This document shows positions 1 to 64,000 of a stretch of DNA of 64,000 bases, in pieces. This DNA comes from Tenggerimyces flavus (GTDB lineage Bacteria > Actinomycetota > Actinomycetes > Propionibacteriales > Actinopolymorphaceae). The translations under genes and the position numbers were made by a program. The DNA is taken from assembly GCF_016907715.1 (NCBI RefSeq), contig NZ_JAFBCM010000001.1, positions 1,426,001-1,490,000 of the forward strand, written 5' to 3'. Within the stretch, counting starts at the first letter, position 1. Each line of letters starts with the position of its first letter. The notes beneath the pieces were generated by a model. That model saw nothing but the letters and a program-made list of their open reading frames with translations. It was not told where the DNA came from and made no database searches.

Positions 1-143
1 CCGCTCGCCGAGCCCGTCGGCGACTTGCAGCTCCCCTAGAACACCCATGCCGCCCACCCTGCAACCCGGCGACCCTCGGCGAATCCGCTCGCGGGCGACA
101 TCGGGCTTACGTCAGCGGACGTAGAGCCTCGACTCCATCTGGG

Positions 144-773
144 TCAGGTGCCTTCGAGGGTGCGGAGGGCTTCGACGGCTTCTTCGGCTTGGGCGCGGAG
201 TCGTGCTGGGAGTTGTCTGGTGATGCCGCGTTCGAGTGCTTGGCGGCGTACGTACTCCACGAGGGCGCGGTGGATGCCGAGCATGGCGTTGGCGAGGGTC
301 CAGGGTGCGATGTCGTCGAGCTTGGCTCCGCGCTCCTTGCGGATCACCTCGGCCAGCACGCGGGTGACGTCGTCGTAGACCTCGCGCTCCCTGGCGAGCA
401 GTGCTCCGCTGCCGTGGATGATGCGTGAGGAGGCTTCGACGGCTTCGTTCTCCTCCTTCGTGCGCTTTCCGAGCAGACCGGTCGGCCTCAGCACGTACTC
501 GCGGAACGCCTCGAGCAGCGTCGTACCGTCCGGCCGATCCCTGATGGCGAGCACCAACTCGCGCTGGAACTCCTCGAAGCCGGAGTAGATCAAGTCTTCC
601 TTGGTCGGGAAGTAGTTGAACACGGTCGCCGCGGACACGTCCGACTGCCGCGCGATCTCGGCGACGGTGACCTGGTCGAACCCACGCTCGGCGAACAGCC
701 TGAACGCCGTCGACGCGATCAGCTCGCGGGTCTGGCGCTTCTTGCGTTCGCGAAGACTTGATGGAGTTGCCAT
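144..773 (-). CDS. TetR/AcrR-family transcriptional regulator
   Basis: A 209-residue DNA-binding repressor. The first ~60 residues form the TetR helix-turn-helix, with FRLFAERGFDQVTVAEIA followed by the recognition-helix pattern SAATVFNYFPTKEDL. The remaining ~140 residues would be the variable ligand and dimer domain, so the effector cannot be predicted. It is divergent from the LLM flavoenzyme gene at 825, with only 51 bp between starts and a 15-bp near-palindrome between them, so it most likely represses itself and that gene. On the minus strand a TACGAT hexamer lies 12 to 7 nt before the ATG and there is no Shine-Dalgarno sequence, which suggests a leaderless transcript. Confidence 0.9.
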   Translation of the reverse strand: MATPSSLRERKKRQTRELIASTAFRLFAERGFDQVTVAEIARQSDVSAATVFNYFPTKEDLIYSGFEEFQRELVLAIRDRPDGTTLLEAFREYVLRPTGLLGKRTKEENEAVEASSRIIHGSGALLAREREVYDDVTRVLAEVIRKERGAKLDDIAPWTLANAMLGIHRALVEYVRRQALERGITRQLPARLRAQAEEAVEALRTLEGT

Positions 774-779
774 ATTCGT

Positions 780-785
780 ATCGTA
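780..785 (-). promoter_or_regulatory. -10 hexamer of a leaderless TetR transcript
   Basis: TACGAT (minus strand) fits the actinobacterial TANNNT -10 and sits at -12 to -7 from the ATG at 773. Transcription would therefore begin at or next to the start codon. No clear -35 is visible. Confidence 0.45.
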
Positions 786-794
786 GCACTAATT

Positions 795-809
795 TTAGAG
801 TCACCCTAA
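795..809. promoter_or_regulatory. Probable TetR operator between divergent genes
   Basis: TTAGAGTCACCCTAA is a 15-bp palindrome with one mismatched pair (TTAGAGT / ACCCTAA around a central C). It lies in the 51-bp gap between the TetR start at 773 and the LLM gene start at 825. Its size, symmetry and position are typical of an operator bound by the adjacent TetR dimer; binding itself is inferred. Confidence 0.5.
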
Positions 810-824
810 CTTTGGAGACACACC

Positions 825-1643
825 ATGAAGCTCAGCTTGTCGGTCACGAACTACTCCTGGCCCGGCTCGTTGACCCCCTCACTTGTCGACGCCGCCACGC
901 AGGCGGACGAGGGCGGCCTGGACACGCTGTGGGTGGCGGATCACCTGCTGCAGGTGGATCCGTTCGCCCCGCCCGGGGACACGGAGATGTTGGAGGCGTA
1001 CACGACGCTCGGCTTCCTCGCGGCGAGGACCAGCCGGATTCGGTTGGGGACGATGGTGACCGGCGTGACGTTCCGCCCGTCCTCCTTGCTGGTCAAGGCC
1101 GTGACGACGCTGGACGTCCTCTCGAACGGTCGGGCCTGGCTCGGCGTGGGTACGGGCCACGCGGAAGGCGAGGCCACGGAGATGGGCCTGCCGTTCCCGC
1201 CGACCTCGGAGCGCTTCGAGTACCTGGAGTCGACCGTACGTACGGCCCTGTCGATGTGGAAGGAGAGCAGCCCCGCGCCGGCCTCCCAGCCCCACCCGCC
1301 GTTGCTGATCGCCGGGATGGGCGAGAAGAAGACGCTGCGGATGGTGGCGGAGTACGCGCAGGCGTGCAACCTGCCGGACATCCCCGACGGCGGCGAGACC
1401 GTACGCCGGAAGCTCGAGGTGCTCGAAGGTCACTGCGAGCGGTTGGGCCGCCCGTTCGACGCGATCGACAAGACCCTGTCGACCCGCCTTGACCTGGGCG
1501 AGTCCGTCCAGAGTTTCGTCGACCGCTGCGCCGTGGCCGCCGAGCTCGGCATGACCCACATGGTGGTGATCACCATGGGAGCTTGGTCGCCCGCCGGCAT
1601 CGACACCCTCGCCAAGGCCGCACCCGAGGTCGCCAAGCTCTGA
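825..1643 (+). CDS. LLM-class F420-dependent oxidoreductase
   Basis: A 272-residue luciferase-like monooxygenase (TIM barrel) that probably uses F420 or FMN to oxidise or reduce a small molecule in the cytoplasm. The N-terminus has the family pattern AATQADEGGLDTLWVADHL, and TSRIRLGTMVTGVTFR matches strand 3/4 of the barrel. RAWLGVGTGHAEGEA is the usual glycine-rich region, as in F420 subfamily members. The length is normal for a compact member. GGAGA lies 9 nt before the ATG. The gene is divergent from a TetR regulator with an operator-like palindrome between them, so its substrate or product may be the effector. The exact substrate cannot be inferred. Confidence 0.88.
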   Translation: MKLSLSVTNYSWPGSLTPSLVDAATQADEGGLDTLWVADHLLQVDPFAPPGDTEMLEAYTTLGFLAARTSRIRLGTMVTGVTFRPSSLLVKAVTTLDVLSNGRAWLGVGTGHAEGEATEMGLPFPPTSERFEYLESTVRTALSMWKESSPAPASQPHPPLLIAGMGEKKTLRMVAEYAQACNLPDIPDGGETVRRKLEVLEGHCERLGRPFDAIDKTLSTRLDLGESVQSFVDRCAVAAELGMTHMVVITMGAWSPAGIDTLAKAAPEVAKL

Positions 1644-1760
1644 GCGCGGGCGACCGCTTCCGGACCTCCCCATCGCGTCCTCGAACCGCGAGCCGTCCAC
1701 CCCCGTGGGTCAGGGGTGGAGCGCGGGGGTGCCACTACTCGTGTGCCTTTGGGGAGGACC

Positions 1761-3368
1761 ATGACCGAGTCCGCAGGTACGCCGGAGAACGTGAGCCGGC
1801 GTCGATTTCTCACCAAGGTCGGCATGACGGGCGGCGCCGCCGCCCTGTACGGCTCGCTCGGGGCGCTGGGCCTCGTCGCCACACCGGCGAACGCCGAGAC
1901 CGTACGGTTCGTGCCGCCCACCTCGACCGATCTCGCCGCAACGTCGCGGCGGAAGAAGGTCGCCATCCTCGGAGCCGGCACCGCCGGGCTCACGATCGCG
2001 TACGAGCTCGGCAAGGCCGGCTACGACTGCCACCTCATCGAAGCTCGTGGCCGCCCGGGCGGTCGCGCGTGGACCGTACGAGGCGGCGACAAACACACCG
2101 ATACCGACGGCGTTACGCAGGTCGCGAAGTACGACAAGGGTCAGTACTTCAACGCCGGACCGTCGCGCATCCCGAGCCACCACGTGACCCTCGACTACTG
2201 CCGCGAGCTCGACGTCGCGGTCGAGCCGATGATCAACGCGAACGCGCAGGGCTTCTACTACAACGAGAACACCCCGACCACCGACTTCGGCCCGCTCGCC
2301 AGCACCAGGATCACGCACCGCCAGGCCAAGGCGGACGCGTACGGCTACATCGCCGAGATCCTCGCCACCGTTGCGAATCAGGGCGCGCTGAACAGCCTGA
2401 TGAGCGCGGCCGACGTCGAGCGGGTCGTCGCGTTCGCGAACAGCTTCGGCGGGCTGAGCGGCGGCAAGTACCTCGGCAACAACCGCCGCGGCTACAACAC
2501 GCCACCCGGCGCCGGCGACCAGCCGGGCACCGTCGCCGGACCGCCGCCGTCGATGTCCGCCGTGCTGCAGAACCAGCTCGGCGACAGGTTCGCGTTCGAG
2601 TTCGGCTTCGACCAGGCGATGATGATGTGGCAGCCGGTCGGCGGCATGGACCGGATCAGCGCCGCGCTGGCCGACGCCGTCGGCAAGCACCGGATCACGT
2701 ACAACGCCGAGGTCACGCAGTTCGACAACACCGCGCAGGGCGTACGGATCGCGTATCGACGCAACGGAAAGCTGCAGCGGCTCGACGCCGACTACGCGGT
2801 CGTGACGATCCCGCCGATGGTGCTGAAGACCATCCCGTCGAACCTGTCCACCGCGACGAAGGACGCGCTCACCGTGCCCGTCGGCTCGAACACCGGCCGC
2901 ATGGGCATCCAGTTCAAGCGGCGCTTCTGGGAGCAGGACTTCAAGATCTTCGGCGGTGTCACCCACACCAACCTGGACGTGTCCGGCATCTACTACCCGT
3001 CCTTTGGCTACATGAGCCGCAAGGGCGTGGTCGTGGGCTACTACTCCGGCGCGTACACGAACCTGTCCGTCGCCGACCGGGTCACGCGGGCGGTCGAGCA
3101 GGGGGTGAAGATCCACGGTGAGGTCTACCGGGAGGAGTACCAGAACTCGTTCTCGGTCGCCTGGCCGAAGGTGCCGTACAGCCTCGGCGGCTGGGTCCAG
3201 TGGCCCGGCGGGCGTGGCGCGGCATACCTGCACCTGCTGCAGCCGGACGGCAACATCTACTTCGCCGGCGACCACCTGTCCTACTACACCGCCTGGCAGA
3301 ACGGCGCGTTCCTCTCGGCGCGCAAGGTCGTGATGGACCTGCACCAGCGGGTGACTTCGACGAACTGA
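1761..3368 (+). CDS. Tat-exported flavin monoamine oxidase
   Basis: A 535-residue FAD enzyme of the flavin amine oxidase family (L-amino-acid/monoamine oxidases), which oxidises an amine to an imine with release of H2O2. The start at ATG 1761 is chosen because GGGAGGA lies 3 nt upstream and the Tat signal follows directly: SRRRFLTKVGM at residues 10-20, then a hydrophobic stretch ending near ANA. Mature features are the FAD Rossmann motif ILGAGTAGLTIAYELGKAGY, then EARGRPGGRAWTVRGG, and a C-terminal FAD-contact segment NIYFAGDHLSYYTAWQNGAF. The folded, cofactor-loaded enzyme would be exported. The substrate is unknown, and no decarboxylase or aldehyde dehydrogenase partner lies nearby. Confidence 0.9.
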   Translation: MTESAGTPENVSRRRFLTKVGMTGGAAALYGSLGALGLVATPANAETVRFVPPTSTDLAATSRRKKVAILGAGTAGLTIAYELGKAGYDCHLIEARGRPGGRAWTVRGGDKHTDTDGVTQVAKYDKGQYFNAGPSRIPSHHVTLDYCRELDVAVEPMINANAQGFYYNENTPTTDFGPLASTRITHRQAKADAYGYIAEILATVANQGALNSLMSAADVERVVAFANSFGGLSGGKYLGNNRRGYNTPPGAGDQPGTVAGPPPSMSAVLQNQLGDRFAFEFGFDQAMMMWQPVGGMDRISAALADAVGKHRITYNAEVTQFDNTAQGVRIAYRRNGKLQRLDADYAVVTIPPMVLKTIPSNLSTATKDALTVPVGSNTGRMGIQFKRRFWEQDFKIFGGVTHTNLDVSGIYYPSFGYMSRKGVVVGYYSGAYTNLSVADRVTRAVEQGVKIHGEVYREEYQNSFSVAWPKVPYSLGGWVQWPGGRGAAYLHLLQPDGNIYFAGDHLSYYTAWQNGAFLSARKVVMDLHQRVTSTN

Positions 3369-3415
3369 CCTGTCTCGGCCACATGCCCTCTTGCCGGGAG
3401 CGCTTAGGGTGGAAT

Positions 3416-3429
3416 GGAAAGCGTTTCCC
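3416..3429. promoter_or_regulatory. LacI-type / cre-like operator
   Basis: GGAAAGCGTTTCCC is a near-palindrome around a central CG and resembles operators of LacI/GalR-family repressors. It overlaps the upstream ATG at 3414 and ends 14 nt before the ATG at 3444. This is one reason to prefer 3444 as the start of the next gene. No LacI-family gene is in the window, so the regulator would act from elsewhere. Confidence 0.35.
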
Positions 3430-3443
3430 GGCGAGAGGGCATC

Positions 3444-5069
3444 ATGGCGGTCGGCTCAGGTCCACAACATCACGACGTCGCGCCATGGGGGTTCTTCCGC
3501 GAGGCCACCGATGAGGAACGCGCCGCGCAGCTTGCGTTCCAGGCCGAGCTCGCCACCCGCGGGGATGTCGAGCTTGCCGAGGACGTGTTCGTCTCGCCGC
3601 ACGCCGACGTCTACCCGAAGCGGCTGCGTATCGGCGCGGGCAGTTACATCGCCGCGCACGCGTACGTGATGGAGGACGTGACGCTCGGCGAGCGCTGCAC
3701 GTTGAACCCGTACGCCGTCGCGCGCGGGCTCGTCCAGACGGGCGACGACGTACGGATCGGCGCGCACGCGTCGCTGCTCGGCTTCAACCACGGCATCGCA
3801 CCGGACCGCCGGGTCGACCAGCAGCCGACGGTCACCAAGGGCATCACGATCGGCGACGACGTGTGGATCGGTTCGAACGCCGTCGTCGTCGACGGCGTCA
3901 CGATTGGCTCGCATGCGGTGATCGGCGCCGGCGCCGTCGTGACGAAGGACGTGCCGGAGTGGGCCGTGATGGGTGGCAACCCGGCTCGTCTGATCCGGGA
4001 CCGGCGCGCCTCGCGTTCGGGCTCCGCGCCCGGGCTCCGTGAGCGGCTGACCGCGTTCGCCGACCTCGCCCGCTCGCAGGCCACGGACGTTCTCGACCGC
4101 TGCTGGCACGACGACGAGGGTCACTACGTCGACCGCCCGGGTGCGACGCAGACCGTACGGGCGTGGTGCGACGCGGTGGAGATCGCCGACCTGCTGCTCA
4201 GCGGCGCGCCGCCGCATCGGTCCGGCGCGGAGATCGCGGCGCAGCTGCGGTCGCTCCAGGACTCGAAGAGCGGGCTCGTTCCGGAGTACGGCGACGACGC
4301 GCAACCCAGCCTTGACAACGGCACCGCGCTGTACCACATCCTCTGTGTGGGTTACGCATTGCAGATCCTCGACTCCCGGTTCCCCGAGCCGATCCATGCC
4401 GTTGCGGGGCTCGAACCGGAGGAGCTGATCGCCCGCCTGAACGCGCTGCCGTGGACGACGCGAGCGTGGGGCGCCGGTGCGTGGATCGACGCGTTCGGCA
4501 CGGGTTTGCACCGCAACCGCGACGACTTCGCGGTCGGCGGTGCGGCCGAGACACTGTTCGGTTGGCTGTTGACGCGGGCCTCGCCGTGGCACGGGATGTG
4601 GGGCTCGCCGGATCCGAAGGCCGAGTGGCTGCAGGTCGTGAACGGGTTCTACCGGCTGACGCGCGGCACGTTCGCGCAGTTCGGGCTGCCGGTGCCGTAC
4701 CCGGAACGTGCCGTCGACACGTCGCTCGCGCATGCCGCGTCGCCCGGGTACGTGGTGAACGCGTGCAACGTGCTCGACGTGATCCATCCGCTGTGGCTGT
4801 GCGCGAAGCAGACCTCGCACCGGCGGCGCGAGGGCGAGGAGTGGGCGCGTTCCCAGCTCGACGCCGCGCTGACCCGTTGGCAGGACGGCGCCGGCTTCGC
4901 GTTCGCGCCTGCCCGTGGCACGGACGCGCAGCTGACGCCCGGCCTGCAGGGGACGGAGATGTGGCTGGCGATCATCTGGCTGCTCGCGGACTACCTCGGC
5001 GAGTCCGAAGCCCTCGGCTACCGCCCGCGCGGCGTGCACCGACCGGAGCCCGCGTCCACCTGGCCATAG
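3444..5069 (+). CDS. Hexapeptide acyltransferase fused to a helical domain
   Basis: A 541-residue two-domain protein. Residues ~45-185 are a left-handed beta-helix acyltransferase of the LbH/Maa-CAT type, seen in isoleucine-patch hexads and in [20 protein letters not shown] followed by [19 protein letters not shown] and [13 protein letters not shown] histidine suited to be the catalytic base sits in GFNHGI. Residues ~200-540 are helical and rich in Trp, Asp and His, with repeated helix pairs like an alpha/alpha toroid (six-hairpin glycosidase or terpene-cyclase type), but I do not recognise a defined family. ATG 3444 has GAGAGG 5-6 nt upstream; ATG 3414 is the alternative. A CoA-dependent O- or N-acetyl transfer to a sugar is inferred from the first domain only. 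Confidence 0.8.
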
Positions 5070-5189
5070 GCCGTGTCGGTCAAAGATCGCCTGGCGCGCG
5101 ACACCTCGCATCCCGTCTGGCCGCGGTGCACCTCGTCACCCATATAACCAATATGAGTTCCTCCTGCACCACGCCCATACGGGCGCGGG

Positions 5190-5213
5190 GCGCCGCGCGC
5201 CATCGCGCGGCGC
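5190..5213. terminator. GC-rich stem-loop after the acyltransferase gene
   Basis: GCGCCGCGCG and CGCGCGGCGC form a perfect 10-bp stem with a CCAT loop, 120 bp after the stop at 5069 and 45 bp before the next start. There is no T tract, as is common for actinomycete terminators, so a regulatory role is also possible. Confidence 0.45.
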
Positions 5214-5245
5214 GCGATGACCGGCCCTATTTGCCCGACACGACC

Positions 5246-5251
5246 TAAGCT
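5246..5251 (+). promoter_or_regulatory. -10 hexamer for a leaderless start at 5259
   Basis: TAAGCT fits TANNNT and lies 13 to 8 nt before GTG 5259. There is no ribosome-binding sequence upstream of that codon. The pair of observations supports leaderless translation from 5259 rather than from the in-frame ATG at 5217. Confidence 0.45.
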
Positions 5252-5258
5252 GCGTTGC

Positions 5259-6050
5259 GTGGATGATCTCGCCCTGCATGCGTTGGCGGAACGGCTTGTC
5301 GCGGTCGACGGTGTGGTCGCCGTGGCGCTCGGCGGGAGTCGGGCGCGCGGGACGCATCGGCCGGACTCCGACTACGACATTGGCTTGTACTACCGAGGCG
5401 CGCCTGACCTGGCCGCTTTGCGCGCCCTGGCTGGCGAAACGGAGCTGACGGAGCTGGGCGGTTGGGGTCCGTGGGTCGACGGCGGCGGCTGGCTCACCAT
5501 CGACGGCGTTCGCGTGGACTGGATCTATCGTGACCTCGATCGGGTCCGCCGGATCTGGGCTGACTGTCAGGAGGGCCGGTTCGAGATCGGCCACCAGACG
5601 GGGCATCCGCTCGGCTTCTACTCGCATGCGTACGTCGGCGAGGTCGCGCTCTCCCGGGTGCTCGCGGACCCCTCGCGCGAGCTCACTCTGCTGCGGGACG
5701 AGACGCGGACGTACCCGCCCGCGCTCGCGTCGGCGCTCGGCCACGGGTTCTGGGAGGCGGGCTTCCTGCTCGACAACGCTAAGAAGGGCAATGACCCCAC
5801 GTACGTCGCCGGCTGTCTCTTCCGCGCGATCGGGGCGATCTGTCACGCCGTGCACGGCCGGGACGGTCGCTGGCTGATCAACGAGAAGGGCATGATCGCG
5901 TCCGCGGCCAGCTTGCCGAGCGCGCCGGAGGGTTTCGGCGAGCAGGCTCACGGCCTCCTCGGTTCCGTGGGAACGACGCCCGCCGAGCTCGCCGACACGA
6001 TCGCCCGAGCCCGTGCGCTCCTCGCGGCTACTGAGGCAGCAGAGCGGTGA
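5259..6050 (+). CDS. Nucleotidyltransferase-fold protein
   Basis: A 263-residue protein with a minimal nucleotidyltransferase domain at its N-terminus. The signature ALGGSRARGTHRPDSDYDIG combines the GS motif with the DxD metal ligands, and a third acidic residue follows in VRVDWIYRD. The C-terminal half is helical (KKGNDPTYVAGCLFRAIGAI), as in proteins that join an NTase head to a substrate-binding helical domain, for example aminoglycoside adenylyltransferases. It would transfer a nucleotide to a small molecule or protein. The substrate is unknown and no HEPN or antitoxin partner is adjacent. GTG 5259 is chosen over ATG 5217 because of the leaderless promoter geometry. Its end overlaps the convergent GH5 gene by 23 bp. 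Confidence 0.8.
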   Translation: MDDLALHALAERLVAVDGVVAVALGGSRARGTHRPDSDYDIGLYYRGAPDLAALRALAGETELTELGGWGPWVDGGGWLTIDGVRVDWIYRDLDRVRRIWADCQEGRFEIGHQTGHPLGFYSHAYVGEVALSRVLADPSRELTLLRDETRTYPPALASALGHGFWEAGFLLDNAKKGNDPTYVAGCLFRAIGAICHAVHGRDGRWLINEKGMIASAASLPSAPEGFGEQAHGLLGSVGTTPAELADTIARARALLAATEAAER

Positions 6051-6891
6051 GCAGCTCCGGTCGCCACCGGTCCGCGGTCAGGTCGTAGGCGCCGAAGTCG
6101 GTGCCGAAGTCCCAGGAGGCCCAGCCCATCCCGTACTCCTCCGCGAGGGAACGAACGTGCGTGAGCCAGCGCGCGCGGGTGGGGAGGTCGACGGTGTTCA
6201 GGACGCCGAACTCGCCCAGGAACAAGGGGCGTCCCCAGGAGGCGGCTCGGGCGAAGTCCGCGCGGACGGTCGCGTAGTCGTCCTCGGAGCCCCACGATCG
6301 CGCGGGCGTGACCAGCTCGGCGGGCAGCCACGGAGCGCCCTGGTGGGTGAACTGGAACGGCGAGTAGTAGTGCACGGTCACCGCCACGTTCTCGTCGTCC
6401 GGCACGGACAACGTGGGCAGTGCTTCGAACGTGTTCCAGAGCATCGGACCGACCAGCACGAGCCGGTCCGGGTTACTCGAACGGACCACCGCCAGTGCCT
6501 CGGCCAGCAGCTCGTTCCACTGCGACGAGGTCATCGGCTCGTGCGGCTCGTTCAACAGCGCGAGATGCAGCTTCGGCGAGAACGGAGCGAAGTGCTCCGC
6601 CAGCGATCCCCACAGCGCAAGGAAGTCCGCCCGGTGAAGTGCGACGTCGGCGGACAGCTCGTCGTAGTGGTGCACGGTCACGACGACGTCCAGCCCGCGG
6701 CTGAGCGCGCCCCGCACGACCTCGTCCACCCGCGCGAACTCCGGCCGGCGCGGCGACCACCGCACCGGCAGGCGGACGAGGTTGAAGCCGGCCTCGACCA
6801 CCACGTCGAGGTGGTGGTCGAGGATCCAGTCCCGCCCGCCGTCGAGCGCGCCGCCGAAGTTGATCCCGCGCCAGGCCGAGAGATCGCGCAT
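6028..6891 (-). CDS. Glycoside hydrolase family 5 (cellulase-like)
   Basis: A 287-residue (beta/alpha)8 glycosidase. It opens with WRGINFGGALDGG, the usual first strand of GH5, followed by GFNLVRLPVRWS. The acid/base glutamate is in LALLNEPHEP (the NEP motif) and the nucleophile is in LFLGEFGVLN; HYYSPFQFTHQG supplies the active-site His and Tyr. There is no signal peptide, so the enzyme looks cytoplasmic and would cut imported oligosaccharides. ATG 6891 is chosen because the family starts there and GAGG lies 9 nt upstream. It is downstream of the ManD-like gene on the same strand, with a strong inverted repeat in the gap. Confidence 0.88.
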   Translation of the reverse strand: MRDLSAWRGINFGGALDGGRDWILDHHLDVVVEAGFNLVRLPVRWSPRRPEFARVDEVVRGALSRGLDVVVTVHHYDELSADVALHRADFLALWGSLAEHFAPFSPKLHLALLNEPHEPMTSSQWNELLAEALAVVRSSNPDRLVLVGPMLWNTFEALPTLSVPDDENVAVTVHYYSPFQFTHQGAPWLPAELVTPARSWGSEDDYATVRADFARAASWGRPLFLGEFGVLNTVDLPTRARWLTHVRSLAEEYGMGWASWDFGTDFGAYDLTADRWRPELLTALLPQ

Positions 6892-6973
6892 AGAACTAGC
6901 CTCGGGATTTCCTGTGTTGGTGGTCGCCTTACCGGGCCAGTGACCCCATGACCTGGCGTCCATCCCACGTCAA

Positions 6974-7009
6974 GGGGCCAATGATCATGTAAACATGATC
7001 GTTGGCCCC
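6974..7009. promoter_or_regulatory. 36-nt inverted repeat between two sugar genes
   Basis: Two 17-nt arms (6974-6990 and 6993-7009) pair with a single T:G wobble around AA; the arms begin GGGGCCAA and meet at CATGTAAACATG. It lies 50 bp after the stop of the ManD-like gene and 82 bp before the GH5 start. As RNA it is a very strong hairpin but lacks a T tract. As DNA the inner part (ATCATGTAAACATGAT) looks like a GntR- or LacI-sized operator. Terminator and operator roles are both possible. Confidence 0.55.
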
Positions 7010-7059
7010 AGGGCGGGCGGGGCCGGCCGGTCGAACCAACGCCGGAGGCAAGGTCGAGG

Positions 7060-8301
7060 CTAGGGCTTGACGACCGTGCCGTCGCGGCGGCGGATCTCCG
7101 GCCAGGCGCCGTTGTACGGGTGCTCCGGGAACGGGTACTTCGCCGCCAGTGACTCGTCGATGTCGATGCCGAAGCCCGGTTGCTCGTTCGACCACATCGC
7201 GCCGTCGCGGATCTCCGGGCAGCCCGGGAAGACCTCCCGCGTCCGTTCCCCAAAGAGGTGCGCCTCCTGGATGCCGAAGTTCGGCACCGACAGGTCGAGC
7301 TGCAGCTGCGCCGCGTGCCCGACCGGCGAGGTGTCGCCCGGTCCGTGGAACGCCGTCCGCACGCCGAAGTACTCGCACAGCGCCGACAGCTTCCGCGCCG
7401 GCGTGAGGCCGCCGATGTCGGAGATGTGCACGCGGATGAAGTCCAGAAGCCGGTCCCGGATCAGCGGCACGTACTCGTGCACATTGACGTAGAGCTCGCC
7501 GATCGCGATCGGCACCGCCGTCTGCGCCCGCACCATCCGCAGGTACTCGTTGTCCTCCGGCGCGAACATGTCCTCCAGGAAGAACAGCCGGTACGGCTCG
7601 AGCTCCTTCGCGAGCTGGATCGCCATGATCGGCGGCACCCGCTCGTGCACGTCGTGCAGCAGCTCGACCTCGTCGCCGAGGGTGTTGCGCAGGTGCTCGA
7701 ACAGCCGCGGCACCAGCAGGCAGTACGGCCGCGGCTCCCACGCCTTCTCCTCGACCTTCAGCCGCGCCGACTCCGACGGCTTCGGGTTGGTGCTCGGCAC
7801 GCTCTGGGACGAGCCGACACCGTACGTCGAGTAGCCGGTGACCTCGATCTGCGCGCGTACGTGGCGGAAACCCTGCTCCAGGTACGCGCGCGCGTTGTCC
7901 TCGACCTCGCGAACGTCCGACCCGTTCGCGTGCACGTAGACATCGGCGGCGACCCGCGACTTCCCGCCGAACAACTGGTAGACGGGCACGCCGAACTGCT
8001 TGCCCTTGATGTCCCACAACGCCGAGTCGACGCCGCCCATCGCGTTGTTGAGGACGGGTCCGCTGCGCCAGTACGACGAGACGAACGAGGCCTGCCAGAT
8101 GTCCTCGATCGCCGCCGGGTCACGGCCGACCAGGAACGGCTTGAGGTATTCCTCGATCGCGGTCACCACGGCCAACGGGCGTTGGGTGAACGTCGCGCAA
8201 CCCAGCCCATACAGGCCCGGCTCGTCCGTCTCGACCTTGACGATGACGAGCCGGATCCCGTCCGGAGCGGTACAGATTGCCTTGACGTCGGTGATCTTCA
8301 A
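7060..8301 (-). CDS. RspA/ManD-type enolase-superfamily dehydratase
   Basis: A 413-residue member of the mandelate racemase/muconate lactonising group, closest in motif layout to D-mannonate/D-gluconate dehydratases (starvation-sensing protein RspA). Metal and catalytic residues appear in order: LLHDVHERVPP (Asp and His), FFLEDMFAPED (Glu), VPIAIGELYVN (Glu) and FHGPGDTSPVGHAAQ (His). Most ManD enzymes are ~400 residues. It would remove water from a C6 sugar acid to give a 2-keto-3-deoxy acid. The start is TTG 8301 with GGGAG 9 nt upstream. Only 13 bp separate it from the lipoprotein gene, so the two are co-transcribed. The true substrate cannot be fixed from sequence. Confidence 0.85.
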   Translation of the reverse strand: MKITDVKAICTAPDGIRLVIVKVETDEPGLYGLGCATFTQRPLAVVTAIEEYLKPFLVGRDPAAIEDIWQASFVSSYWRSGPVLNNAMGGVDSALWDIKGKQFGVPVYQLFGGKSRVAADVYVHANGSDVREVEDNARAYLEQGFRHVRAQIEVTGYSTYGVGSSQSVPSTNPKPSESARLKVEEKAWEPRPYCLLVPRLFEHLRNTLGDEVELLHDVHERVPPIMAIQLAKELEPYRLFFLEDMFAPEDNEYLRMVRAQTAVPIAIGELYVNVHEYVPLIRDRLLDFIRVHISDIGGLTPARKLSALCEYFGVRTAFHGPGDTSPVGHAAQLQLDLSVPNFGIQEAHLFGERTREVFPGCPEIRDGAMWSNEQPGFGIDIDESLAAKYPFPEHPYNGAWPEIRRRDGTVVKP

Positions 8302-8314
8302 GAGCGAGCACTCC

Positions 8315-9208
8315 CTACTTCGGTGCAGGTGGGTTCACGTTGATGCCACTGCCGGCGGGGACGGGGACAACGCTGACCTTGCCGTCCTGGATCGCCTTGT
8401 ACAGAACGTACGCCTCCGGCCCGAGGACCTTCACCAGTTCGCGGATCGACTCGAGCTCGGTCCGGACGGTCTCGTTCTTCTGCTTCTGCGCGTTGTTCTG
8501 CGCGACGGCCTCCTGCTCCGCGGTGAGCGCGGCGCGGATGTTCTCCGGCGGAACGGGCGACTGCAGCGTCAGCACGGCGTTGCCGCACGGGCCCGCGCCG
8601 GCGTAGCCAGGCTGGCAGAAGTAGTCGGAGCCGGACTGGTCCTTGATGAAGGTCGAGGCGAGCGTGACGATCTCGTCCTCCCACTTCTCCTTGACGGCCG
8701 GGTCGGAGTAGAGCGCCTTGTAACCGTACTTCTTCGAGACGGCGTCCATCGCCTTCTCCAGCGGCTGCTTGAGGTAGATGTTCAGCATGTCGCGCCAGCC
8801 GTCGGTCGTCTGACCGTCCTCCATCCACGCCTGGAACTTGATGCCGATCCGCTCGTGGAACTGCTGCAGCGTCTTGCAGTCGGTGTTGAGCGCGAACGTC
8901 GTGACCCCGGAGACCGACATCGTGACGTTGTCGCTGGTGACGACGCTGATCGCCGCGCCGTCGAGCCCCTCGTCGCCGCCGAACGCGAACGTCCGTTGGC
9001 CGAACGGGTACGTATAGTGCTGGTCGCCCGGGCCGTCCCAGTCGCGGTTGCCCGGACCTACGCAGGTGTCGAACGCGGTGTCCGAAATCGGTCCCGCGTT
9101 GTACGTCAGGCCGGCCTCGTCGGGCTGCGTGCTGATGCTCGTGCAGGCGGTGAGGGAGAGGAGTCCGACCGCTGCAACGATCGCGACGACCCCCGTGCGT
9201 TTCCTCAT
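8315..9208 (-). CDS. SPFH/Band-7-like lipoprotein
   Basis: A 297-residue protein with a lipoprotein signal: MRKR, a hydrophobic core, then the lipobox LTAC with Cys-22. The body resembles SPFH (stomatin/prohibitin) proteins: a beta-rich part (GAAISVVTSDNVTMSVSGV), then a long amphipathic region (AALTAEQEAVAQNNAQKQKN) and the typical end VLGPEAYVLYKAIQDGKVSV. SPFH proteins build membrane scaffolds, usually with a transmembrane anchor and on the cytoplasmic side. Here the lipid anchor would place it on the outer face of the membrane. Its start overlaps the preceding small gene by 4 bp (ATGA), so translation is coupled. Confidence 0.75.
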   Translation of the reverse strand: MRKRTGVVAIVAAVGLLSLTACTSISTQPDEAGLTYNAGPISDTAFDTCVGPGNRDWDGPGDQHYTYPFGQRTFAFGGDEGLDGAAISVVTSDNVTMSVSGVTTFALNTDCKTLQQFHERIGIKFQAWMEDGQTTDGWRDMLNIYLKQPLEKAMDAVSKKYGYKALYSDPAVKEKWEDEIVTLASTFIKDQSGSDYFCQPGYAGAGPCGNAVLTLQSPVPPENIRAALTAEQEAVAQNNAQKQKNETVRTELESIRELVKVLGPEAYVLYKAIQDGKVSVVPVPAGSGINVNPPAPK

Positions 9209-9435
9209 GGTCCCAGCTCCTTCTTTTCGTAAATGCGGATCTCGTCGATGATCACGGTGCTGAGGTTGGGGTCGAGCTCGCGCTGGTCCCAGGCGATGTC
9301 CTTCACCCTGGCGACCAGCTCCCTCAGGCGAGCCCGTTCCTTGCGCAGGCCGGAGACCTGGACCGTGAGGTAGATCGTGAACGCGAGCAAGGCCACGACC
9401 GCACCGAAGCTGACGAAGATCAAGATTGCGCGCAT
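9205..9435 (-). CDS. Small membrane protein with coiled coil
   Basis: A 76-residue protein with one N-terminal membrane helix (ILIFVSFGAVVALLAFTIYL) followed by a charged heptad-like segment (LRKERARLRELVARVKD) and a short tail. I do not recognise a family. The ATGA overlap with the SPFH-like lipoprotein gene suggests the two products act together, perhaps as a small membrane anchor or assembly partner. It is the first gene of the minus-strand operon 9435-7060. Confidence 0.65.
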   Translation of the reverse strand: MRAILIFVSFGAVVALLAFTIYLTVQVSGLRKERARLRELVARVKDIAWDQRELDPNLSTVIIDEIRIYEKKELGP

Positions 9436-9503
9436 CGGGTCCCCCGGGAGGTGGCGGTCAACTCATGGATGATTCTGGCAGCATCCTGGTTCCCTCCCGT
9501 TGA

Positions 9504-9519
9504 GGCCAGTGCACTGGCC
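9504..9519. promoter_or_regulatory. Perfect 16-bp palindrome between divergent genes
   Basis: GGCCAGTGCACTGGCC is a perfect dyad in the 231-bp gap between the small membrane gene (start 9435, minus) and the phoD-like gene (start 9667, plus). It could be an operator controlling either or both. I found no convincing 11-bp Pho-box array in this gap. Confidence 0.45.
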
Positions 9520-9666
9520 AGGCAACACGGCGGCCTGGCAAGGCGCCGACGACCGGAAGCTGACACCCCACGTTCCGTTCAGCGGGTTGTCGCCTCGTGG
9601 TCATCCGCGCCCGGTTCCCTGACAATCCGGCACGGGGGGCCTACTGACGACCGGGGAGTCCTACCT

Positions 9667-12153
9667 GTGCCTACGACTACGAACCTGCTCGACCGCCGAC
9701 GGTTTCTCGTTCTCACGGGCGGCGCGTCGACCGCCCTCGTCCTGGGAGCGTCCACGGCTGCCGCGGACGTCGACCCGGCGCCGTTCACGCTCGGTGTCGC
9801 CTCCGGCGACCCAGCCCACGACAGCGTCGTGCTCTGGACCCGGCTCGCGCCCGACCCGTCCCGGCCGGACGGCGGCATGCCGGCCCAGCCCGTGACGGTG
9901 CGGTGGGAGGTCGCGCGGGACGAACGGTTCCGCAACGTCCTGCGCCGTGGCGAGGTCGTCGCGCGGCCGGAGTCGGCGCACTCCGTGCACGTCATCGCGG
10001 ACCGGATTGGGCCGAACCGGTGGTACTACTACCGCTTCGAGGTGGACGGTACGTACAGCCGCACGGGGCGGACTCGGACGTTGCCGACGCCGGGGTACGC
10101 CGCCGCGCGGCTCCGGTTCGCGACCGCGTCGTGCCAGAGCTGGGCGGGCGGTCCGTACTCCTCCTGGCGTGACCTCGCCGAGCACGACCTGGACCTTGTG
10201 ATCCACCTCGGCGACTACATCTACGAGACGTCGAACGGCAGCCTGCAGGAGTTCCGCCGGCTGCACACGCTCTACAAGACCTCGCCGGACCTGCGCGAGG
10301 CGCACGCGCGGTTCCCGTTCTTCACGATCTGGGACGACCACGAGGTCCTCAACAACTGGGCGGACGACCACAAGTCCAACCCGGACGGGCGGCCGTTCCC
10401 GGAGCGGCGGCGGGACGCGTTCCAGGCCTACTACGAGCACCTGCCGATGCGCACCGCGCCGGTCGGGCCCGACTATCCGATGTACCGTCGGTTCCGGTGG
10501 GGCAACCTGGCCGAGTTCTCCGTGCTCGACACGCGGCAGTACCGGGACGCGCAGGCCTGCGGCGACGGGACTCGGCCGCCTTGCGACGAGGTCTTCGACC
10601 CGGAGCGGACGTTGATGGGGCCGGAGCAGGAGCGGTGGCTGACTGACGGGCTGGCCGCGTCGTCCGCTCGGTGGAATGTCATTGCCCAGCAGACGATTCT
10701 GGCACCTTTCGACTACGACCTGGGGCCTGGCCTGACGTACAACCTGGACCAGTGGGACGGCTATCCGGCGGCGCGTCAACGACTGCTTGACGCCGTGGCG
10801 ACGCATCGGCCGAGCAACCCGGTGATCCTGTCCGGCGACTGGCACTCGCACTGGGTGAACGACGTCTACCGCGACTCGGAGATCGTGGCGTCAGAGTTCG
10901 TGGGGACGTCGATCTCGTCGGGGATCGGCTGGGACGCCGACGTCCGGCAGGGGTTGGCGGCGAACCCGCACGTGCGCTTCTACAACGGCAGTTACCGCGG
11001 CTACCAGCTGTTCGACGTCACGCCGGAGCGGTGGGAGACGACGTTGCGGATCGTGCTGAACGCGGGCGTTGCCACGTCGCCGGCGTACACGATCGCCGCG
11101 TACGAGCTTCGGTCGGGAGTTCCCGGTGTCCGCCGGATCGACGAGGGCGACGGGCTGGGCGGGACCATCCGGGCCGCTGGCGACCAGCGCCTGTTGCCGA
11201 ACGCCGAGGTGGTCGTCCGCCAGCCCTCCGGCTCGGTCGTGGTGCGGAGCTGGACGGATGCGAAGGGCGAGTACCTGCTCTTCGTGCCGCCGGGTTCGTA
11301 CACGCTCGAGGCGTCGGCGGTGGGCTTCGTGTCGCAGAGCCGGCCGATCACCGTGGTCGAGGGCTCGCCCATCCCTGGGGGCTTCTCGCTGGAGGCCGTC
11401 TCGGGTGCGTTCGCTTCGACGGGTTTGCGGGTTCCGGGGCCGACGAGCGAGGGCGGTCCGCAGGACATCGTTCTCGGCAACGGGTTGGTCGCTCTGACGG
11501 TGGCGAACGCGTTCAACGATCCTCAACTTCCCGACGCCACCAGGGGAAAGCCGATCGACCTAGGGTCTGTGGGGCATCTGGACCAGCTGGACTGGGCCAA
11601 CCTGCCGTACGTGGCGTCGTCGGTGCCTACCGGGACGGAGGCGTGGCAGCGCGGACTCGTGCGCTCGACCTCGGTGGTGGTGGACTCCGCTCAGGCGACG
11701 GTGACGGTCAGTGGTGCCGCCGCGGAAGTTGCCGGTGTCACGGTCTCGTCCACGTTCACGGCGACTGCGTCGGATCCCTGGGTTGCTGTCAACAGCACGT
11801 TGACGAACACGTCGGCTTCGGAGCTCGAGGTGTGGGTCGGCGACGCGATGGACCACGACGGCGCCGGCCAGCGCAGTGGGGTGCCTGGCCACGGTGTGAT
11901 CACCACGCCGTACGGGAGTCCGGCGCAGTACCAGCCTTCGCGGCCGTGGATCGGGATGACCGGGACGGATCGGCAGACGTACGGAATCCTCTATGCGGAT
12001 GGGGGATTCGTCGCGTACGGCAACGGCAACTGGATCCAGAGCCGCTTCCGCGTCGTGCTGCCGGCGGGTGGCTCGTGGTCGTTCGCTCGGCGGATCGTCG
12101 CGATCGACTCGGGGCTTGGCGCGGACCCGTTCGCCGTGCTCGACTCGCTGTAG
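9667..12153 (+). CDS. Tat-exported PhoD-type alkaline phosphatase/phosphodiesterase
   Basis: An 828-residue secreted metallophosphoesterase. GTG 9667 is the start: GGGGAG lies 8 nt upstream and the Tat signal follows (LLDRRRFLVLTGGAST, ending AAADVDP). The PhoD N-terminal domain begins FTLGVASGDPAHDSVVLWTR. The catalytic core has HLGDYIYE, TIWDDHEVLNNWADD, LSGDWHSHWV and SEFVGTSISS, which carry the Fe/Ca ligands. After ~residue 490 come a carboxypeptidase-regulatory-like beta-sandwich (EYLLFVPPGSYTLEASAVGF) and a further ~250-residue beta-rich domain not usual in PhoD. It would release phosphate from phosphoesters outside the cell. phoU is in the window but far away. Confidence 0.9.
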   Translation: MPTTTNLLDRRRFLVLTGGASTALVLGASTAAADVDPAPFTLGVASGDPAHDSVVLWTRLAPDPSRPDGGMPAQPVTVRWEVARDERFRNVLRRGEVVARPESAHSVHVIADRIGPNRWYYYRFEVDGTYSRTGRTRTLPTPGYAAARLRFATASCQSWAGGPYSSWRDLAEHDLDLVIHLGDYIYETSNGSLQEFRRLHTLYKTSPDLREAHARFPFFTIWDDHEVLNNWADDHKSNPDGRPFPERRRDAFQAYYEHLPMRTAPVGPDYPMYRRFRWGNLAEFSVLDTRQYRDAQACGDGTRPPCDEVFDPERTLMGPEQERWLTDGLAASSARWNVIAQQTILAPFDYDLGPGLTYNLDQWDGYPAARQRLLDAVATHRPSNPVILSGDWHSHWVNDVYRDSEIVASEFVGTSISSGIGWDADVRQGLAANPHVRFYNGSYRGYQLFDVTPERWETTLRIVLNAGVATSPAYTIAAYELRSGVPGVRRIDEGDGLGGTIRAAGDQRLLPNAEVVVRQPSGSVVVRSWTDAKGEYLLFVPPGSYTLEASAVGFVSQSRPITVVEGSPIPGGFSLEAVSGAFASTGLRVPGPTSEGGPQDIVLGNGLVALTVANAFNDPQLPDATRGKPIDLGSVGHLDQLDWANLPYVASSVPTGTEAWQRGLVRSTSVVVDSAQATVTVSGAAAEVAGVTVSSTFTATASDPWVAVNSTLTNTSASELEVWVGDAMDHDGAGQRSGVPGHGVITTPYGSPAQYQPSRPWIGMTGTDRQTYGILYADGGFVAYGNGNWIQSRFRVVLPAGGSWSFARRIVAIDSGLGADPFAVLDSL

Positions 12154-12157
12154 AAAT

Positions 12158-12193
12158 CGAAGGAGCCGCCTCGTCTTTGAGGCGGCTCCTTCG
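12158..12193. terminator. Bidirectional terminator between phoD-like gene and pckG
   Basis: A perfect 15-bp stem (CGAAGGAGCCGCCTC with its complement) closes a GTCTTT loop. It begins 4 bp after the phoD-like stop and ends 13 bp before the end of the convergent pckG gene, so it can terminate both transcripts. Confidence 0.85.
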
Positions 12194-12206
12194 TCCAGGT
12201 GGGGAC

Positions 12207-14078
12207 CTAGTTCTTGTTGAGGCGTTCCTTCAGGGCGTCGAGCTCGGTCCACAGCTCGGCGGGCAGCGTGCTGCCGAACTTGCCGAACCACTCGGCGATC
12301 ATCGGGATCTCGTCCTTCCACTCCTCGGCGTCGACCGCGAGCGCGGCCTCGAGCTCGTCAGCGGTGAGGTGGAGTCCGGTGACGTCGAGCGCGCCCTGCG
12401 CGGGAACGTTGCCGATCGGCGTCTCGGTGGCTTCGGCGCGGCCTTCGATCCGTTCGATCGCCCACTTCAGCACGCGGCCGTTCTCGCCGAAACCCGGCCA
12501 CAGGAACGAGCCCTCGTCGTCGCGGCGGAACCAGTTCACGTAGAAGATGCGGGGCAGCTTCGCCGGTTCTGTCCTTTGCTGCATGGACAACCAGTGCGCG
12601 AAGTAGTCGCCGCCGTCGTACCCGAGGAACGGCAGCATCGCCATCGGGTCGCGGCGCACGACGCCGACCTTGCCGGCCGCGGCGGCCGTGGTCTCCGACG
12701 AGAGCGTGGCGCCCATGAACACGCCGTGCGTCCAGTCGCGCGACTCGGTGATCAGCGGGACCGTCGAGGCGCGGCGGCCGCCGAAGAAGATCGCGGAGAT
12801 CGGCACGCCCTGCGGGCTGTCGAACTCGTTCGCCAGGATGGGAACCTGGCTGAGCGGCGTGCAGAACCGGCTGTTCGGGTGGCTCGAGACCTCTTTGGCC
12901 TCGGAGGTCCAATCGCGGCCCTTCCAGTCGGTGAGGTGCGCGGGCGGCTTGGGGGAGTAGCCCTCCCACCAGACGTCGCCGTCGTCGGTGAGAGCGACGT
13001 TGGTGAAGAGCGAGTTGCCCTGCTCGATCGCGCGCATCGCGTTCGGGTTCGTCTGCCAGCCGGTGCCGGGGGCGACGCCGAACATGCCGAACTCGGGGTT
13101 CTGCGCGTACAGCCTGCCGTCCTCGCCGAAGCGCATCCACGCGATGTCGTCGCCGAGCGTCTCGACCTTCCAGCCGGGGATGGTCGGCTCGAGCATCGCG
13201 AGGTTGGTCTTGCCGCAGGCACTGGGGAAGGCGGCGGCGATGTAGTGGGTCTCCTGCTTTGGGCTTGTCAGCTTGAGGATCAGCATGTGCTCGGCGAGCC
13301 AGCCCTCGTCTTTTGCGATGGCGCTGGCGATGCGGAGGGAGTAGCACTTCTTGCCGAGCAGGGAGTTGCCGCCGTAGCCGGAGCCGTACGACCAGATCTC
13401 CCTTGTCTCGGGGAAGTGGGAGATGTACTTGGTCTCGTTGCAGGGCCAGGCCTTGTCCTTCTGGCCCTCGTTGAGCGGGGCGCCGACGGAGTGCAGGCAG
13501 GGCACGAAGTTCTTGTCCGTGCCGAGCTTGTCAAGGACTGCTTGCCCCATGCGCGTCATGATGCGCATGGAGGCGACGACGTACGCGGAGTCGGTGATCT
13601 CCACGCCGAACATGGGGTTTTCGTTGTCGAGCGGGCCCATGCAGAAGGGGACGACGTACATGGTCCTTCCGCGCATCGAGCCTTGGTAGAGCTCGCGCAT
13701 CGTGCGCTTCATGTCGTCCGGCGCCATCCAGTTGTTGGTGGGGCCGGCGTCCTTCTCCTTGGCTGAGCAGATGTACGTACGCTCCTCGACGCGGGCGACG
13801 TCGGAGGGGTCGGTGCGGGCCCAGAAGGAGTTTGGCTTCTTGGCGGGGTTGAGACGCACCAGGGTGCCGGCCGCGACGAGCTCGTTGGTGAGCTCGGCCC
13901 ACTCGGCGTCGGAGCCGTCGCACCAGTAGATGGAGTCGGGCTGGCAGAGCTCGGCGACCTCGTCGACCCAGGCGAGCAACTTGGCATGGGTCGTCGGCGC
14001 ATGCGTCGTGGCTGCCACGCTCGCGCTTGGTGAGGGTGCCTCGCTCGTCTTCGTGTGCGGGTTCAAGGTGGCCGTCAT
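12207..14078 (-). CDS. pckG: Phosphoenolpyruvate carboxykinase (GTP)
   Basis: A 623-residue enzyme that converts oxaloacetate and GTP to PEP, GDP and CO2, the first step of gluconeogenesis. The family motifs are clear: the P-loop [13 protein letters not shown], the metal/nucleotide region [33 protein letters not shown], and an N-terminal substrate region with [13 protein letters not shown]. The length is normal for the GTP type; a ~30-residue Ser/Thr/Ala-rich N-terminal tail precedes the conserved core. GGGAGGA lies 10 nt before the ATG. It stands alone and converges on a shared terminator with the phosphatase gene. Two short inverted repeats upstream may control it. Confidence 0.97.
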
Positions 14079-14451
14079 CTGGTCCGATTCCTCCCGGGAG
14101 CCTGTGGCGGTCTGGGTGCGACCGTTCTTCGAAGTTAGGTGTGGTGGCTACCCGGGCGAGAGGTATCGAAGGGTGGTCGTGGTCACAACCTCGGGGGATA
14201 TGACGTGCTCTTGCTGTGATCCTGCAAGAAGCGAGCGTTGGCCCGGCGCTTTCCTTGCGAATCTTCCGCAATCCGGCGTGCCTGGTACGGACCAGACCAT
14301 ACCTAAGTCGGTTCACCGCCGAACCTCTCGACGCGAAGAGACACGGGTCCGACAGCATCATCCATGGGCGTTTGTTGCTGTCATGCGAGCACTCTCGGGC
14401 ACGGTCCTGCGGCTGGGTGGGATGTCGTACCCGGCGCCTAGGGTGCTGTGC
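14079..14451. other. Intergenic region with two TTGC-type inverted repeats
   Basis: This 373-bp gap between pckG (minus) and the Nudix gene (plus) has no convincing gene. It holds two dyads: CTTGC-N9-GCAAG (14210-14228) and TTGCG-AATCTTC-CGCAA (14255-14271). Their position 130-195 bp upstream of pckG is compatible with a catabolic regulator site, but no regulator can be named. Confidence 0.4.
14439..14444 (+). promoter_or_regulatory. -10 hexamer for a leaderless Nudix gene
   Basis: TAGGGT fits TANNNT and lies 13 to 8 nt before ATG 14452. No good ribosome-binding site precedes that codon or the alternative ATG 14422. Confidence 0.4.
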
Positions 14452-14841
14452 ATGATCGATCACGAAGTTGCGTTCGTCGTCCTCACCGACCGGGTTGGGC
14501 GGGTGTTGATGCAACACCGTGGCCATGACAAGCGTGCGGAACCGGGACGGTGGTCGCCGCCAGGTGGACTGGTTGAGCCGGGGGAGGACGCCCTGACCGC
14601 TGCCCACCGTGAGCTGCTGGAGGAGACCGGGCTGACCGCCACCCTTGAGCTCTGTCGGGTGCTGGAGCAGGTCGGTGCTGACGGAACCGGGATCCGCCTC
14701 CATGTGTTCGAGGGCAGCACCGACGCCCGCCAGGAAGACGTCGTCCTCGGCGAGGGGCTCGCGATGCAGTTCCTCACCCTCGAGGAGATCGAAACCAAGG
14801 AACTCGCCAGCAACGCCTGGGCGTTGCTCGGCCGGGAGTGA
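14452..14841 (+). CDS. Nudix hydrolase
   Basis: A 129-residue Nudix-fold pyrophosphohydrolase. The full Nudix box is present: the Gly of GGLVEPGEDAL, then AAHRELLEETGL, giving GX5EX7RELXEEXGL with the Mg-binding glutamates. It opens with VAFVVLTDRVGRVLMQHRGH, the usual first strands. Such enzymes cleave nucleoside diphosphate derivatives; the substrate is not predictable here. ATG 14452 fits the domain start and the leaderless promoter geometry; ATG 14422 would add 10 residues. Confidence 0.9.
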   Translation: MIDHEVAFVVLTDRVGRVLMQHRGHDKRAEPGRWSPPGGLVEPGEDALTAAHRELLEETGLTATLELCRVLEQVGADGTGIRLHVFEGSTDARQEDVVLGEGLAMQFLTLEEIETKELASNAWALLGRE

Positions 14842-15476
14842 CGGCGCATCCGATCATGGACCCCAACCGTCCCAAGTGCGATCGATACCACCCATGGACA
14901 TCACCCGCCGTCAGCAGCACCTGCCGAACGCGATCGTTCGCGTATTTCCCCGCGGCGGGGTCGTTTCGGCCGGGTGACGCGGCGTCTCATCGGCTTGCCA
15001 TGGGTCCAGTTCCAGCCGTACGCGCACCTCGGCGAATGCGGGGAGGACGTCGGTAGGCCGTGTGTTGACCACCGCTTGTACGTCGGGCGGTGCCGGTGCG
15101 GGCGGAACGATGTCCGGGTCACTTCTCTTCCGCGCCGCGCCCATCCATCTCACCGTTACGTCACTCACTGGGCCGCAGCATCACCCTCGCCCTCTCCTGG
15201 GCAGCCGTCATTGCCACCCGCACGCTCTTTCATCCAGTGCGCTTCGTCATCTTGCGCGCCTCGTCATCTTGCGCTGCGCGCGACCATCGCTCCATTCCCT
15301 GGCCCCGCGAGCCCCGTTTGCTCTGACCCTCTCCGCCATCGTCGCTTGCGCGGTCGCTCTCACCTCTCTCGACTGTCACTCCCATCCTCTTCACCTTCGC
15401 TCCTTTGGGGGCGGTGCTGTGCTTCTGTTCTTGCTGTTTTTTTCCCTGCTGTGCTTGGGCGGGCTAGCTGGTCGGG
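14842..15476. other. Gene-free, pyrimidine-rich tract
   Basis: No convincing gene. From about 15180 to 15470 the plus strand is strongly C+T-rich, unlike anything else in the window, and includes a tandem copy of TCGTCATCTTGCGC (15244-15257 and 15261-15274). A short minus-strand reading frame (15168-14911, 85 codons) has no recognisable motif. The tract runs directly into the structured repeat at 15477. Confidence 0.5.
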
Positions 15477-15705
15477 CTGTGGCGGCGGTCGAGTGTGGTG
15501 GCCGGTCCGGGGCGCGTCAAGGGCGCCTCTCTGGGGCGCTTCGCGGAGGAGAGAGGCGTCGCTTCGCGACCGCTTTGCGGCCCTTGACTCGCCCCGGTCC
15601 GGCCACCTGTTTTTCACGCGCCGCCCCTGCCCCCCGGAACAGTTCCCGGGGACAGGCCTGCCTGCGCCTTGGGTTTGTGGCCGTGTTGCGGCTGCTTGTG
15701 GGGCC
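15477..15705 (+). repeat. Structured dispersed repeat, copy 1
   Basis: This ~229-bp sequence recurs at 50458-50688. It folds into an outer stem of two 27-nt arms (15497-15523 with 15581-15607, two mismatches), an inner stem CGCCTCTCT/AGAGAGGCG (15524-15532 with 15550-15558) capped by a loop with GGGCGCTTCGCG, a small hairpin GTCGC-TTC-GCGAC (15558-15570), and a 3' hairpin at 15626-15656 (CCTG..CAGG with inner GGAA..TTCC). It ends with GCTTGTGGGGCC. It lies 85 bp before the DUF222/HNH gene. Compared with copy 2, the inner stem has different bases but still pairs. Confidence 0.8.
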
Positions 15706-15789
15706 CGCCGTTGTTTGTGGTGGCGGTGATGTCGGGGATTCCCCTTACGATGTTGGGCATTAAGCCGATTCTCTTGGTAGAATTCTGCT

Positions 15790-17046
15790 ATGGAATCGAC
15801 CACCTGCTCGAACACCACCGGCACCGCTACTGGTGGTGTGTCGGCGTGGTCGATGACCGACTCCGAACTCACCACCGCGCTCCTCGACAACGCCACCCAG
15901 CTGAACCAGCTTCAGGGCCGCCGGGTCGAGCTCATCCGCGAAGCCGACGCTCGCAACGTCGGCGTCGCGGCTGGTGCGGCGAACACCCAGCAGTGGGTCG
16001 CCGGCCTCCTGCACGTGACCACCGCGGAGGCGGGTGGCCTGGTGAAGCTGGCCCGGCACCTCGATGCCGACCTTCCCGCCACGACCGCGGCTCTACAAGC
16101 AGGGGAGATCTCTCTCGACCATGCCCGGGTCGTCTCCAAGACCGTGCACCTGCTGCCGTCGGAGGTCTCCACCCCCGAGCTGCGGGCCCGCGTGGACGCC
16201 ACTCTTGCCGAGGAGGCGAAGACCTTCGACGCCAGAACTCTCCACACGGTCGGCAACCATGTCCTGGACAACATCGACCCCGACCTCGCCGACCACGTGT
16301 TGGAGAAGAAACTGACGCGGGAAGAGGCGCGGGCGCACCGGGACAGGTTCTTCCGGATGGGCTGGGACGAGACCACCGGCACCTGGCGGGTCGCCGGCCG
16401 GTTGCCGAAGGTGGTCGGGGAACGCCTCAAACTCGTCCTCGACCCGTTGGCCGCGCCGCAGTCCGGCCCCGACGGACGCGACACCCGTACCCCCGAACAG
16501 CGCTACGCCGACGCAATCGGCGAAGCCTGCCGCCGGCTGTTGGCCGAACAGCTCGTTCCCTCCCACGGCGGGAACCCCACCCAACTCGTCATCACCGTCA
16601 CCCGGACCGGCGGACGCACCCTGCACACCGGCATCGAACTGTCCCGCAAACTCGTCGAGCAGTTGATGTGTGAGGCCGACCGCGCGTTCTTGGTCAAGCC
16701 CGACGATCAGCCCGGCCGCGTCAGCATCCTCACCGACACCCAACAACGACTCTTCCAAGGCAAACTCCGCCGCATCCTCGAGCTCCGCGACGGCGGCTGC
16801 GCCTTCCCCGGGTGTGACCGGCCACCCGGCTGGTGTCACGCCCACCACGTGGTCCCGTGGAGCAAGGGCGGACCCACCACTCGGGACAACGGGGTTCTGC
16901 TCTGCGGCTACCACCACCGCCTGATCCACCAAGGCGCCTGGCAGGTCCGCATCGCGCTCGATGGGTTACCCGAGTTCTTACCCCCGGACTGGATCGACCC
17001 CCAGCGACAACCACTTCGCCATCACCGCCTCACCCCGGCCGCCTAA
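15790..17046 (+). CDS. DUF222 / HNH endonuclease (13E12-repeat type)
   Basis: A 418-residue protein of the actinobacterial DUF222-HNH family, the same type as the REP13E12 proteins of Mycobacterium. DUF222 covers about residues 20-300 (ARNVGVAAGAANTQQWVAG, DLPATTAALQAGEISLDHAR). The HNH nuclease follows at ~335-390: CAFPGCDRPPGWCHAHHVVP, then WSKGGPTTRDNGVLLCGYHH, with the two Cys pairs, the catalytic His pair, Asn and final His. Such genes are often repeated in actinomycete genomes; their role is not established. There is no clear Shine-Dalgarno; a small palindrome AGAATTCT sits at 15779-15786. A structured repeat lies upstream and an IS110 element directly downstream. Confidence 0.9.
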   Translation: MESTTCSNTTGTATGGVSAWSMTDSELTTALLDNATQLNQLQGRRVELIREADARNVGVAAGAANTQQWVAGLLHVTTAEAGGLVKLARHLDADLPATTAALQAGEISLDHARVVSKTVHLLPSEVSTPELRARVDATLAEEAKTFDARTLHTVGNHVLDNIDPDLADHVLEKKLTREEARAHRDRFFRMGWDETTGTWRVAGRLPKVVGERLKLVLDPLAAPQSGPDGRDTRTPEQRYADAIGEACRRLLAEQLVPSHGGNPTQLVITVTRTGGRTLHTGIELSRKLVEQLMCEADRAFLVKPDDQPGRVSILTDTQQRLFQGKLRRILELRDGGCAFPGCDRPPGWCHAHHVVPWSKGGPTTRDNGVLLCGYHHRLIHQGAWQVRIALDGLPEFLPPDWIDPQRQPLRHHRLTPAA

Positions 17047-17055
17047 TGGGACCTG

Positions 17056-17317
17056 ATCGGCGAGCCTCGAACGGATGATGTCTGGTTGGAGGAACGCTGG
17101 TCGCCGAGCCGCTGGCCGGTGAGCACTTCTGCCGCCTGGATCGATGTTCGACTCCTAGGGTTAGATCGTGCGCCGGCCGGTTGGTGAGGCTTCCTGTAGC
17201 GCTGATGGGGTGTCGTGCCCGTCGATGATGGCGTGAGCACTGATCCATTAGGTTGCCGCCGGGTTGCCTTCGGCTCGGACAGGTTCCAGCGACTCGGCGC
17301 ACCCTGGGAGGTGATCG
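17056..17317 (+). ncRNA. Candidate bridge RNA region of the IS110 element
   Basis: IS110-group elements encode their bridge (guide) RNA in the non-coding left end, between the element boundary and the recombinase gene. This 262-bp stretch is in that place, has no plausible gene and contains several local dyads plus a repeated GTGAGCACT (near 17119 and 17234). I could not fold it, so the boundaries and loops are not assigned. The call rests on position and family knowledge. Confidence 0.35.
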
Positions 17318-18562
17318 ATGATCTTCGTTGGCGATGACTGGGCCGAGGATCATCACGACATTCACGTGATGGACGAGAACGGTGAACGGTTGGCCTCACG
17401 CCGGCTGCCGGAAGGGCTGCCCGGGATCCGGGCGTTGCATGACGTGGTCGCCAGCCACGCCGCCGTCCATGCCGAGGATCATGGCGTGGACCCGGCCGGG
17501 GTGGTGGTCGGGATCGAGACCGACCGTGGTCTGTGGGTCAACGCGTTGGTCGCGGCCGGGTACCAGGTGTATGCGATCAACCCACTGGCGGTGGCCCGTT
17601 ACCGCGACCGCCACCATCTGTCGGGAGCCAAGTCCGACGCCGGTGATGCGAAACTGCTCGCCGATCTGGTCCGCACCGACCGGCACAACCACCGGCCGAT
17701 CGCCGGTGACAGTGCGGGTGCTGAGGCTGTCAAGGTGTTGGCCCGCGGCCACCAGAACCTGATCTGGGCGCGCACCAGGCAGACCAACGCGCTGCGCTCG
17801 GCGCTGCGCGAGTACTACCCGGCCGCGCTGGTCGCCTTCGACGATCTGGCCGACCGGGACGCGCTGGCCGTGCTCGAGCGCGCCGCAACTCCCCACCAGG
17901 GCGCGCAGTTGAGTATCTCCGCGATCCGAGCCGCTCTCAAACGCGGCGGCCGGCAACGCAACCTCGACACCCGGGCCCGCGAGATCCAGGCCGCGTTGCG
18001 CACCGAGCAGCTGGCCGCACCCGTCCCCGTCGCGGGCGCGTTCGCAGCCACCACCCGCGCCGCAGTCGGCATCATCGCCGAGATGAACCGCCAGATCAGC
18101 GAGCTCGAAACCGAACTCGCAGCCCATTTTGAGCACCACCCGGACGCCGACATCTACCTCTCCCTGCCAGGACTCGGTGTCATCCTCGGCGCCCGGGTGC
18201 TCGGTGAGTTCGGGGACGACCCCACTCGCTACACCACCACCAAGTCTCGCAAGAACTACGCCGGCACGTCACCGTTGACCATCGCCTCGGGCAAGAAACG
18301 CGCCGTGCTCGCCCGCCACGTCCGCAACCGCCGCCTCTACGACGCCATCGACGCCTGGGCCTTCTGCTCCCTCACCCGAAGCCCCGGAGCACGCGCCCTC
18401 TACGACCAACACCGCGCCGCCGGCGACCTCCACCACCAAGCCCTCCGCGCCCTCGGCAACCGCCTCGTCGGCATCCTCCACGGATGCCTACGCCACCACA
18501 CCCACTACGACGAACACACCGCCTGGGCCCACCGAAACCAAGATCAACAAACCGCCGCTTGA
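17318..18562 (+). CDS. IS110-family transposase (DEDD recombinase)
   Basis: A 414-residue recombinase. The RuvC-like DEDD domain is at the N-terminus: IFVGDDWAEDHHDIHV holds the first Asp, VVGIETDRGLWV the Glu, and KSDAGDAKLLADLVRTD the last Asp pair. The C-terminal Tnp2/transposase-20 domain has LPGLGVILGARVLGEFGD and YAGTSPLTIASGKK, which carries the catalytic serine. The length is typical and the frame is intact, so it may be active. GGGAGGTG lies 6 nt before ATG 17318. Confidence 0.95.
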   Translation: MIFVGDDWAEDHHDIHVMDENGERLASRRLPEGLPGIRALHDVVASHAAVHAEDHGVDPAGVVVGIETDRGLWVNALVAAGYQVYAINPLAVARYRDRHHLSGAKSDAGDAKLLADLVRTDRHNHRPIAGDSAGAEAVKVLARGHQNLIWARTRQTNALRSALREYYPAALVAFDDLADRDALAVLERAATPHQGAQLSISAIRAALKRGGRQRNLDTRAREIQAALRTEQLAAPVPVAGAFAATTRAAVGIIAEMNRQISELETELAAHFEHHPDADIYLSLPGLGVILGARVLGEFGDDPTRYTTTKSRKNYAGTSPLTIASGKKRAVLARHVRNRRLYDAIDAWAFCSLTRSPGARALYDQHRAAGDLHHQALRALGNRLVGILHGCLRHHTHYDEHTAWAHRNQDQQTAA

Positions 18563-18615
18563 CAACTTACGGACCTGGGGTGTCTAACCCGCGGCGGCCG
18601 GCGTCTGGACATGGG

Positions 18616-18650
18616 CCGATGGCCACCGTGGGGGCGACGGTGGCCATCGG
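18616..18650. terminator. Perfect 14-bp stem-loop
   Basis: CCGATGGCCACCGT and its exact complement enclose a GGGGGCG loop. It lies 15 bp beyond the end of the minus-strand membrane gene (18665) and 54 bp beyond the IS110 transposase stop, so it can terminate either transcript. No T tract is present. Confidence 0.65.
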
Positions 18651-18664
18651 GGTCTGCGGGTGGG

Positions 18665-19042
18665 TCAGGCGGCTGCGGGCTCGGCGACGGGGCGGGGTCG
18701 GGCGGTGGTGAAGGTCACCACGGCGGCGACCAGGGTGATGGCGACACCCACCACTCGGAGCCACGTTGCTCCGAAGGCGGCGAACGCCGTGGGGTCCACC
18801 ACGTTGGCCAGGGCACCGCTGAAGATCACGCCCGCGAGCTCGGCGAGGGCGATGGCCACGGCCAGTAGCGGCGTCCAGCGGGCTCGGGTGAAGAAGACCA
18901 CCCCGGCTACGCCCAACAGGAGCACGAGGCCGGGTGGGACGACGGGGAGGTTCGCGCCGGACAGCATCAGCACGACGATGCCGAGGGCGGCTACTACTAG
19001 GCCGAGGACGGTGGCGAGGCGGGGACGTGAGAGCGAAGTCAT
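18665..19042 (-). CDS. Small integral membrane protein
   Basis: A 125-residue protein with four likely membrane helices, among them LATVLGLVVAALGIVVLML, GLVLLLGVAGVVFF, LLAVAIALAELAGVIFSGAL and VVGVAITLVAAVVTF, and a short charged tail. No family is recognised. ATG 19042 is taken as the start because the sequence upstream of it is charged and not conserved-looking; an upstream in-frame start at 19219 exists but would run through the RTGAGA repeat cluster. It is divergent from the giant secreted gene and may share its control region. Confidence 0.6.
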   Translation of the reverse strand: MTSLSRPRLATVLGLVVAALGIVVLMLSGANLPVVPPGLVLLLGVAGVVFFTRARWTPLLAVAIALAELAGVIFSGALANVVDPTAFAAFGATWLRVVGVAITLVAAVVTFTTARPRPVAEPAAA

Positions 19043-19405
19043 GCCGCACACGATGGCCGACTCCCAAACCCCGAGCGTCCGACGCAGAGCGACAACTTCC
19101 CTACGTTCCTCGACGTATCCGGGCCATACCACCCGCAACCCGCCGAGAAGATCCCTCGTACATGAGACCCAGATGAGACCAGCATGAGAAGCATGAAAGC
19201 GCGGTGAGAAGGTTCTCATCCGCCGCTAATGCTTCTCCTCATCTTCCTATGCTGCGAATTGTCTCGGGGGAGACAAGAAGCAATCGTCTTACTGGGTGGG
19301 GATTCCTCGCGGCGCGACCAAGAGAACGACGCCGCGCAAAAGCATCGGCGACGACGAGTCGACTCATGCCGCGATGGACCCTTGACGACCCTTGGGGGGT
19401 CCGTC
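19043..19405. other. Control region of the giant secreted protein gene
   Basis: A 363-bp gap between divergent genes. It contains the RTGAGA repeat cluster (19162-19220) and a TATGCT hexamer (19248-19253), a good TANNNT -10 placed 27 bp after the cluster, so a bound regulator would sit next to the -35. The transcript would have a leader of about 150 nt before GTG 19406. Confidence 0.5.
19162..19220. promoter_or_regulatory. RTGAGA direct-repeat cluster, site A
   Basis: Five tandem half-sites start at 19162, 19173, 19184, 19193 and 19204 (ATGAGA, ATGAGA, ATGAGA, ATGAAA, GTGAGA), with steps of 11, 11, 9 and 11 bp, then an inverted copy TTCTCATC. An 11-bp step is what OmpR/PhoB-type regulators bind. 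The same motif recurs at four other places around the two-component genes. Confidence 0.65.
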
Positions 19406-22400
19406 GTGAGAGCAGCACACCGTCGTCTCAGATTCATCGCCGTCGCCTCAGGCATAGCGCTTCTCGCCGCCCTCGCGACACCACCGGCACCGGCGCTGGC
19501 GAGCGCCGTCTACACCGTCACCAGCCCCACCGACGCCCCGGACGCGAGCGTCGGGAACGGGAGCTGCGCCACCGCCGCGGGCACCTGCACGTTGCGCGCG
19601 GCGATCCAGGAAGCCAACGCGAGTACGGCGGCCGACACCGTTGTCGTCCCCGCGGGTACGTACACGCTCAGCATCGCCCCGCAAGGCGACAACCTCATCG
19701 CGAGCGGCGACCTCGACATCACCAGGCCCCTGACGATCCAGGGCGCCGGCAAGGAAGCCACGATCATCGACGGCGGCCCGGGGCAAGTCGGCCTTGACAG
19801 GGTCCTCGAGATCCACCTGACCGCCGGCAATGTCACCGTCACCAACCTCACCATGCGCGAGGGCAACGACGCCGAGCAGGGCGGCGGCGTCCACACGACC
19901 TCCGAGGGCACCGTCAGGTTCGAGAACGTCGCCGTCCGGAACAGCCAGGCAGGTACGTTCGGCGCCGGCATCTCCAGCCAGGGCACCGGGCGCCTCGACC
20001 TGGTCGGCGTCGACCTCGTCGACAACACGACCGAGGCCGGCGAGGGCGGCGGCCTGTACGTCGCGTTCGGCACAGTCAACGTCACCGGCACCTCAGCCAC
20101 CCCCAGCACCATCCAAGGTAACAGCGCCGGATCAGGTGGCGGCATCTTCAACTCCGGAGAGCCAAGCCCAGAAGGCATTCCGGCTGTCGTCAAGCTCACC
20201 CACACGACGCTCGCCGAGAACAGCTCCCTAGCGGCAGGCGGCGGAGCGTACGTCGACCACGAGGGCGAGCTCACGCTCACCGACTCCACCGTCGTCAACA
20301 ACACCGCCGTCGAGGACGGCGGCGGCGTCGCGGCCATCTCCAAGACCGCCGTCACCGTGACCCGCGGCAAGTTCGAGAGCAACCACGCAGGCGGCGAAGG
20401 CGGCGGCCTCTACACCAGCACCGAGCGCCCCGTCTCAGTCACCGGCACCACGTTCAAGGCCAACGAGGCCGGCGACCCGGTCTCCGGCGACGGAGGCGGC
20501 GGTGGCATGTCCGCGGGAGGCGACGGCGCGGTGACGATCGCCAACGCCGCGTTCGACGGCAACGAGTCCATCGCCGGCGGAGGCGGTCTCCACACCGGCA
20601 ACAACGGCTCCGTGACGGTCAAGGACAGCAAGTTCACCGCCAACACGACCAGCGCCGAAGGCGGCGGTTTCGCCAACACAGGCGATAGAACGACCCTCGA
20701 GCGACTCACGTTCGAAGGCAACCGAGCGACCCTCGACGGCGGCGGCATCGCCAACGAGGGCAGTGGCGCGTTCAACCTCGTCGACACCAGCGTGCACGGT
20801 AACACCGCCGAGAACGGCGGCGGCATGGCCAACCTCGCCGACGGCGAGCTGCGCGTCATCCGCTCCACGTTCTGGAACAACCAGGCCAGACTCGGCGTCA
20901 GCGACGACAGCGGTCTCGGCGGCGGCGTGTACGGGCTTGGCGACGCCGAGGCGACGTACGAGAACGTCACCATCTCCGCCAACTTCGCCCAGGTACGGGG
21001 CGGCGGGCTCTACATCGACTCCGACTCCACCGTGGACGTCGTCAACTCCACGATCTCCCACAACACCTCTCCCACGGCGAGCGGCGTCGGCGGCGAGATC
21101 ACCTCGATCAACTTCCCGATCGAGCCCAGCACGTCAGTGCTGTTCCGCAACACGATCGTCGCCGGCAACAGGCTCGGCGCCGACTGCAACTTCGCGGTCG
21201 GCTCGGTCGGCGGCAACCTCGACTCCGCGGACACCTGCTTCTTCCGCGGTCCCAGAGACCGCCAGCACGCGGGCGATCCGCGCATCGACGCCGTGGCCGA
21301 CAACGGCGGAAGCACCATGGCGCAGGCGATCCGCGAGGACAGCTACGCCCTCGACGGCGGCCTCGCCCCCTGCCCGATGACCGACCAGCGCGGCGTCGAG
21401 CGGCCCCAGGGCGCAACCTGCGACATCGGGGCGTACGAACACGAAGGCCCGTTCGCCGCACCGGACACCACGCCGCCGAACACGAGCCTCGTCGACCCGC
21501 CGGCCACCACCGGCGAGACCGCGACGTTCCGCTTCAACGGCACCGACAACGTGACCGAGCCCGCGGACCTGCTGTACGAGTGCCGCATCCTCAACAACGA
21601 CCCGACCGACCCACCTGACCCGCCCGACCCGACCGAGCCTCCGGACCCCGACGAGATGTTCCTCGGCTGCCCGAACCCGTACGAGCCCATGGACATCGAA
21701 GAGGGCAACAACCGCCTCGAGGTGCGCGCGATCGACCGCGCTGGGAATGTGGACCAGTCCCCGGCAGTGCACAACTTCATCGGCGGACTCGACGTCACGC
21801 CGCCGCAGACGAGCTTCACCCTCACCCCGCCGAACCCGAGCAACGGGCGCACCGCGACGTTCGGCTTCACCGCGACCGACGACCTCACGCCGCTGATCCT
21901 GCTCGAGTTCGAGTGCCGGATCGACAGCACGGATCCCGAAGCCTGGTTGGAGTGTTACAGCCCGACGACGTTCTCCAACCTGACCCCGGGCGAGCACACC
22001 GTCGAGGTCCGGGCTACGGACGAGAACGACAACATCGACCCGACACCCGCGCGCTTCGAGTGGACCGTCGCGTCGCCGGCGAACTGCGACGAGGCGAACG
22101 TCACCCTCGCCGCCAGTCAGGACGCGTACGTCGACGAGGTCAACCCGGAGGAGAACGTCGGCGCCGAGCCCGAGCTCACCGTACGTTCCGAGGCGACGGG
22201 CTCCGACGCGCGCAGCCTCGTCAAGTTCACCTTGCCCACCACCCTCCCGGCAGGCTGCGAGCTCGAGAGCGCCAGCCTCCGACTGCACGCCGACGGTGGC
22301 GAAGCAGGACGTACGTTGTCCGCGGCGCCCATCGTCGCGGACTGGGACGAGGCCACGGTCACCTGGAACAGCCAGCCCGCGGCCACGGGAACCGAAGCCC

Positions 22401-25400
22401 TCGCGACGTCCGGCCCCGGCACGCGCAGCTGGAACCTCACCGCGCACCTCACCGCGATGCTCGCCGGCGGACCGAACCACGGCTTCCTCGTCAAGGACAC
22501 CCAAGAGGAAGGCGAGCCCGGCGCCGAGCAGGTCTTCGCGAGCAGCGAGGCCGAGCAGGACCCCGGCACCCCGCCGACGTACCCGCAGCTCGTGCTCCGC
22601 TTCGACGGACCCGGAACGCCGCCACCGCCCCCGCCGGCCGACCCCGTCCCGACGACGGTCACCTGTGGGCAGATCCTGACCCAGAGCACGCTCGTGCTCA
22701 ACAACCTCACGGACTGCCCGTTGGACGGCCTGGTGATCGGCGCGCCGAACGTCAAGCTCGACCTGAACGGCAAGACGATCGACGGACCTGGCTACTTCGA
22801 AGGCCAGCCCGGCTCGCCGATCGAGCTGCCCGAGGAGGGCCTGCCCGCCGGCGTCCGCAACGTCGGCCACACCGGCGTGGTCATCGTCAACGGCACCGTG
22901 CAGGAGTTCGGGTACGGCGTCCAGCTGACGGCCGGCTCCCGGTACGGCACCGTCCAGGACCTGACCGTCCGCGGCAACGCGACAGCTGGCATCGAGCTGT
23001 CCGACGCCGACGACGGCCGGAACGGCAACCAGGTAAGAGAGAACGTCCTGGAGGACAACGAGATCGGCATCTCGCTGCTCAACGACACCGAGAACAGCGT
23101 GATCGCCGACAACCAGCTGCGGGGCAACTTCGCCAGCGGCATCCACGTCTGGTCCGGCAGCGGAAACACCCTGGACAACAACCGGATCAGTGGCGTCACG
23201 ACCGACCCGCTGCTCGACAGCGACGGCGGCATCCGCATCGAGGCGTCGTCCGAGAACGTCCTTACCGACAACGCCGTCTCCGACACCGGCGACGCCGGCG
23301 TGATGATCACCGACGGCGCGCACGGCAACGAGGTCCGCGGCGACACGTACACCCGTACGGGCGACGCGGGCGTCGTGATCGAGGACTCCGACGCCAACCA
23401 GGTGATCGGCATCTCCGCGCACCTCGCGTCCGACAGCGGCATCGGCATGAACGGCGCGAACGACAGTGTGATCCGCGAGAACGACGTCCGCTTCAACCCG
23501 AGCGGCATCGAGCTCGAGGGCGGTTCGCGCAACCTGATCGAGGACAACGACGCCAGTCGGAGCTCCGGCACCGGCATCTCGGTCAGCGGCGAGTCGCTGC
23601 GCAACCGCATTCTGGGCAACACCGTGATCGCCGCCGATGGCGACGGCATCGCGGTGCTGAACGAGGCGCTGGACCAGGACGGCAACCCGCTCGACGGGAA
23701 CGTCATCCAGGGCAACCTCGCCAACAGCAGCCTGAGCGACGGCATCGCCGCCGCGGCAGGCCACACGGTGACCAGCAACATCGCGCACAACAACGCGGCG
23801 TGGGGCATCAACGCCGCCGAGCCGGTCGTCGACGGCGGCGGCAACGTCGCCAACGGCAACGGCGAGCCGGACCAGTGCGCCGGCGTCGTCTGCGGTGACG
23901 GCATCCCCGTTCCTCCGGTCCTGCCGGACCTCGAGGCGCCGAACACCACCATCACGCAGAACCCGACCAACCCGAGCAGCAGCCTCGGCACCGCGGTGTT
24001 CGACTTCACCGGCACCGACAACGTCGCGCCGGCCGGGGCGCTGCGGTTCGAGTGCCGTCTCGACGCGCCACCGGACCCGCCGGACCCCGATCCAGACCCG
24101 ACCGAGCCCTACCCGGGTGAGAACTGGCTGGAGTGTGCCAACCCGCTGACGTACCGGTTCCTGCCGGCCGGTGAGCACACGTTCGAGGTACGAGCGGTCG
24201 ACCCGTCGGACAACTTCGACCCGTCGCCGGCCACGTACACCTGGACAGTCGTGCCCGCACCGCCGGGACCGGACGACACCCCGCCGAACACGACGATCTT
24301 CCAGCGGCCCGACGCCTCGACGTCGAGCACCGAGGCGGTCTTCGGGTTCCGCGGCAGCGACAACCAGACGCCGGGGCCGAACCTCCGGTACGAATGCCGT
24401 ATCGACGCCGCGCCGTTCGCGGCGTGCCTGAGCCCGAAGACGTACCCCGGGCTGACGGTGGGCGAGCACACGTTCCAGGTGCGCGCCATCGACCTCGCCG
24501 ACAACGTCGACCCGACGCCGGCGAGCTACACCTGGACGATCGTGCCGCCGCCCGCGGACACGACGCCACCGGACACCACGATCGTCTCCGGTCCCGACGC
24601 GAGTACGGTCGCGACCACGGCGACGTTCACCTTCACCTCCACCGAAGCCGGGTCGACGTTCGCCTGCGCCCTCGACACGGGCGCGTACGCCAGCTGTTCC
24701 TCCCCGCACCAGCTGAGCGGGCTGTCCGTCGGCGCCCACACTGTCAGGGTGCGCGCCACCGATGGCGCAGGCAACGTCGATCTGTCTCCCGCCGAGTACA
24801 CCTGGACCGTCGCGGCGGCCCCGGTGCCCACGACCGTCACCTGCGGACAGGTCCTCACCCAGAGCACACGGGTGACGAACGACCTGACCGACTGCCAGAA
24901 CGACGGTCTGGTGATCGGCGCGAACGGGATCACGCTCGACCTGGACGGTTCCGTGATCGACGGGGTCGGACAGGGCGTCGGCATCCGCAACGACGGGTTC
25001 GACGCGGTGACGATCCGGAATGGGACCGTGCAGGAGTTCGACTACGGCGTCCACCTCGGTGCGAACACCGCGCTCGGCATCGTGGCGGACCTGACGCTGC
25101 GCCTCCACCAGGAGGCCGGTGCGTACCTCAACAACGCCGACGACGGGACGAACGGCAACCAGGTAAGGGACAACTCGTTCGCCGGCAACGCGGCCGGCAT
25201 CGTCCTGGAGAACGGCACGCAGGGCGCGCTCGTCCAGCGCAACACCGTCGCGGGCAGCGCTCGCGAGGGCGTGCGGGTGGTCGGCTCGACCGGCAACCGG
25301 TTCGAGGAGAACTCGATCACCGCGTCGAGCGAGAGCGGCATCATGCTCGACCTCGCCTCGGGCAACAACTCCCTGGTGGGCAACACGATCGGTGCGAGCG

Positions 25401-28400
25401 CGAAGAGCGCTGTGCTGATCCAGGCGGCCTCGCACGGCAACCTCGTCGAGGGCAACACCGTCAGCGAGGGCGAGGCCGGCATCGACGTCATCGACTCGAA
25501 CGAGACGCAGATCGTGGCGAACGTCGCCAACTCGTTCGACAAGCCCGGTGTCGTGCTCGAACGCGCGCACGACACCGTCGTACGAGGCAATGACCTGCGC
25601 TTCAACGGCGGTGGCATCGAGCTCCTCGAGTCGAACCGCAACCGGCTGGAGTCCAACGACGCCAGTGAGAACGCCGACACCGGCATCGCGATCGGCTCGC
25701 TGTCGCTGGGCAACGTGATCCTGTCCAACCTCACCAGCGCCAACGAGTCCGAGGGCATCGCGGTCGAGGCCGAGGTGCTGCCGGAGTCGACCGATCCCGG
25801 CAACGTCATCGAGCGGAACATCGCCAACGACAACACCAGCGACGGCATCGCGGTCAACAAGGCAGGCCACCGCATCACGGCGAACACCGCGAACAACAAC
25901 GACGGTTGGGGAATCTACGCCGAGATCAACAACATCGACGGTGGCGGCAACCGCGCGGTCGGCAACACCGAGCTGCTGCAGTGCTTCAACGTGGAGTGCA
26001 ACGGCGGCCCGCCGATCCCGCCGGAGGTCAACCCTCCGGACACCGAGATCCTGGAGATGCCGGCGAACCCCAGCGCGAGCCGCTCGGCGAGCTTCACGTT
26101 CACCGGCACCGACGACAACACCCCGCTGTTCGAGCTGGAGTTCCAGTGCCGACTCGACAGCAACGACGAGGCCGACTTCGAGGACTGCGAGAACCCGCAG
26201 CTGTACTCGAACCTGTCCCCCGGGCCGCACAAGTTCGAGGTGCGCGCCGTCGACCTTGCCGAGAAGGTGGACCCGACACCCGATCCGTACACCTGGGTGA
26301 TCGAGCTGCCCGCGCCGGGTGTGCCGCCGGACACCACCATCACGTCTGGGCCGCCGGCCCAGTCCCCGCTCGAGGAGGCCGTGTTCCTCTTCACCAGCAA
26401 CGAGCCGGACGCGACGTTCGAGTGCTCGCTCGACGGCGCGGCGTACACCACCTGCGTCTCGCCGCTGGAGTTCGAGGAGGTCACGTTCGGCGCGCACGAG
26501 CTGCGCGTGCGGGCGGTCGACGACGAGGGCAACCGGGACCCGAGTCCCGCGGTGCATCCGTGGACTCGCGTGGGTCCGCCGGTCGTGACGATCACGGCCG
26601 GTCCGGAGGACCCGACGACGAGCACGACGGCGTCGTTCACGTTCGAGGCGAACGAGCCCGTGACAGGCTTCGCCTGCTCGCTCGACCTCGGGCCGTTCGC
26701 GGAGTGCACGTCGCCGGCGACGTTCTCCGACCTCGCCGTGGGTTCGCACGTGCTGCGGATCCAGGCGACCGACCTCGACGAGATCCCGTCGGGCGAGGAC
26801 GAGATGGGCTTGTGGGAATGGGAGATCGAGCCGTCGCTCGACGCGACCCCGCCGGTCACGGTGCTGTTGACGCAGCCGGCGAACCCGAGCGGTGACGCGA
26901 CGTTCACGTTCACCGGTACGGACAACGTGACGTCGCCGGACGGGCTGCTGTTCGAGTGCAGGCTCGACAGCGACAACGAGGCGGACTTCGCCGAGTGCAC
27001 CAGCCCGTGGACGTACCCGAACCCGGAGGTCCCCGAGCCGCTCACCAACGGACCGCACACGTTCGACGTGCGGGCCGTGGACGCGGAGGACAACGTGGAC
27101 GCGTCGCACGTCCGGTACGGCTGGACGTACACCGGCGACACGGTGCAGCCGCAGACCACCATCGCCACCGGTCCGCCGGCGACGACCGGTCTGATCGACG
27201 TGACGTTCACGTTCACTGCCGACGACCCGTTCGCGACCTTCGAGTGCTCGGTCGACGGCGCGGCGTACGAAGAGTGCGAGTCGCCGCACCAGGTGCAGGG
27301 GATGGAGCCGGGGGCGCACGAGCTCCGGGTCCGGGCACTGGACCTGTCCGGCAACGTCGAGTCGTCGCCCGCGGTCCGTACCTGGACCGTGGTGCCGGCG
27401 CCGGAGTCGACGATCCTGACGGCTCCGTCGGCGACGACGACCAGCACGACCGCGGCGTTCACGTTCTCCTCCGACCAGGCGGGCGCGACGTTCCGGTGCT
27501 CGCTCGACGGCGCGGCGTTCACGCCTTGCACGTCGCCGCGGGAGTACACCGGGCTCGCGGTCGGGCCGCACGAGTTCGCGGTCCGGGCGACGAACGCGGT
27601 CGGGCTGGTCGACCAGTCGCCGGCCGAGCACAGCTGGACGGTCGAGGTGCCGCCGGACACGACGCCACCTGCCACCACGATGGGATCGGCGCCGCCGGCG
27701 AGCACGGCGAGTACGACGGCGACGTTCACGTTCTCGGCGAACGAGCCCGGATCGACGTTCCGGTGCGCGCTCGACGGGGCCGCGGCGGCGACCTGCGGGT
27801 CTCCGCGCAACCTCACCGGGCTCGCGGTCGGCGGGCACACGTTCGCGGTGCACGCGGTCGACGCCGCGGGCAACCCGGACGCCTCGCCGACGGTCCACAC
27901 CTGGACCGTCACGCCGCCGCCGACGACCTGCACGCCGGGGACGGTCACGGTGGGCGCGGCCGCCGACAGCTGGATCCTGCAGGACTCCGCCAGCCAGAAC
28001 TACGGCACCGACTCGGTGCTCAAGGTGGACACCAAGTCGGGAGCGAACGCACGGGCTCTGGTCCGGTTCAACCTCCCGACGATCCCGGCGAACTGCCAGG
28101 TGACGGACGCGAAGCTGCGCCTGTACGCCTCGTCGTACAAGTCGGGGCGGACGCTCCAGGCCCACGGGCTCGGGGCGGCGTGGACGGAGAGCGCGGTGCG
28201 GTGGAACAACCAACCCGCGATGGCCGGCACGCCGGCGACGGCTCCGTCGGCCACCTCGGCTCGGTATGTCGAGTGGGACGTGGACGCGCTCGTCCTGGCG
28301 ATGTACGGCGGCGCCAACAACGGCTTCCTCGTCAAGGACGCCGCGGAGAACGGTGGTGGCCTGGATCAGGGCTTCCACAGTAGGGAGAAGGGAACCGACA

Positions 28401-28432
28401 ACCCGCCGCGGCTGGTCGTCAGCTACGGCTGA
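19406..28432 (+). CDS. Giant secreted beta-helix / Ig-like repeat protein
   Basis: A 3008-residue exported protein. GTG 19406 has GGGGGG 6 nt upstream and opens a clear signal peptide (FIAVASGIALLAALAT, ending PALASA). Domains by approximate residue: CSLREA-type start and a first right-handed beta-helix 33-680 (GTCTLRAAIQEANAS; many GGG-rich turns); two Ig-like units 686-890; a CBM96/DNRLRE-like module 892-1068; NosD-type beta-helix 1078-1505; three Ig-like units 1508-1805; a second NosD-type helix 1808-2200, a clear duplicate (TTVTCGQ, then LTDC); seven Ig-like units 2208-2837, each with ECRLD- and HTFEVRAVD-like cores; a second CBM96-like module 2838-3008. This suits a surface or released glycan-binding or -cleaving protein. 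No sortase signal or membrane anchor is seen. Confidence 0.88.
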   Translation: MRAAHRRLRFIAVASGIALLAALATPPAPALASAVYTVTSPTDAPDASVGNGSCATAAGTCTLRAAIQEANASTAADTVVVPAGTYTLSIAPQGDNLIASGDLDITRPLTIQGAGKEATIIDGGPGQVGLDRVLEIHLTAGNVTVTNLTMREGNDAEQGGGVHTTSEGTVRFENVAVRNSQAGTFGAGISSQGTGRLDLVGVDLVDNTTEAGEGGGLYVAFGTVNVTGTSATPSTIQGNSAGSGGGIFNSGEPSPEGIPAVVKLTHTTLAENSSLAAGGGAYVDHEGELTLTDSTVVNNTAVEDGGGVAAISKTAVTVTRGKFESNHAGGEGGGLYTSTERPVSVTGTTFKANEAGDPVSGDGGGGGMSAGGDGAVTIANAAFDGNESIAGGGGLHTGNNGSVTVKDSKFTANTTSAEGGGFANTGDRTTLERLTFEGNRATLDGGGIANEGSGAFNLVDTSVHGNTAENGGGMANLADGELRVIRSTFWNNQARLGVSDDSGLGGGVYGLGDAEATYENVTISANFAQVRGGGLYIDSDSTVDVVNSTISHNTSPTASGVGGEITSINFPIEPSTSVLFRNTIVAGNRLGADCNFAVGSVGGNLDSADTCFFRGPRDRQHAGDPRIDAVADNGGSTMAQAIREDSYALDGGLAPCPMTDQRGVERPQGATCDIGAYEHEGPFAAPDTTPPNTSLVDPPATTGETATFRFNGTDNVTEPADLLYECRILNNDPTDPPDPPDPTEPPDPDEMFLGCPNPYEPMDIEEGNNRLEVRAIDRAGNVDQSPAVHNFIGGLDVTPPQTSFTLTPPNPSNGRTATFGFTATDDLTPLILLEFECRIDSTDPEAWLECYSPTTFSNLTPGEHTVEVRATDENDNIDPTPARFEWTVASPANCDEANVTLAASQDAYVDEVNPEENVGAEPELTVRSEATGSDARSLVKFTLPTTLPAGCELESASLRLHADGGEAGRTLSAAPIVADWDEATVTWNSQPAATGTEALATSGPGTRSWNLTAHLTAMLAGGPNHGFLVKDTQEEGEPGAEQVFASSEAEQDPGTPPTYPQLVLRFDGPGTPPPPPPADPVPTTVTCGQILTQSTLVLNNLTDCPLDGLVIGAPNVKLDLNGKTIDGPGYFEGQPGSPIELPEEGLPAGVRNVGHTGVVIVNGTVQEFGYGVQLTAGSRYGTVQDLTVRGNATAGIELSDADDGRNGNQVRENVLEDNEIGISLLNDTENSVIADNQLRGNFASGIHVWSGSGNTLDNNRISGVTTDPLLDSDGGIRIEASSENVLTDNAVSDTGDAGVMITDGAHGNEVRGDTYTRTGDAGVVIEDSDANQVIGISAHLASDSGIGMNGANDSVIRENDVRFNPSGIELEGGSRNLIEDNDASRSSGTGISVSGESLRNRILGNTVIAADGDGIAVLNEALDQDGNPLDGNVIQGNLANSSLSDGIAAAAGHTVTSNIAHNNAAWGINAAEPVVDGGGNVANGNGEPDQCAGVVCGDGIPVPPVLPDLEAPNTTITQNPTNPSSSLGTAVFDFTGTDNVAPAGALRFECRLDAPPDPPDPDPDPTEPYPGENWLECANPLTYRFLPAGEHTFEVRAVDPSDNFDPSPATYTWTVVPAPPGPDDTPPNTTIFQRPDASTSSTEAVFGFRGSDNQTPGPNLRYECRIDAAPFAACLSPKTYPGLTVGEHTFQVRAIDLADNVDPTPASYTWTIVPPPADTTPPDTTIVSGPDASTVATTATFTFTSTEAGSTFACALDTGAYASCSSPHQLSGLSVGAHTVRVRATDGAGNVDLSPAEYTWTVAAAPVPTTVTCGQVLTQSTRVTNDLTDCQNDGLVIGANGITLDLDGSVIDGVGQGVGIRNDGFDAVTIRNGTVQEFDYGVHLGANTALGIVADLTLRLHQEAGAYLNNADDGTNGNQVRDNSFAGNAAGIVLENGTQGALVQRNTVAGSAREGVRVVGSTGNRFEENSITASSESGIMLDLASGNNSLVGNTIGASAKSAVLIQAASHGNLVEGNTVSEGEAGIDVIDSNETQIVANVANSFDKPGVVLERAHDTVVRGNDLRFNGGGIELLESNRNRLESNDASENADTGIAIGSLSLGNVILSNLTSANESEGIAVEAEVLPESTDPGNVIERNIANDNTSDGIAVNKAGHRITANTANNNDGWGIYAEINNIDGGGNRAVGNTELLQCFNVECNGGPPIPPEVNPPDTEILEMPANPSASRSASFTFTGTDDNTPLFELEFQCRLDSNDEADFEDCENPQLYSNLSPGPHKFEVRAVDLAEKVDPTPDPYTWVIELPAPGVPPDTTITSGPPAQSPLEEAVFLFTSNEPDATFECSLDGAAYTTCVSPLEFEEVTFGAHELRVRAVDDEGNRDPSPAVHPWTRVGPPVVTITAGPEDPTTSTTASFTFEANEPVTGFACSLDLGPFAECTSPATFSDLAVGSHVLRIQATDLDEIPSGEDEMGLWEWEIEPSLDATPPVTVLLTQPANPSGDATFTFTGTDNVTSPDGLLFECRLDSDNEADFAECTSPWTYPNPEVPEPLTNGPHTFDVRAVDAEDNVDASHVRYGWTYTGDTVQPQTTIATGPPATTGLIDVTFTFTADDPFATFECSVDGAAYEECESPHQVQGMEPGAHELRVRALDLSGNVESSPAVRTWTVVPAPESTILTAPSATTTSTTAAFTFSSDQAGATFRCSLDGAAFTPCTSPREYTGLAVGPHEFAVRATNAVGLVDQSPAEHSWTVEVPPDTTPPATTMGSAPPASTASTTATFTFSANEPGSTFRCALDGAAAATCGSPRNLTGLAVGGHTFAVHAVDAAGNPDASPTVHTWTVTPPPTTCTPGTVTVGAAADSWILQDSASQNYGTDSVLKVDTKSGANARALVRFNLPTIPANCQVTDAKLRLYASSYKSGRTLQAHGLGAAWTESAVRWNNQPAMAGTPATAPSATSARYVEWDVDALVLAMYGGANNGFLVKDAAENGGGLDQGFHSREKGTDNPPRLVVSYG

Positions 28433-28481
28433 CGCGGGCCGAAAACCCCCGGGAGTCGGCAGAATCTGCCAGCCTGGACAG

Positions 28482-29984
28482 ATGATGGTCGAGCCGACGG
28501 AACGAGCCGGGGCCCTCCGGGGCCTCGGCCGCTCCGTGTCCGATCTCGTGCACTCGGTCCGGGCGCGGATCCTCGCCTGGGTCATTCTGCTGATGTCGCT
28601 GGGGATGTCCGGGGCAGCCGGGGTGGCGTACGTGCTGGAGGATCAGCGGATCGACCAACGGATCAACGCGTCGCTGCAGCAGGAGATCCGGGAGTTCGCG
28701 GAGTTCGAGGAGTCCGGGATCGACCCCGGGACGGGGGAGAGCTTCGCGAGCATCGAGCGGCTCCTCTATGTGGCGATGCGGCGCAACGTCCCGGACGAGC
28801 ACCAGACGCTCGCGGGGTTCATGCCGGGGAAGGAACCGTTCCACCCGCTGGACGGCGATCTCCCGTTGCACTTCGACCCGGCGTTCCAGGACCTCGTGAC
28901 GCGGTCCGACGAGCCGGCGTACGGGCAGTACGAGTCGGCGCGCGGGATGGTGCGGTTCGCGACGATGCCGGTGGTGCAGGGCGCGGAGCGAGGCACGTTC
29001 GTGGTCGCCTACTTCGCCGAGTCCGAGCATGCCGAGCTGATCGAGGTGATCCGGATCTACTCGATCGCCGCGGTGGGGGTGCTGGTGGTCGTGGGGCTGG
29101 TGACCTGGCTGTCGGCGGGACGGCTGCTGCGGCCGATCCGTGAGGTACGCCGTACCGCTCAACAGATCTCCGAGACCGACCTGTCGTTGCGGATGGCGGA
29201 GACCGGCAAGGACGACGTGGCCGAACTCGCGCGGACGTTCAACGCGATGCTGGACCGGTTGGAGACGGCGTTCGCGACGCAGCGGGAGTTCCTCGACGAC
29301 GCCGGCCACGAGCTGCGTACGCCGATCACCATCGTCCGTGGCCATCTGGAGCTGCTCGACGTGTCCGACCCGGCCGACGCGGCCGAGACGCGCGCGTTGC
29401 TGCTCGACGAGCTCGACCGGATGAGCCGGCTGGTCGAGGACCTGATCGTTCTGGCCAAGGCCGAACGTCCTGACTTCCTGCAGATCGACCTCGTCGACAT
29501 CGGGCGACTCACCGACGACGTGGTGGACAAGGCGCGGGCGCTCGGCAACCGGCGTTGGCGGATCGAGGCGCGGACGTCCGCAGCCGTGATCGCGGACCGG
29601 CACCGGCTCACGCAGGCGTTGGTTCAGCTGGCGGAGAACGCGGTGAAGTTCTCTGGGCCGGACGACGAGGTGCTGATCGGCTCGTCGGCGGACGGCTCGT
29701 GGGTGCGGCTCTGGGTCCGCGACTTCGGTCCGGGTGTCGCCCCGGAGCACGCCGAGCGGATCTTCGAACGGTTCCAGCGGACGGAGGGCTCGCAGCGTAC
29801 GGGCGGGTCGGGCCTCGGGCTGGCGATCGTCCGCGCGATCGCCGAGGCGCACGGCGGGAGCGCGTGGGTGGAGTCGCGGGTGGGGCGCGGCGCGACGTTC
29901 CTGCTGCGTATCCCGTACGCGACGGTCGTTCCGCCTGCCATCGGCGAGCCCGACGTCGTGTTCCAGCGCACCGGACCCGCATGA
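28482..29984 (+). CDS. Sensor histidine kinase (HK1)
   Basis: A 500-residue membrane kinase. The first membrane helix (ILAWVILLMSLGMSGAAGVA) is followed by a ~140-residue extracytoplasmic sensor, a second helix near 193-213 (IAAVGVLVVVGLVTWL), HAMP (RRTAQQISETDLSLRM), the HisKA box DDAGHELRTPITIVRGH with the phospho-accepting His near 276, and HATPase_c with ENAVKFSG, DFGPGVAPEHAERIF and SGLGLAIVRAIAEAHGG. It autophosphorylates and should pass phosphate to the regulator at 30226. ATG 28482 or 28485 follows the giant gene closely. It is a paralogue of the kinase at 30879; both flank the same regulator. Confidence 0.92.
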   Translation: MMVEPTERAGALRGLGRSVSDLVHSVRARILAWVILLMSLGMSGAAGVAYVLEDQRIDQRINASLQQEIREFAEFEESGIDPGTGESFASIERLLYVAMRRNVPDEHQTLAGFMPGKEPFHPLDGDLPLHFDPAFQDLVTRSDEPAYGQYESARGMVRFATMPVVQGAERGTFVVAYFAESEHAELIEVIRIYSIAAVGVLVVVGLVTWLSAGRLLRPIREVRRTAQQISETDLSLRMAETGKDDVAELARTFNAMLDRLETAFATQREFLDDAGHELRTPITIVRGHLELLDVSDPADAAETRALLLDELDRMSRLVEDLIVLAKAERPDFLQIDLVDIGRLTDDVVDKARALGNRRWRIEARTSAAVIADRHRLTQALVQLAENAVKFSGPDDEVLIGSSADGSWVRLWVRDFGPGVAPEHAERIFERFQRTEGSQRTGGSGLGLAIVRAIAEAHGGSAWVESRVGRGATFLLRIPYATVVPPAIGEPDVVFQRTGPA

Positions 29985-29985
29985 G

Positions 29986-30018
29986 GAAGTCCTCAGGGTG
30001 GTCTCATCGCGCTTTCAT
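29986..30018. promoter_or_regulatory. RTGAGA direct-repeat cluster, site B
   Basis: On the minus strand ATGAAAGCGCG, ATGAGACCACC and CTGAGGACTTC follow each other at exact 11-bp steps, and the first shares ATGAAAGCGCG with site A. It begins just after the HK1 stop and lies upstream of the response-regulator gene. Confidence 0.55.
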
Positions 30019-30141
30019 CTGCGCTGGGCAGTCTGGTGGACATGCTGGCAGGTCGGCCGGTTCGACCCCCCACCCAACCGTCCGCCGGCCCAGCGGGGAC
30101 GCTAGGTCTTCTTCTCTCCCTGACGGCCTAGCGTCCCCGGC

Positions 30142-30165
30142 CTTTCATGAGAGGATTCTCATCTC
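30142..30165. promoter_or_regulatory. RTGAGA inverted pair, site C
   Basis: ATGAGAGGATTCTCATC is an inverted pair of the same half-site, with a further TTTCAT on its left. It lies 60-85 bp before the response-regulator start, where autoregulation would act. Confidence 0.55.
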
Positions 30166-30225
30166 GCTGTCGTTGAGGATTCCGGCTGGACGGCTGACGC
30201 TGGTACCGATGAACCTGACAACGAA

Positions 30226-30900
30226 ATGGTCGCCGTCTTGAGCCGGATCCTGATAGCCGAGGACGAAGCCCGCATCTCCGCCTTTATCGAGAAAGGGCTT
30301 CGCGCCAACGGATTTACCAGCACCGCCGTGACAAGCGGCTCGACCGCGTACGACTTCGCGACCACCGGTGAGTACGACCTGCTCGTTCTCGATCTCGGAC
30401 TGCCGGATCTGGACGGCTTTTCTGTCCTTCGGCGGCTGCGCGAGTCGCGCAATCTGATCCCGGTCATCATTCTGACCGCGCGCGACACGGTGACGGACAC
30501 GGTCGCGGGGCTCGAGGGCGGCGCGGACGACTACATGAGCAAGCCGTTCCGCTTCGAGGAACTGCTGGCGCGGATCCGGTTGCGCTTGCGGGACGAGCGA
30601 TCCGCCGAGATCACCGTGCTGCGGCACGGCGATCTGTCGCTGGACCTGCGGACGCGGCGCGCGTCGATCGAGGGCAAGACGGTGGAGCTGACGGCGCGGG
30701 AGTTCCTGCTTGCCGAGACGTTCCTGCGCAATCCGGACCAGGTGTTGTCGCGGGAGCAATTGTTGTCGCGGGTCTGGGGTTACGACTTCGATCCGGGCTC
30801 GAACATCGTCGATGTGTACGTACGTTATCTGCGCCGGAAAATCGGCTCGGAGCGTATTGCGACCGTCCGCGGAATGGGTTATCGGTTGACCGCTCCGTAG
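30226..30900 (+). CDS. OmpR-family response regulator
   Basis: A 224-residue two-domain regulator. The receiver domain (~1-120) has acidic residues in LIAEDEARIS, the phosphorylated Asp in LLVLDLGLPDLDGFSV, ILTARD and the conserved Lys in DDYMSKPFRFEE. The winged-helix effector domain (~130-224) ends with IVDVYVRYLRRKIGSERIAT and GMGYRL. It is the only response regulator in the window and sits between two paralogous kinases, so both may signal to it. Its 3' end overlaps the convergent HK2 gene by 22 bp. The RTGAGA 11-bp repeats at sites A-E are its likely DNA targets, an inference from family and position. Confidence 0.95.
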   Translation: MVAVLSRILIAEDEARISAFIEKGLRANGFTSTAVTSGSTAYDFATTGEYDLLVLDLGLPDLDGFSVLRRLRESRNLIPVIILTARDTVTDTVAGLEGGADDYMSKPFRFEELLARIRLRLRDERSAEITVLRHGDLSLDLRTRRASIEGKTVELTAREFLLAETFLRNPDQVLSREQLLSRVWGYDFDPGSNIVDVYVRYLRRKIGSERIATVRGMGYRLTAP

Positions 30901-32384
30901 ATCGGCAGGACTTCGGTGCGGTCGTCGTTCGCCTCGTACACCCGGACGTGTGGGATGACGAGGGTGAAGATCGCGCCGGCGCCGGGGCGGCTGTTGAGCT
31001 CGACGCGGCCGCCGAACGCCTCGGCGATCGCGGAGACGATCGCGAGGCCGAGGCCGGAGCCGTCGTAGCTCGCTTCGGCTCGTTGGAAGCGTTCGAAGAT
31101 CCTCTGTGCGTTGGCCGGCGTGATGCCCGGGCCGGTGTCGCGGACCCAGAACCGTACGGTGCCGGCGAACCCGTCGACGTGCGTGCCGAACGCGACGACG
31201 TCGTGCGGTGTCGTGTGCTTGACCGCGTTGTCGGCGAGTTGGAGCAGCGCCTGGGTGAGCCGGTGCGCGTCGGCCTGGACGATCGCGTGCGAGCTGGCGT
31301 CGACGCGCCAGTGCCGGTCGCCGAGGCTGCGGGCCTTGTCGAGGATGTCGTCGAGGAGCGCGCCAAGATTGACCGGGGCGATTCGGAGGAAGTCGGGACG
31401 TTCGGCCTTGGCGAGTGTGATGAGGTCCTCGACGAGGCGGCTCATCCGGTCCAGCTCGTCGAGCACGAGCGCCTTGGTGTCGTCGATGTCCCTCGGGTTG
31501 TCGTGGTCGAGGAGCTCGAGGTGGCCGCGGACGATCGTGATCGGCGTTCTGAGCTCGTGGCTCGCGTCGTCGAGGAACTGCCGTTGGGTGCGGAACGCGG
31601 CTTCGAGGCGGTCGAGCATGGCGTTGAACGTTCGCGCCAGCTCGGAGAGGTCGTCGTCGCCGCTGACCTGGATCCGCTTGGTGAGGTCGTTCTCGCTGAT
31701 CTGCTGGGCGGTTTGGCGTACCAGTCTTGCTGGTCTGAGCAGCCGTCCGGCGACGATCCAGCCGACGGCGCCGACGAGGACGAGGCCGGTGGCGGCGACG
31801 ACCGTGTACGTGCCGATGACGTCGTCGAACTCCGCGAGCGCCCGGTCGATCTGGTGGGCGACGACCCAGCCGTGGGTCTGGTCGCCTTGGCGTACGGGGA
31901 GAACGGCTATGCGTACGGTCCCGGCCTGGGTGTCGGCGTGGTCGAAGCCCGGCCTTCCGTCGGCGAGGATCGCCCTGACCGCGCGGTGGAACTCCTCGTC
32001 GGTGCTGATGGCCTCGGCCTGCTCGCTCGGCGCGAAGTAGGCGGCGCTGCCGTCGAGGAAGCTGAACATCGCCTCGTGGCGGTCGGGGATGTTGCGTTGC
32101 AGGGCGAGGGACAGGAGCTCCCGCGGGCCGAGCGGCTGGCCGGTCTCCGAGTTGCGCTGTGCGGCGAGCTTGCGGAACTCGTCGACCTCCTGGGCGAGGG
32201 ACTGGTCGACGCGGGTCTCGATGCGGGCCCGTTCGACCACGTAGACGGCAGCGCCGGCGAACGTCATGCCGAGCGCGGTGAGGAGGAGGACCCAGCCGAG
32301 GATCCGCAGCCTGGCCGAGCGCAGCGTCTCGGCCGCGGTGCGGATCCAGGGGTGGCTAGTCGTCGTCCCCGTCGTCCCCGTCAT
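30879..32384 (-). CDS. Sensor histidine kinase (HK2), paralogue of HK1
   Basis: A 501-residue kinase with the same layout as HK1: a membrane helix (ILGWVLLLTALGMTFAGAAV), an extracytoplasmic sensor, a second helix (VVAATGLVLVGAVGWIVAG), HAMP (RQTAQQISENDLTKRI), the H-box DDASHELRTPITIVRGH and the ATPase (RDTGPGITPANAQRIF, GSGLGLAIVSAIAEAFGG). The cytoplasmic parts are very similar to HK1 while the sensor parts differ. ATG 32384 is chosen because reading further up runs into the Asp-rich coding tail of the preceding gene. It overlaps that gene by 29 bp, so the two are translationally coupled. Confidence 0.9.
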   Translation of the reverse strand: MTGTTGTTTSHPWIRTAAETLRSARLRILGWVLLLTALGMTFAGAAVYVVERARIETRVDQSLAQEVDEFRKLAAQRNSETGQPLGPRELLSLALQRNIPDRHEAMFSFLDGSAAYFAPSEQAEAISTDEEFHRAVRAILADGRPGFDHADTQAGTVRIAVLPVRQGDQTHGWVVAHQIDRALAEFDDVIGTYTVVAATGLVLVGAVGWIVAGRLLRPARLVRQTAQQISENDLTKRIQVSGDDDLSELARTFNAMLDRLEAAFRTQRQFLDDASHELRTPITIVRGHLELLDHDNPRDIDDTKALVLDELDRMSRLVEDLITLAKAERPDFLRIAPVNLGALLDDILDKARSLGDRHWRVDASSHAIVQADAHRLTQALLQLADNAVKHTTPHDVVAFGTHVDGFAGTVRFWVRDTGPGITPANAQRIFERFQRAEASYDGSGLGLAIVSAIAEAFGGRVELNSRPGAGAIFTLVIPHVRVYEANDDRTEVLPIYGAVNR

Positions 32385-32817
32385 CGTCTCCGTCGTCGTC
32401 GCCTGCTCCGTCGTCGTCCTGGTCATCGTCGTCATCGTCTTGGTTCTGCGGGCGCGGCTGCTTCTTCTTGGCCGGCTGGTCGTCGTCATCGTCGTCATCG
32501 CCCGCGCTGGACCTGGCGGGCTTCTGGTTCTGCGTACCCTTGGCGCCGTCGTCCGCGTCGTCATCGCCACCGTCGTCATCGTCGTTGGCCGCGGCTCGCG
32601 GCACCGGCGCTACGGGGGACGGCTTGGCGGCCTCTGCCGGCTGGGCCGGCTGAGCCGGCTTGGCGTCGGCGGGAACGACGGGGGCATCCAGCTCCACCCG
32701 TCCACCGAGGTCGGGCTCCCCGACGGCCCGATCCAGCGCCGATCCCGCGATCAGCCCACCCACGCCGACTACGCCGAGTACTCCGGCGACCACTCCGATG
32801 ATCTTCGTCCTGATCAT
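32356..32817 (-). CDS. Membrane-anchored protein with poly-Asp tail
   Basis: A 153-residue protein: a short basic N-terminus, one membrane helix (IIGVVAGVLGVVGVGGLIAG), a Pro/Ala linker, then a tail dominated by aspartate runs broken by Lys-rich and Gln-rich bits (DQPAKKKQPRPQNQ). No family is recognised. The acidic tail would lie outside the cell and could bind divalent cations or cationic molecules. It overlaps the HK2 gene by 29 bp, so it may modulate that kinase. ATG 32817 is preferred over ATG 32853 because the latter would place the start inside repeat site D. Confidence 0.65.
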   Translation of the reverse strand: MIRTKIIGVVAGVLGVVGVGGLIAGSALDRAVGEPDLGGRVELDAPVVPADAKPAQPAQPAEAAKPSPVAPVPRAAANDDDDGGDDDADDGAKGTQNQKPARSSAGDDDDDDDQPAKKKQPRPQNQDDDDDDQDDDGAGDDDGDDDGDDGDDD

Positions 32818-32851
32818 GGCGAGGAGTCTGGTACGTCCGGAAGAGAGGACC

Positions 32852-32880
32852 ATGAACGCCAGATGAGAGTTCTCTCACCT
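32852..32880. promoter_or_regulatory. RTGAGA direct-repeat cluster, site D
   Basis: ATGAACGCCAG and ATGAGAGTTCT lie at an 11-bp step and are followed by the inverted half-site CTCACC. The cluster is 35 bp upstream of the acidic membrane protein/HK2 operon. Confidence 0.55.
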
Positions 32881-32970
32881 GGGTGTGGTTTCGCTTGGGT
32901 CCCAAAGACAAGTGGCCGGCGGCCCCAGGAGAAGGGGGACCGCCGGCCGGATCGACGTTGGTGCTCTAGG

Positions 32971-33543
32971 TCAGAGTCGCTTGCACTGGTCTTCCTTGTT
33001 GCCCTGCACGATGTTGCCGCTGCCTCTCGGCGCGGGGTTGTTGGACTTGCACTGCAAGTTGCCGTTGACACGGTTCGACGTGATCGTCACGCCGCCGCGG
33101 TTGGACATGACCTGGATGCTGCCGCCGACCCTGTTCCTCAACGCGGACAGGGCTGTGCGGTTGGAGTCGTACTGGATGTCGGCAGTGATCCGGCTGTCCG
33201 TCACGGCCGCGCCGCCGCCCTGCTTGATCTGGACGCTGCCGCCGACGAACGTGCTACGCAGGTTGACCTGTCGCGCGTTCTCCGCCTGGACGTTCCCGTT
33301 GATGCGCGCGCTGTTCGCCGACAGGGCCGCGGCACGCTCGATCTTCGCCGTGCCGATCAGCTTGGTCTTGTTGAGCGTGCACCACGCACCCGCCGGTACA
33401 CGCAGGTTGTCGACGGTGATCGCACCCAGCGTGGCGTTGCGGCACACGCGCTCCTCGGCGTGCGCCATCGACGGTACGAGGACCACACCCACCAGCGCGG
33501 CGGCTCCCGCGGTCAGGCCGGCTATCAGGGTTCGCGTCTTCAT
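32971..33543 (-). CDS. Small secreted repeat (beta-helix-like) protein
   Basis: A 190-residue exported protein. ATG 33543 starts a signal peptide (MKTRTLIAGLTAGAAALVGV, ending SMAHA). The mature part is built of short Asn/Gly/Val repeats such as VGGSIQVMSNRGGVTITSNR and VNGNLQCKSNN, the kind of rungs seen in beta-helices, with four cysteines. No named family is recognised. GGAG lies 10 nt upstream. It stands alone with repeat cluster E just upstream, so it is probably controlled by the neighbouring two-component system, like the other beta-helix protein at 19406. Confidence 0.7.
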   Translation of the reverse strand: MKTRTLIAGLTAGAAALVGVVLVPSMAHAEERVCRNATLGAITVDNLRVPAGAWCTLNKTKLIGTAKIERAAALSANSARINGNVQAENARQVNLRSTFVGGSVQIKQGGGAAVTDSRITADIQYDSNRTALSALRNRVGGSIQVMSNRGGVTITSNRVNGNLQCKSNNPAPRGSGNIVQGNKEDQCKRL

Positions 33544-33574
33544 CTCGGCTGGACTCCTCTCTCGATTGGTTCGA

Positions 33575-33634
33575 GTGAGAGTCCAGCCGCGTCCGGTGAG
33601 ACAAGAATGAGCAACCGGTGAGAAGGTGCTCATC
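33575..33634. promoter_or_regulatory. RTGAGA direct-repeat cluster, site E
   Basis: GTGAGACAAGA, ATGAGCAACCG and GTGAGAAGGTG follow at exact 11-bp steps from 33596, then an inverted CTCATC; another GTGAGA lies at 33575. The end GTGAGAAGGTGCTCATC is almost the same as in site A. It lies 30-90 bp upstream of the small secreted protein. Confidence 0.6.
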
Positions 33635-33639
33635 CCCTC

Positions 33640-36048
33640 TTAGTCGCCGCCACCGTTCCCGTTGCCGTCCCCGTCGCCGTCGCCGTCGCCATCGCCGCCG
33701 CTGTCCCCGTTCCCGTCGCCGTCCCCGTCGCCGTTCCCATCCCCGTCGCCATCGCCGTTGCCGTCGCCGCGGGACAGCCGGATCTCGACGGTGCTCCCCG
33801 TCCCGTACTCCGACCCGCCACTCGGCGACTGCGCCGCGACCGTGCCTTCCTCCCGCGAGGAGGACACCGGCTCGCCGACGGTCACCTCGAAGCCGGCCTC
33901 GCGCAGCATCCGCGTCGCCGTACGTTCGCTGTATCCCAACACCCACGGCACATCGGACTGCTCGCCCTCGACGACGACGTCCTCGGGGTCCTCGAAGTCC
34001 GGGCTCGACTTGCCGTCGAGGGCTCCCTCCATCGCGCCGAGCCAGATCGGTCCGGACAGCTTGCCGCCCCACACCTCCGCGTCGGCCAGCCGCTTCCCGC
34101 CGACCCGCTGGCCACGCAGGCCGCGCAGCGGCGAGTGCGCGTCCTGCACGACCGCGTACGTCGCGAGGTCGGTTGTGTAGCCGGCGAACGAGACCGCCTT
34201 GCGGTCGTTGTTCGTACCCGTCTTGCCCGCGACCTGACGCCCCTCCATCGCCATGTCCTTGCCGGACCGGCTGGGGTCGTTGCCGTCGACGACCTGACGC
34301 AAGGTGTAGTTGACAGCGTCGGCGACGTGCTCCTCGAGCACCCGCTTGCAGCCCGCGGCCTTGACCGGAACGGCCTTGCCCTTGCGGTCGAGCACCGACG
34401 TCACCGCGATCGCGCGGCAGTGCACACCACGGGCGGCGAACGTGGCGTACGCCTCGGCCATCGACAGCGGCGTCACCTCGTTCACGCCGAGGACGAACGA
34501 GCCGACCTGCTCCAGCGGCTTGCCGTCGCCCCGCTTGATGCCCGCCTCGGTCGCGATGCGCCACGGGTCGCACAGCCCGGTCTCGCGCTCGAGGTTGACG
34601 AACGCGGTGTTGACCGAACGCGTCGTCGCGCGGATCAGGTCGATGCTGCTGGCACCGGGGTTGGACGAGTTCCCGATCCGCCACGGGTCGTCGTCGCGCC
34701 ATGGACGGCTGCCATCGCACCTCGAGATCGGCTCGCGCGCGGGCAGCACCATCGAGTTCGGCGACGACACCTGGTGGCTGAGCGGGATGCCCTGCTTGAT
34801 CGCGGCCGCGAGCACGAACGGCTTGAACGTCGAACCCGGCTGCACACCGATGCCGCCGCCGTCGTTCTGGCCGACGTTGTAGTTGACGAACGTGTTGCCG
34901 TCGCCCCTGCCGTACCCCTTCGACTGGGCCATCGCCTTGATGTGCCCGGTCCCCGGCTCCACCATCGAGACCGCGGAGAAGACCGGGTCGGTCGGGCGGA
35001 TCTTCTTGCGGATCGACTTCTGCGCCGCGTCCTGCGCCTTCGGGTCGAGCGTGGTGCGGATCTCGAGGCGGCCTTCGTAGAGGTACCGCCGGCGGAGCTC
35101 CCGCGTCGCGCCGAGCGCCGGGTCGTCCAGCAGCGTCTCGACGGCGTACTCGCAGAAGAACGGGTACTTGGAGCTGAAGCAGCCGGTCTTCGTCTCGCTG
35201 ATGTCGAGGCCGAGGCCCTGCTTGCTCAGGCGCTCGTAGTCGGCCACGGTGATCGACTTCTGGTCGACCATGCGGGACAGCACGAAGTTGCGGCGGGCGA
35301 CGACCTCCAGCGGGTCCTTCTCGACGCTGAAGCCGTTCGGGTTGCGGACCATGCCGGCGAGCATCGCGGCCTGCGGAACGGTGAGCTTGTCGGCCGTCGT
35401 GTTGAAGAAGTGCTTCGCCGCGGCCTCGACGCCGTAGATGTTCGCGCCGAAGAAGACGATGTTGAGGTACTTCTCGAGGATCTGGTCCTTGGAGTATTTC
35501 TCCTCCAGGCCGACCGCGAAGCGGAGCTCCTGCAGCTTGCGTTCGTACGTCTCGTCGATCGCCGCCTTCTGCTCGGCGGGGGTGCTGGCGGACTCGAAGA
35601 GCACGAGTTTGACGTACTGCTGCGTGATCGACGAGCCACCCTGCTGCATGCCGCTGCCCTGCTGGTTGCGGATCAGGGCGCGCATGGTGCCGCGCAGGTC
35701 GAGCGGGCCGTGCTCGTAGAACCGGGCGTCCTCGACCGCGACGATCGCCTGCTGCATCGGCTTGGAGATCTTGTCGAGGCTGACGTTGATGCGGTTCTCG
35801 TCGTAGAACGTGGCGAGCACGTTGCCCTTGCTGTCGTACATCGTGCTGCGCTCGGGCAGCGGCGGCTCCTTGAGCGTGCTCGGGAGCTTCTCGAAGTTGT
35901 CGATCGCCGCCTGGGTGGACATGCCGGTCATCCCGGCGAGCGGGATGACGAGGCCCGCGACGAGAACGCCGGCGACGCCGCTGACCACGAGGAACATGAA
36001 CAGCTGAGTCACAACGCCGCGTTCGTCCCGCCTTCGTACTCTGCCCAT
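33640..36048 (-). CDS. Class A penicillin-binding protein with PASTA domain
   Basis: An 802-residue bifunctional peptidoglycan synthase. After one membrane helix (~residues 15-40) the GT51 glycosyltransferase has the catalytic Glu in VAVEDARFYEHGPLDLRGT and QGGSSITQQYVKL. The transpeptidase has PGSTFKPFVLA (Ser, near 404), SVNTAF and GKTGTNN (near 607). A single PASTA domain follows (~696-756, VPWVLGYSERTATRMLREAG), then a ~40-residue tail of alternating Gly, Asp and Asn. ATG 36048 is chosen just before the basic segment GRVRRRDERG; there is no strong ribosome site. It is the PonA type. The Gly/Asp tail is unusual and resembles low-complexity calcium-binding runs. Confidence 0.95.
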   Translation of the reverse strand: MGRVRRRDERGVVTQLFMFLVVSGVAGVLVAGLVIPLAGMTGMSTQAAIDNFEKLPSTLKEPPLPERSTMYDSKGNVLATFYDENRINVSLDKISKPMQQAIVAVEDARFYEHGPLDLRGTMRALIRNQQGSGMQQGGSSITQQYVKLVLFESASTPAEQKAAIDETYERKLQELRFAVGLEEKYSKDQILEKYLNIVFFGANIYGVEAAAKHFFNTTADKLTVPQAAMLAGMVRNPNGFSVEKDPLEVVARRNFVLSRMVDQKSITVADYERLSKQGLGLDISETKTGCFSSKYPFFCEYAVETLLDDPALGATRELRRRYLYEGRLEIRTTLDPKAQDAAQKSIRKKIRPTDPVFSAVSMVEPGTGHIKAMAQSKGYGRGDGNTFVNYNVGQNDGGGIGVQPGSTFKPFVLAAAIKQGIPLSHQVSSPNSMVLPAREPISRCDGSRPWRDDDPWRIGNSSNPGASSIDLIRATTRSVNTAFVNLERETGLCDPWRIATEAGIKRGDGKPLEQVGSFVLGVNEVTPLSMAEAYATFAARGVHCRAIAVTSVLDRKGKAVPVKAAGCKRVLEEHVADAVNYTLRQVVDGNDPSRSGKDMAMEGRQVAGKTGTNNDRKAVSFAGYTTDLATYAVVQDAHSPLRGLRGQRVGGKRLADAEVWGGKLSGPIWLGAMEGALDGKSSPDFEDPEDVVVEGEQSDVPWVLGYSERTATRMLREAGFEVTVGEPVSSSREEGTVAAQSPSGGSEYGTGSTVEIRLSRGDGNGDGDGDGNGDGDGDGNGDSGGDGDGDGDGDGNGNGGGD

Positions 36049-36100
36049 GTGGTCCAACCCTAGGTGGTTCGTGTGCTTACCGCAGCGGCGGAATGCAGGT

Positions 36101-36131
36101 GCGGATTCCTGGGAGTTCACTGAGAATCCGC
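36101..36131. promoter_or_regulatory. Inverted repeat between PBP and GNAT genes
   Basis: GCGGATTC and GAATCCGC form an 8-bp dyad with a 15-nt spacer in the 86-bp gap between the divergent starts at 36048 (minus) and 36135 (plus). It may be an operator. Confidence 0.35.
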
Positions 36132-36134
36132 TGT

Positions 36135-36548
36135 GTGGGAACGATTCGCGAAGCTGTCGCCTCGGACCGAGCTGAGCTGGTCCGGGTGTTGTCCGAGCTG
36201 CATCCGGGCGGTGCGGACGAGACGACGTTGCCTACCGTACGGCAGGAGGCCCGGACGTTCGTCGCCGAGGACGGCTCCCGCCTGGTCGGCGTCGTGGTGG
36301 CGACGCTGGTCGACTACGGGTCGAGCTCCTACGGGATGGTGGAGGAGCTGGTCGTGGCTTCCTCGGCTCGGGGCTCCGGGGTCGGGACCTCGCTGGTGGA
36401 GCAGTGCTTGTCCTGGCTCGCTGCGGCTGGCGTGGAGGTGGTCTTCGTGTCGGCGGTCGACGCGGCCGCATCGCGGTTCTACGGCGCTCGGGGCTTCACG
36501 CCGTGTACGGGGCCGTGGCTCTACTGGGCGCCCGCTACTCCCCGGTGA
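36135..36548 (+). CDS. GNAT-family N-acetyltransferase
   Basis: A 137-residue acetyltransferase. The acetyl-CoA site is VEELVVASSARGSGVGTSLV (motif A, with the RGSGVG pyrophosphate loop), followed by SAVDAAASRFYGARGF, the usual C-terminal strand-helix. The fold start is TIREAVASDRAEL, so GTG 36135 is preferred over ATG 36093, which would add 14 residues across the inverted repeat. The substrate is unknown. It is divergent from the PBP gene. Confidence 0.88.
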   Translation: MGTIREAVASDRAELVRVLSELHPGGADETTLPTVRQEARTFVAEDGSRLVGVVVATLVDYGSSSYGMVEELVVASSARGSGVGTSLVEQCLSWLAAAGVEVVFVSAVDAAASRFYGARGFTPCTGPWLYWAPATPR

Positions 36549-36590
36549 CGCCGTCGACCGGCATGTGCATGACGATCCACGCGCCGGATT

Positions 36591-36809
36591 CTAGGCGCGC
36601 CTGCCGACCAGATCGTGCGAGCCGTAGAGGGTGGCGAGGGCGCTGAAGTCGCGGGCCACGGTGGCGTAGACCCAGCGATAGACGCCGACCTTGGTGACGC
36701 GCTCGAGATGGGCGGTGGCGTCCCGCTCGCCGAGCAGGGACGTGCCGCCGTTCCGCGTGTTCAGCGTCAGCACCGGGTGCCCGCCTAGCTCCCACGCGAC
36801 TTCACCCAC
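36591..36809 (-). CDS. Hypothetical small protein
   Basis: A 72-codon frame starting at GTG 36809, with codon use like its neighbours (third positions almost always G or C). The product (for example KVGVYRWVYATVARDFSALA) has no recognised domain, signal or membrane helix. Its start lies inside the left arm of the stem-loop at 36797, which weakens the case. It may be a gene or a remnant. Confidence 0.3.
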   Translation of the reverse strand: MGEVAWELGGHPVLTLNTRNGGTSLLGERDATAHLERVTKVGVYRWVYATVARDFSALATLYGSHDLVGRRA

Positions 36810-36870
36810 CGGGCCGGGGTCCCGCGAGCTGTTGCCACGTTGGAGAACCCCGTTTCGGTGGGTGAAGTCG
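36797..36870. terminator. Nested stem-loop downstream of the MerR-VOC gene
   Basis: CGACTTCACCCACCG (36797-36811) pairs perfectly over 15 bp with 36856-36870; inside it, CGGGGT (36815-36820) pairs with ACCCCG (36847-36852). It begins 58 bp beyond the MerR-VOC stop. Termination is the simple reading. The nested form and 26-nt loop also fit a structured regulatory element. Confidence 0.5.
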
Positions 36871-36927
36871 GACCTTGCTGTGGACAGCCGCCACCCCGCG
36901 GGGCGCAGTGAGGTGGGTGGCGGGCGC

Positions 36928-37962
36928 CTAGCCCTGGGCGAGGCCGATGGTGTTGCCGCTCGGGTCCTTGACGGAGGAGTGGCGCGGCATGCCCTGGGCC
37001 TCGCGTGGGGCTACGACCTCGGTGGCGCCTTCGGCAAGAGCGCGGGCGTGGATCGCGTCGACGTCCTCGACGAGGAGGGAGAAGCCGGACGGGCCGGGGC
37101 GGTCGAACCTGTCCTCGTCCCCGAGCACCTGGACGGTGAAGTCCGCGCTGCTGATCTCGCCGAAGGCCCTGGTGTAGAAGGCCTTGGCCTCAGCTTCGTC
37201 GGAAACGGCGAGCTTGATCGCGGCCGGCCGCGGTGCGGACTTGCCCTCGGCGAGGTCGATCCAGTTGCCGCTCGGGTCCCGTACGGCGGAGCGGCCGTCG
37301 TTCGGCGGAACGGTCTCCGCGGCACCCTCGGCGACGGCCTTCGCGTGGTACGCCTCGACGTCGTCGACCTCGAGCCCGATCGTCCATGGCCCCGGTGGCC
37401 GGCCGCAGCGGTCGGGGCCGAGCAGCAGGAACAGAAAGAAATCGTCGCTGCCGTACTCGCCGAACGAGAAACCGAAGTGGTCCCGCTGCTCGGTCCGGCG
37501 GATGACCTTGTACGGGAAGTCGAACGCCCTTTGGTAGAAGGCGATCGAGGCGTCGAGGTCATCGACACCGATGCTGATCTGAACGGGTCGGCAGCCGGAT
37601 TGCACTGTGGGCATGGGGATTCCGTCCTCCAGGAACTGGTCGAGTTGGGCGATCCGCGCGTCGACGTGCCGGCGCTGCCGTTCGAGCTTGGCGCGATGCG
37701 TAGCCAGCGTCCGCCGGATGCCGTCGTCCGTACCGGCTTCGAGAATGCGCCGGACGTCCTCGATCGGCAGGTCGACGCCCCGGAGCGCCTGGATCAGGCG
37801 CGCGTCGCGGATCTGCGCCCTTCGATAGCGGCGGTAGCCGGAGACGGGATCCACCTCCGCGGGCGCGAGCAGCCCGACTTCGTCGTAGTGCCGGAGCGTG
37901 TGCACCGACACCAGCGCGAGGCGGGCGAAGCGCCCGATGCTGAGGAGTTCGTCGCCGGACAT
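36928..37962 (-). CDS. MerR-family regulator fused to two VOC domains
   Basis: A 344-residue fusion. Residues ~1-75 are the MerR winged helix (SIGRFARLALVSVHTLRHYD, then YRRYRRAQIRDARLI), then a dimerisation helix to ~118 (AKLERQRRHVDARIAQL). Two glyoxalase/VOC-type domains follow: ISIGVDDLDASIAFYQRAFD with SAVRDPSGNWIDLAEG, and IKLAVSDEAEAKAFYTRAFG with VKDPSGNTIGLAQG. VOC domains can bind small ligands or drugs, so the protein probably senses a compound and acts on a MerR-type promoter. No typical MerR operator was found at its own start. Confidence 0.88.
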   Translation of the reverse strand: MSGDELLSIGRFARLALVSVHTLRHYDEVGLLAPAEVDPVSGYRRYRRAQIRDARLIQALRGVDLPIEDVRRILEAGTDDGIRRTLATHRAKLERQRRHVDARIAQLDQFLEDGIPMPTVQSGCRPVQISIGVDDLDASIAFYQRAFDFPYKVIRRTEQRDHFGFSFGEYGSDDFFLFLLLGPDRCGRPPGPWTIGLEVDDVEAYHAKAVAEGAAETVPPNDGRSAVRDPSGNWIDLAEGKSAPRPAAIKLAVSDEAEAKAFYTRAFGEISSADFTVQVLGDEDRFDRPGPSGFSLLVEDVDAIHARALAEGATEVVAPREAQGMPRHSSVKDPSGNTIGLAQG

Positions 37963-37999
37963 GCCACCAGCCTGGAGTCTCGGGTAGCCCGAGAGTCAA

Positions 38000-38662
38000 C
38001 TAGATCACGCCGTCGTCCGGTTTCGCCGAGCAGAGGCAGATCATGTTCCCGTCCGGGTCGGCCACCGTCGTGCCCTTGACCAACGTCCCGCCGGCGGCCA
38101 GCGCCGCGTCGATGCGGGGCTGGACCTGGTCGGGGTTGAGCCAGAGGTCGAGATGCCAGCGCTGCCGGGGCTCCTCGCTCCCCGACTTCTGGAACCAGAT
38201 CATCGGCAGCACCTGACCCGTGTCGCCCACGTCGGCCCAGCCGTCGCCGCTCGTGATCTCCCGGCCCAGCACAGCCGCCCAGAACGGCGCGGTCTTCGCG
38301 GTGTCCGGAACGTCCAGCGCCAGCTCGAGCCGCGAGAGCCCCTCGCAGGAGAGCTCGACCCCCGCAGCCGCGGCGAGCGAGGTGATCCGCCGGGCGAGCG
38401 TGACGTCCCGTTCGGTCACGCCGTGTGCCTCGTAGCCGCTGGTCAGCCGTACGTCGACCCGGCTCCCGCGCACGTCGAAGTCAGCCTGATGACCCACCTC
38501 CTCCGCCGCTGCCCCGAGAGCCGCCACGAGCTGGAGGCTCGCGGAGTAGCTCCCGGTCTGGATCCGCGTCTCCAGCCGGAACAGCCCGTAGTCCTGGATG
38601 AACGCCCACCCCGTGAGGCCGGCTTCAGCGATGTCGCGCCCGGTCAGCGCCTTCGTCGTCAT
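38000..38662 (-). CDS. PCD-like plus VOC-domain protein
   Basis: A 220-residue two-part protein. The N-terminal ~95 residues resemble pterin-4a-carbinolamine dehydratase: VGHQADFDVRGSRVDVRLTS and HGVTERDVTLARRI mirror the family's HHPD..V.V.L.TH..GLT..D..LA pattern, but with HQAD instead of HHPD, so catalysis is uncertain. The C-terminal half is VOC (LSRLELALDVPDTAKTAPFW and TTVADPDGNMICLCSA). ATG 38662 follows GGGAGGG. It is divergent from the TetR gene at 38752, with an operator-like dyad in between, and is probably regulated by it. Confidence 0.8.
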   Translation of the reverse strand: MTTKALTGRDIAEAGLTGWAFIQDYGLFRLETRIQTGSYSASLQLVAALGAAAEEVGHQADFDVRGSRVDVRLTSGYEAHGVTERDVTLARRITSLAAAAGVELSCEGLSRLELALDVPDTAKTAPFWAAVLGREITSGDGWADVGDTGQVLPMIWFQKSGSEEPRQRWHLDLWLNPDQVQPRIDAALAAGGTLVKGTTVADPDGNMICLCSAKPDDGVI

Positions 38663-38719
38663 CCCCCGACCCTCCCAGACCTTCGCGACACCTGGCGTCA
38701 TATTGGAACCGCTATCATT

Positions 38720-38738
38720 CAGATGATGACAACATCTG
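38720..38738. promoter_or_regulatory. Operator-like dyad between PCD-VOC and TetR genes
   Basis: CAGATG-ATGACAA-CATCTG is a 19-bp inverted repeat with 6-bp arms, placed in the 89-bp gap between divergent starts at 38662 and 38752. It is a reasonable site for the adjacent TetR protein. Confidence 0.4.
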
Positions 38739-38751
38739 GAAGGTGCGAGGC

Positions 38752-39768
38752 GTGGCTCGCCTGACCCGGGCGCAGCAGCAGGACCGGACGCGGGCGGCGG
38801 TGTTGGCGGCGGCGCGGGCGGAGTTCGCCGCCCGCGGGTACGCCGATGCCAAGGTGGACCAGATCGCCGAGCGGGCCGAGCTGACCCGGGGCGCGGTCTA
38901 CTCGAACTTCCCGAGCAAGCGCGCCCTCTATCTCGCAGTGCTCGTCGACTCGCTCGACGACGCATCCGCCGCGGCCCAGCCGCTGGGCAGCGTGGCGGAG
39001 GCGCTCGGTGCGTTCGCCCGGGTCTGGTTCGAACGGTTGCCGCTGACCGGACACTCGCCCGCCGACGGGCGGCTACGGCTGCGTTCGCTCGCCGGCGTGG
39101 TCGACGACGAACGCGGCCGGGTGGTGCTCGGCCAGGTCGCCAGACTGGAGGCGCTGCTACTCGGCCGGGCGCTGGAGTCCCTCGACGCGCAGCCGATGCG
39201 GCGGGTGCGGCTCGCCGAGCTCGTGCTCACGTTGCTGAACGGGGTCGGCCAGCTCGCCGAGACCGCGCCGGGCTTCGGCGACCCGTTCGACGTGGCGCGC
39301 GCGTGCGAGCACCTCGCCGATCTCGACCTCGGCGATACCTGGGACCCGCCACACCTGGCGTTCGTCCGCTCGGCCGAGCTTGTCGACGAACCCTCGGAAG
39401 GCGACGACGGGCTCATGGTCGTGCTGGGCACGAGCCGGCTCGGAGCGGCCGAGGAGGCAATCCGCGCAGCCGGATCCGGCGAACTGGTCACGGTCGTCCT
39501 CGCGACGAACGACCGTGCCGAGCTGGGACGGTTGGTCGCTCTGCGGATCGGCGACCTGCTGGTCTGTCTGCGTCGCGTCTTCGGGCCCGACCCGGTGCCG
39601 CGGCTCCGCCTCGTTCTCGACAGCGAGGAGACGGGTGACGACAGCGAGGTCGCCGTCCGCGTCGCCCGCGGCCGGGTCGTCGCCCGAGCGCAGGGTCCCG
39701 GTGCAGGGCACGCTGTCGGCGTCGCTCAGGTACGCGGAATCCCCAACGTGGAGAGCAGATCCTCGTGA
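38752..39768 (+). CDS. TetR-family regulator with long extra C-terminal domain
   Basis: A 338-residue protein, well above the usual ~200. Residues ~1-190 are an ordinary TetR: VLAAARAEFAARGYADAKVD and ERAELTRGAVYSNFPSKRAL form the helix-turn-helix. From ~200 to the end is an extra domain with alternating strands and helices (LMVVLGTSRLGAAEEAIRAA, VTVVLATNDRAELGRLVALR) that I cannot assign. GTG 38752 has GGAAGG upstream; GTG 38743 is the alternative. It overlaps the convergent gene 39726-40316 by 43 bp and faces the PCD-VOC gene. Confidence 0.85.
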   Translation: MARLTRAQQQDRTRAAVLAAARAEFAARGYADAKVDQIAERAELTRGAVYSNFPSKRALYLAVLVDSLDDASAAAQPLGSVAEALGAFARVWFERLPLTGHSPADGRLRLRSLAGVVDDERGRVVLGQVARLEALLLGRALESLDAQPMRRVRLAELVLTLLNGVGQLAETAPGFGDPFDVARACEHLADLDLGDTWDPPHLAFVRSAELVDEPSEGDDGLMVVLGTSRLGAAEEAIRAAGSGELVTVVLATNDRAELGRLVALRIGDLLVCLRRVFGPDPVPRLRLVLDSEETGDDSEVAVRVARGRVVARAQGPGAGHAVGVAQVRGIPNVESRSS

Positions 39769-40316
39769 AGCTGGAACCAGATCGCATGGTACGAGGACGT
39801 GCTGTCGGCGAGGAACTCCAGCTCGCCCGCCTTCGCCCGCGCGAGTGCGCTGTCGAACCGCGCTCGGTAACGCGCGAAGCGCTCCAGCGCTGCCGCCAAC
39901 GCCGCGCAGATCGGGTCGACCCGCTGGTCCAGATCCAGGAACGCGCCCAACACGCGGCCGTCGTACGCCGAGTCGTCGTGGTCGCTCAGCTGCCAGGCCG
40001 CACACAGGTCGAGCAGCTCCGGGTTGAGCACGAGGAAGTCGTCGAGTGCCTTCGCCGTCGCGGTTCGAGCGCCCGCGGCGTCGAGCTCGGCGGAAGTGCG
40101 TTCCAGATCGACCGCCTTGCCGGTGTCCGTGATACCCCAGCCGCCGAAGTCACCCGGCAGGTGCGTGACCTGCCCGGCGACGGCGAGGTCGATCAGCTCC
40201 GACTCGACGTCGTCCGCGGGGAGGCCGGTCGCTTCGGAAAGCCTTGCCAGGCTGACGAATCCGACGCAGCGAAGCGTGTGGAGCACCAGGAGGTCGGTGC
40301 TGGTCGAGTACGGCAC
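39726..40316 (-). CDS. Winged-helix regulator-like protein paired with PPDK-like gene
   Basis: A 196-residue cytoplasmic protein. The first ~70 residues look like a winged helix (LLVLHTLRCVGFVSLARLSE, then GLPADDVESELIDLAVAGQV). The rest is helical and acidic, with DLCAAWQLSDHDDSAYDG. Its start codon is only 17 bp from the start of the divergent PPDK-like gene, and a shared -10 lies between, so the two are very probably one functional unit. DNA binding is inferred from the first domain. Confidence 0.6.
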   Translation of the reverse strand: MPYSTSTDLLVLHTLRCVGFVSLARLSEATGLPADDVESELIDLAVAGQVTHLPGDFGGWGITDTGKAVDLERTSAELDAAGARTATAKALDDFLVLNPELLDLCAAWQLSDHDDSAYDGRVLGAFLDLDQRVDPICAALAAALERFARYRARFDSALARAKAGELEFLADSTSSYHAIWFQLHEDLLSTLGIPRT

Positions 40317-40321
40317 GTGCC

Positions 40322-40328
40322 CAGGCTA
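40322..40328. promoter_or_regulatory. Shared bidirectional -10 between leaderless genes
   Basis: Within CAGGCTA the minus strand reads TAGCCT at -12 to -7 from GTG 40316, and the plus strand reads CAGGCT at -12 to -7 from ATG 40334. The two starts are so close that neither gene has room for a leader, and no Shine-Dalgarno is present. The plus-strand hexamer lacks the first T, so it is the weaker of the two. Confidence 0.45.
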
Positions 40329-40333
40329 CTCGA

Positions 40334-41587
40334 ATGAGCTGGATCCGCCAGCTGTCTCCGGAACTCGACGAGGACGCGAATGCCCTTGGCAGTAAGGCGT
40401 TCGGGCTCGTCGTCCTGCTGCGCCTCGGGCTGCCCGTGCCGCCGGCGTTCGTCATCGGCACGGCTGCTTGTCGCGCGTTCCTCCGGGACGGCCGGCCGCC
40501 CGACGGTCTCGTCGACGAGGTCGCGTCGGCAATCACCGCTCTTCCCGGAGCGGTGTCCGTGCGATCCGGGGCGGCGGTGTCGATGCCCGGCATGATGAGC
40601 ACGATCCTCAACGTGTCAACGGATATCGAGCCGATCATGCGGGCGATCGAGACGGTGTTCTCGTCCTGGAACACGCCCCGCGCGCAGACGTACCGCACGC
40701 TGCACGGCATCCCGCACGACAGCGGAACGGCGGTCGTCGTGCAGGCGATGGTGTACGGCGACCGCGACGAGCACAGCGGCAGCGGCGTCGCGTTCAGCCG
40801 GAATCCCAACACAGGTGAGCGAATCCCTTACGGAGACGTGCTGTTCGGCCGGCAGGGCGAGGCCGTGGTCTCTGGCCGTTCGACCACTGCTCCGCTGAGT
40901 GACCTCCAAGACGGGGAGCCCGCGGTCTGGCAAGCCCTGCTTGACGCCCTCGGACGGATCGAGGCGCACTACCGGGACGCGTGCTCGGTGGAGTTCACGT
41001 TCGAGTCGGGCCGGCTGTGGCTGCTGCAGGTACGGTCCGGCGGCCTGGTCGGCCGAGCGGCCGTACGTGTCGCGGTCGAGCTCGTCGACGAGGGTGTGAT
41101 CGACCGGGGCGAGGCAGTCGCGCGGGTCTCGCCGAAGCAGCTGGCGCACGTCCGTACGCCGCGCCTCGACCTAGACAAGGCGGACGTCCTCGCCCGCGGG
41201 ATCGGCGCCAGCCCGGGCGTCGCGATCGGGAAGGTCGCGACGACCGCGGATGCCGCGGTGCGGATGGCCGCGGACGGTCCGGTGATCCTGGTCCGGCCGG
41301 AGACCTCGCCATTGGATCTGCACGGACTCGCCGCCGCGGCCGGTGTCGTGACCGCGAAGGGCGGACCGACCAGCCACGCCGCGGTGGTCGCGCGGTCGAT
41401 GGGCAAGCCCGCCGTCGTCGGCGCCACCGGCCTCGCGCTCGAGGACGGCACGCTGGTCAGCATCGACGGAACGGGCGGCGAGGTCGTCCGCGGCCACGCA
41501 GCCGTCCTGACCGATGAAGAGGACCCGCACGTGGGCCGCCTGCTCGCGTGGGCCGAGGACGCTCGTTCTCGATTGCGCAAAGGATGA
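40334..41587 (+). CDS. PPDK-like protein lacking the PEP domain
   Basis: A 417-residue protein with the first two parts of pyruvate phosphate dikinase/PEP synthase. The ATP-grasp-like domain has ALGSKAFGLVVLLRLGLPVP, AVSVRSGAAVSMPGMMSTI, SGSGVAFSRNPNTGE and EFTFESGRLWLLQVRSG. The swivelling phosphohistidine domain has GGPTSHAAVVARSMGKPAVVG with the catalytic His. Full PPDK is about 870 residues; the C-terminal PEP/pyruvate barrel is absent, and the protein ends at a normal stop. It could phosphorylate another acceptor, as related rifampin phosphotransferases do. It is head-to-head with a winged-helix protein. Confidence 0.85.
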   Translation: MSWIRQLSPELDEDANALGSKAFGLVVLLRLGLPVPPAFVIGTAACRAFLRDGRPPDGLVDEVASAITALPGAVSVRSGAAVSMPGMMSTILNVSTDIEPIMRAIETVFSSWNTPRAQTYRTLHGIPHDSGTAVVVQAMVYGDRDEHSGSGVAFSRNPNTGERIPYGDVLFGRQGEAVVSGRSTTAPLSDLQDGEPAVWQALLDALGRIEAHYRDACSVEFTFESGRLWLLQVRSGGLVGRAAVRVAVELVDEGVIDRGEAVARVSPKQLAHVRTPRLDLDKADVLARGIGASPGVAIGKVATTADAAVRMAADGPVILVRPETSPLDLHGLAAAAGVVTAKGGPTSHAAVVARSMGKPAVVGATGLALEDGTLVSIDGTGGEVVRGHAAVLTDEEDPHVGRLLAWAEDARSRLRKG

Positions 41588-41668
41588 CGACGCCGCGCGT
41601 CTCGTAGCGCGAAGCCCGCCCGGTTCGTGGTGAGATGGGAGGCTCGGGCGAAGCAGCGAAAGGGGACG

Positions 41669-43132
41669 ATGCTGATGTCCGCGACAACGACGGGTGGACG
41701 GCAGCGCACGTTCTTCGGGCAGCCGTGGCCGTTGGCGAGCCTGTTCGGCGTGGAGCTGTGGGAGCGGTTCTCGTTCTACGGCATGCAGGGCATCCTGCTC
41801 ATCTACCTGTACTACTCCGCCGAGCGGGGCGGCCTGGGCATGAACGAGGCCACGGCCGCGAGCATCGTCGGTGCGTACGGCGGCCTCGTCTATCTGTCGA
41901 CGATCCTCGGCGCGTGGCTCGCCGACCGGGTGCTCGGGCCGGAACGTACGTTGTTCTACAGCGCGTTCGTGGTCATGCTCGGGCACATCGCGCTGGCACT
42001 GCTGCCTGGCTTCGCGGGTGTCGGCGTCGGGCTGGTGCTGATCGCGTTCGGTAGCGGCGGCGTCAAGGCGAACGCGACATCGCTCGTTGGCACGTTGTAC
42101 GAGCAGGGCGACCAGCGCCGCGACGCCGGATTCTCCTTGTTCTACATGGGAATCAACCTCGGTGGGCTGATCGGCCCGCTGCTGACCGGGCTGCTGCAGA
42201 AGGAGGCCGGGTTCCATTATGGCTTCGGCGCCGCCGCGGTCGGGATGGCGTTGGGCCTGCTGCAGTACAGCTTCGGTCGCCGGCGGCTGCCTGCGGAGGC
42301 GCGCGAAGTGCCACGTCCGCTGCCGAGATCCCAAGCACCGAAGGTGATCGCGCTCGGCGCGGCCGTCGTGGTGGTCGTCGCGGTCCTCGCGTTCCTGGGA
42401 CTGCTACCCGCCGCCCACCTAGCGACGATCGTGATCGTGCTCAGCGTCGCGGCGGCGGTCGCGTACTTCGCGGTGATCCTGAGCAGCAAGCACATCGACT
42501 CCACCGAGCGGCGCCGGGTTGTCGCGTTCATCCCGCTGTTCTTGGCGAGTGCGGTCTTCTGGTCGCTGTACCAGCAGCAGTTCACGGTCGTCACGATCTA
42601 CTCCGACACACGGCTCAACCGGACCATCTTCGGCTGGGAGATGCCGGTGTCGTTCGTGCAGTCGATCAACCCGGTGTTCATCATCGTCCTGGCCGGGTTG
42701 TTCGCGGCGCTGTGGACGAAGCTGGGCGACCGGCAGCCGTCGACGCCGGTGAAGTTCACACTGGGTCTGGTGGCGATGGGTCTGGCGTTCCTGCTGTTCC
42801 TGCCGATGTCCGGCGGTGGGTCGAACAGTGCACCGCTCCTCGGACTGGCCGGCGTCCTGCTGGTCTTCACGATCGCCGAACTGCTGCTGTCGCCGGTCGG
42901 CCTGTCACTGGCAACCAAGCTCGCTCCGGCGGCGTTCCGTACCCAGATGGTCGCGCTGTTCTTCCTCTCGGTCGCCGTGGGCACGGCGATGTCGGGTGCG
43001 CTGGCTGGTTTCTACAACCCCGACGACGAAGTGAAGTACTTCGGCATCCTCGGCGGCATCACGGTCCTCCTCGGCGTGCTCCTGGGAGTCGCGTCACCGA
43101 TGATCAAGCGCCTGATGTCCGGCGTGCGGTGA
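41669..43132 (+). CDS. POT/PTR-family proton-coupled peptide transporter
   Basis: A 487-residue membrane protein with 12-14 helices. The POT signature ELWERFSFYGMQGILLIYLY holds the proton-coupling ExxERF motif, and LGAWLADRVLGPERTLFYS plus GSGGVKANATSLVGTLYEQG match the second conserved region. It imports di- and tripeptides with protons. ATG 41669 is chosen because AAAGGGG lies 4-5 nt upstream. It ends 4 bp from the end of the convergent subtilase gene, so a secreted protease and a peptide importer sit side by side. Confidence 0.93.
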   Translation: MLMSATTTGGRQRTFFGQPWPLASLFGVELWERFSFYGMQGILLIYLYYSAERGGLGMNEATAASIVGAYGGLVYLSTILGAWLADRVLGPERTLFYSAFVVMLGHIALALLPGFAGVGVGLVLIAFGSGGVKANATSLVGTLYEQGDQRRDAGFSLFYMGINLGGLIGPLLTGLLQKEAGFHYGFGAAAVGMALGLLQYSFGRRRLPAEAREVPRPLPRSQAPKVIALGAAVVVVVAVLAFLGLLPAAHLATIVIVLSVAAAVAYFAVILSSKHIDSTERRRVVAFIPLFLASAVFWSLYQQQFTVVTIYSDTRLNRTIFGWEMPVSFVQSINPVFIIVLAGLFAALWTKLGDRQPSTPVKFTLGLVAMGLAFLLFLPMSGGGSNSAPLLGLAGVLLVFTIAELLLSPVGLSLATKLAPAAFRTQMVALFFLSVAVGTAMSGALAGFYNPDDEVKYFGILGGITVLLGVLLGVASPMIKRLMSGVR

Positions 43133-43136
43133 CTGC

Positions 43137-46100
43137 TCAGCGCCTCAGCTCGTACGAGCGGATCACCGTCTGCTCGACCTTCGTCCCGTCGGCCGCCTCG
43201 GCCACGGCGCGCAGCGAGACAAAGTGTGCGTTGGCCGGCGGCTTCGGCACGGTCGTCCAGTACACGTCGCCCGACGGTGCCAGCTGGAGCGTCGTCCAGG
43301 TCGTGCCGTCGTCGAACGAGGCCCGCAGCGCGACCCGCTGGACCTTCGGCTTCGTCCCGTCGGCGTTCTCCACCGTGACGCGGAGCGGGAACGCACGATC
43401 CGCCGGTGCGCGGTTGAGCAGGTCGAACGCGCCCGCCGTTCGCACGGACAGGGCCGATGGCCGCTCGAACTCCTCGAACGGGCCCTTGAACGTCCACGCG
43501 GCGTCCACCCGCGTCGCGAGCGTCGACCAGTCCACAGCGCGCGTGGCGCTCGTCGTGAGCTGGTACGTAGCGGCCTCGTCCGGGTCGACCGCGTCGAAGG
43601 TCCCGCCGCCCGGCTCGTCGTTGGAACCGATCACGACGCCGTTCTTGCGCAGCGTGTTCTGCGCGGTGACGCCGTCGTTGACCTGCAAGCCAGTAAGGGA
43701 TCCCGTCGCCGACGAGGAGAACTCACCCACGCCCGCCCACAGCCGCTCGTACGCGTAGCTCGGCCGGAACGCGGGACCGAGCGCGCCCTTGCCCCAGTAC
43801 TTGTCGTACTTGGTGCCCGGGCGGTACGAGCTGCCGGCGACTGAGTCGTAGTCGTACTCGTACGTCTGGTCCGTGCTGAGCTCGCTCTGCCAGCCGAGCT
43901 CCGGACGCGCCGAGTACAGGTCGGTCCGATCGCCCGGCACGTTAACGTCGAACCCCAGCGGAACCGGGAACGAGTCGCCAGCGACCATGACCTTCAGGTG
44001 CCCGACGCCGCCCGTGTCGACGCCCTCGGCGTGCAGGCGCGTGCGCACCGTCGCGAGCTGGCTGTCGCGGACGACCAACATGGGCTCGGGAATCCGCCCA
44101 GCGAGGGTCTCGTGCAGCAGGTAGCCCCGGGTGGCGGAGGCGAGCGTTCCGGTGAAGCCGTACGTATATGGGTAGCTCGTCACCGGCGGTGTCGGCACCG
44201 CGAAGAGCACGCCCGTGACGTTGCCGTCGTCGCCACCGCGAACCCGCGAGAGCAGCGACCCGTTGTCGAGCCAGATCGCGTACTGTCCCTGGGGCTTGGC
44301 GGAAGCGGCGTCCACCTTGGCGCCGGCCTTCTTGCCCTTGCGAGCGTCGAGGACGACGACGGTGTTCTTCGTCAGCTTCAACTCCGGCTGGGCGACGATC
44401 GTGTAGCTGGACAGCGCCGGATCGGCGTTCTCGGTGTGGATCGGGGCGGACAGGTCGTACGTTCCCTTGGGCATCCGCACCGTGACCGGCTTGCCGTTCA
44501 GGCTGGCCGGCCGCACCTCACTGGCGCCTGGCCTGGTGAGCCACACCTGCGTGACGGCCGCCTTGCCGGTCCGGTCGATCGCCCTGAGCGTGAGATCGTA
44601 CGACTCGACCTCCTTGTTCACCCCGAGCGGCGTGCGCGCGACGAGCGTGCTGCCCGCACGAGCGGTGATCCACGCGCCGAACAGGCCGTCGGCCGACTTC
44701 ACCTTCGTGTCGGCGGTGACCGTGACGCCGACCGTCTTGCCGCCGGGAACGGTGACCTTCGCGGGGCTGACCTTGAACATGCCGGCCGGTGCGTTCCCGG
44801 TGACGGACAGGTCGAGCGTCACTGGCCGCAGCTTGGTGTTGCGGTACGTGAGCCGCTTGCTGCTCGGCTGGTCGTCGGTATGCGGCCACCTGGCCAGGCC
44901 GAAGCCGAGTCCGGCGGGCTCGGTCAGCACGGTCTGCCTGATCGCCTTCGTCAGGTCGACGCGGCCGGCGCCCTGCTGGAAGACGCCGAGCTTCGCGTTC
45001 GGCAGTGCGGACGCCATCAGTGCCGCGCGCAGCTGCGGCGCGCGCCAGTCCGGGTGCTGCTGCGCGAGGATCGCGGCGGCACCGGCGACGTGCGGAGCGG
45101 CCATCGACGTCCCCGACTGCTGGACGTACCGTACGGCCGGGTCGCCGCCGCTCTCGGAGGCCTTGGCGGCGACGATCGCCTGTCCTGGTGCGGAAATCTC
45201 CGGCTTGAGCGCGTGATCGCCGAGGCGCGGGCCGACGTTGGAGAACGTGCTCAGCGCGTCTTGCTTGGTGACGCTCGCGACCGCGAGAGCGCTGTCCGCG
45301 GCGGCCGGTGAGGAGACGCGCTCGTCGGCGAAGCAGTTCGGGTCGGCCGGGTGGTTGCCGGCCGCGACGACGAACAGCGTGCCGTACTTCTTGGTCATCG
45401 CGTTCACCGCTTGCGACTTCGGGTCCTTCCCGTCGGTCGCGCAGCTGCCGAGGCTCAGGTTGACGACGCGCGCGCCCTTGGCGGCGGCCCACTCCATGCC
45501 GGCGATGATGTTCGAGTCGTACCCGTAGCCGCCGTCGTCGAGGACCTTGCCCACCAGCAGCTTGGCGTCCGGTGCGACGCCCTTGTACTTGCCCTTCGAG
45601 GCGTCGCCTCTGCCGGTGACGATCGAGGACACGTGGGTGCCATGGCCGAAGTAGTCGATGGTGCTGCCGGACTCGGAGAAGTCCTTCGCCTCGACGATCG
45701 CGTCGTCGAGGTCGGGGTGGGTGGCGTCGATGCCGGTGTCGAGAACGGCGACCTTGACGCCCTTGCCGGTGTAGCCGCTCTTCCAGGCCGTGTGCGCGCC
45801 GATCTGCGGAACGCTCTGGTCGAGGCTCGCGCGGACGGGGCCGTCCAGCCAGAGCTTGGCGATGCCCGCGCCGCTCTTGAGCTCGTTCCAGAACGTCGTC
45901 GCCTTGGCCTTCTCGGCGGCGATCGCGCCGCCTTCGATGCTGGCGAGGTTGCGTACGACGTGGGCGCCGGCGATGGGCTTCTTGGCTGCGGTGTAGGTCG
46001 CGATCAGCGGCAGGTCCGCGCGGTGGGCGTCGCCGTACTTGGCCTCGAGCAGGAACGTGACGTCGAACAGCCGCGGATCGAGGCGGCCCGCGGCCAGCAG

Positions 46101-46379
46101 GGGCATCGCGTCGGAGGGGACGACGGTGTAGCGGCCGTCCTTCGTCCGGGTCTCGGCGAACCCGATGCCCTGCCGGCCCTTGCCCGGGACGAGCTGCGCG
46201 GCGCCCCGGACGACCTCGACCCGGTCGCCGGTGACCAGGGTGATCCGCTCACCCTGCTGCTTCGCCGGCGGCGCCGGGGGCGGTGCCGCGGTGGCTCCCG
46301 GTCCGGTCAACGTCAACGTGGTGGCGGCGACCGCCAGCGTCAGGGCAGCCCGAAGCACCCCGTATATACCTGCTCGCAC
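43137..46379 (-). CDS. Secreted S8 (subtilisin-family) serine protease
   Basis: A 1080-residue exported protease. GTG 46379 has GGGAGGG 7 nt upstream and starts a signal peptide (AALTLAVAATTLTLTGPG, ATA). A ~170-residue propeptide-like region precedes the S8 core: Asp in VAVLDTGIDATHPDL (near 210), His in FGHGTHVSSI (near 246), oxyanion Asn in VVAAGNHPAD and Ser in SGTSMAAPHVAGAAA (near 424). The last ~600 residues are beta-sandwich-like domains (LDLSVTGNAPAGMFKVSPAK and similar) common in actinomycete subtilases. It would degrade extracellular protein. Its convergent neighbour imports peptides. Confidence 0.95.
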   Translation of the reverse strand: MRAGIYGVLRAALTLAVAATTLTLTGPGATAAPPPAPPAKQQGERITLVTGDRVEVVRGAAQLVPGKGRQGIGFAETRTKDGRYTVVPSDAMPLLAAGRLDPRLFDVTFLLEAKYGDAHRADLPLIATYTAAKKPIAGAHVVRNLASIEGGAIAAEKAKATTFWNELKSGAGIAKLWLDGPVRASLDQSVPQIGAHTAWKSGYTGKGVKVAVLDTGIDATHPDLDDAIVEAKDFSESGSTIDYFGHGTHVSSIVTGRGDASKGKYKGVAPDAKLLVGKVLDDGGYGYDSNIIAGMEWAAAKGARVVNLSLGSCATDGKDPKSQAVNAMTKKYGTLFVVAAGNHPADPNCFADERVSSPAAADSALAVASVTKQDALSTFSNVGPRLGDHALKPEISAPGQAIVAAKASESGGDPAVRYVQQSGTSMAAPHVAGAAAILAQQHPDWRAPQLRAALMASALPNAKLGVFQQGAGRVDLTKAIRQTVLTEPAGLGFGLARWPHTDDQPSSKRLTYRNTKLRPVTLDLSVTGNAPAGMFKVSPAKVTVPGGKTVGVTVTADTKVKSADGLFGAWITARAGSTLVARTPLGVNKEVESYDLTLRAIDRTGKAAVTQVWLTRPGASEVRPASLNGKPVTVRMPKGTYDLSAPIHTENADPALSSYTIVAQPELKLTKNTVVVLDARKGKKAGAKVDAASAKPQGQYAIWLDNGSLLSRVRGGDDGNVTGVLFAVPTPPVTSYPYTYGFTGTLASATRGYLLHETLAGRIPEPMLVVRDSQLATVRTRLHAEGVDTGGVGHLKVMVAGDSFPVPLGFDVNVPGDRTDLYSARPELGWQSELSTDQTYEYDYDSVAGSSYRPGTKYDKYWGKGALGPAFRPSYAYERLWAGVGEFSSSATGSLTGLQVNDGVTAQNTLRKNGVVIGSNDEPGGGTFDAVDPDEAATYQLTTSATRAVDWSTLATRVDAAWTFKGPFEEFERPSALSVRTAGAFDLLNRAPADRAFPLRVTVENADGTKPKVQRVALRASFDDGTTWTTLQLAPSGDVYWTTVPKPPANAHFVSLRAVAEAADGTKVEQTVIRSYELRR

Positions 46380-46467
46380 CCGAGCACCCTCCCATGTCCC
46401 GTGATGGTCTCTACGGGCAGGACGTGGCGAAGGGGCGAAAAGTTGCGGCCAGACACGGCCTAGCTAG

Positions 46468-48063
46468 CTAGCCGAAGTCGCGGCGGCGGAGGGCTGCGAG
46501 CCCACCGGCGGCGAGGAGCGCGGCGAGGACGACCATGCCGAGCTCGGGGGCGACCTGGAACGAGCCGCCCGCGACCGTGTTGGAGACGTAGTGGAACGGT
46601 TCGAACGGGCTGCCGGCCCAGTTGTTGTAGAGCGGCCCGACGACCCGGCCGGACAGCACGACGAACACCCACACGGCCCAGCTGATCCCGATCGACAGTC
46701 GCGGCAGGAGCCCGTACGCGAGCATGCAGACGGCGCCGACGACCCAGGTGGCGGGGATCAGCCCGAGCATGCCGCCGAGGATTCGGAGAATGTCAGCGGG
46801 ACTGTGCGTCACGAGCGCGGCGAAGGCTGCTCCGAACACGATGCCGGCGATGGCGAGGAGCGCGGCGGTGCCGAGCCAGGTGACGACGAGATGGCCGAAT
46901 GCCCAACGGAGACGGGTGATTGTCGTACCCTGCACGGCTTCGGCGCGGCCGCTCGTCTCCTCGCCGCGGAGCCGCTGCACCATCAGCACGGGGTAGAGCG
47001 CGATCGCGTACCCGAAGATCAGGACCAGTGACCACATGCCGGCGTTGATGACGTCCGCTGTCGTCCCGGTGGACTCGACGCTGAAGCTCTCCAACAGGGC
47101 TTGGACGGATGGGCTCGGGGTGTTCGCGAGCTGGTAGGCCAGCGTGCTCGCGCCGCCGGCGGCGACACCGAACGCGGCGATGCCGAACGCCCACTTCGCG
47201 AGCAGCCCGCGGTGCAGGCGCCAGGACAGCCTGACCGGACCGCGGAGGCTGGGTGCTTCGGCCGGGCCTTGGCTCTCGGGGATCAGGCCTTCGCCGAGGT
47301 CGCGCCTGTCGAGCAGCCGGTACGCGACGTACGTCAACACCGCGGTGACCACGATCGGCACCGCGAGCACCCACCAGCGGTTGGCGTTGTACGGGTTGAC
47401 GAGGTGGCTCCAGCCGATCGGCGAGATGTACTTCATCCAGTACTGGCCGCTGGCGTCGCCCGCGTACCTCAGGACGTAGGCGGTGGCGAGAACGAGGAAC
47501 GCGATTCCCCTTGCCGCGCGGGCGCTTCGCGCGAGCTGTACGGTCACGGCGGCGATGGCGCCGAACACCAAGCCAGCTGCGGCTATCGCGGCGCCGTACG
47601 CGACCGAGCCCGCGGGATCCAAGCCGGAGGCGATCACGGTGAGGGTGGTCAATGCCCCACCCAGCAAGGAGATGCCGCCTCCCACGATCAGCGCGGCGGT
47701 GAGCGGCGCGTACCTGCCGACCGCGCCGGCACGCAGCAGCTCGATGCGGCCGGTGTCCTCGTCAGCGCGGGTGTGGCGTACGACGGTCAGGATCGCGGCC
47801 AGCGCGATGCTGAGGTAGAGCAGGCCGCCGCTGCGCCAGGCCGCCATGTAGTCGGGGTCGGCGATCACGTACGCGCCGCCGAGAGCGCGGAAGAACGAGT
47901 TGTGGTTGATCATCTCGACATACGTGTTCAGGAGCTCGGGCGTGCCCATGTTGCGCTTGATGTAGGCGATCATGCTCAGCGCGCCGGTGACGAGAAGCAG
48001 CAACCACCACGGGGCGATCGTGCGTTCGCGCCTGAGAGCGAGGCGCATTAGGCGGGCGGTCAT
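46468..48063 (-). CDS. ABC exporter permease (polyketide-antibiotic type)
   Basis: A 531-residue integral membrane protein with about 12 hydrophobic segments in two halves ([20 protein letters not shown] near the start; [19 protein letters not shown] at the end). The layout matches the tetronasin/polyketide antibiotic exporter permeases. Its GTG/ATG start overlaps the ATPase stop by 4 bp, so they are made together. It probably exports a hydrophobic compound, giving self-protection or drug resistance. No biosynthetic genes lie nearby. Confidence 0.85.
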
Positions 48064-48968
48064 CGGTGCGCTCCCACCGGGCTCCGGTCGTAGTGGCGGA
48101 GGAACAGCTCCTCGAGTGTCGGGGGCTGGCTGGTGACGCTGCTGACGCCACGTTCGCCGAGGTAGGCCATGGCCGCGGACAGTCCGTCCTTGTCGACGTC
48201 GAAGGTGGTGACGCCGTTCTCGGTGCGTACGTTGTGCACGCCTTCGAGGGTTTCGAGACCGGTGGCGGGGCTGGTCAACTCGGCCTTGACGGTCGTCCGG
48301 GTGAGGGCGCGGAGGTCGGCCAGCGTGCCGGTGTCGACCGTTCTGCCGTCGCGGACGATCGTGACGCGGTCGCTGAGTGCCTCGACCTCGGACAGGATGT
48401 GACTGGAGAGCAGGACGGTCCGGTCGCCGTTGCTCTGCTCTTGTTGGATGACCTCGCGGAAGGTGTTCTCCATCAGGGGATCGAGGCCGGAGGTCGGCTC
48501 GTCGAGCAGGAGCAGCTCGGTGTCGGTGGCGAGCGCGGCGATCAGCGCGACCTTCTGCCGGTTGCCCTTGGAGTAGGTGCGGACCTTCTTGCGCGGGTCG
48601 AGGTCGAAGCGTTCAATGAGCTCGTTCCGCCTTGTATTGTTGGCCTTTCTGCCGCTGGTGTCCATGAGGAGGTCGATGACCTCGCCGCCGGACAGGCTGG
48701 GCCAGAGCGTGACGTCGCCGGGGACGTACGCCAGTCGCTTGTGCAGCTCGGTCGCCTCGCTCCAGGGGTCGCCGCCGAGCAGCTTCACCTCGCCGGCGTC
48801 CGCGCGCAGCATGCCGAGCAGGATGCGGATCGTCGTGGTCTTGCCGGCGCCGTTCGGACCGAGGAACGCGTGCACGTCCCCGCGGCGGACGGTGAGGTCG
48901 AGGCCGTTCAGTGCCGTCGTTCTGCCGAACGTCTTCGTGAGACCTTTGATGTCGATCGCTTCGGTCAT
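48060..48968 (-). CDS. ABC transporter ATP-binding protein
   Basis: A 302-residue ATPase. Walker A is [20 protein letters not shown], the signature region is [15 protein letters not shown] (a SKGNRQK variant of LSGGQ usual in this exporter group), and Walker B is [20 protein letters not shown], followed by [16 protein letters not shown] (H-loop). The C-terminal ~90 residues are the extension seen in drug exporters of this type. It is the middle gene of a tightly overlapped operon, TetR-ATPase-permease. Confidence 0.95.
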
Positions 48969-49618
48969 TTCCCGTGTCCTGGTTTCGGGAGGCGCGCCTT
49001 GAAGTCGGCGGCCTCGTCTGGGGTGAGGTAGGGATGGGAGTAGAGGTCGAGCAGGACGCGCGCGAGGAGATACTCGCCCTCCTTGCTGAACGGGTCGACG
49101 CCGAGCCGCCGCCCGATGTGGGGGTGGAGGAGCGCGATGGAGAGCGACATCGCCGCGGCCACGGTGGCGCGTTCGTTCGCCGAGGTGTCCGGCTCGTCCT
49201 CGCGTTGGCGGTCGCCCTCATCCATCCACTGCGCGCTCAGGTCGGCGAGCGTGTCGAAGAACTGGGTGGCCCGTCCCTCGACGAGCGCGCGGACGACGTA
49301 CTGCCTGAACGGGCCGAACGCGGCTCCCGCGATGCCGACGTAGTTGATGCTCCCCTGGCTGTCGTCGGCCTTGACCTGCTCGTTGATGCGCTCGATCGCC
49401 CGGGCGAGGTAGGCGTCACAGGCGTCGCGGAGCGCTTCCTTGGAGCCGAAGTGGTGCCTGACGAGCCCCTGGGAGACCCTCGCCTCCTCGGCAATGCCCC
49501 GCATGGTCGCCTTGTCGAACCCGAGCTCCCCGAACTGCCGCATAGCCGCATCCCGAATCCTCGCCTGAGCGGTGAGGTCCTCCGAGTCGACTATCCGATC
49601 GTATAGCGGACTATCCAC
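48965..49618 (-). CDS. TetR-family regulator of the ABC exporter operon
   Basis: A 217-residue repressor. [20 protein letters not shown] and [20 protein letters not shown] form the TetR helix-turn-helix; the C-terminal ~150 residues are the ligand domain ([19 protein letters not shown]). It is the first gene of the operon, and its stop overlaps the ATPase start by 4 bp (ATGA). The start GTG 49618 lies inside the palindrome CTATCCA-CA-TGGATAG, so the protein would block its own transcript, and with it the exporter, until a drug-like ligand binds. Confidence 0.92.
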
Positions 49619-49626
49619 ATGGATAG
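49611..49626. promoter_or_regulatory. Probable TetR operator overlapping the start codon
   Basis: CTATCCA and TGGATAG (7-bp arms, CA spacer) form a 16-bp dyad that contains the GTG start of the TetR gene. A further ACTATCCG half-site lies at 49590-49597, so more than one dimer may bind. Confidence 0.5.
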
Positions 49627-49667
49627 CCTACTACGCACTCGGGCAGTGTGGGGAAGGGTGGTCAGAG

Positions 49668-49785
49668 GATTGTGGAAACCTTGGGTCGCTATAGCGCCCA
49701 TAGTTTCCACAATCTTCGGTCGGCGAGCGGCCACGGGATGAGCGCGAAGACTTTTGGTCGCTATAGCGCTCATACTCTTCGGGCT
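49668..49785. repeat. Twin hairpins with conserved CGCTATAGCG loop
   Basis: Two hairpins share the loop motif GGTCGCTATAGCGC(C/T)CATA. The first has a perfect 12-bp stem GATTGTGGAAAC (49668-49679 with 49703-49714); the second a 10-bp stem with one mismatch, AGCGCGAAGA (49741-49750 with 49776-49785). The loops are nearly identical while the stems have unrelated sequence but still pair. The self-complementary core could be a dimeric protein site or an RNA kissing loop. Confidence 0.65.
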
Positions 49786-49944
49786 AACGAGAATGGCGAC
49801 GGCCACCCCTGGCGGTGGCCGGGGTGTGGCCGCGGGAGGTGAGTGCGTGAAGCTGAGCGTCTTTGGATCTCAGCGCTTCTGCTCGAACCGGGTCGCCACG
49901 GGGCACGGGTGGGCAGGCGCAGCCTGCCCTTAACGACCTGCGTC

Positions 49945-50084
49945 GGGCCGCCGAGAGGCTCAATGTCAAGGGTCAGGTCGCGCAGCGACCTGATCTCGCA
50001 CAAACTCGCCCACCGACCGCGCCAGCCATGCACTGCCGCGAGTTTGGGCGAGACGCGAAGCGCCCTTGACATTGAGGGCGGCCC
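49945..50084 (-). repeat. Structured repeat, divergent third member
   Basis: An outer stem of 14 bp (CTCAATGTCAAGGG, 49959-49972 with 50063-50076) extends by 8 bp (49945-49952 with 50077-50084) past a 6-nt bulge. Read on the minus strand it has the same order as copies 1 and 2: outer arm ending GTCAAGGG, then GCGCTTCGCG, an inner stem (CTCGCCCA/TGGGCGAG), a hairpin GGTCGC-TGC-GCGACC, then CCCTTGAC. The outer and inner stem sequences are otherwise different. Confidence 0.6.
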
Positions 50085-50174
50085 ATAAACTCCCGAGGCG
50101 ACCCATCAGTAGGCGATCTCGACTCCGCACGCCGACAGCTCCCCGCGCAAGGTGGAGCTGCGCGACTGACAACC

Positions 50175-50378
50175 GAGTCGAAGACCGACACCCGGCATCG
50201 CGCGGAGGTGCCGCGCGGACCCCAGTCGAGCCGAGGCCGCTCACTTCATCGCGCGGGGGTCCTGTGCAGGCCCCAGCCGAGTCGATGACCGACACCTCTC
50301 ATCGCCGGAGGTACTGGGCGGACCCCAGCCGAGCCGGTGGCCGCACATCTCGCTGCGCGGAGGTGCTGCGCGCTGGCG
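50175..50378. repeat. Four-copy ~52-bp degenerate tandem repeat
   Basis: Units begin with GAGYCG at 50175, 50228, 50279 and 50331 (steps 53, 51, 52). Each has a CGCGGAGGTGC-like middle, and three have GGMCCCCAGYC at the end. There are no unique spacers, so it is not a CRISPR array. The units alternate slightly (GAGTCG, GAGCCG, GAGTCG, GAGCCG), as if a two-unit block had been copied. Confidence 0.6.
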
Positions 50379-50431
50379 TGGGCTCGAGAGAGCTCGACTT
50401 TGGTCAGCTCTTCACTGTTGCGACAGACACC

Positions 50432-50456
50432 CCCCGAGAGTTTGGTGCTCTCGGGG
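50432..50456. terminator. 9-bp hairpin before repeat copy 2
   Basis: CCCCGAGAG and CTCTCGGGG enclose a TTTGGTG loop directly before the dispersed repeat at 50458. No gene ends nearby, so it is probably part of the structured island and only formally a terminator-like stem. Confidence 0.4.
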
Positions 50457-50457
50457 A

Positions 50458-50688
50458 CTGTGGCGGCGGTCGATGGTGGTGGCCGGTCCGGGGCGCGTCA
50501 AGGGCGCCGTTTGGACGGGCGCTTCGCGCAGATTTGGCAAACGACGTCGCTTCGCGATCGTTGACCCTTGACTCGCCCCGGACCGGCCACCTGTTTTCAC
50601 GCGCCGCCCCTGCCCCCCGGAACAGGTGTCCGGGGCAGGCCTGCTTGCGGTCCAGGTCTGCTGCCGTGCTCGCGTCGCTTGTGGGGCC
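50458..50688 (+). repeat. Structured dispersed repeat, copy 2
   Basis: Matches 15477-15705 over its length. The outer stem is 50478-50504 with 50565-50591 (one mismatch in 27). The inner stem is CGCCGTTTG/CAAACGACG (50505-50513 with 50538-50546, 8 of 9 pairs), replacing CGCCTCTCT/AGAGAGGCG in copy 1. The hairpin GTCGC-TTC-GCGAT and a 3' hairpin CCTGCCCC/GGGGCAGG are kept, as is the final GCTTGTGGGGCC. No DUF222/HNH gene follows this copy. Confidence 0.8.
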
Positions 50689-50814
50689 TTCCCCCGGTCT
50701 CTTGTGGCTCGGATGAAGCCCGGGGGTTCCGTCCCTATCCATGCCTGCGTGTAGTTGAGGGTGCGGCGGGTACGGGCTCTTGGTCCGCCTCAAGTCGAGT
50801 CACGAGGAGTGCCC

Positions 50815-51201
50815 ATGCTTGGCCCCGACGACCGCCGGCGTGCGGAGATCGAAGAGACCGAAATGACCGAGAAGGCCGACCCTGCGGCCTCTTTCCACCC
50901 TGTCTCGCCGTGGAGCTATCCGGTCGAGCGCTACTACTATCCCTGGGCTCTGGCCGAGTACATCGCCAACCCCGAGCCGAGCGATCACAGTATCAAGTCG
51001 ACCGTTGTCCAACGCCTGAAGGAGAATCCGCACACCAAGGATGACACGATCAAGGTCGACGTCAAGCAGCGTGTCGTGATCCTCGGTGGTGAAGTCTCGT
51101 CCTGGTTGGCCAAACGCGCCGCCGGTGACGATGCCTGGGACACCGCTGGGGTGGTCGACGTCAGCAACCAACTGCATACCCCCGAGCAGCCGCGGCCGTG
51201 A
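50815..51201 (+). CDS. BON-domain protein
   Basis: A 128-residue protein. The C-terminal ~75 residues fit a BON domain: STVVQRLKENPHTKDDTIKV, then VKQRVVILGGEVSSWLAKRA and DVSNQLHTPEQ. BON domains bind lipids or membranes and are common in stress proteins. The N-terminal part is aromatic-rich (SPWSYPVERYYYPWALAEYI) with no signal peptide. ATG 50815 has CGAGGAG 6 nt upstream; ATG 50863 is the alternative. Its stop overlaps the next start (GTGA), beginning a three-gene operon. Confidence 0.8.
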   Translation: MLGPDDRRRAEIEETEMTEKADPAASFHPVSPWSYPVERYYYPWALAEYIANPEPSDHSIKSTVVQRLKENPHTKDDTIKVDVKQRVVILGGEVSSWLAKRAAGDDAWDTAGVVDVSNQLHTPEQPRP

Positions 51202-52166
51202 CTCGTTACGGCTTTCACGCGTCCCACGAACAGCTCCATCCCAGTGACCTCCTCGACGCGGTCGTACGTGCCGAGGAGGCGGGTTTCGCCGCCGCGATGT
51301 CGTCCGATCACTTCGCGCCGTGGAGTACGCGGCAGGGGCACTCGGCGTTCGCCTGGTCGTGGTTGGGTGCGGCGTTGCAGGCGACCGGCCTCCCGTTCGG
51401 AGTCGTGAACGCACCCGGCCAGCGCTACCACCCGGCGATCATCGCGCAGGCGATCGGCACGCTTGCCGCGATGTATCCGGGCCGGTTCTGGGCGGCGCTC
51501 GGCACCGGCGAGGCGTCGAACGAGCACATCACCGGCACCGGTTGGCCGCGCAAAGACCAACGGACACAGCGACTTCGCGAGTGCGTCGACGTCATCCGCG
51601 CCCTGCTTGCGGGCGAAGAGGTCAACCACGAGGGGCTGGTGAACGTCGACCGAGCGAGGCTGTGGACCAGACCGGACACCGTGCCCGCTCTCATCGGTGC
51701 CGCGGTGTCTCCCGCGACCGCAGCCTGGTGCGCGAGCTGGGCCGACGGCCTCATCACCGTGGGCCACGACCGCGAGCAGCTGCGTCGCGTCGTCGACGCC
51801 TACCAGGACGCCGGCGGCGCCGGGAAGGTGTGCCTGCAGGTCCATCTGAGCTACGCCGAAGACGAGGCCGAGGCGGAGACGATCGCGTACGAGCAATGGC
51901 GAACGAACGTCTTCGCCCCTCCGCTCTGCTGGGATCTGGAGCTCCCCGAGCTGTTCGACCAGGCCGCCGAACACGTGAGCCTCGAGACTGTACGCAAGGC
52001 CGTGCTCGTCTCGTCCGACCTCGGCCGGCACGCCTCCTGGCTGAACGACCTCGCCGGCCTCGGCTTCGACGAGATCTACCTGCACCACGTGGGCCAGCGG
52101 CAACCCGAGTTCATCGATGCGTTCGGGGAGAAAGTCCTTCCCCAGTTGGAGATCACCCAGTCATGA
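51198..52166 (+). CDS. LLM-class flavin oxidoreductase (TIGR03885-like)
   Basis: A 322-residue luciferase-like TIM-barrel enzyme. RYGFHASHEQLHPSDLLDAV, RAEEAGFAAAMSSDHFAPWS, FWAALGTGEASNEHITGTGW and GFDEIYLHHVGQ follow the group that lies next to trehalose-synthase-like GH13 genes and is thought to use FMN rather than F420. The substrate is unknown. It overlaps both neighbours by 4 bp (GTGA in front, ATGA behind), so BON protein, flavoenzyme and amylase are translated together. Confidence 0.88.
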   Translation: MTRYGFHASHEQLHPSDLLDAVVRAEEAGFAAAMSSDHFAPWSTRQGHSAFAWSWLGAALQATGLPFGVVNAPGQRYHPAIIAQAIGTLAAMYPGRFWAALGTGEASNEHITGTGWPRKDQRTQRLRECVDVIRALLAGEEVNHEGLVNVDRARLWTRPDTVPALIGAAVSPATAAWCASWADGLITVGHDREQLRRVVDAYQDAGGAGKVCLQVHLSYAEDEAEAETIAYEQWRTNVFAPPLCWDLELPELFDQAAEHVSLETVRKAVLVSSDLGRHASWLNDLAGLGFDEIYLHHVGQRQPEFIDAFGEKVLPQLEITQS

Positions 52167-53830
52167 GACTCACCCAAACAGCGGACCTTTGGTGGAAGAA
52201 CGCCGTCCTCTACTGCGTCGACGTCGAGACGTTCTTCGACACCGACGGCGATGGGCGCGGCGACCTGCGAGGGCTCGCGCAACGCATCGACCATCTCGCC
52301 GAGCTTGGCGTGACCTGCCTGTGGTTGATGCCGTTCTATCCCACGCCGGATCGCGACGACGGCTACGACATCACCGACTTCTACGGCGTCGACTCGCGCC
52401 TCGGCAGCCACGGCGACTTCGTCGAGCTCGTGCGGATCGCGCAGGATCGCGGGCTGCGGGTCATCTCCGACCTCGTCTGCAACCACACGTCCGACCAGCA
52501 TCCCTGGTTCCAGAGCGCCCGCGCCAGCAAGGACAGCCCGTACCGCGACTGGTACGTCTGGAAGGACGAGCCGCCGCCGGACGCCGAGCAGGGCGTGGTC
52601 TTCCCCGATCAGGAGAAGTCGCTCTGGACGTACGACGAAGCCGCCGGCCAGTACTACCTACACCGCTTCTACAAGCATCAGCCCGACCTCAACGTCGCGA
52701 ATCCCCAGGTACGTGAGGAAATCAGCCGCGTCATCGGCTTCTGGCTCGAGCTCGGACTGTCCGGGTTCCGCGTCGACGCCGTGCCGTTCCTGATCGAGAC
52801 GATGGGATCGGCGGACGCCGCGGACCTTCCGGATCCGCACGACTACCTGCGCGACCTGCGCAGCTCCGTGTCCCGAAGGCGCGGCGACGCCGCGTTGCTC
52901 GGCGAGGTCAACCTGCCGGGCGAGGAGACGCGGAAGTTCTTCGGCGACGAGGACGGCGACGAGCTCACCATGTGCTTCGACTTCGTCGGCATGCAGGCGC
53001 TCTACCTTTCCCTTGTCCGCAAGGACATTCGTCCACTCGTCAAGGCCCTCCGGGAGCGGCCGGGCGAGCCGGAGGAGACGCAGTGGGCGACGTTCGTCCG
53101 CAACCACGACGAGCTGACGCTCGACAAGCTGAGCGAAGCCGAGCGGCAGGAGGTGTTCGACGCGTTCGGCCCGGATCCGTCGATGCAGCTGTACGGCCGC
53201 GGACTGCGCCGCCGGCTGCCGCCGATGTTGAACGGCGACCGCGATCGGATCCGCATGGTCTACAGCCTGCTGTTCTCGCTGCCGGGTACGCCGGTGCTCT
53301 TCTACGGCGAGGAGATCGGTATGGGCGAGAACCTCGACGTGGAAGGGCGGATGGCCGTCCGTACGCCGATGCAGTGGACGGCCGGTCCGAGCGGCGGATT
53401 TACGACAGGGCAGAAACCCGCCACGCCGCTCGTGGAGGGCGAGTACGGCCCGGAGAACGTCAACGTGGCAGCGCAACGGCGCGATCCGGCGTCGCTGCTG
53501 TCCTGGATGACGCTGCTCATCCGCCGGTACCGCGAATGCCCAGAGCTGGCGTGGGGTTCCAGCAGCTTCCTCGACCAGAACGGCCAGCAGGTACTCGTTC
53601 AACGCAGCGACTACGAAGGCGGAACGGTGTTCGCACTGCACAACTTCGGCAGCCTGCCGGCCGCGGTCTCGCTCCGACTCGACGACGTTCCCGCCGGGTC
53701 GCGCCTGGTGGATCTGCTCAACGACCGGACCGTCGAGGTCGGGACCGAGAAGCACGTGACGGTCGACCTCGGGCGGTACGGATGTCGCTGGCTGCGGGTC
53801 GTTCGTCCGGGTGAACGATCACTCACCTGA
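52163..53830 (+). CDS. GH13 alpha-amylase-family enzyme (trehalose synthase-like)
   Basis: A 555-residue GH13 enzyme. The four conserved regions are present: DLVCNHTSDQHPWF, GFRVDAVPF (nucleophile Asp near 202), LLGEVNLPGEE (acid/base Glu near 246) and FVRNHDELTLDKL (Asp near 314). The opening LWWKNAVLYCVDVETFFDTD is that of trehalose synthase/sucrose-isomerase-type enzymes, with ETFFDTDGDG in place of RSFFDSNGDG. It may isomerise or transfer alpha-glucosyl units rather than cut starch. No signal peptide is present, so it acts in the cytoplasm. It is coupled to the LLM gene by an ATGA overlap. Confidence 0.9.
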   Translation: MRLTQTADLWWKNAVLYCVDVETFFDTDGDGRGDLRGLAQRIDHLAELGVTCLWLMPFYPTPDRDDGYDITDFYGVDSRLGSHGDFVELVRIAQDRGLRVISDLVCNHTSDQHPWFQSARASKDSPYRDWYVWKDEPPPDAEQGVVFPDQEKSLWTYDEAAGQYYLHRFYKHQPDLNVANPQVREEISRVIGFWLELGLSGFRVDAVPFLIETMGSADAADLPDPHDYLRDLRSSVSRRRGDAALLGEVNLPGEETRKFFGDEDGDELTMCFDFVGMQALYLSLVRKDIRPLVKALRERPGEPEETQWATFVRNHDELTLDKLSEAERQEVFDAFGPDPSMQLYGRGLRRRLPPMLNGDRDRIRMVYSLLFSLPGTPVLFYGEEIGMGENLDVEGRMAVRTPMQWTAGPSGGFTTGQKPATPLVEGEYGPENVNVAAQRRDPASLLSWMTLLIRRYRECPELAWGSSSFLDQNGQQVLVQRSDYEGGTVFALHNFGSLPAAVSLRLDDVPAGSRLVDLLNDRTVEVGTEKHVTVDLGRYGCRWLRVVRPGERSLT

Positions 53831-53912
53831 ACGGGTAGATTGATGATCGGCTGGTCCGACAGCGTGGCCAACCGGTTGTCGTCACCAAGGGGCACAGGAC
53901 AAGGACGGTGCG

Positions 53913-54572
53913 ATGATGGTTGAGCCGACACGGCACGCCTTCCACGATCAGCTCGACCATGTGGGCGAGCGCATCGCGGCAATGGCGAAGCTGGTCGAGG
54001 CCGCGGTCGAGCAGGCCACCACCGCGATTCTCGAGGGCGACGTACGCCTCGCCGAGCGGGTCATCACGGCCGACGTCGAGATCGACCGGATGAAGATCCA
54101 GCTCGAGGAGCAGATCTTCGAACAGCTCGCCCTCCAACAACCCGTCGCGAGCGACCTGCGATTGCTGGTCGGGACGTTGCGGATGAGCGCGGACCTCGAA
54201 CGGATGGGCGACCTCGCCGGCCACGTCGCGAAGATCACCCGGCTGCGGTACCCCGAGCACGCGATTCCCGAAGGGCTCAAGAGCACGATCGCCGAGATGG
54301 GCTCGATCGCTCAGAAGATGGTGCGGACGACCAGCGAGATCGTGTCGACCCGCGACATTCATGCTGCCGAGAAGCTGATCGGCGAGGACGAGCGGATGGA
54401 CGACCTGCGCCGCTTGTTGTTCCGCAACATGCTCGGCCCCGACTGGGCCCACGGCGTCGGTGCCGCGGTCGACCTGGCGCTGCTCGGGCGCTACTACGAG
54501 CGCATCGCCGACCATGCCGTGTCCATGGCGCACAGCGTGATCTACCTGGTGACGGGCGAGAAGACGAGCTAG
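53913..54572 (+). CDS. phoU: Phosphate-signalling protein PhoU
   Basis: A 219-residue helical protein with two PhoU repeats. RHAFHDQLDHVGERIAAMAK and DRMKIQLEEQIFEQLALQQP mark the first repeat, and LLGRYYERIADHAVSMAHSV ends the second with the metal-binding ER..DHA motif. LRMSADLERMGDLAGHVAKI is the matching motif of repeat one. It normally dampens PhoR/Pst signalling when phosphate is plentiful. No pst or pho two-component genes are adjacent. AAGGA lies 8 nt before ATG 53913. Confidence 0.95.
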   Translation: MMVEPTRHAFHDQLDHVGERIAAMAKLVEAAVEQATTAILEGDVRLAERVITADVEIDRMKIQLEEQIFEQLALQQPVASDLRLLVGTLRMSADLERMGDLAGHVAKITRLRYPEHAIPEGLKSTIAEMGSIAQKMVRTTSEIVSTRDIHAAEKLIGEDERMDDLRRLLFRNMLGPDWAHGVGAAVDLALLGRYYERIADHAVSMAHSVIYLVTGEKTS

Positions 54573-54583
54573 CAAGCAATGCC

Positions 54584-54613
54584 CGCGGCGACCACGTCGA
54601 CGTGGTCGCCGCG
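54584..54613. terminator. Bidirectional terminator after phoU
   Basis: A perfect 30-bp palindrome (15-bp arms, reading CGCGGCGACCACGTC then its complement) lies 11 bp after the phoU stop and 13 bp before the end of the convergent sialidase-like gene. It has no unpaired loop of its own, so the central ACGT must open. Confidence 0.75.
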
Positions 54614-54626
54614 AGCCCGCGCCCTA

Positions 54627-56438
54627 CTAGAGCGGCGTGACCGTGAGGTTCCGCCAGGAGGCCTTGCCGTCGAACGTACGCAGGCCGACCGCGCCCGCTG
54701 TCGGGCAGTTCGTGTCGATGTAGCCCTTGGTCGGTGGCGACGGGTTGGGATCGTCCACGCGCTTGGCGGTCGCGGTGATGATGCAGCCGCGTACCTCGAC
54801 GCGGAGGTGGACCCACGTTCCCACCGGAGAGCCGCCCGCGATCGTGCCCGAGGTCAGCGGGGTCCAGTTGTGGTTCATCCGGCCCAGCTGCGTCGCCCCG
54901 TCACCGATGCCGAAGAAGTAGCCACGCAAGGCATCTGCGCCGATGGCCGGATCGCTCACCCGGAACAGCAGACCGGCGTTGCTGGCAGGGCCGGCCGAGT
55001 CGCGGCGTACGTCCGCCTCGATCACGTAGTTGCCCCAACCGGTCGATCCCGCGATCGACTTGCTGCCGTTCGCGCCGGACGTCTCCGACAGCACCCCGCT
55101 GGAGAGCTGCCACGAGCCGCCGTAGTGCTTCCATCCCTTCTGCTCGTTCGCCGACCAGGGCGCGGTGTACGGGAGCACACCGGCGTTCGCGCTCTTGGTG
55201 CGCTCCGACTTCGGCTGGCCGGACACGTACGACGGCGCGGTGTAGCGGACGTCACGACCGTCGACCGAGGGCAGCAGGCTCGGGCTGTAGTTGGACAGGC
55301 TGCCCGCGCCGCCGCTCTGGATCTGCAACGGTGCCGGGAACCACGACCACGCGCCGTCCCCGTTGTTGGTGTTGACGAACACCGCCTCGTGGTCCTCCAG
55401 CGCGAACGCGTTGTCGTCGCTGTGGCGTACGTGCATCCCGGCCATCATCAGCTGCCCGTTCGGCCCGCCGCCGGGACTCCACGCGACGAACGGGCTGGAC
55501 CCGAGGTAGCGGCCGTCCGTCGTCTGCACGAACGTGCCCTGGTCAGCCGGCCCGGTGCCCCACGTCGCACCACCGTCGGTCGACTTCTTCAGGTACGCCT
55601 CGCACGCCACCCGACCCGAACGGGAGACGCAGATCTCGTATGCCAGCACGTAGCTGCCGTTCGGCAGCTTCGCCACCGTCGGCATCCCCGGCCGCTCGGC
55701 CGTGATCGAGGTAGCGACGTCTTTCACCAAGCCTGGCGCGTAGTTGAGGCTGCCGTCTGGTTTCGCCGACCACGTGTCGCCACCGTCGTTCGACACGATG
55801 TGCCCGACGAACTGCGAGTGCGTGGCGCGCTGGCGTTCGTCGGCGAAGAACGCGACCAGCTTGCCGTCACCGTTCACCGAGAGGAACGGCTCCCAGATGC
55901 CCGGGTCGTCACCGCCGACGTCGGCGTTGCGGGCGTACTGGTAGGTGCTGACGAACGACCACGTGACGCCGTGGTCGGTGCTGCGCCAGAGCTGGAAGTT
56001 GGTGGAGTTGTCGCGGCCGATGACGTTCGCGGTGAGCAGCAACGTGCCGGCGGGGTAGGCGCCGACCTGCTGCGGGAGCTCGTAGATGACGGGTTGGTAG
56101 ATGCTGTGTGACGGGTGGGCGGAACCCGTTCCGCCGTCGGCGACCTGGGCGAGCGTCGTCCAGGTCTGTCCGTCGTCGAGGCTTTGGCGGACCGGGACCT
56201 TGGCTTCGGCGTTGACGTTGACGCCGTACTCGAACGTGGCGAGCAGCCGGCCGTTCGCCGCACCGGAGTGGGCCAGCCGGATCACCCGCGCGTACGTGAC
56301 ATTGTCCACCCCAGGAGTCACCTGGTACAGGACGTCTCCGACGGTGTTGGCGTTCGCCACTCCGGGGGACCAGCCGAGCGTCGCCACGAGCACGAGCGCG
56401 AGCAGGACGCCGAGGCGACGGCCGAGGAAGGAGCTCAT
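54627..56438 (-). CDS. Secreted sialidase-like (BNR/Asp-box) protein
   Basis: A 603-residue exported protein. ATG 56438 has GGAGG 4 nt upstream and starts a signal peptide (LGVLLALVLVATLGWSPG, ending ANA). The ~370-residue catalytic-type beta-propeller shows at least four Asp boxes: SLDDGQTWT, STDHGVTWS, SNDGGDTWS and STDGGATWG. The C-terminal ~190 residues are a jelly-roll/concanavalin-like domain (NYVIEADVRRDSAGPASNAG, GLRTFDGKASWRNLTV). GH33 sialidases and related exo-glycosidases have this fold, but the arginine triad was not confirmed, so the substrate is open. Confidence 0.85.
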   Translation of the reverse strand: MSSFLGRRLGVLLALVLVATLGWSPGVANANTVGDVLYQVTPGVDNVTYARVIRLAHSGAANGRLLATFEYGVNVNAEAKVPVRQSLDDGQTWTTLAQVADGGTGSAHPSHSIYQPVIYELPQQVGAYPAGTLLLTANVIGRDNSTNFQLWRSTDHGVTWSFVSTYQYARNADVGGDDPGIWEPFLSVNGDGKLVAFFADERQRATHSQFVGHIVSNDGGDTWSAKPDGSLNYAPGLVKDVATSITAERPGMPTVAKLPNGSYVLAYEICVSRSGRVACEAYLKKSTDGGATWGTGPADQGTFVQTTDGRYLGSSPFVAWSPGGGPNGQLMMAGMHVRHSDDNAFALEDHEAVFVNTNNGDGAWSWFPAPLQIQSGGAGSLSNYSPSLLPSVDGRDVRYTAPSYVSGQPKSERTKSANAGVLPYTAPWSANEQKGWKHYGGSWQLSSGVLSETSGANGSKSIAGSTGWGNYVIEADVRRDSAGPASNAGLLFRVSDPAIGADALRGYFFGIGDGATQLGRMNHNWTPLTSGTIAGGSPVGTWVHLRVEVRGCIITATAKRVDDPNPSPPTKGYIDTNCPTAGAVGLRTFDGKASWRNLTVTPL

Positions 56439-56449
56439 CGAACCTCCAC

Positions 56450-56459
56450 ATTTCGAAAT
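56450..56459. promoter_or_regulatory. AT-rich palindrome upstream of the sialidase-like gene
   Basis: ATTTCGAAAT is a perfect 10-bp dyad in an unusually AT-rich patch 12 bp upstream of the ATG at 56438. It may be an operator or part of the promoter. Confidence 0.3.
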
Positions 56460-56576
56460 ATGAGAAATGACTACGAGATACGACGAGAACAGCATGCGCC
56501 AGGACCGCTGGCGCCGCGCTGGCGGGAAGGCGACGTTCACCGCCGGGCACGGCGGATTTCGGCCAAGCTTGCGTCC

Positions 56577-57314
56577 GTGCCTGGATTCGAGTCGATCGAC
56601 GCCCTCGTCGCCCGGATGGAGGAGCAGCTGAAGCCGCTCGAGCGCGACGGCGATCCGCGTCAGTACTTCCATGGCACGTACCTGCGCACGACGAAGGCGG
56701 TCGGGGCCGAGGTCGCCGTCGGTGGGTTCCGCGACAACCCCTGGGTCGAACGGTGGGATCTCGCGTTCGCGCAGCTCTACCTGGACGCGCTCGAGGCGCC
56801 CCGCCCGCCGCGGCCGTGGGCGGTCGCGTTCGACGCCGCGCCCGACCTGCCGCCGCTGCGGCACGTGCTCCTGGGCATGAACGCGCACATCAACTACGAC
56901 CTGCCGCAAGCCCTGCTCGCCGTGATCGACGACGCCGAGTTCGACGACGCCGCGCTGCTGGAACGTCGGGAGGCAGACCACCGGCACATCGACCTGGTCC
57001 TCGCCGACCGGGTCGAGGGCGAGACGCGCGAACGGATCGCCGCCGGCGCTCACCTCAGCCTGCTCGATCGTGTCCTGCTCCCGTGGAACAAGCTCGGCAC
57101 GAAGCGGTTCTTGGCGGAGTCGCGGCACAAGGTCTGGTCCAACACGACAGTCCTCGCCCAAGCGCGCCGCGCCGGTCCGTCGGACTATCGTGCGCGACTG
57201 GAGGAGCTCGAGGGTCTGGTTGCCCACCGCGTCACGGAGCTGACGCGGCCCGGCCAGGTGATCCTGCAGCTCGCGGTCCAGGGTTTCGGAGTGCAGCTCA
57301 AGTCCACGAGGTGA
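56577..57314 (+). CDS. DUF5995-family protein
   Basis: A 245-residue cytoplasmic protein that matches the DUF5995 pattern: SIDALVARMEEQLKPLERDG, then YFHGTYLRTTKAVGAEVAVG, HVLLGMNAHINYDLPQALLA and a histidine-rich ADHRHIDLVLADRV. The conserved HINYDLP and the nearby Asp and His residues suggest a metal site, but no function is known. GTG 56577 is chosen where conservation appears to begin; an ATG at 56461 would extend it through basic, unconserved sequence. The cupin gene follows after 13 bp, so they form an operon. Confidence 0.75.
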   Translation: MPGFESIDALVARMEEQLKPLERDGDPRQYFHGTYLRTTKAVGAEVAVGGFRDNPWVERWDLAFAQLYLDALEAPRPPRPWAVAFDAAPDLPPLRHVLLGMNAHINYDLPQALLAVIDDAEFDDAALLERREADHRHIDLVLADRVEGETRERIAAGAHLSLLDRVLLPWNKLGTKRFLAESRHKVWSNTTVLAQARRAGPSDYRARLEELEGLVAHRVTELTRPGQVILQLAVQGFGVQLKSTR

Positions 57315-57327
57315 AGGAGAATCGCGC

Positions 57328-57825
57328 ATGTCCGTTCCACCGCACGCCAAGGTGATCGGTCCGGAAGACGGCAGGACGCTCAAGCTGTTCGGCGTCCGGT
57401 TCCACTACAAGATCGAGACGGCCGACGCCGGAGGCAACCTCGCGTTGATGGAGGTCGAGATTCCTCCACACACGTTGGTGAAACCGCACAACCACACGCG
57501 CGAGGACGAGTACTCGCTGATCATGTCGGGCACCGTCGGCGTGCGCGTCGGCGACGACGTACGGGAGGCGCCCGCCGGCTCGTACCTCGTGAAGCCGCGC
57601 GGCATCCCGCACGCGATGTGGAACGCGGGCTCCGAACCAGCGAAGGTGATGGAGATACTTTCGCCCGGTGGCATGGAGAAGTACTTCGAGGAGCTCGCGC
57701 CGATCCTCGCCCACGAAGGCGGTGCCGGCCCGGCGCAGTACTACGAGCTCGCCGCGAGCTACGGCCTCACCATCCAGGACGACTGGATCGAGGAGCTCGA
57801 GACCACGTACGGCGTCAAGTTGTAG
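57328..57825 (+). CDS. Cupin-domain protein
   Basis: A 165-residue single-cupin protein. Motif 1 is PHTLVKPHNHTREDEYSLIM, giving the two His and the Glu metal ligands, with GTVGVRVGDD after it. Motif 2 is LVKPRGIPHAMWNAGSEPAK with the last His. The C-terminal ~50 residues are a helical extension (YFEELAPILAHEGG). The role could be enzyme or small-molecule binding. GAAGGAG lies 8 nt before the ATG. It follows the DUF5995 gene in the same operon. Confidence 0.88.
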   Translation: MSVPPHAKVIGPEDGRTLKLFGVRFHYKIETADAGGNLALMEVEIPPHTLVKPHNHTREDEYSLIMSGTVGVRVGDDVREAPAGSYLVKPRGIPHAMWNAGSEPAKVMEILSPGGMEKYFEELAPILAHEGGAGPAQYYELAASYGLTIQDDWIEELETTYGVKL

Positions 57826-57836
57826 TTGTCGGCGCC

Positions 57837-59069
57837 TCAGCCGGCCAGGTGCAGGGCGAGGTGGCCGATCACGTGGCGGGCGTCGTCCTCGATGCCGTGG
57901 ATGAAGGTGGACTTGCGCCGCCGCAGGACGGGGAGCCCCAGCGCATAGAGGCCGGGTAGCTCGAGCACGCCGCCGGCGTGGCGGAGGTGGCCCTTGGAGT
58001 CGACGACGGGAACGTCGAGCCAGCTGTAGTCCGGCCGGAATCCCGTCGCCCACACGATGGTGCGGATCTCGCCGCCGCGCAGGTCGAGCTGCAGCTGGGT
58101 CTTGTCGGGCACCCGAGTCGGCGCGAAGCGCTCGGGATCGCCCACGTCGGTCACGCCGGCGGTGAGTGCCCATTCGTCGAACGTGCCGAGCAGGCGCGCC
58201 ATCTTGAGGTCGGCCAGCGAGAACACGTTCCGCAAGCCGCCCGAGAACAACGCGGTGCCGTCGCGCAGCATCGCCCACCGGCCGACGAGCCGGACGCCCA
58301 GGTCGGCGAGCGCGTTGAGGTCGAGCGTCGACCGTTCCGGCGTACCGACCAGCTGCGGCGAGGGCAGCCGGCGAGCCCGCACCAGGTCGTCGACCTCGTC
58401 GTAGCGCTGGTCCCAGACCCCGGACGCATCCATCCACCACAGCACGTCGCGGCCGCGGTAGAGCCGGGGCAGCCGGACGTGCTCGCCGACCGACAGGGTC
58501 ACGGGCCGGCCCGACCGGGCGATCTCGGCGGCCAGCTGGACGCCGGTCGCCGACGCGCCCACCACGAGCACGCCACCCTCAGCGAGCTTCGAGGGCGAGC
58601 GATAGTCGAACGGCGTCAGCTGCTCGACCGACGAAGGCACCGCCTCATGCAGGGCCGGCACCGATGGCCGGTTGCAGGCGCCGCTCGCGATCACGACCGT
58701 CCGGGCGCGGAGCTCCCCACGGTCGGTCACCACCCGATACCCGTCGTCGACCCTGGCCAGGGACGTCACGTTCGTCCCGGTCCGGACCGGTGCGCGCACA
58801 GCCGACGCGAACCGTTCGACGAAGTCGACCACGTCGCCCGACGTCAGGTAGCCGTCCGGGTCGGGACCGTCATAGCCGAAGCCCAGAAGACGGCACTGCC
58901 AGTTGGGCGTGAGCAAGCGCAACGAGTCCCAGCGTTCGCGTCGCCACGAGTTGGCCACCTCGCCGCGTTCGAGCACGACGTGGTCGAGCGAGGCCTCGCT
59001 GAGGAAGTGGCTGGCGGCGAGGCCGGCATGGCCGGCCCCGATGACGACGGTGGTGACGTGCTCGATCAG
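57837..59069 (-). CDS. FAD-dependent NAD(P)-binding monooxygenase-like protein
   Basis: A 410-residue flavoprotein of the CzcO/FMO type. The FAD Rossmann motif is TVVIGAGHAGLAASHFLSEA, followed by NSWRRERWDSLRLLTPNWQC, the second (NADPH) Rossmann motif VLVVGASATGVQLAAEIARS and the C-terminal ATG segment IVWATGFRPDYSWL. It would oxygenate or reduce a small substrate using NADPH. No ATG, GTG or TTG is available in frame within a sensible distance upstream of the first Rossmann strand; the only fit is CTG at 59069, overlapping the OsmC stop as CTGA. The start is thus uncertain or non-standard. Confidence 0.85.
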   Translation of the reverse strand: MIEHVTTVVIGAGHAGLAASHFLSEASLDHVVLERGEVANSWRRERWDSLRLLTPNWQCRLLGFGYDGPDPDGYLTSGDVVDFVERFASAVRAPVRTGTNVTSLARVDDGYRVVTDRGELRARTVVIASGACNRPSVPALHEAVPSSVEQLTPFDYRSPSKLAEGGVLVVGASATGVQLAAEIARSGRPVTLSVGEHVRLPRLYRGRDVLWWMDASGVWDQRYDEVDDLVRARRLPSPQLVGTPERSTLDLNALADLGVRLVGRWAMLRDGTALFSGGLRNVFSLADLKMARLLGTFDEWALTAGVTDVGDPERFAPTRVPDKTQLQLDLRGGEIRTIVWATGFRPDYSWLDVPVVDSKGHLRHAGGVLELPGLYALGLPVLRRRKSTFIHGIEDDARHVIGHLALHLAG

Positions 59070-59614
59070 GCGACCTCGACCGTGACGTCCGTGGGGTTCG
59101 TCAGGGCGTCGAACACCGCGGAGCGCTTCTGCGACTGGGCGACGATGGCCTCGATGTCCTCCTTCGACGCGTCGGCGTCGATGTGGAATGTGACCTTGAC
59201 GTCGTTGAAGCCGTTGCGTACGTCGGTGTCGGCGCCGAGGATGCCGCGGACGTCGTGGTGACCCTCGACCGTCGACTCGACCGAACGCAGCTGGATGCCT
59301 CGGTTCTGCGCGACGGAGGCGACGCCGGCCGTGAGGCAGCTGGCCAGGCCCACGAGCAGGTACTCGATCGGGGTGATGCCGTTGTCGGTGGCGGCGAACG
59401 TCTCGGGGTGGTCGGCGTCGAACGTGCGCGCCTCCTTGTGCTGCTGGTCCTCGCCGAGCCCGAAGTACTGCTGGACCGTGGTCGTGCTGTGCACGCCGTG
59501 CTGCCACTTCGACGTGGCCTTCCAGGTGAACTTGGCGGCCTCGGGCGCCCCCTTGAGCACCTCGCGCGCGTCGAGCAGCGCCTGGACGTTGACCCCGTTG
59601 ACGACCGTCGTCAT
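59066..59614 (-). CDS. OsmC/Ohr-family protein
   Basis: A 182-residue OsmC-family protein, thought to reduce organic peroxides or to act on thiols. PIEYLLVGLASCLTAGVASV carries the single conserved Cys of the second catalytic position; the first position in this family is also often not Cys. HHDVRGILGADTDVRNGFND fits the beta-sheet region. GAGAGGGG lies 10 nt before the ATG. It is the first gene of a two-gene operon with the FAD enzyme, their ends overlapping by 4 bp, so oxidative or thiol chemistry is a shared theme. Confidence 0.85.
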   Translation of the reverse strand: MTTVVNGVNVQALLDAREVLKGAPEAAKFTWKATSKWQHGVHSTTTVQQYFGLGEDQQHKEARTFDADHPETFAATDNGITPIEYLLVGLASCLTAGVASVAQNRGIQLRSVESTVEGHHDVRGILGADTDVRNGFNDVKVTFHIDADASKEDIEAIVAQSQKRSAVFDALTNPTDVTVEVA

Positions 59615-59660
59615 GTCGGTAATGCCCCTCTCGCGTAATTCCTATTGATAACGTGGGAAT

Positions 59661-59691
59661 TTGAGTTTACACAGCTGGGAGCGGCTACGCT
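59661..59691 (+). promoter_or_regulatory. Promoter of the metX operon (leaderless)
   Basis: TTGAGT (59661-59666) and TACGCT (59686-59691), spaced by 19 bp, form a plausible -35/-10 pair. The -10 lies 13 to 8 nt before GTG 59699. That leaves no room for a leader, so an S-adenosylmethionine riboswitch upstream of metX is unlikely. Confidence 0.5.
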
Positions 59692-59698
59692 CACGTTT

Positions 59699-60907
59699 GT
59701 GTCAACGTCAGGCTCGACGATCGCGGCCGGCTCGGCCGGGACGGTCGAGACGAGGTTTCTGGACCTGCCGGCTCCGGTGCCGCTCGACTGTGGACGTTCG
59801 CTGCATCCGGTCCGGGTGGCGTACGAGACGTACGGAACGCTCTCGCCCGCGCGCGACAACGTGATCCTGGTCTGTCACGCGCTCAGCGGCGACGCGCACG
59901 CCGCCGGATACTCCGCGGCACCGTCCGCCGAGGCGAGCACGCGGGACGGGTTCGGCGCGGACGACCGCGACGGCTCGGCGGGCAAGGCGCTCGGCTGGTG
60001 GGACGGGATGATCGGGCCGGGCAAGGCGTTCGACACCGACCGCTTCTTCGTCGTCTCCACCAACCTGCTCGGCGGCTGCCGCGGGACGACCGGGCCGTCG
60101 TCGGTCGACCAGGCGACCGGCAAGCCGTACGGAACGGACTTTCCGGTGATCACGGTCGCCGACATGGTCCGGGTCGAGCGGGCGTTCCTGGACGAGCTCG
60201 GCATCGCCCGGTTGGCAGCGGTCGCCGGTGGGTCGCTGGGCGGCATGCAGGCGCTGGAGTGGGCGGTCTCGTACCCCGACCAGGTCGACGCCGCCGTCGT
60301 CATCGCGAGCACGCACGCCCTGGGGCCGCAGGGCGTGGCGTGGAACGCGATCGCCCGCGACGCGATCATGCGCGACCCGGCCTGGCAGGGCGGCCACTAC
60401 TACGGCACCGGCTCCGCGCCGTCCGACGGGATGGGCATCGCGCGGATGGTCGGCCACATCACCTACCTGTCCGCCCCGGCGTTGGACGACAAGTTCGGCC
60501 GGCGGCTGCAGTTCGCCGACGACATCCGCTACACGTTGACCGAGCCGGAGTACGAGGTCGAGAGCTACCTGCGCTACCAGGCCGCCTCGTTCGTCAAGCG
60601 GTTCGACGCGAACACCTATCTCTACACGTCGCGCGCGCTGACCTACTTCGACCTCGCGCGCTCGTACGGCTCGGGCTCTTTGGAGCGTGCGCTGGACCGC
60701 GTGGCCGCGCGGGCGTTGCTGATCGCGTTCAGCTCCGACTGGCTTTACCCGCCGTCGGCGTCGACGGAGATCGCGGATGCCCTGCGTACGTTGGGCAAAC
60801 CGGTCGAGCTCCAGGTGATCGACGCGCCGTACGGGCATGACTGCTTCCTGCTCGAGGAAGCCCGGCAGACCCCGATCATCCGTCGTTTCCTGGAGGAGCC
60901 TTCGTGA
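59699..60907 (+). CDS. metX: Homoserine O-acetyltransferase
   Basis: A 402-residue alpha/beta-hydrolase enzyme that acetylates homoserine with acetyl-CoA, the entry to methionine synthesis by direct sulfhydrylation. The nucleophile Ser is in AVAGGSLGGMQALEWAVSYP; the triad Asp is in FSSDWLYPPS and the His in PYGHDCFLLEE. NLLGGCRGTTGPSSVDQATG is the family substrate loop. GTG 59699 suits the leaderless promoter. The metY start overlaps its stop (GTGA), so the two consecutive enzymes are made together. Confidence 0.95.
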   Translation: MSTSGSTIAAGSAGTVETRFLDLPAPVPLDCGRSLHPVRVAYETYGTLSPARDNVILVCHALSGDAHAAGYSAAPSAEASTRDGFGADDRDGSAGKALGWWDGMIGPGKAFDTDRFFVVSTNLLGGCRGTTGPSSVDQATGKPYGTDFPVITVADMVRVERAFLDELGIARLAAVAGGSLGGMQALEWAVSYPDQVDAAVVIASTHALGPQGVAWNAIARDAIMRDPAWQGGHYYGTGSAPSDGMGIARMVGHITYLSAPALDDKFGRRLQFADDIRYTLTEPEYEVESYLRYQAASFVKRFDANTYLYTSRALTYFDLARSYGSGSLERALDRVAARALLIAFSSDWLYPPSASTEIADALRTLGKPVELQVIDAPYGHDCFLLEEARQTPIIRRFLEEPS

Positions 60908-62217
60908 GCGACCGCGTCGAACAGGACCGCGCGTTCGGATTCGAGACTCGGCAGCTGCATGCCGGGCAACGCCCCGACCCGAACACCGGTGCGCGAGCGG
61001 TGCCGATCTTCCAGACGACCAGCTACGTCTTCGAGGACCCCGAGTCGGCGGCCGCGTACTTCAACCTGCAGGAGTACGGCAACACGTACTCGCGGATCAT
61101 GAACCCGACCGTCGCGGTCTTCGAGGAACGGGTGGCGAACCTCGAGGGTGGCGCCGGCGGGGTCGCGTTCGCCAGTGGGATCGCCGCGCAGGCCGCAGCT
61201 CTGTTCACCCTGCTGCAGCCCGGCGACCACGTGGTCTCGTCGTCGGCGTTGTACGGCGGAACGGTCAACCAGTTCAAGCACCTGCTGCGCAAGATGAACG
61301 TCGAGCTGTCGTGGGTCGATCCGGACTCTCCCGACGCGTGGCGGGGGGCCGTGCGGGAGAACACCAAGGCGTTCTTCGGCGAGACGATCGGCAACCCCGG
61401 CGGGAACGTGCTGGACATCGAGACCCTGGCGTCGATCGCGCACAAGCACCAGCTGCCGTTGATCGTCGACAACACGTTCGCGACGCCGTACCTCTGCCGG
61501 CCGATCGAGTGGGGCGCGGACATCGTGGTCCACTCGGCGACGAAGTTCATCGGTGGGCACGGGACGAGCATCGGCGGCGTGGTGGTCGAGGCCGGAACTT
61601 TCGACTGGTCGAACGGGCGCTTTCCGGTCGTCGCCGATCCCTCGCCGGCCTACCACGGGCTGCAGTTCCACGAAACTTTCGGAACGTACGGCTACCTGAT
61701 GAAGCTGCGAGCCGAAACGTTGCGGGATCTCGGCGGGGCGTTGTCGCCGTTCAACGCGTTCCTGTTCCTGCAGGGGTTGGAGACGTTGTCGCTGCGGATG
61801 CAACGGCACGTGGAGAACGCCGGCGCGGTCGCCGCGTTCCTCGAGTCGCACGAGCTGGCGTCGAACGTGACGTACGCCGGCCTGCCCGGCAGCTCGTACC
61901 GGCCGCTGGTGGAGAAGTACCTGCCCGGCGGCGCCGGCGCGGTCTTCTCGTTCGACTGCGCCGGTGGCCGCCAGGGTGGGCAGGACCTCATCCGCGGCGT
62001 CTCGCTCTGGTCGCATCTGGCGAACGTGGGCGACGCGAAGAGCCTGATCATCCATCCGGCGAGTACGACGCACCGCCAGCTCAGCGACGCCGAGCTCGCG
62101 GCGGCCGGCGTGGGGCCGGGGACGGTGCGGCTGTCGGTCGGGACCGAGTCGGTGGACGACCTGCTCTGGGATCTGTCGCAGGGGTTTGCCTTTGTGGAGA
62201 AGGGTTTGACGACGTGA
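60904..62217 (+). CDS. metY: O-acetylhomoserine sulfhydrylase
   Basis: A 437-residue PLP enzyme of the Cys/Met metabolism fold that joins sulfide to O-acetylhomoserine to give homocysteine. TRQLHAGQRPDPNTGARAVP opens the family; NTYSRIMNPT contacts PLP phosphate, LIVDNTFATPYLCRPIEWGA holds the ring-binding Asp, and HSATKFIGGHGTSIGG the PLP-lysine. The length (437) fits MetY rather than the shorter MetB/MetC. GTG 60904 overlaps the metX stop. Confidence 0.95.
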   Translation: MSDRVEQDRAFGFETRQLHAGQRPDPNTGARAVPIFQTTSYVFEDPESAAAYFNLQEYGNTYSRIMNPTVAVFEERVANLEGGAGGVAFASGIAAQAAALFTLLQPGDHVVSSSALYGGTVNQFKHLLRKMNVELSWVDPDSPDAWRGAVRENTKAFFGETIGNPGGNVLDIETLASIAHKHQLPLIVDNTFATPYLCRPIEWGADIVVHSATKFIGGHGTSIGGVVVEAGTFDWSNGRFPVVADPSPAYHGLQFHETFGTYGYLMKLRAETLRDLGGALSPFNAFLFLQGLETLSLRMQRHVENAGAVAAFLESHELASNVTYAGLPGSSYRPLVEKYLPGGAGAVFSFDCAGGRQGGQDLIRGVSLWSHLANVGDAKSLIIHPASTTHRQLSDAELAAAGVGPGTVRLSVGTESVDDLLWDLSQGFAFVEKGLTT

Positions 62218-62702
62218 CCGAGCTCGATCTCGCGCGCTACCAGGACCCGTTGGTGATCCAGCGCGTCCTCCACACGGCGAAGACGATCGCGATCGTGGGG
62301 CTGTCGGACAACGAGCTGCGGGCGAGCAACTTCGTCGGGTATTACCTCAAGCGGCACGACTACAACGTGATCCCGGTGAACCCGCGCGCGACCTCGATCC
62401 TCGGCGCGACGTCGTACCCCACCCTGGCCGACGTCCCCGAGCCCGTGGACGTCGTCAACGTCTTCCGCGCGCCGGCCGCGCTGCCGGGGATCGCGGCGGA
62501 GGCCGTCGCGATCGGCGCCAGCGCGCTGTGGTGCCAGTTCGGCGTGATCAACGCCGAGGGCGCGAAGGTCGCGGAGGACGGCGGCCTGACCGTCGTCATG
62601 GACCGCTGCCTGAAGGTCGAACACGCCCGCTTCGTCGGCCGCATGCACTGGCTGGGCTTCAACACCCAGCGCATCACCTCGGTACGGTCCGGCCTGCAGT
62701 AA
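62214..62702 (+). CDS. CoA-binding-domain protein
   Basis: A 162-residue Rossmann protein of the YccU/CoA_binding_2 type. TIAIVGLSDNELRASNFVGY is the nucleotide-binding first strand and loop; VIPVNPRATSILGATSYPTL and EPVDVVNVFRAPAALPGIAA follow, and the end has RCLKVEHARF. GTG 62214 overlaps the metY stop (GTGA), the third such overlap in this operon. Its place after metX-metY suggests a role in sulfur or acetyl-CoA use, but this is inference. It overlaps the convergent TetR gene by 29 bp. Confidence 0.9.
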   Translation: MTELDLARYQDPLVIQRVLHTAKTIAIVGLSDNELRASNFVGYYLKRHDYNVIPVNPRATSILGATSYPTLADVPEPVDVVNVFRAPAALPGIAAEAVAIGASALWCQFGVINAEGAKVAEDGGLTVVMDRCLKVEHARFVGRMHWLGFNTQRITSVRSGLQ

Positions 62703-63315
62703 CGACGCAGAGCGCTCGCTCGGCGAGGTCGCTGAGGGTGCTCGCCGTCTTGGCCACCGACAGGCCGCGGCTGGTGTGCAGGAGGTCGAACGCGTCGAAG
62801 CTGGTCAGGACGAACAGCTGGTCGACGGCCTCGCGCTGCGTCACCTCCGCACGGAGACATCCCTGCTCCTGCAGGCGTTTCGCGAGGTAGCGCATGCCGC
62901 CGAGGCGGCCGTCCTCGAGTCGCTGAACGGCGCCGGCGAACGCTTCGGGGTCGAGGTGGGCGCCGGAGTAGAGGGCGCGCAGAACGTCGCGCTCGGCCGC
63001 GTACGCCTTGCTGCCCGCGCGGAACGAGCCGCGCAGATGCTCGCGCGCGTCCGGGTCGTGCACCGCATCGCTGATCGCGCGGAAGCCCGAACGTTCGAAC
63101 ACGTACACCGCGAGCGCGTCGAACAGTCCCGCGCGCGACTCGAACACCAGGTAGATCGTCGACCGCGCCACCCCGGCGTCGCGCGCGACCTGGTCGACGC
63201 TGACGGCCGCGGCGGGCGCGGCGCGGAGGCGTTCGTACATCGCCTCGAGCACGCGCTGCCGGGTCTCCTCGGCGGTGGCGGCGCGGGTTCGCTGCTCGTA
63301 CTTGCGCGGACTCAT
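62674..63315 (-). CDS. TetR-family regulator beside an FAD monooxygenase
   Basis: A 213-residue repressor. RQRVLEAMYERLRAAPAAAV and ARDAGVARSTIYLVFESRAG are the helix-turn-helix; the C-terminal domain has VDQLFVLTSFDAFDLLHTSR. It is divergent from the monooxygenase gene at 63413, and three evenly spaced near-palindromes fill the gap. It most likely represses that gene until an aromatic-type substrate is present. A TAGGAT hexamer (63324-63329, minus strand) 9-14 nt before the ATG suggests a very short leader. Confidence 0.92.
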   Translation of the reverse strand: MSPRKYEQRTRAATAEETRQRVLEAMYERLRAAPAAAVSVDQVARDAGVARSTIYLVFESRAGLFDALAVYVFERSGFRAISDAVHDPDAREHLRGSFRAGSKAYAAERDVLRALYSGAHLDPEAFAGAVQRLEDGRLGGMRYLAKRLQEQGCLRAEVTQREAVDQLFVLTSFDAFDLLHTSRGLSVAKTASTLSDLAERALCVVTAGRTVPR

Positions 63316-63339
63316 GGACCGCGATCCTAGATTCCGGTT

Positions 63340-63388
63340 GACAGCATGTCCAGTCAAAGACACACTGTCTCGTGAAAGACAAGCTGTC
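63340..63388. promoter_or_regulatory. Three-fold operator array at 19-bp spacing
   Basis: GACAGCATGTC (63340), GACACACTGTC (63359) and GACAAGCTGTC (63378) share GACA-N3-TGTC and start exactly 19 bp apart; the bases after each also agree (TCAAA, TGAAA, TGAAA). A TTGACA -35 at 63338 overlaps the first, so binding would block the promoter of the monooxygenase. Confidence 0.7.
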
Positions 63389-63412
63389 CGATGAAATCTG
63401 GAAGAGGAACTG

Positions 63413-64000
63413 ATGAGAAGCAAGGTGCTCGTCTGCGGCGCCGGCCCCGCGGGTCTGGTCGCCGCGATCACGCTGGCGCACGCCGGCGTCGACGTGCTGC
63501 TGGTCGAGCGGAGGCCGGACACGTTGACGTTGCCGCGGGCGACCGCGATCAGTACGCGGACGATGGAGATCCTGCGCTCGTGGGGCCTGGAGCCCGCGGT
63601 GCGCGCGGTCGCGATGGACCTGAAGGAGCGCGGCTGGATCACGTTCGCGCTCACGTCGAACGAAGGCATGGAGTTACAGGAGGGCTTCCCGACGGCCGCC
63701 GAGGCCGCCGAGGTGAGCCCGACGAGGCCTGCGCTCGCGCCGCAGGACGACTTGGAGCGCGTGCTGGTCGAGCACCTGCGCTCGCTGCCGTCCGCGCGTG
63801 TCGAGTACGGCGTCGAGCTGGTCGGCCTGGCGCAGGACGACGACGGCGTGACGGTGGAGCTGCGTGGCGCGGCGCCGCGTTCGGTGCGCGTCGACTACGT
63901 GATCGGTGCGGACGGTGTCGCGAGCACGGTGCGTTCGCAGCTCGGCATCGTGCTGGAGGGCGTGGACGACCTCGTGACGCACGCGGCGACGCAGTTCCGC
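63413..64000 (+). CDS. FAD-dependent aromatic monooxygenase (partial, runs off the end)
   Basis: The first 196 codons of a gene cut by the window end. The product is a PheA/TfdB/MhpA-type flavin hydroxylase: KVLVCGAGPAGLVAAITLAH is the FAD Rossmann motif, RATAISTRTMEILRSWGLEP the conserved DG-side region, and VIGADGVASTVRSQLGI the DG fingerprint that binds FAD and NADPH. It would hydroxylate an aromatic or polyketide-like substrate. ATG 63413 is preceded by GAAGAGGAA. It lies behind a three-fold operator array and is divergent from its probable TetR repressor. Confidence 0.9.
   Translation, partial: MRSKVLVCGAGPAGLVAAITLAHAGVDVLLVERRPDTLTLPRATAISTRTMEILRSWGLEPAVRAVAMDLKERGWITFALTSNEGMELQEGFPTAAEAAEVSPTRPALAPQDDLERVLVEHLRSLPSARVEYGVELVGLAQDDDGVTVELRGAAPRSVRVDYVIGADGVASTVRSQLGIVLEGVDDLVTHAATQFR

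Follow-up and report, generated by a model that had tools for sequence, protein, structure and literature searches.

A compact half of pyruvate phosphate dikinase and its winged-helix neighbor in Tenggerimyces flavus: a candidate VadK-like histidine phosphocarrier

Among the genes contained in the window (the whole stretch of Tenggerimyces flavus DNA analysed here, 64,000 nucleotides) are two divergent neighbors, one encoding a protein related to the N-terminal half of pyruvate phosphate dikinase (PPDK), called half-PPDK below, and the other a small winged-helix protein (Table 1). Only 17 bp separate their start codons, which requires either that the promoters lie partly within the genes or that the transcripts are leaderless; inspection of the gap by eye gave no clear result for promoter motifs. 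Beyond the winged-helix gene lies a gene for a TetR-family regulator, and the 3' ends of these two genes overlap. Further away on the reverse strand (33640-36120) is a gene for a penicillin-binding protein with transglycosylase, transpeptidase and PASTA domains and a long repeat tail rich in Gly, Asp and Asn.

Table 1. Features of the half-PPDK locus, in positions of the window
Feature	Position	Strand	Evidence
TetR-family regulator, 341 aa, long C-terminal extension	38743..39768	+	ORF call, Pfam, orthologue loci
Winged-helix protein, 196 aa: wHTH (about residues 1-84) and helical C-terminal domain	39726..40316	-	ORF call, AF2, structure matches, alignment
Gap between divergent start codons, 17 bp	40317..40333	.	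Half-PPDK and winged-helix genes
Half-PPDK CDS, 417 aa	40334..41587	+	ATG start; ORF call, Pfam, phmmer, AF2, Foldseek
ATP-grasp catalytic residues	Arg77 40562-40564; Glu220 40991-40993; Gln232 41027-41029; Arg234 41033-41035	+	Orthologue alignment
Junction at the missing subdomain 2, residues about 96-100	40619..40633	+	phmmer alignment gap; length classes
Phosphohistidine loop GGPTSHAAVVARS, residues 343-355	41360..41398	+	Translation, orthologue alignment
His348, catalytic His of GGPTSHAAVVARS	41375-41377	+	Orthologue alignment

The half-PPDK is made up of a PPDK-type ATP-grasp domain followed by a phosphohistidine swivel domain, and the PEP barrel is absent. In Pfam the two domains are matched by PPDK_N (PF01326, E 1.9e-38) and PEP-utilizers (PF00391, residues 316-382, E 7.6e-24), with no match to PEP-utilizers_C (PF02896) and nothing further after the PF00391 domain. 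By phmmer, residues 13-96 correspond to residues 14-111 of PPDK and residues 100-411 to residues 203-532, such that about 90 residues of PPDK (about 112-202, which we take to be its "subdomain 2") are absent, as is everything beyond about residue 532. Judged from this alignment, the ATP-grasp domain is itself reduced, which makes the protein shorter than a plain N-terminal half of PPDK. Its best relatives in the PDB are pyruvate phosphate dikinases, and PPDK 1kbl is the top Foldseek match (E 3.0e-41; TM 0.89 by query length) of its AF2 model (mean pLDDT 93.8, pTM 0.90); the two share the fold and the catalytic residues of the ATP-grasp and swivel domains, but the half-PPDK lacks both the PEP/pyruvate barrel and subdomain 2. 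Given the Pfam content, the skipped PPDK residues (about 112-202) and the confident PPDK-like model, the half-PPDK is a compact unit of an ATP-grasp domain and a swivel histidine. The preliminary description of the locus, which had reported an ATP-binding domain and a phosphohistidine loop within 417 residues and no barrel, is thus confirmed by Pfam, phmmer, AF2 and Foldseek, and its statement that the protein could not make PEP alone is borne out by the missing barrel. Loss of subdomain 2 could impair the use of ATP.

A scan of named genomes found 109 relatives, of which 80 were retained as loci: 62 actinobacterial half-PPDK loci (L070-L130 and L134), from hosts including Lentzea, Nonomuraea, Actinomadura, Kribbella, Streptomyces, Actinoplanes and Micromonospora, and 18 others (L131-L133 and L135-L149). 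Arg77, Glu220, Gln232 and Arg234, whose roles as catalytic residues we assume from PPDK, are kept in all 62 half-PPDK loci. His348 is kept in the 61 that are readable there (its region is masked in L128); loss of this histidine in orthologues, a point on which the preliminary description had staked its reading, is seen in none of them. Subdomain 2 is missing in 23 of the 62 orthologues, partial in 20 and of full length in 19, and the window protein therefore represents the most reduced form. Among the matches listed from 76 further genomes in the family and order of the window's host there is no orthologue of the same form, the strongest being full-length PPDKs. The PPDK regulatory position is occupied by Thr346 in the window protein, and among the 62 orthologues by Ala in 46 and Thr in 15 (one is masked); control of Thr346 by a kinase/phosphatase of the PDRP type was set aside, as PF03618 is absent from the genome and Ala prevails at that position. 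A different arrangement is found in 13 of the 15 deltaproteobacterial and related loci (L135-L149), where a barrel-less PPDK ATP-grasp and His unit forms the end of a frame of 1425-1500 aa; in one such frame (L135:7190-11476) the first ~930 residues have no Pfam match.

A missing barrel might be supplied by another gene, and the preliminary description had named a PEP domain encoded elsewhere, as part of a split gene, as the finding that would speak against it. None was found in the genome, in the 62 orthologue loci or in the window. In the one-contig genome of 8.52 Mb, a profile search with PF02896 gave matches at two sites, namely a full-length PPDK and a protein that we read by eye as a PTS fusion of the HPr/EI type, neither of them a barrel on its own. 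A query made from the barrel of this PPDK found nothing in the 62 loci or the window, while the positive control recovered five of five full-length PPDKs. The existence of this full-length PPDK would permit the half-PPDK to be a degenerate or split enzyme that borrows a barrel in trans. We regard this as very unlikely, since the full-length PPDK carries its own ATP-grasp and His domains, since none of the 62 loci holds a barrel, and since the catalytic residues of the half-PPDK are conserved rather than decayed.

Barrel-less half-PPDKs are a kind of protein already published: one of them, a truncated PPDK with an effect on the methylcitrate cycle, is VadK (Rv1127c) of Mycobacterium tuberculosis (PMC13400623). 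The available text of that report describes Mg/ATP-dependent autophosphorylation of VadK on His422, a requirement for His422 during growth on propionate, and pull-down of PrpC and PrpD by VadK; it also notes that Streptomyces, Nocardia and Rhodococcus have orthologues. Co-expression of the operonic partner Rv1126c improved the solubility of VadK, and the two were separated by a wash with 2 M NaCl (PMC13400623). In the working model, phosphorylated VadK and methylcitrate dehydratase compete for binding to methylcitrate synthase; as far as that text goes, autophosphorylation and binding partners are reported without a phosphate acceptor (PMC13400623). The preliminary description named neither this published kind nor the conserved TetR gene.

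The window protein shares with VadK the PPDK-derived ATP-grasp and phosphohistidine domains and the absence of a barrel; beside each lies a small gene, and these two small genes may correspond. In contrast to VadK, it is shorter (417 aa), lacks subdomain 2 and falls outside the VadK-type clade, and in its group the winged-helix gene is upstream or divergent rather than downstream, with a conserved TetR gene. Nor is there linkage to prpD: the sole MmgE_PrpD match in the genome (C1:2049236) is 583 kb from the half-PPDK gene. The mutagenic primers printed for VadK (PMC13400623) imply Ala at the position of Thr346, as in most orthologues of the window protein, which itself has Thr; the M. tuberculosis primer sequence had no match in 396 genomes. 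The NCBIfam model of the VadK type (NF004531) scores the window protein at 399.6 bits, under its cut-off of 456. In a tree of 49 rows (the window protein; 16 fetched half-PPDKs, of which 14 belong to the 62 and two are L041 and L042; 9 VadK-type proteins; 7 others; and 16 full-length PPDKs), the clade of the window protein (support 100/99) stands apart from the VadK-type clade (100/100), the latter being represented by mycobacterial and Rhodococcus rows and not by Rv1127c itself. Placed outside the VadK clade and below the model's cut-off, the window protein may differ from VadK in its activity. The data do not reject a common origin for the half-PPDKs as a whole (p-AU 0.134), and the tree is compatible with one truncation as well as with several. 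Two of its rows, L208 and L210, cluster with a full-length PPDK, from rows cut at the locus ends; the larger regions fetched for them (L226 and L225, respectively) reveal half-PPDKs.

A less expected finding is the constancy of the winged-helix gene in actinobacterial half-PPDK loci. A homologue adjoins the half-PPDK gene in all 62 actinobacterial loci as well as in loci L041 and L042. Of the 83 loci examined, the other 19, some of them shortened by contig ends, yielded no homologue; they comprise full-length PPDK loci (L043, L131 and L132), an archaeal locus (L133) and the 15 deltaproteobacterial or related ones. In 55 of the 62 the winged-helix gene is upstream on the same strand, with a 4-bp gene overlap in 39 of these (starts inferred from the alignment); in the other seven the genes are divergent as in the window, six of them with 26 bp between the start codons. 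Similar linkage was found in the genus of genome G172, which is probably Mycobacterium because most of its fetched half-PPDKs are 65-79% identical to that of M. avium (two are about 53% identical). A strong winged-helix match was present in 47 of 98 genomes of that genus, the rest having weak HTH-like matches or none, and in 29 of the 30 loci fetched from the 98 the half-PPDK lies beside the winged-helix gene (in one, L193, at a distance of about 0.8 kb); the exception, L183, has just 472 bp of contig ahead of the winged-helix gene. As a separate observation, a mycobacteria-like genome of 3.27 Mb (L227) has half-PPDK homology scattered over several frames, with the adjoining winged-helix gene in one frame.

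Starting from the winged-helix family instead, we found matches at E 1e-10 or better in 44 of 246 genomes of a class-wide sample. Among 28 winged-helix loci (including that of the window), 18 adjoin a half-PPDK; wider regions for 13 of the 18, including all those cut ahead of the stop, have a frame that ends shortly after the His domain, with no barrel. Next to six more lies a barrel-less dikinase of another type, about 390-423 aa long, which has PPDK_N and then PEP-utilizers (Pfam, on one full frame, to which the other five are 51-89% identical). No half-dikinase was detected within 8.5-10.5 kb regions around the remaining four (L212, L219, L222 and L223; wider regions L237, L234, L235 and L236). 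By titles and the beginnings of abstracts, with most subscription journals outside the scope, we found no description of one winged-helix family linked to two half-dikinase types, and to our knowledge the linkage has not been described before.

The winged-helix protein has two parts. Its AF2 model has a pLDDT of 95.1, and residues 1-84 give MarR-like wHTH matches (Z 11.6-13.8 over 72-85 residues); the structure-match list from the whole model is informative for these residues only, and nearly all listed PDB sequence matches are likewise confined to the wHTH. Foldseek alone gave no match to the model at E 0.001 or better, and Pfam DprA_WH falls just below its cut-off (22.7 against 22.9 bits). 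The wHTH-type fold is common to MarR-family regulators, from which the protein differs in carrying an additional C-terminal domain, which is helical and conserved and has two invariant histidines. In all 57 aligned sequences, F94, N98, W108, R146, Y150, H177, W180 and H184 of the C-terminal domain are invariant, as are L12 and G66 of the wHTH.

The MarR-like fold and the divergent arrangement across 17 bp would suit a winged-helix protein that acts solely as transcriptional regulator of the half-PPDK gene, with the enzyme acting alone. We consider this distinctly improbable for three reasons: the same-strand, mostly overlapping arrangement that prevails in 55 of the 62 loci; the C-terminal domain, whose conservation exceeds that of the wHTH in eight of nine distant relatives (L157 excluded; mean identity to the window protein 0.361 versus 0.287), although in 29 near relatives the two hardly differ (0.633 versus 0.616, the C-terminal domain being higher in 16); and fusions in two Rhodococcus plasmids, where the winged-helix region forms the C-terminal part of a PEP-utilizing protein (L154:10222-12603) and of an AMP-binding protein (L159:6438-8609), which argues against a pure repressor. 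The preliminary description had left open whether the winged-helix protein is partner or regulator; the survey of orthologue neighbors makes it a constant companion, for which a role as protein partner is likelier than one as regulator only, the two being compatible.

Plasmids also bear on the possibility of a different acceptor. In six of ten plasmid regions (L150, L151, L152, L156, L157 and L159; from M. avium, M. branderi, two Rhodococcus, S. atratus and Diaphorobacter) the half-PPDK gene is directly beside the winged-helix gene; in L153 and L154 a winged-helix gene or domain is 5-9 kb from it, in L155 a shorter gene annotated as a PEP/pyruvate-binding protein takes its place, and in L158 there is no half-PPDK in view. 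On the M. avium, M. branderi, Diaphorobacter and two Rhodococcus plasmids, the two genes are clustered with that of a "PEP-utilizing enzyme" about 500-580 aa long, and several of these clusters are surrounded by catabolic-looking genes; for the M. avium enzyme the match is to the C-terminal portion of proteins resembling rifampin phosphotransferase. Such clusters would fit a small-molecule dikinase of two or three parts, in which the half-PPDK would charge a separate HpeH/PpsA-like acceptor subunit and an alcohol or phenol would be phosphorylated. The nearest precedent for a split dikinase is HpeHI, which, like CreHI and the phenylphosphate synthase PpsAB, is described in the available part of the source as spreading dikinase chemistry over more than one chain (PMC12167813). 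In HpeHI, however, the ATP-grasp chain (HpeI) is separate from the chain that carries the His swivel and the acceptor domain (PMC12167813), whereas the half-PPDK has ATP-grasp and His domains on one chain. The genome of the window has no stand-alone PF00391 protein that could serve as an HpeH-like acceptor chain, its five PF00391 matches all belonging either to long multi-domain frames or to the half-PPDK gene itself, and in the 62 loci two PEP-utilizing queries match only the half-PPDK's own His domain. A small-molecule dikinase is thus an unlikely, if still serious, explanation for the window protein.

The preliminary description had suggested an antibiotic as acceptor, and nothing was found that points there. 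ATP-grasp and His domains are common to rifampin phosphotransferase, and the corresponding NCBIfam model does give a score of 58.9 bits, far under its cut-off of 999. By Pfam there is no drug-binding domain; no resistance gene occurs among the recurrent neighbor families that were identified (families present in few loci falling mostly outside these); and the POT transporter downstream of the half-PPDK gene is matched in none of the 62 orthologue loci. An antibiotic-inactivating phosphotransferase is accordingly the reading to which we give least credence, and the same absence led us to discard the transporter as part of the module.

The third conserved gene of the neighborhood is that for the TetR-family regulator, present in 54 of the 62 loci (55 with the window counted). 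A gene of the histidine-phosphatase superfamily (His_Phos_1; for example L070:11310-11897) occurs in 28 of the 62, nearly always directly downstream, and its product is a possible counter-enzyme to the half-PPDK; we rejected it as a required third part, as it is missing from the window and has a weak match in the genome (E 7.2e-6), and it is accessory at most.

Taken with the VadK precedent, these observations lead us to hypothesize, with a probability of roughly 60%, that the half-PPDK is an ATP-driven histidine phosphocarrier resembling VadK, working with the winged-helix protein as partner and serving an acceptor that is not pyruvate. Mg-ATP would bind the ATP-grasp domain, His348 of the swivel domain would become phosphorylated, and the phosphate would be handed from His348 to the acceptor. 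The half-PPDK and the winged-helix protein of the adjoining gene would act together as a unit of two proteins. The conserved C-terminal domain of the winged-helix protein probably serves for docking on the half-dikinase, for its regulation or for presenting its target; expression is probably under the control of the wHTH and of the conserved TetR gene. Autophosphorylation of the window protein, the first chemical step, is predicted by homology and well supported by it. We infer contact between the half-PPDK and the winged-helix protein because of their linkage and because of the remark on the purification of Rv1126c, which would itself belong to the winged-helix family. Onward transfer to an acceptor is presumed, as is a role in regulation and not in metabolism, and phosphate transfer is open to doubt because the working model for VadK, as the available text presents it, is one of binding to methylcitrate synthase (PMC13400623). 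The four class-wide winged-helix loci in which no half-dikinase was detected, and the plasmid regions L153, L154 and L158, where the half-PPDK is distant or not in view, also speak against the hypothesis.

A bolder form of the phosphocarrier hypothesis can be stated, which we regard as a long shot. At least two types of barrel-less half-dikinase would be served by one winged-helix family, whose C-terminal domain (Asn98, Arg146, His177 and His184) would be the phosphate acceptor; each pair would form a His-to-His phosphorelay that draws its phosphate from ATP-to-AMP chemistry, senses the energy state of the cell and acts as a switch on DNA binding or on a target enzyme.

If the neighbor of VadK belongs to the winged-helix family that is kept beside barrel-less dikinases across actinobacteria, this neighbor is the obvious missing piece of the VadK system, and one that is open to study in harmless soil actinomycetes; it would then show a route from a metabolic enzyme to a signalling carrier.

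Follow-up and report, generated by a model that had tools for sequence, protein, structure and literature searches.

Twin hairpins and the surrounding mosaic

The window, which is the whole 64,000-nucleotide stretch of Tenggerimyces flavus DNA analysed here, contains at 49660-50740 a spacer that is a mosaic of twin hairpins, other inverted repeats, tandem units of 51-53 bp and a module of about 294 bp (Table 1). The twin hairpins described in a first-pass annotation of this DNA do exist, share the exact sequence GGTCGCTATAGCGC, and lie, as that annotation had placed them, upstream of a TetR-exporter operon, at a distance of 50-170 bp from the TetR reading frame. This proximity is what speaks for the twins regulating the neighbouring operon, as operators or as RNA, a role that we regard as extremely improbable, given that the same pair adjoins unrelated genes at many loci and that the TetR gene start has its own pair of GACTATCC palindromes, which are a likelier candidate for the TetR operator than the hairpins. 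On the same two grounds, the binding of TetR to the hairpins, as the annotation had proposed it, was rejected.

Table 1. Repeats and palindromes in and beside the mosaic spacer (positions in the window).
Feature	Position	Strand	Description
Direct repeats at TetR gene start	49589-49628		Two 20-nt imperfectly palindromic repeats, GACTATCCGATCGTATAGCG / GACTATCCACATGGATAGCC
Hairpin A	49665-49717	+	Palindrome GAGGATTGTGGAAACCTTGGGTCGCTATAGCGCCCATAGTTTCCACAATCTTC; 12-bp outer stem, inner GGG-CGC/GCG-CCC stem, TATA loop
Hairpin B	49737-49789	+	Palindrome GATGAGCGCGAAGACTTTTGGTCGCTATAGCGCTCATACTCTTCGGGCTAAC; same orientation as hairpin A, 72 bp downstream of A
Mosaic middle	49790-50441	.	Inverted and direct repeats; recurs together with the hairpins at several other sites
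Short hairpins in mosaic middle	within 49790-50441		CGGCCACC..GGTGGCCG
Paired arms in mosaic middle	49959-49972/50063-50076		CTCAATGTCAAGGG arms
Inverted repeat in mosaic middle	49994-50009/50038-50053		16 bp
Tandem units in mosaic middle	50150-50343 (also given as 50150-50372)		51-53 bp, degenerate
Module 3	50442-50735	.	Dispersed non-coding repeat, about 294 bp; 27-bp inverted arms 50478-50504/50565-50591 (GGTGGCCGGTCCGGGGCGCGTCAAGGG)

The 1.08-kb unit is present in about six near-complete copies in the genome, at 75-84% identity. BLAST matches within other mosaic copies shift by about one tandem unit. Module 3 also occurs alone, with more than 30 copies among the matches listed, and six copies in the 464-kb genome sample on which the repeat census rests extrapolate to about 110 per genome. 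At the loci L073-L092, most module 3 copies are followed by the palindrome TTTGAATGAAGGGCACCTTCATTCAAT and then by AGGTTCGAATGAAGGTGCCCTTCATTCAAA, so that these mosaics contain another family of hairpins as well. Sequence from two further spacers of the window (6891-7059 and 14841-15852) recurs in other spacers of the 464-kb sample. Some loci hold the hairpin alone, with only about 50 bp shared, which makes it the smallest unit in common. The many nested inverted repeats, and the copying of the 1.08 kb as a unit, are features that a large structured non-coding RNA would have, but this reading of the whole unit is very improbable, as the 3' module and the hairpins also occur apart, the tandem section varies, an Rfam search of 49500-50900 gave no match at or above the gathering score, and a sigma-70 scan, whose scope leaves out other promoter types, found no promoter-like site.

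Relationship between the two hairpins

Judged by their sequences, hairpins A and B are two subfamilies of one palindrome of about 50 bp, paired over nearly its whole length. The stems had been taken as unrelated because GATTGTGGAAAC was set against AGCGCGAAGA, which is out of register; once aligned correctly, GATTGTGGAAAC and GAGCGCGAAGAC are homologous arms. The left arms are identical at 7 of 12 positions and the right arms at 4 of 12, and overall 32 of 48 aligned columns are identical, one of these being a shared gap column. Perfect-palindrome copies at 5673137 and 4088605 (GYGGAGACTTTTGGTCGCTATAGCGACCAAAAGTCTCCACG) are intermediate between the A and B forms. What had been read as a loop belongs to the palindrome as its inner half, in which GG(G)TCGC pairs with GCG(C)CC and leaves TATA unpaired, and the hairpin element is thus one near-continuous palindrome. 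As pairing inside the palindrome takes up CGC/GCG and leaves UAUA alone exposed, the kissing interaction envisaged in the first-pass annotation is unlikely.

Scored with the covariance model R1, hairpin A reaches 67.3 bits and hairpin B 71.6 bits. The folding of hairpin A stands out from shuffles on both strands (z of -7.0 on the + strand and -7.3 on the - strand), and that of hairpin B does so modestly (z of about -2.7 on both strands); the stem of B includes one G-G mismatch (AGCGCGAAGA / TCTTCGGGCT), and its lowest-energy fold on the + strand is an alternative pairing. Hairpin A has DNA relatives at 2828330, 3486308 and 7933125 in the same genome, and many copies of hairpin B are found across it.

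Covariation of the stem

The fold of the palindrome has clearly been preserved by evolution. An alignment of 24 hairpins, gathered by sequence similarity without a structure model, shows two-sided changes in 9 of 17 pairs and has a covariation score of 0.342 versus 0.176 when shuffled, a value reached by none of 500 shuffles. With 51 sequences from several genomes, two-sided changes are seen in 18 of 21 pairs, 89.9% of the cells pair and again none of 500 shuffles does as well, though this larger set leans to structure because it was collected with the covariance model, as the 24-sequence set was not. At columns 13/46, an A-T pair and a G-C pair replace each other on both arms together within single genomes (27:24). 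Counted as a gauge of RNA versus DNA, mismatches of the G-U type number 64 versus 20 of the A-C type overall, where relatives were oriented by the RNA model, and 14 versus 8 in the genome of the window. The selection on structure suspected in the first-pass annotation is supported by these compensatory changes, which lie far above the shuffles, and by the retention of the hairpin at two orthologous sites where the flanks have diverged. Its picture of a loop conserved while the stems change freely is wrong, as GGARACTT/AAGTYTCC can be recognised as the stem in different genomes and what varies between them is the centre (GGTCGCTATAGCGACC in the genome of the window, CGGGGGCTATGACCCCCG and GGGGTGCTATAACACCCC in relatives).

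Distribution within and among genomes

A genome-wide search for the motif GGTCGCTATAGCG found it 17 times in the 8.52-Mb genome, in line with the annotation's expectation of a recurring motif, and found its reversed-pattern control not once. The covariance model gives 51 matches in the same genome (G000), which correspond to at least 26 hairpins at 16 loci, most of them matched on both strands, and ten of these loci carry twin hairpins. The R1 search covered 38 genomes, with 104 matches in G001 (about 50 copies), 8-12 in each of the sister species G002, G005 and G006, one weak match in G004, a few in other genomes and none among the 13 Kribbella-like genomes searched. Within the same taxonomic family, the palindromes are present in four of seven genomes, being sparse in three and reaching about 50 copies in one.

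Two forms occur in G001, one GATTGTGAAGACTTTGGGGTGCTATAACACCCCAAAGTCTTCACAATC-like and the other GATCGTGAAGGATTTTCGTCGCTATATGACGAAAATCCTTCACGATC-like, and the copies of the sister genus (g2) have the form GAAGTGTGGAGACTTACGGGGGCTATGACCCCCGTAAGTCTCCACACTTC. The 36-nt g2 core is identical in G233, which belongs to another taxonomic family and in which the flanks are unrelated. Three GGAGACTTTCAGGCACCACGTGCCTGAAAGTCTCC-like palindromes in the more distant G020 (L195, L197, L199) keep the outer GGAGACTT/AAGTCTCC and differ in their centres. A further palindrome, GGATTCTTCCGCGGAAGAATCC, adjoins the hairpin in G002 (L172), and part of it is found in G006 (L179). Neither an exact 19-mer of the family nor the g2 core pattern was found in scans of the genome contig collection, which may omit near-identical records, and a literature search for the literal motif strings returned nothing relevant. 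A plasmid or phage origin was rejected, there being no similar DNA in the plasmid or phage collection.

Insertion and retention

At one hairpin locus of G001, the spacer between two conserved genes is 712 bp long, whereas the same gene pair is only 38-141 bp apart in five relatives, and the mosaic was thus most simply inserted in G001. The insertion comprises the whole mosaic carrying one copy and not the 50-bp unit alone. The comparison of occupied and empty sites reveals no target-site duplication, exact boundary or defined ends, and no transposase is present among the flanking genes scanned. Orthologous hairpins are kept at two sites in G002, G005 and G006, in three species at one site and in two at the other; at the second site, G005 and G006 differ by one loop base and their flanking spacer aligns poorly. 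For the genome of the window, the loci at 7933 and 7941 kb provide no clean empty site because the twin sits at the edge of synteny. Taken together, the insertion, the orthologous retention and the G233 core suggest spread followed by retention, and gene conversion among the copies could also account for their likeness.

Genomic position of the copies

All copies that could be placed are intergenic (0 of 53 genic by codon-bias-based gene calls in one set and 0 of 18 in another). In relatives, 25 of the 46 classified copies lie between convergent genes, versus 39 of 242 spacers (16%) in a background taken from the 464-kb sample of the window's genome and not from the relatives (p 1.4e-7). Convergent gene pairs are enriched beside the copies. 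The excess is weak in the genome of the window alone (6 of 14 loci, p 0.02), and the repeat-bearing spacers of the 464-kb sample as a whole show the same bias, with repeats in 16 of the 39 convergent spacers, in 9 of the 131 tandem ones and in 4 of the 72 divergent ones. For g2 and one more distant genome, eight of ten classified sites are convergent, several of them 20-90 bp from both stop codons. The neighbouring genes are diverse, including SOD, gyrase B-type protein, sigma factor, Ku, Ddl, M20 peptidase and MFS genes, and flanking genes of so many kinds make a single regulon unlikely.

Such placement between two stops would also be expected of ordinary bidirectional intrinsic terminators, made alike through copying by recombination, and a stem-loop preference for convergent spacers has been described in all bacteria by Petrillo et al. 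(PMC1590033). However, T tracts follow only 2 of 154 arm ends, and the palindromes are therefore not canonical intrinsic terminators; in the window, a terminator scan calls neither hairpin A nor hairpin B. At one orthologous site a separate GC-rich terminator-like hairpin stands beside the copy, and the sequence is conserved beyond the needs of termination. We consider ordinary terminators an unlikely explanation, albeit one that carries some weight.

The palindrome might instead be recognised as DNA by a dimeric protein that binds at many places in the genome, such as a nucleoid-associated or domain-boundary protein, the pairing being a by-product of dyad symmetry. The symmetry does run along the whole length, the g2 core is the same over 36 nt in distant genomes, hairpins are conserved at orthologous sites, and the palindromes are AT-rich relative to the genome (51% GC versus 66-69%). 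Yet several positions, columns 13/46 among them, switch pair type on both arms, which is unusual for the site of a fixed protein, and the copying of the palindrome inside larger mosaics and its enrichment between convergent genes also speak against a DNA site, which on the whole seems rather improbable.

Origin of the twins and comparison with known elements

The best reading of these observations is that of a REP/BIME-like repeat, mobile in its history. The palindromes are very probably dispersed repeats, and the twins are probably two subfamily copies of a palindromic intergenic repeat of about 50 bp that works like REP/BIME elements. We hypothesize that the copies were disseminated either as non-autonomous elements or within recombining mosaics, perhaps by some enzyme acting in trans, and that they would persist between the facing 3' ends of genes, being harmless there and able to form RNA hairpins that may help to terminate or protect transcripts coming from either side. 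The pair would owe its place upstream of the TetR gene solely to a mosaic having landed in a divergent spacer. That the palindromes act as 3'-end RNA hairpins is a tentative and somewhat doubtful part of this reading, or they may simply be tolerated at transcript 3' ends. Counting against the REP/BIME-like reading are the failure to find a mobilising enzyme, the observation of insertion for the whole mosaic only, the weak convergent excess in the genome of the window, and the divergent spacer in which the window's own twin copy sits. A more far-reaching proposal, which we hold to be unlikely, is that one actinobacterial family has its own sequence-specific palindrome family, which spread without RAYT or REP tags, became fixed at the 3' ends of genes through selection, is read by a DNA-binding protein or an RNA-level 3'-end mechanism, and spread horizontally to other families (G233).

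Among known elements, bidirectional intrinsic terminators resemble the palindromes in where they lie and in forming a hairpin, most of all in the sister genus, and differ in that the palindromes lack T tracts and form a conserved sequence family. Like MITEs, the repeats are non-coding and dispersed, with a lineage-specific insertion of several hundred bp, but neither defined ends nor a target duplication were found here, nor was a parent transposase among the flanking genes scanned. With REP/BIME elements they have in common short intergenic palindromes in many copies (26 hairpins at 16 loci, about 50 in G001, 0 of 53 genic), singles as well as pairs, covarying stems, a preference for convergent or unidirectional spacers, embedding in mosaics, and a patchy occurrence between species. 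REP elements are defined by a GTAG/CGTC tag, to which the GTAG type adds a RAYT (PMC3733652). The palindromes, by contrast, are without such a tag at their stem ends (GTAG 1 and CGTC 4, versus about 9 expected, in 77 copies, at no fixed position), their unit is about 50 bp rather than 20-40, and their host is an actinobacterium, a phylum not mentioned by that name in PMC3733652. The genome of the window likewise differs in having no Y1 (RAYT-type) transposase by a PF01797 search (0 matches; control positive in five named genomes). Since the tag was looked for at the stem ends and the RAYT in the genome of the window, and neither was found, our classification of the palindromes goes no further than dispersed intergenic palindromic repeats. 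Repeats of the REP-like kind, together with RAYT transposases, are well described in Proteobacteria. A conserved, dispersed palindrome family in another lineage, without a detected RAYT, offers a case in which the manner of spread of these repeats, and the reason for their retention at gene 3' ends, can be tested.
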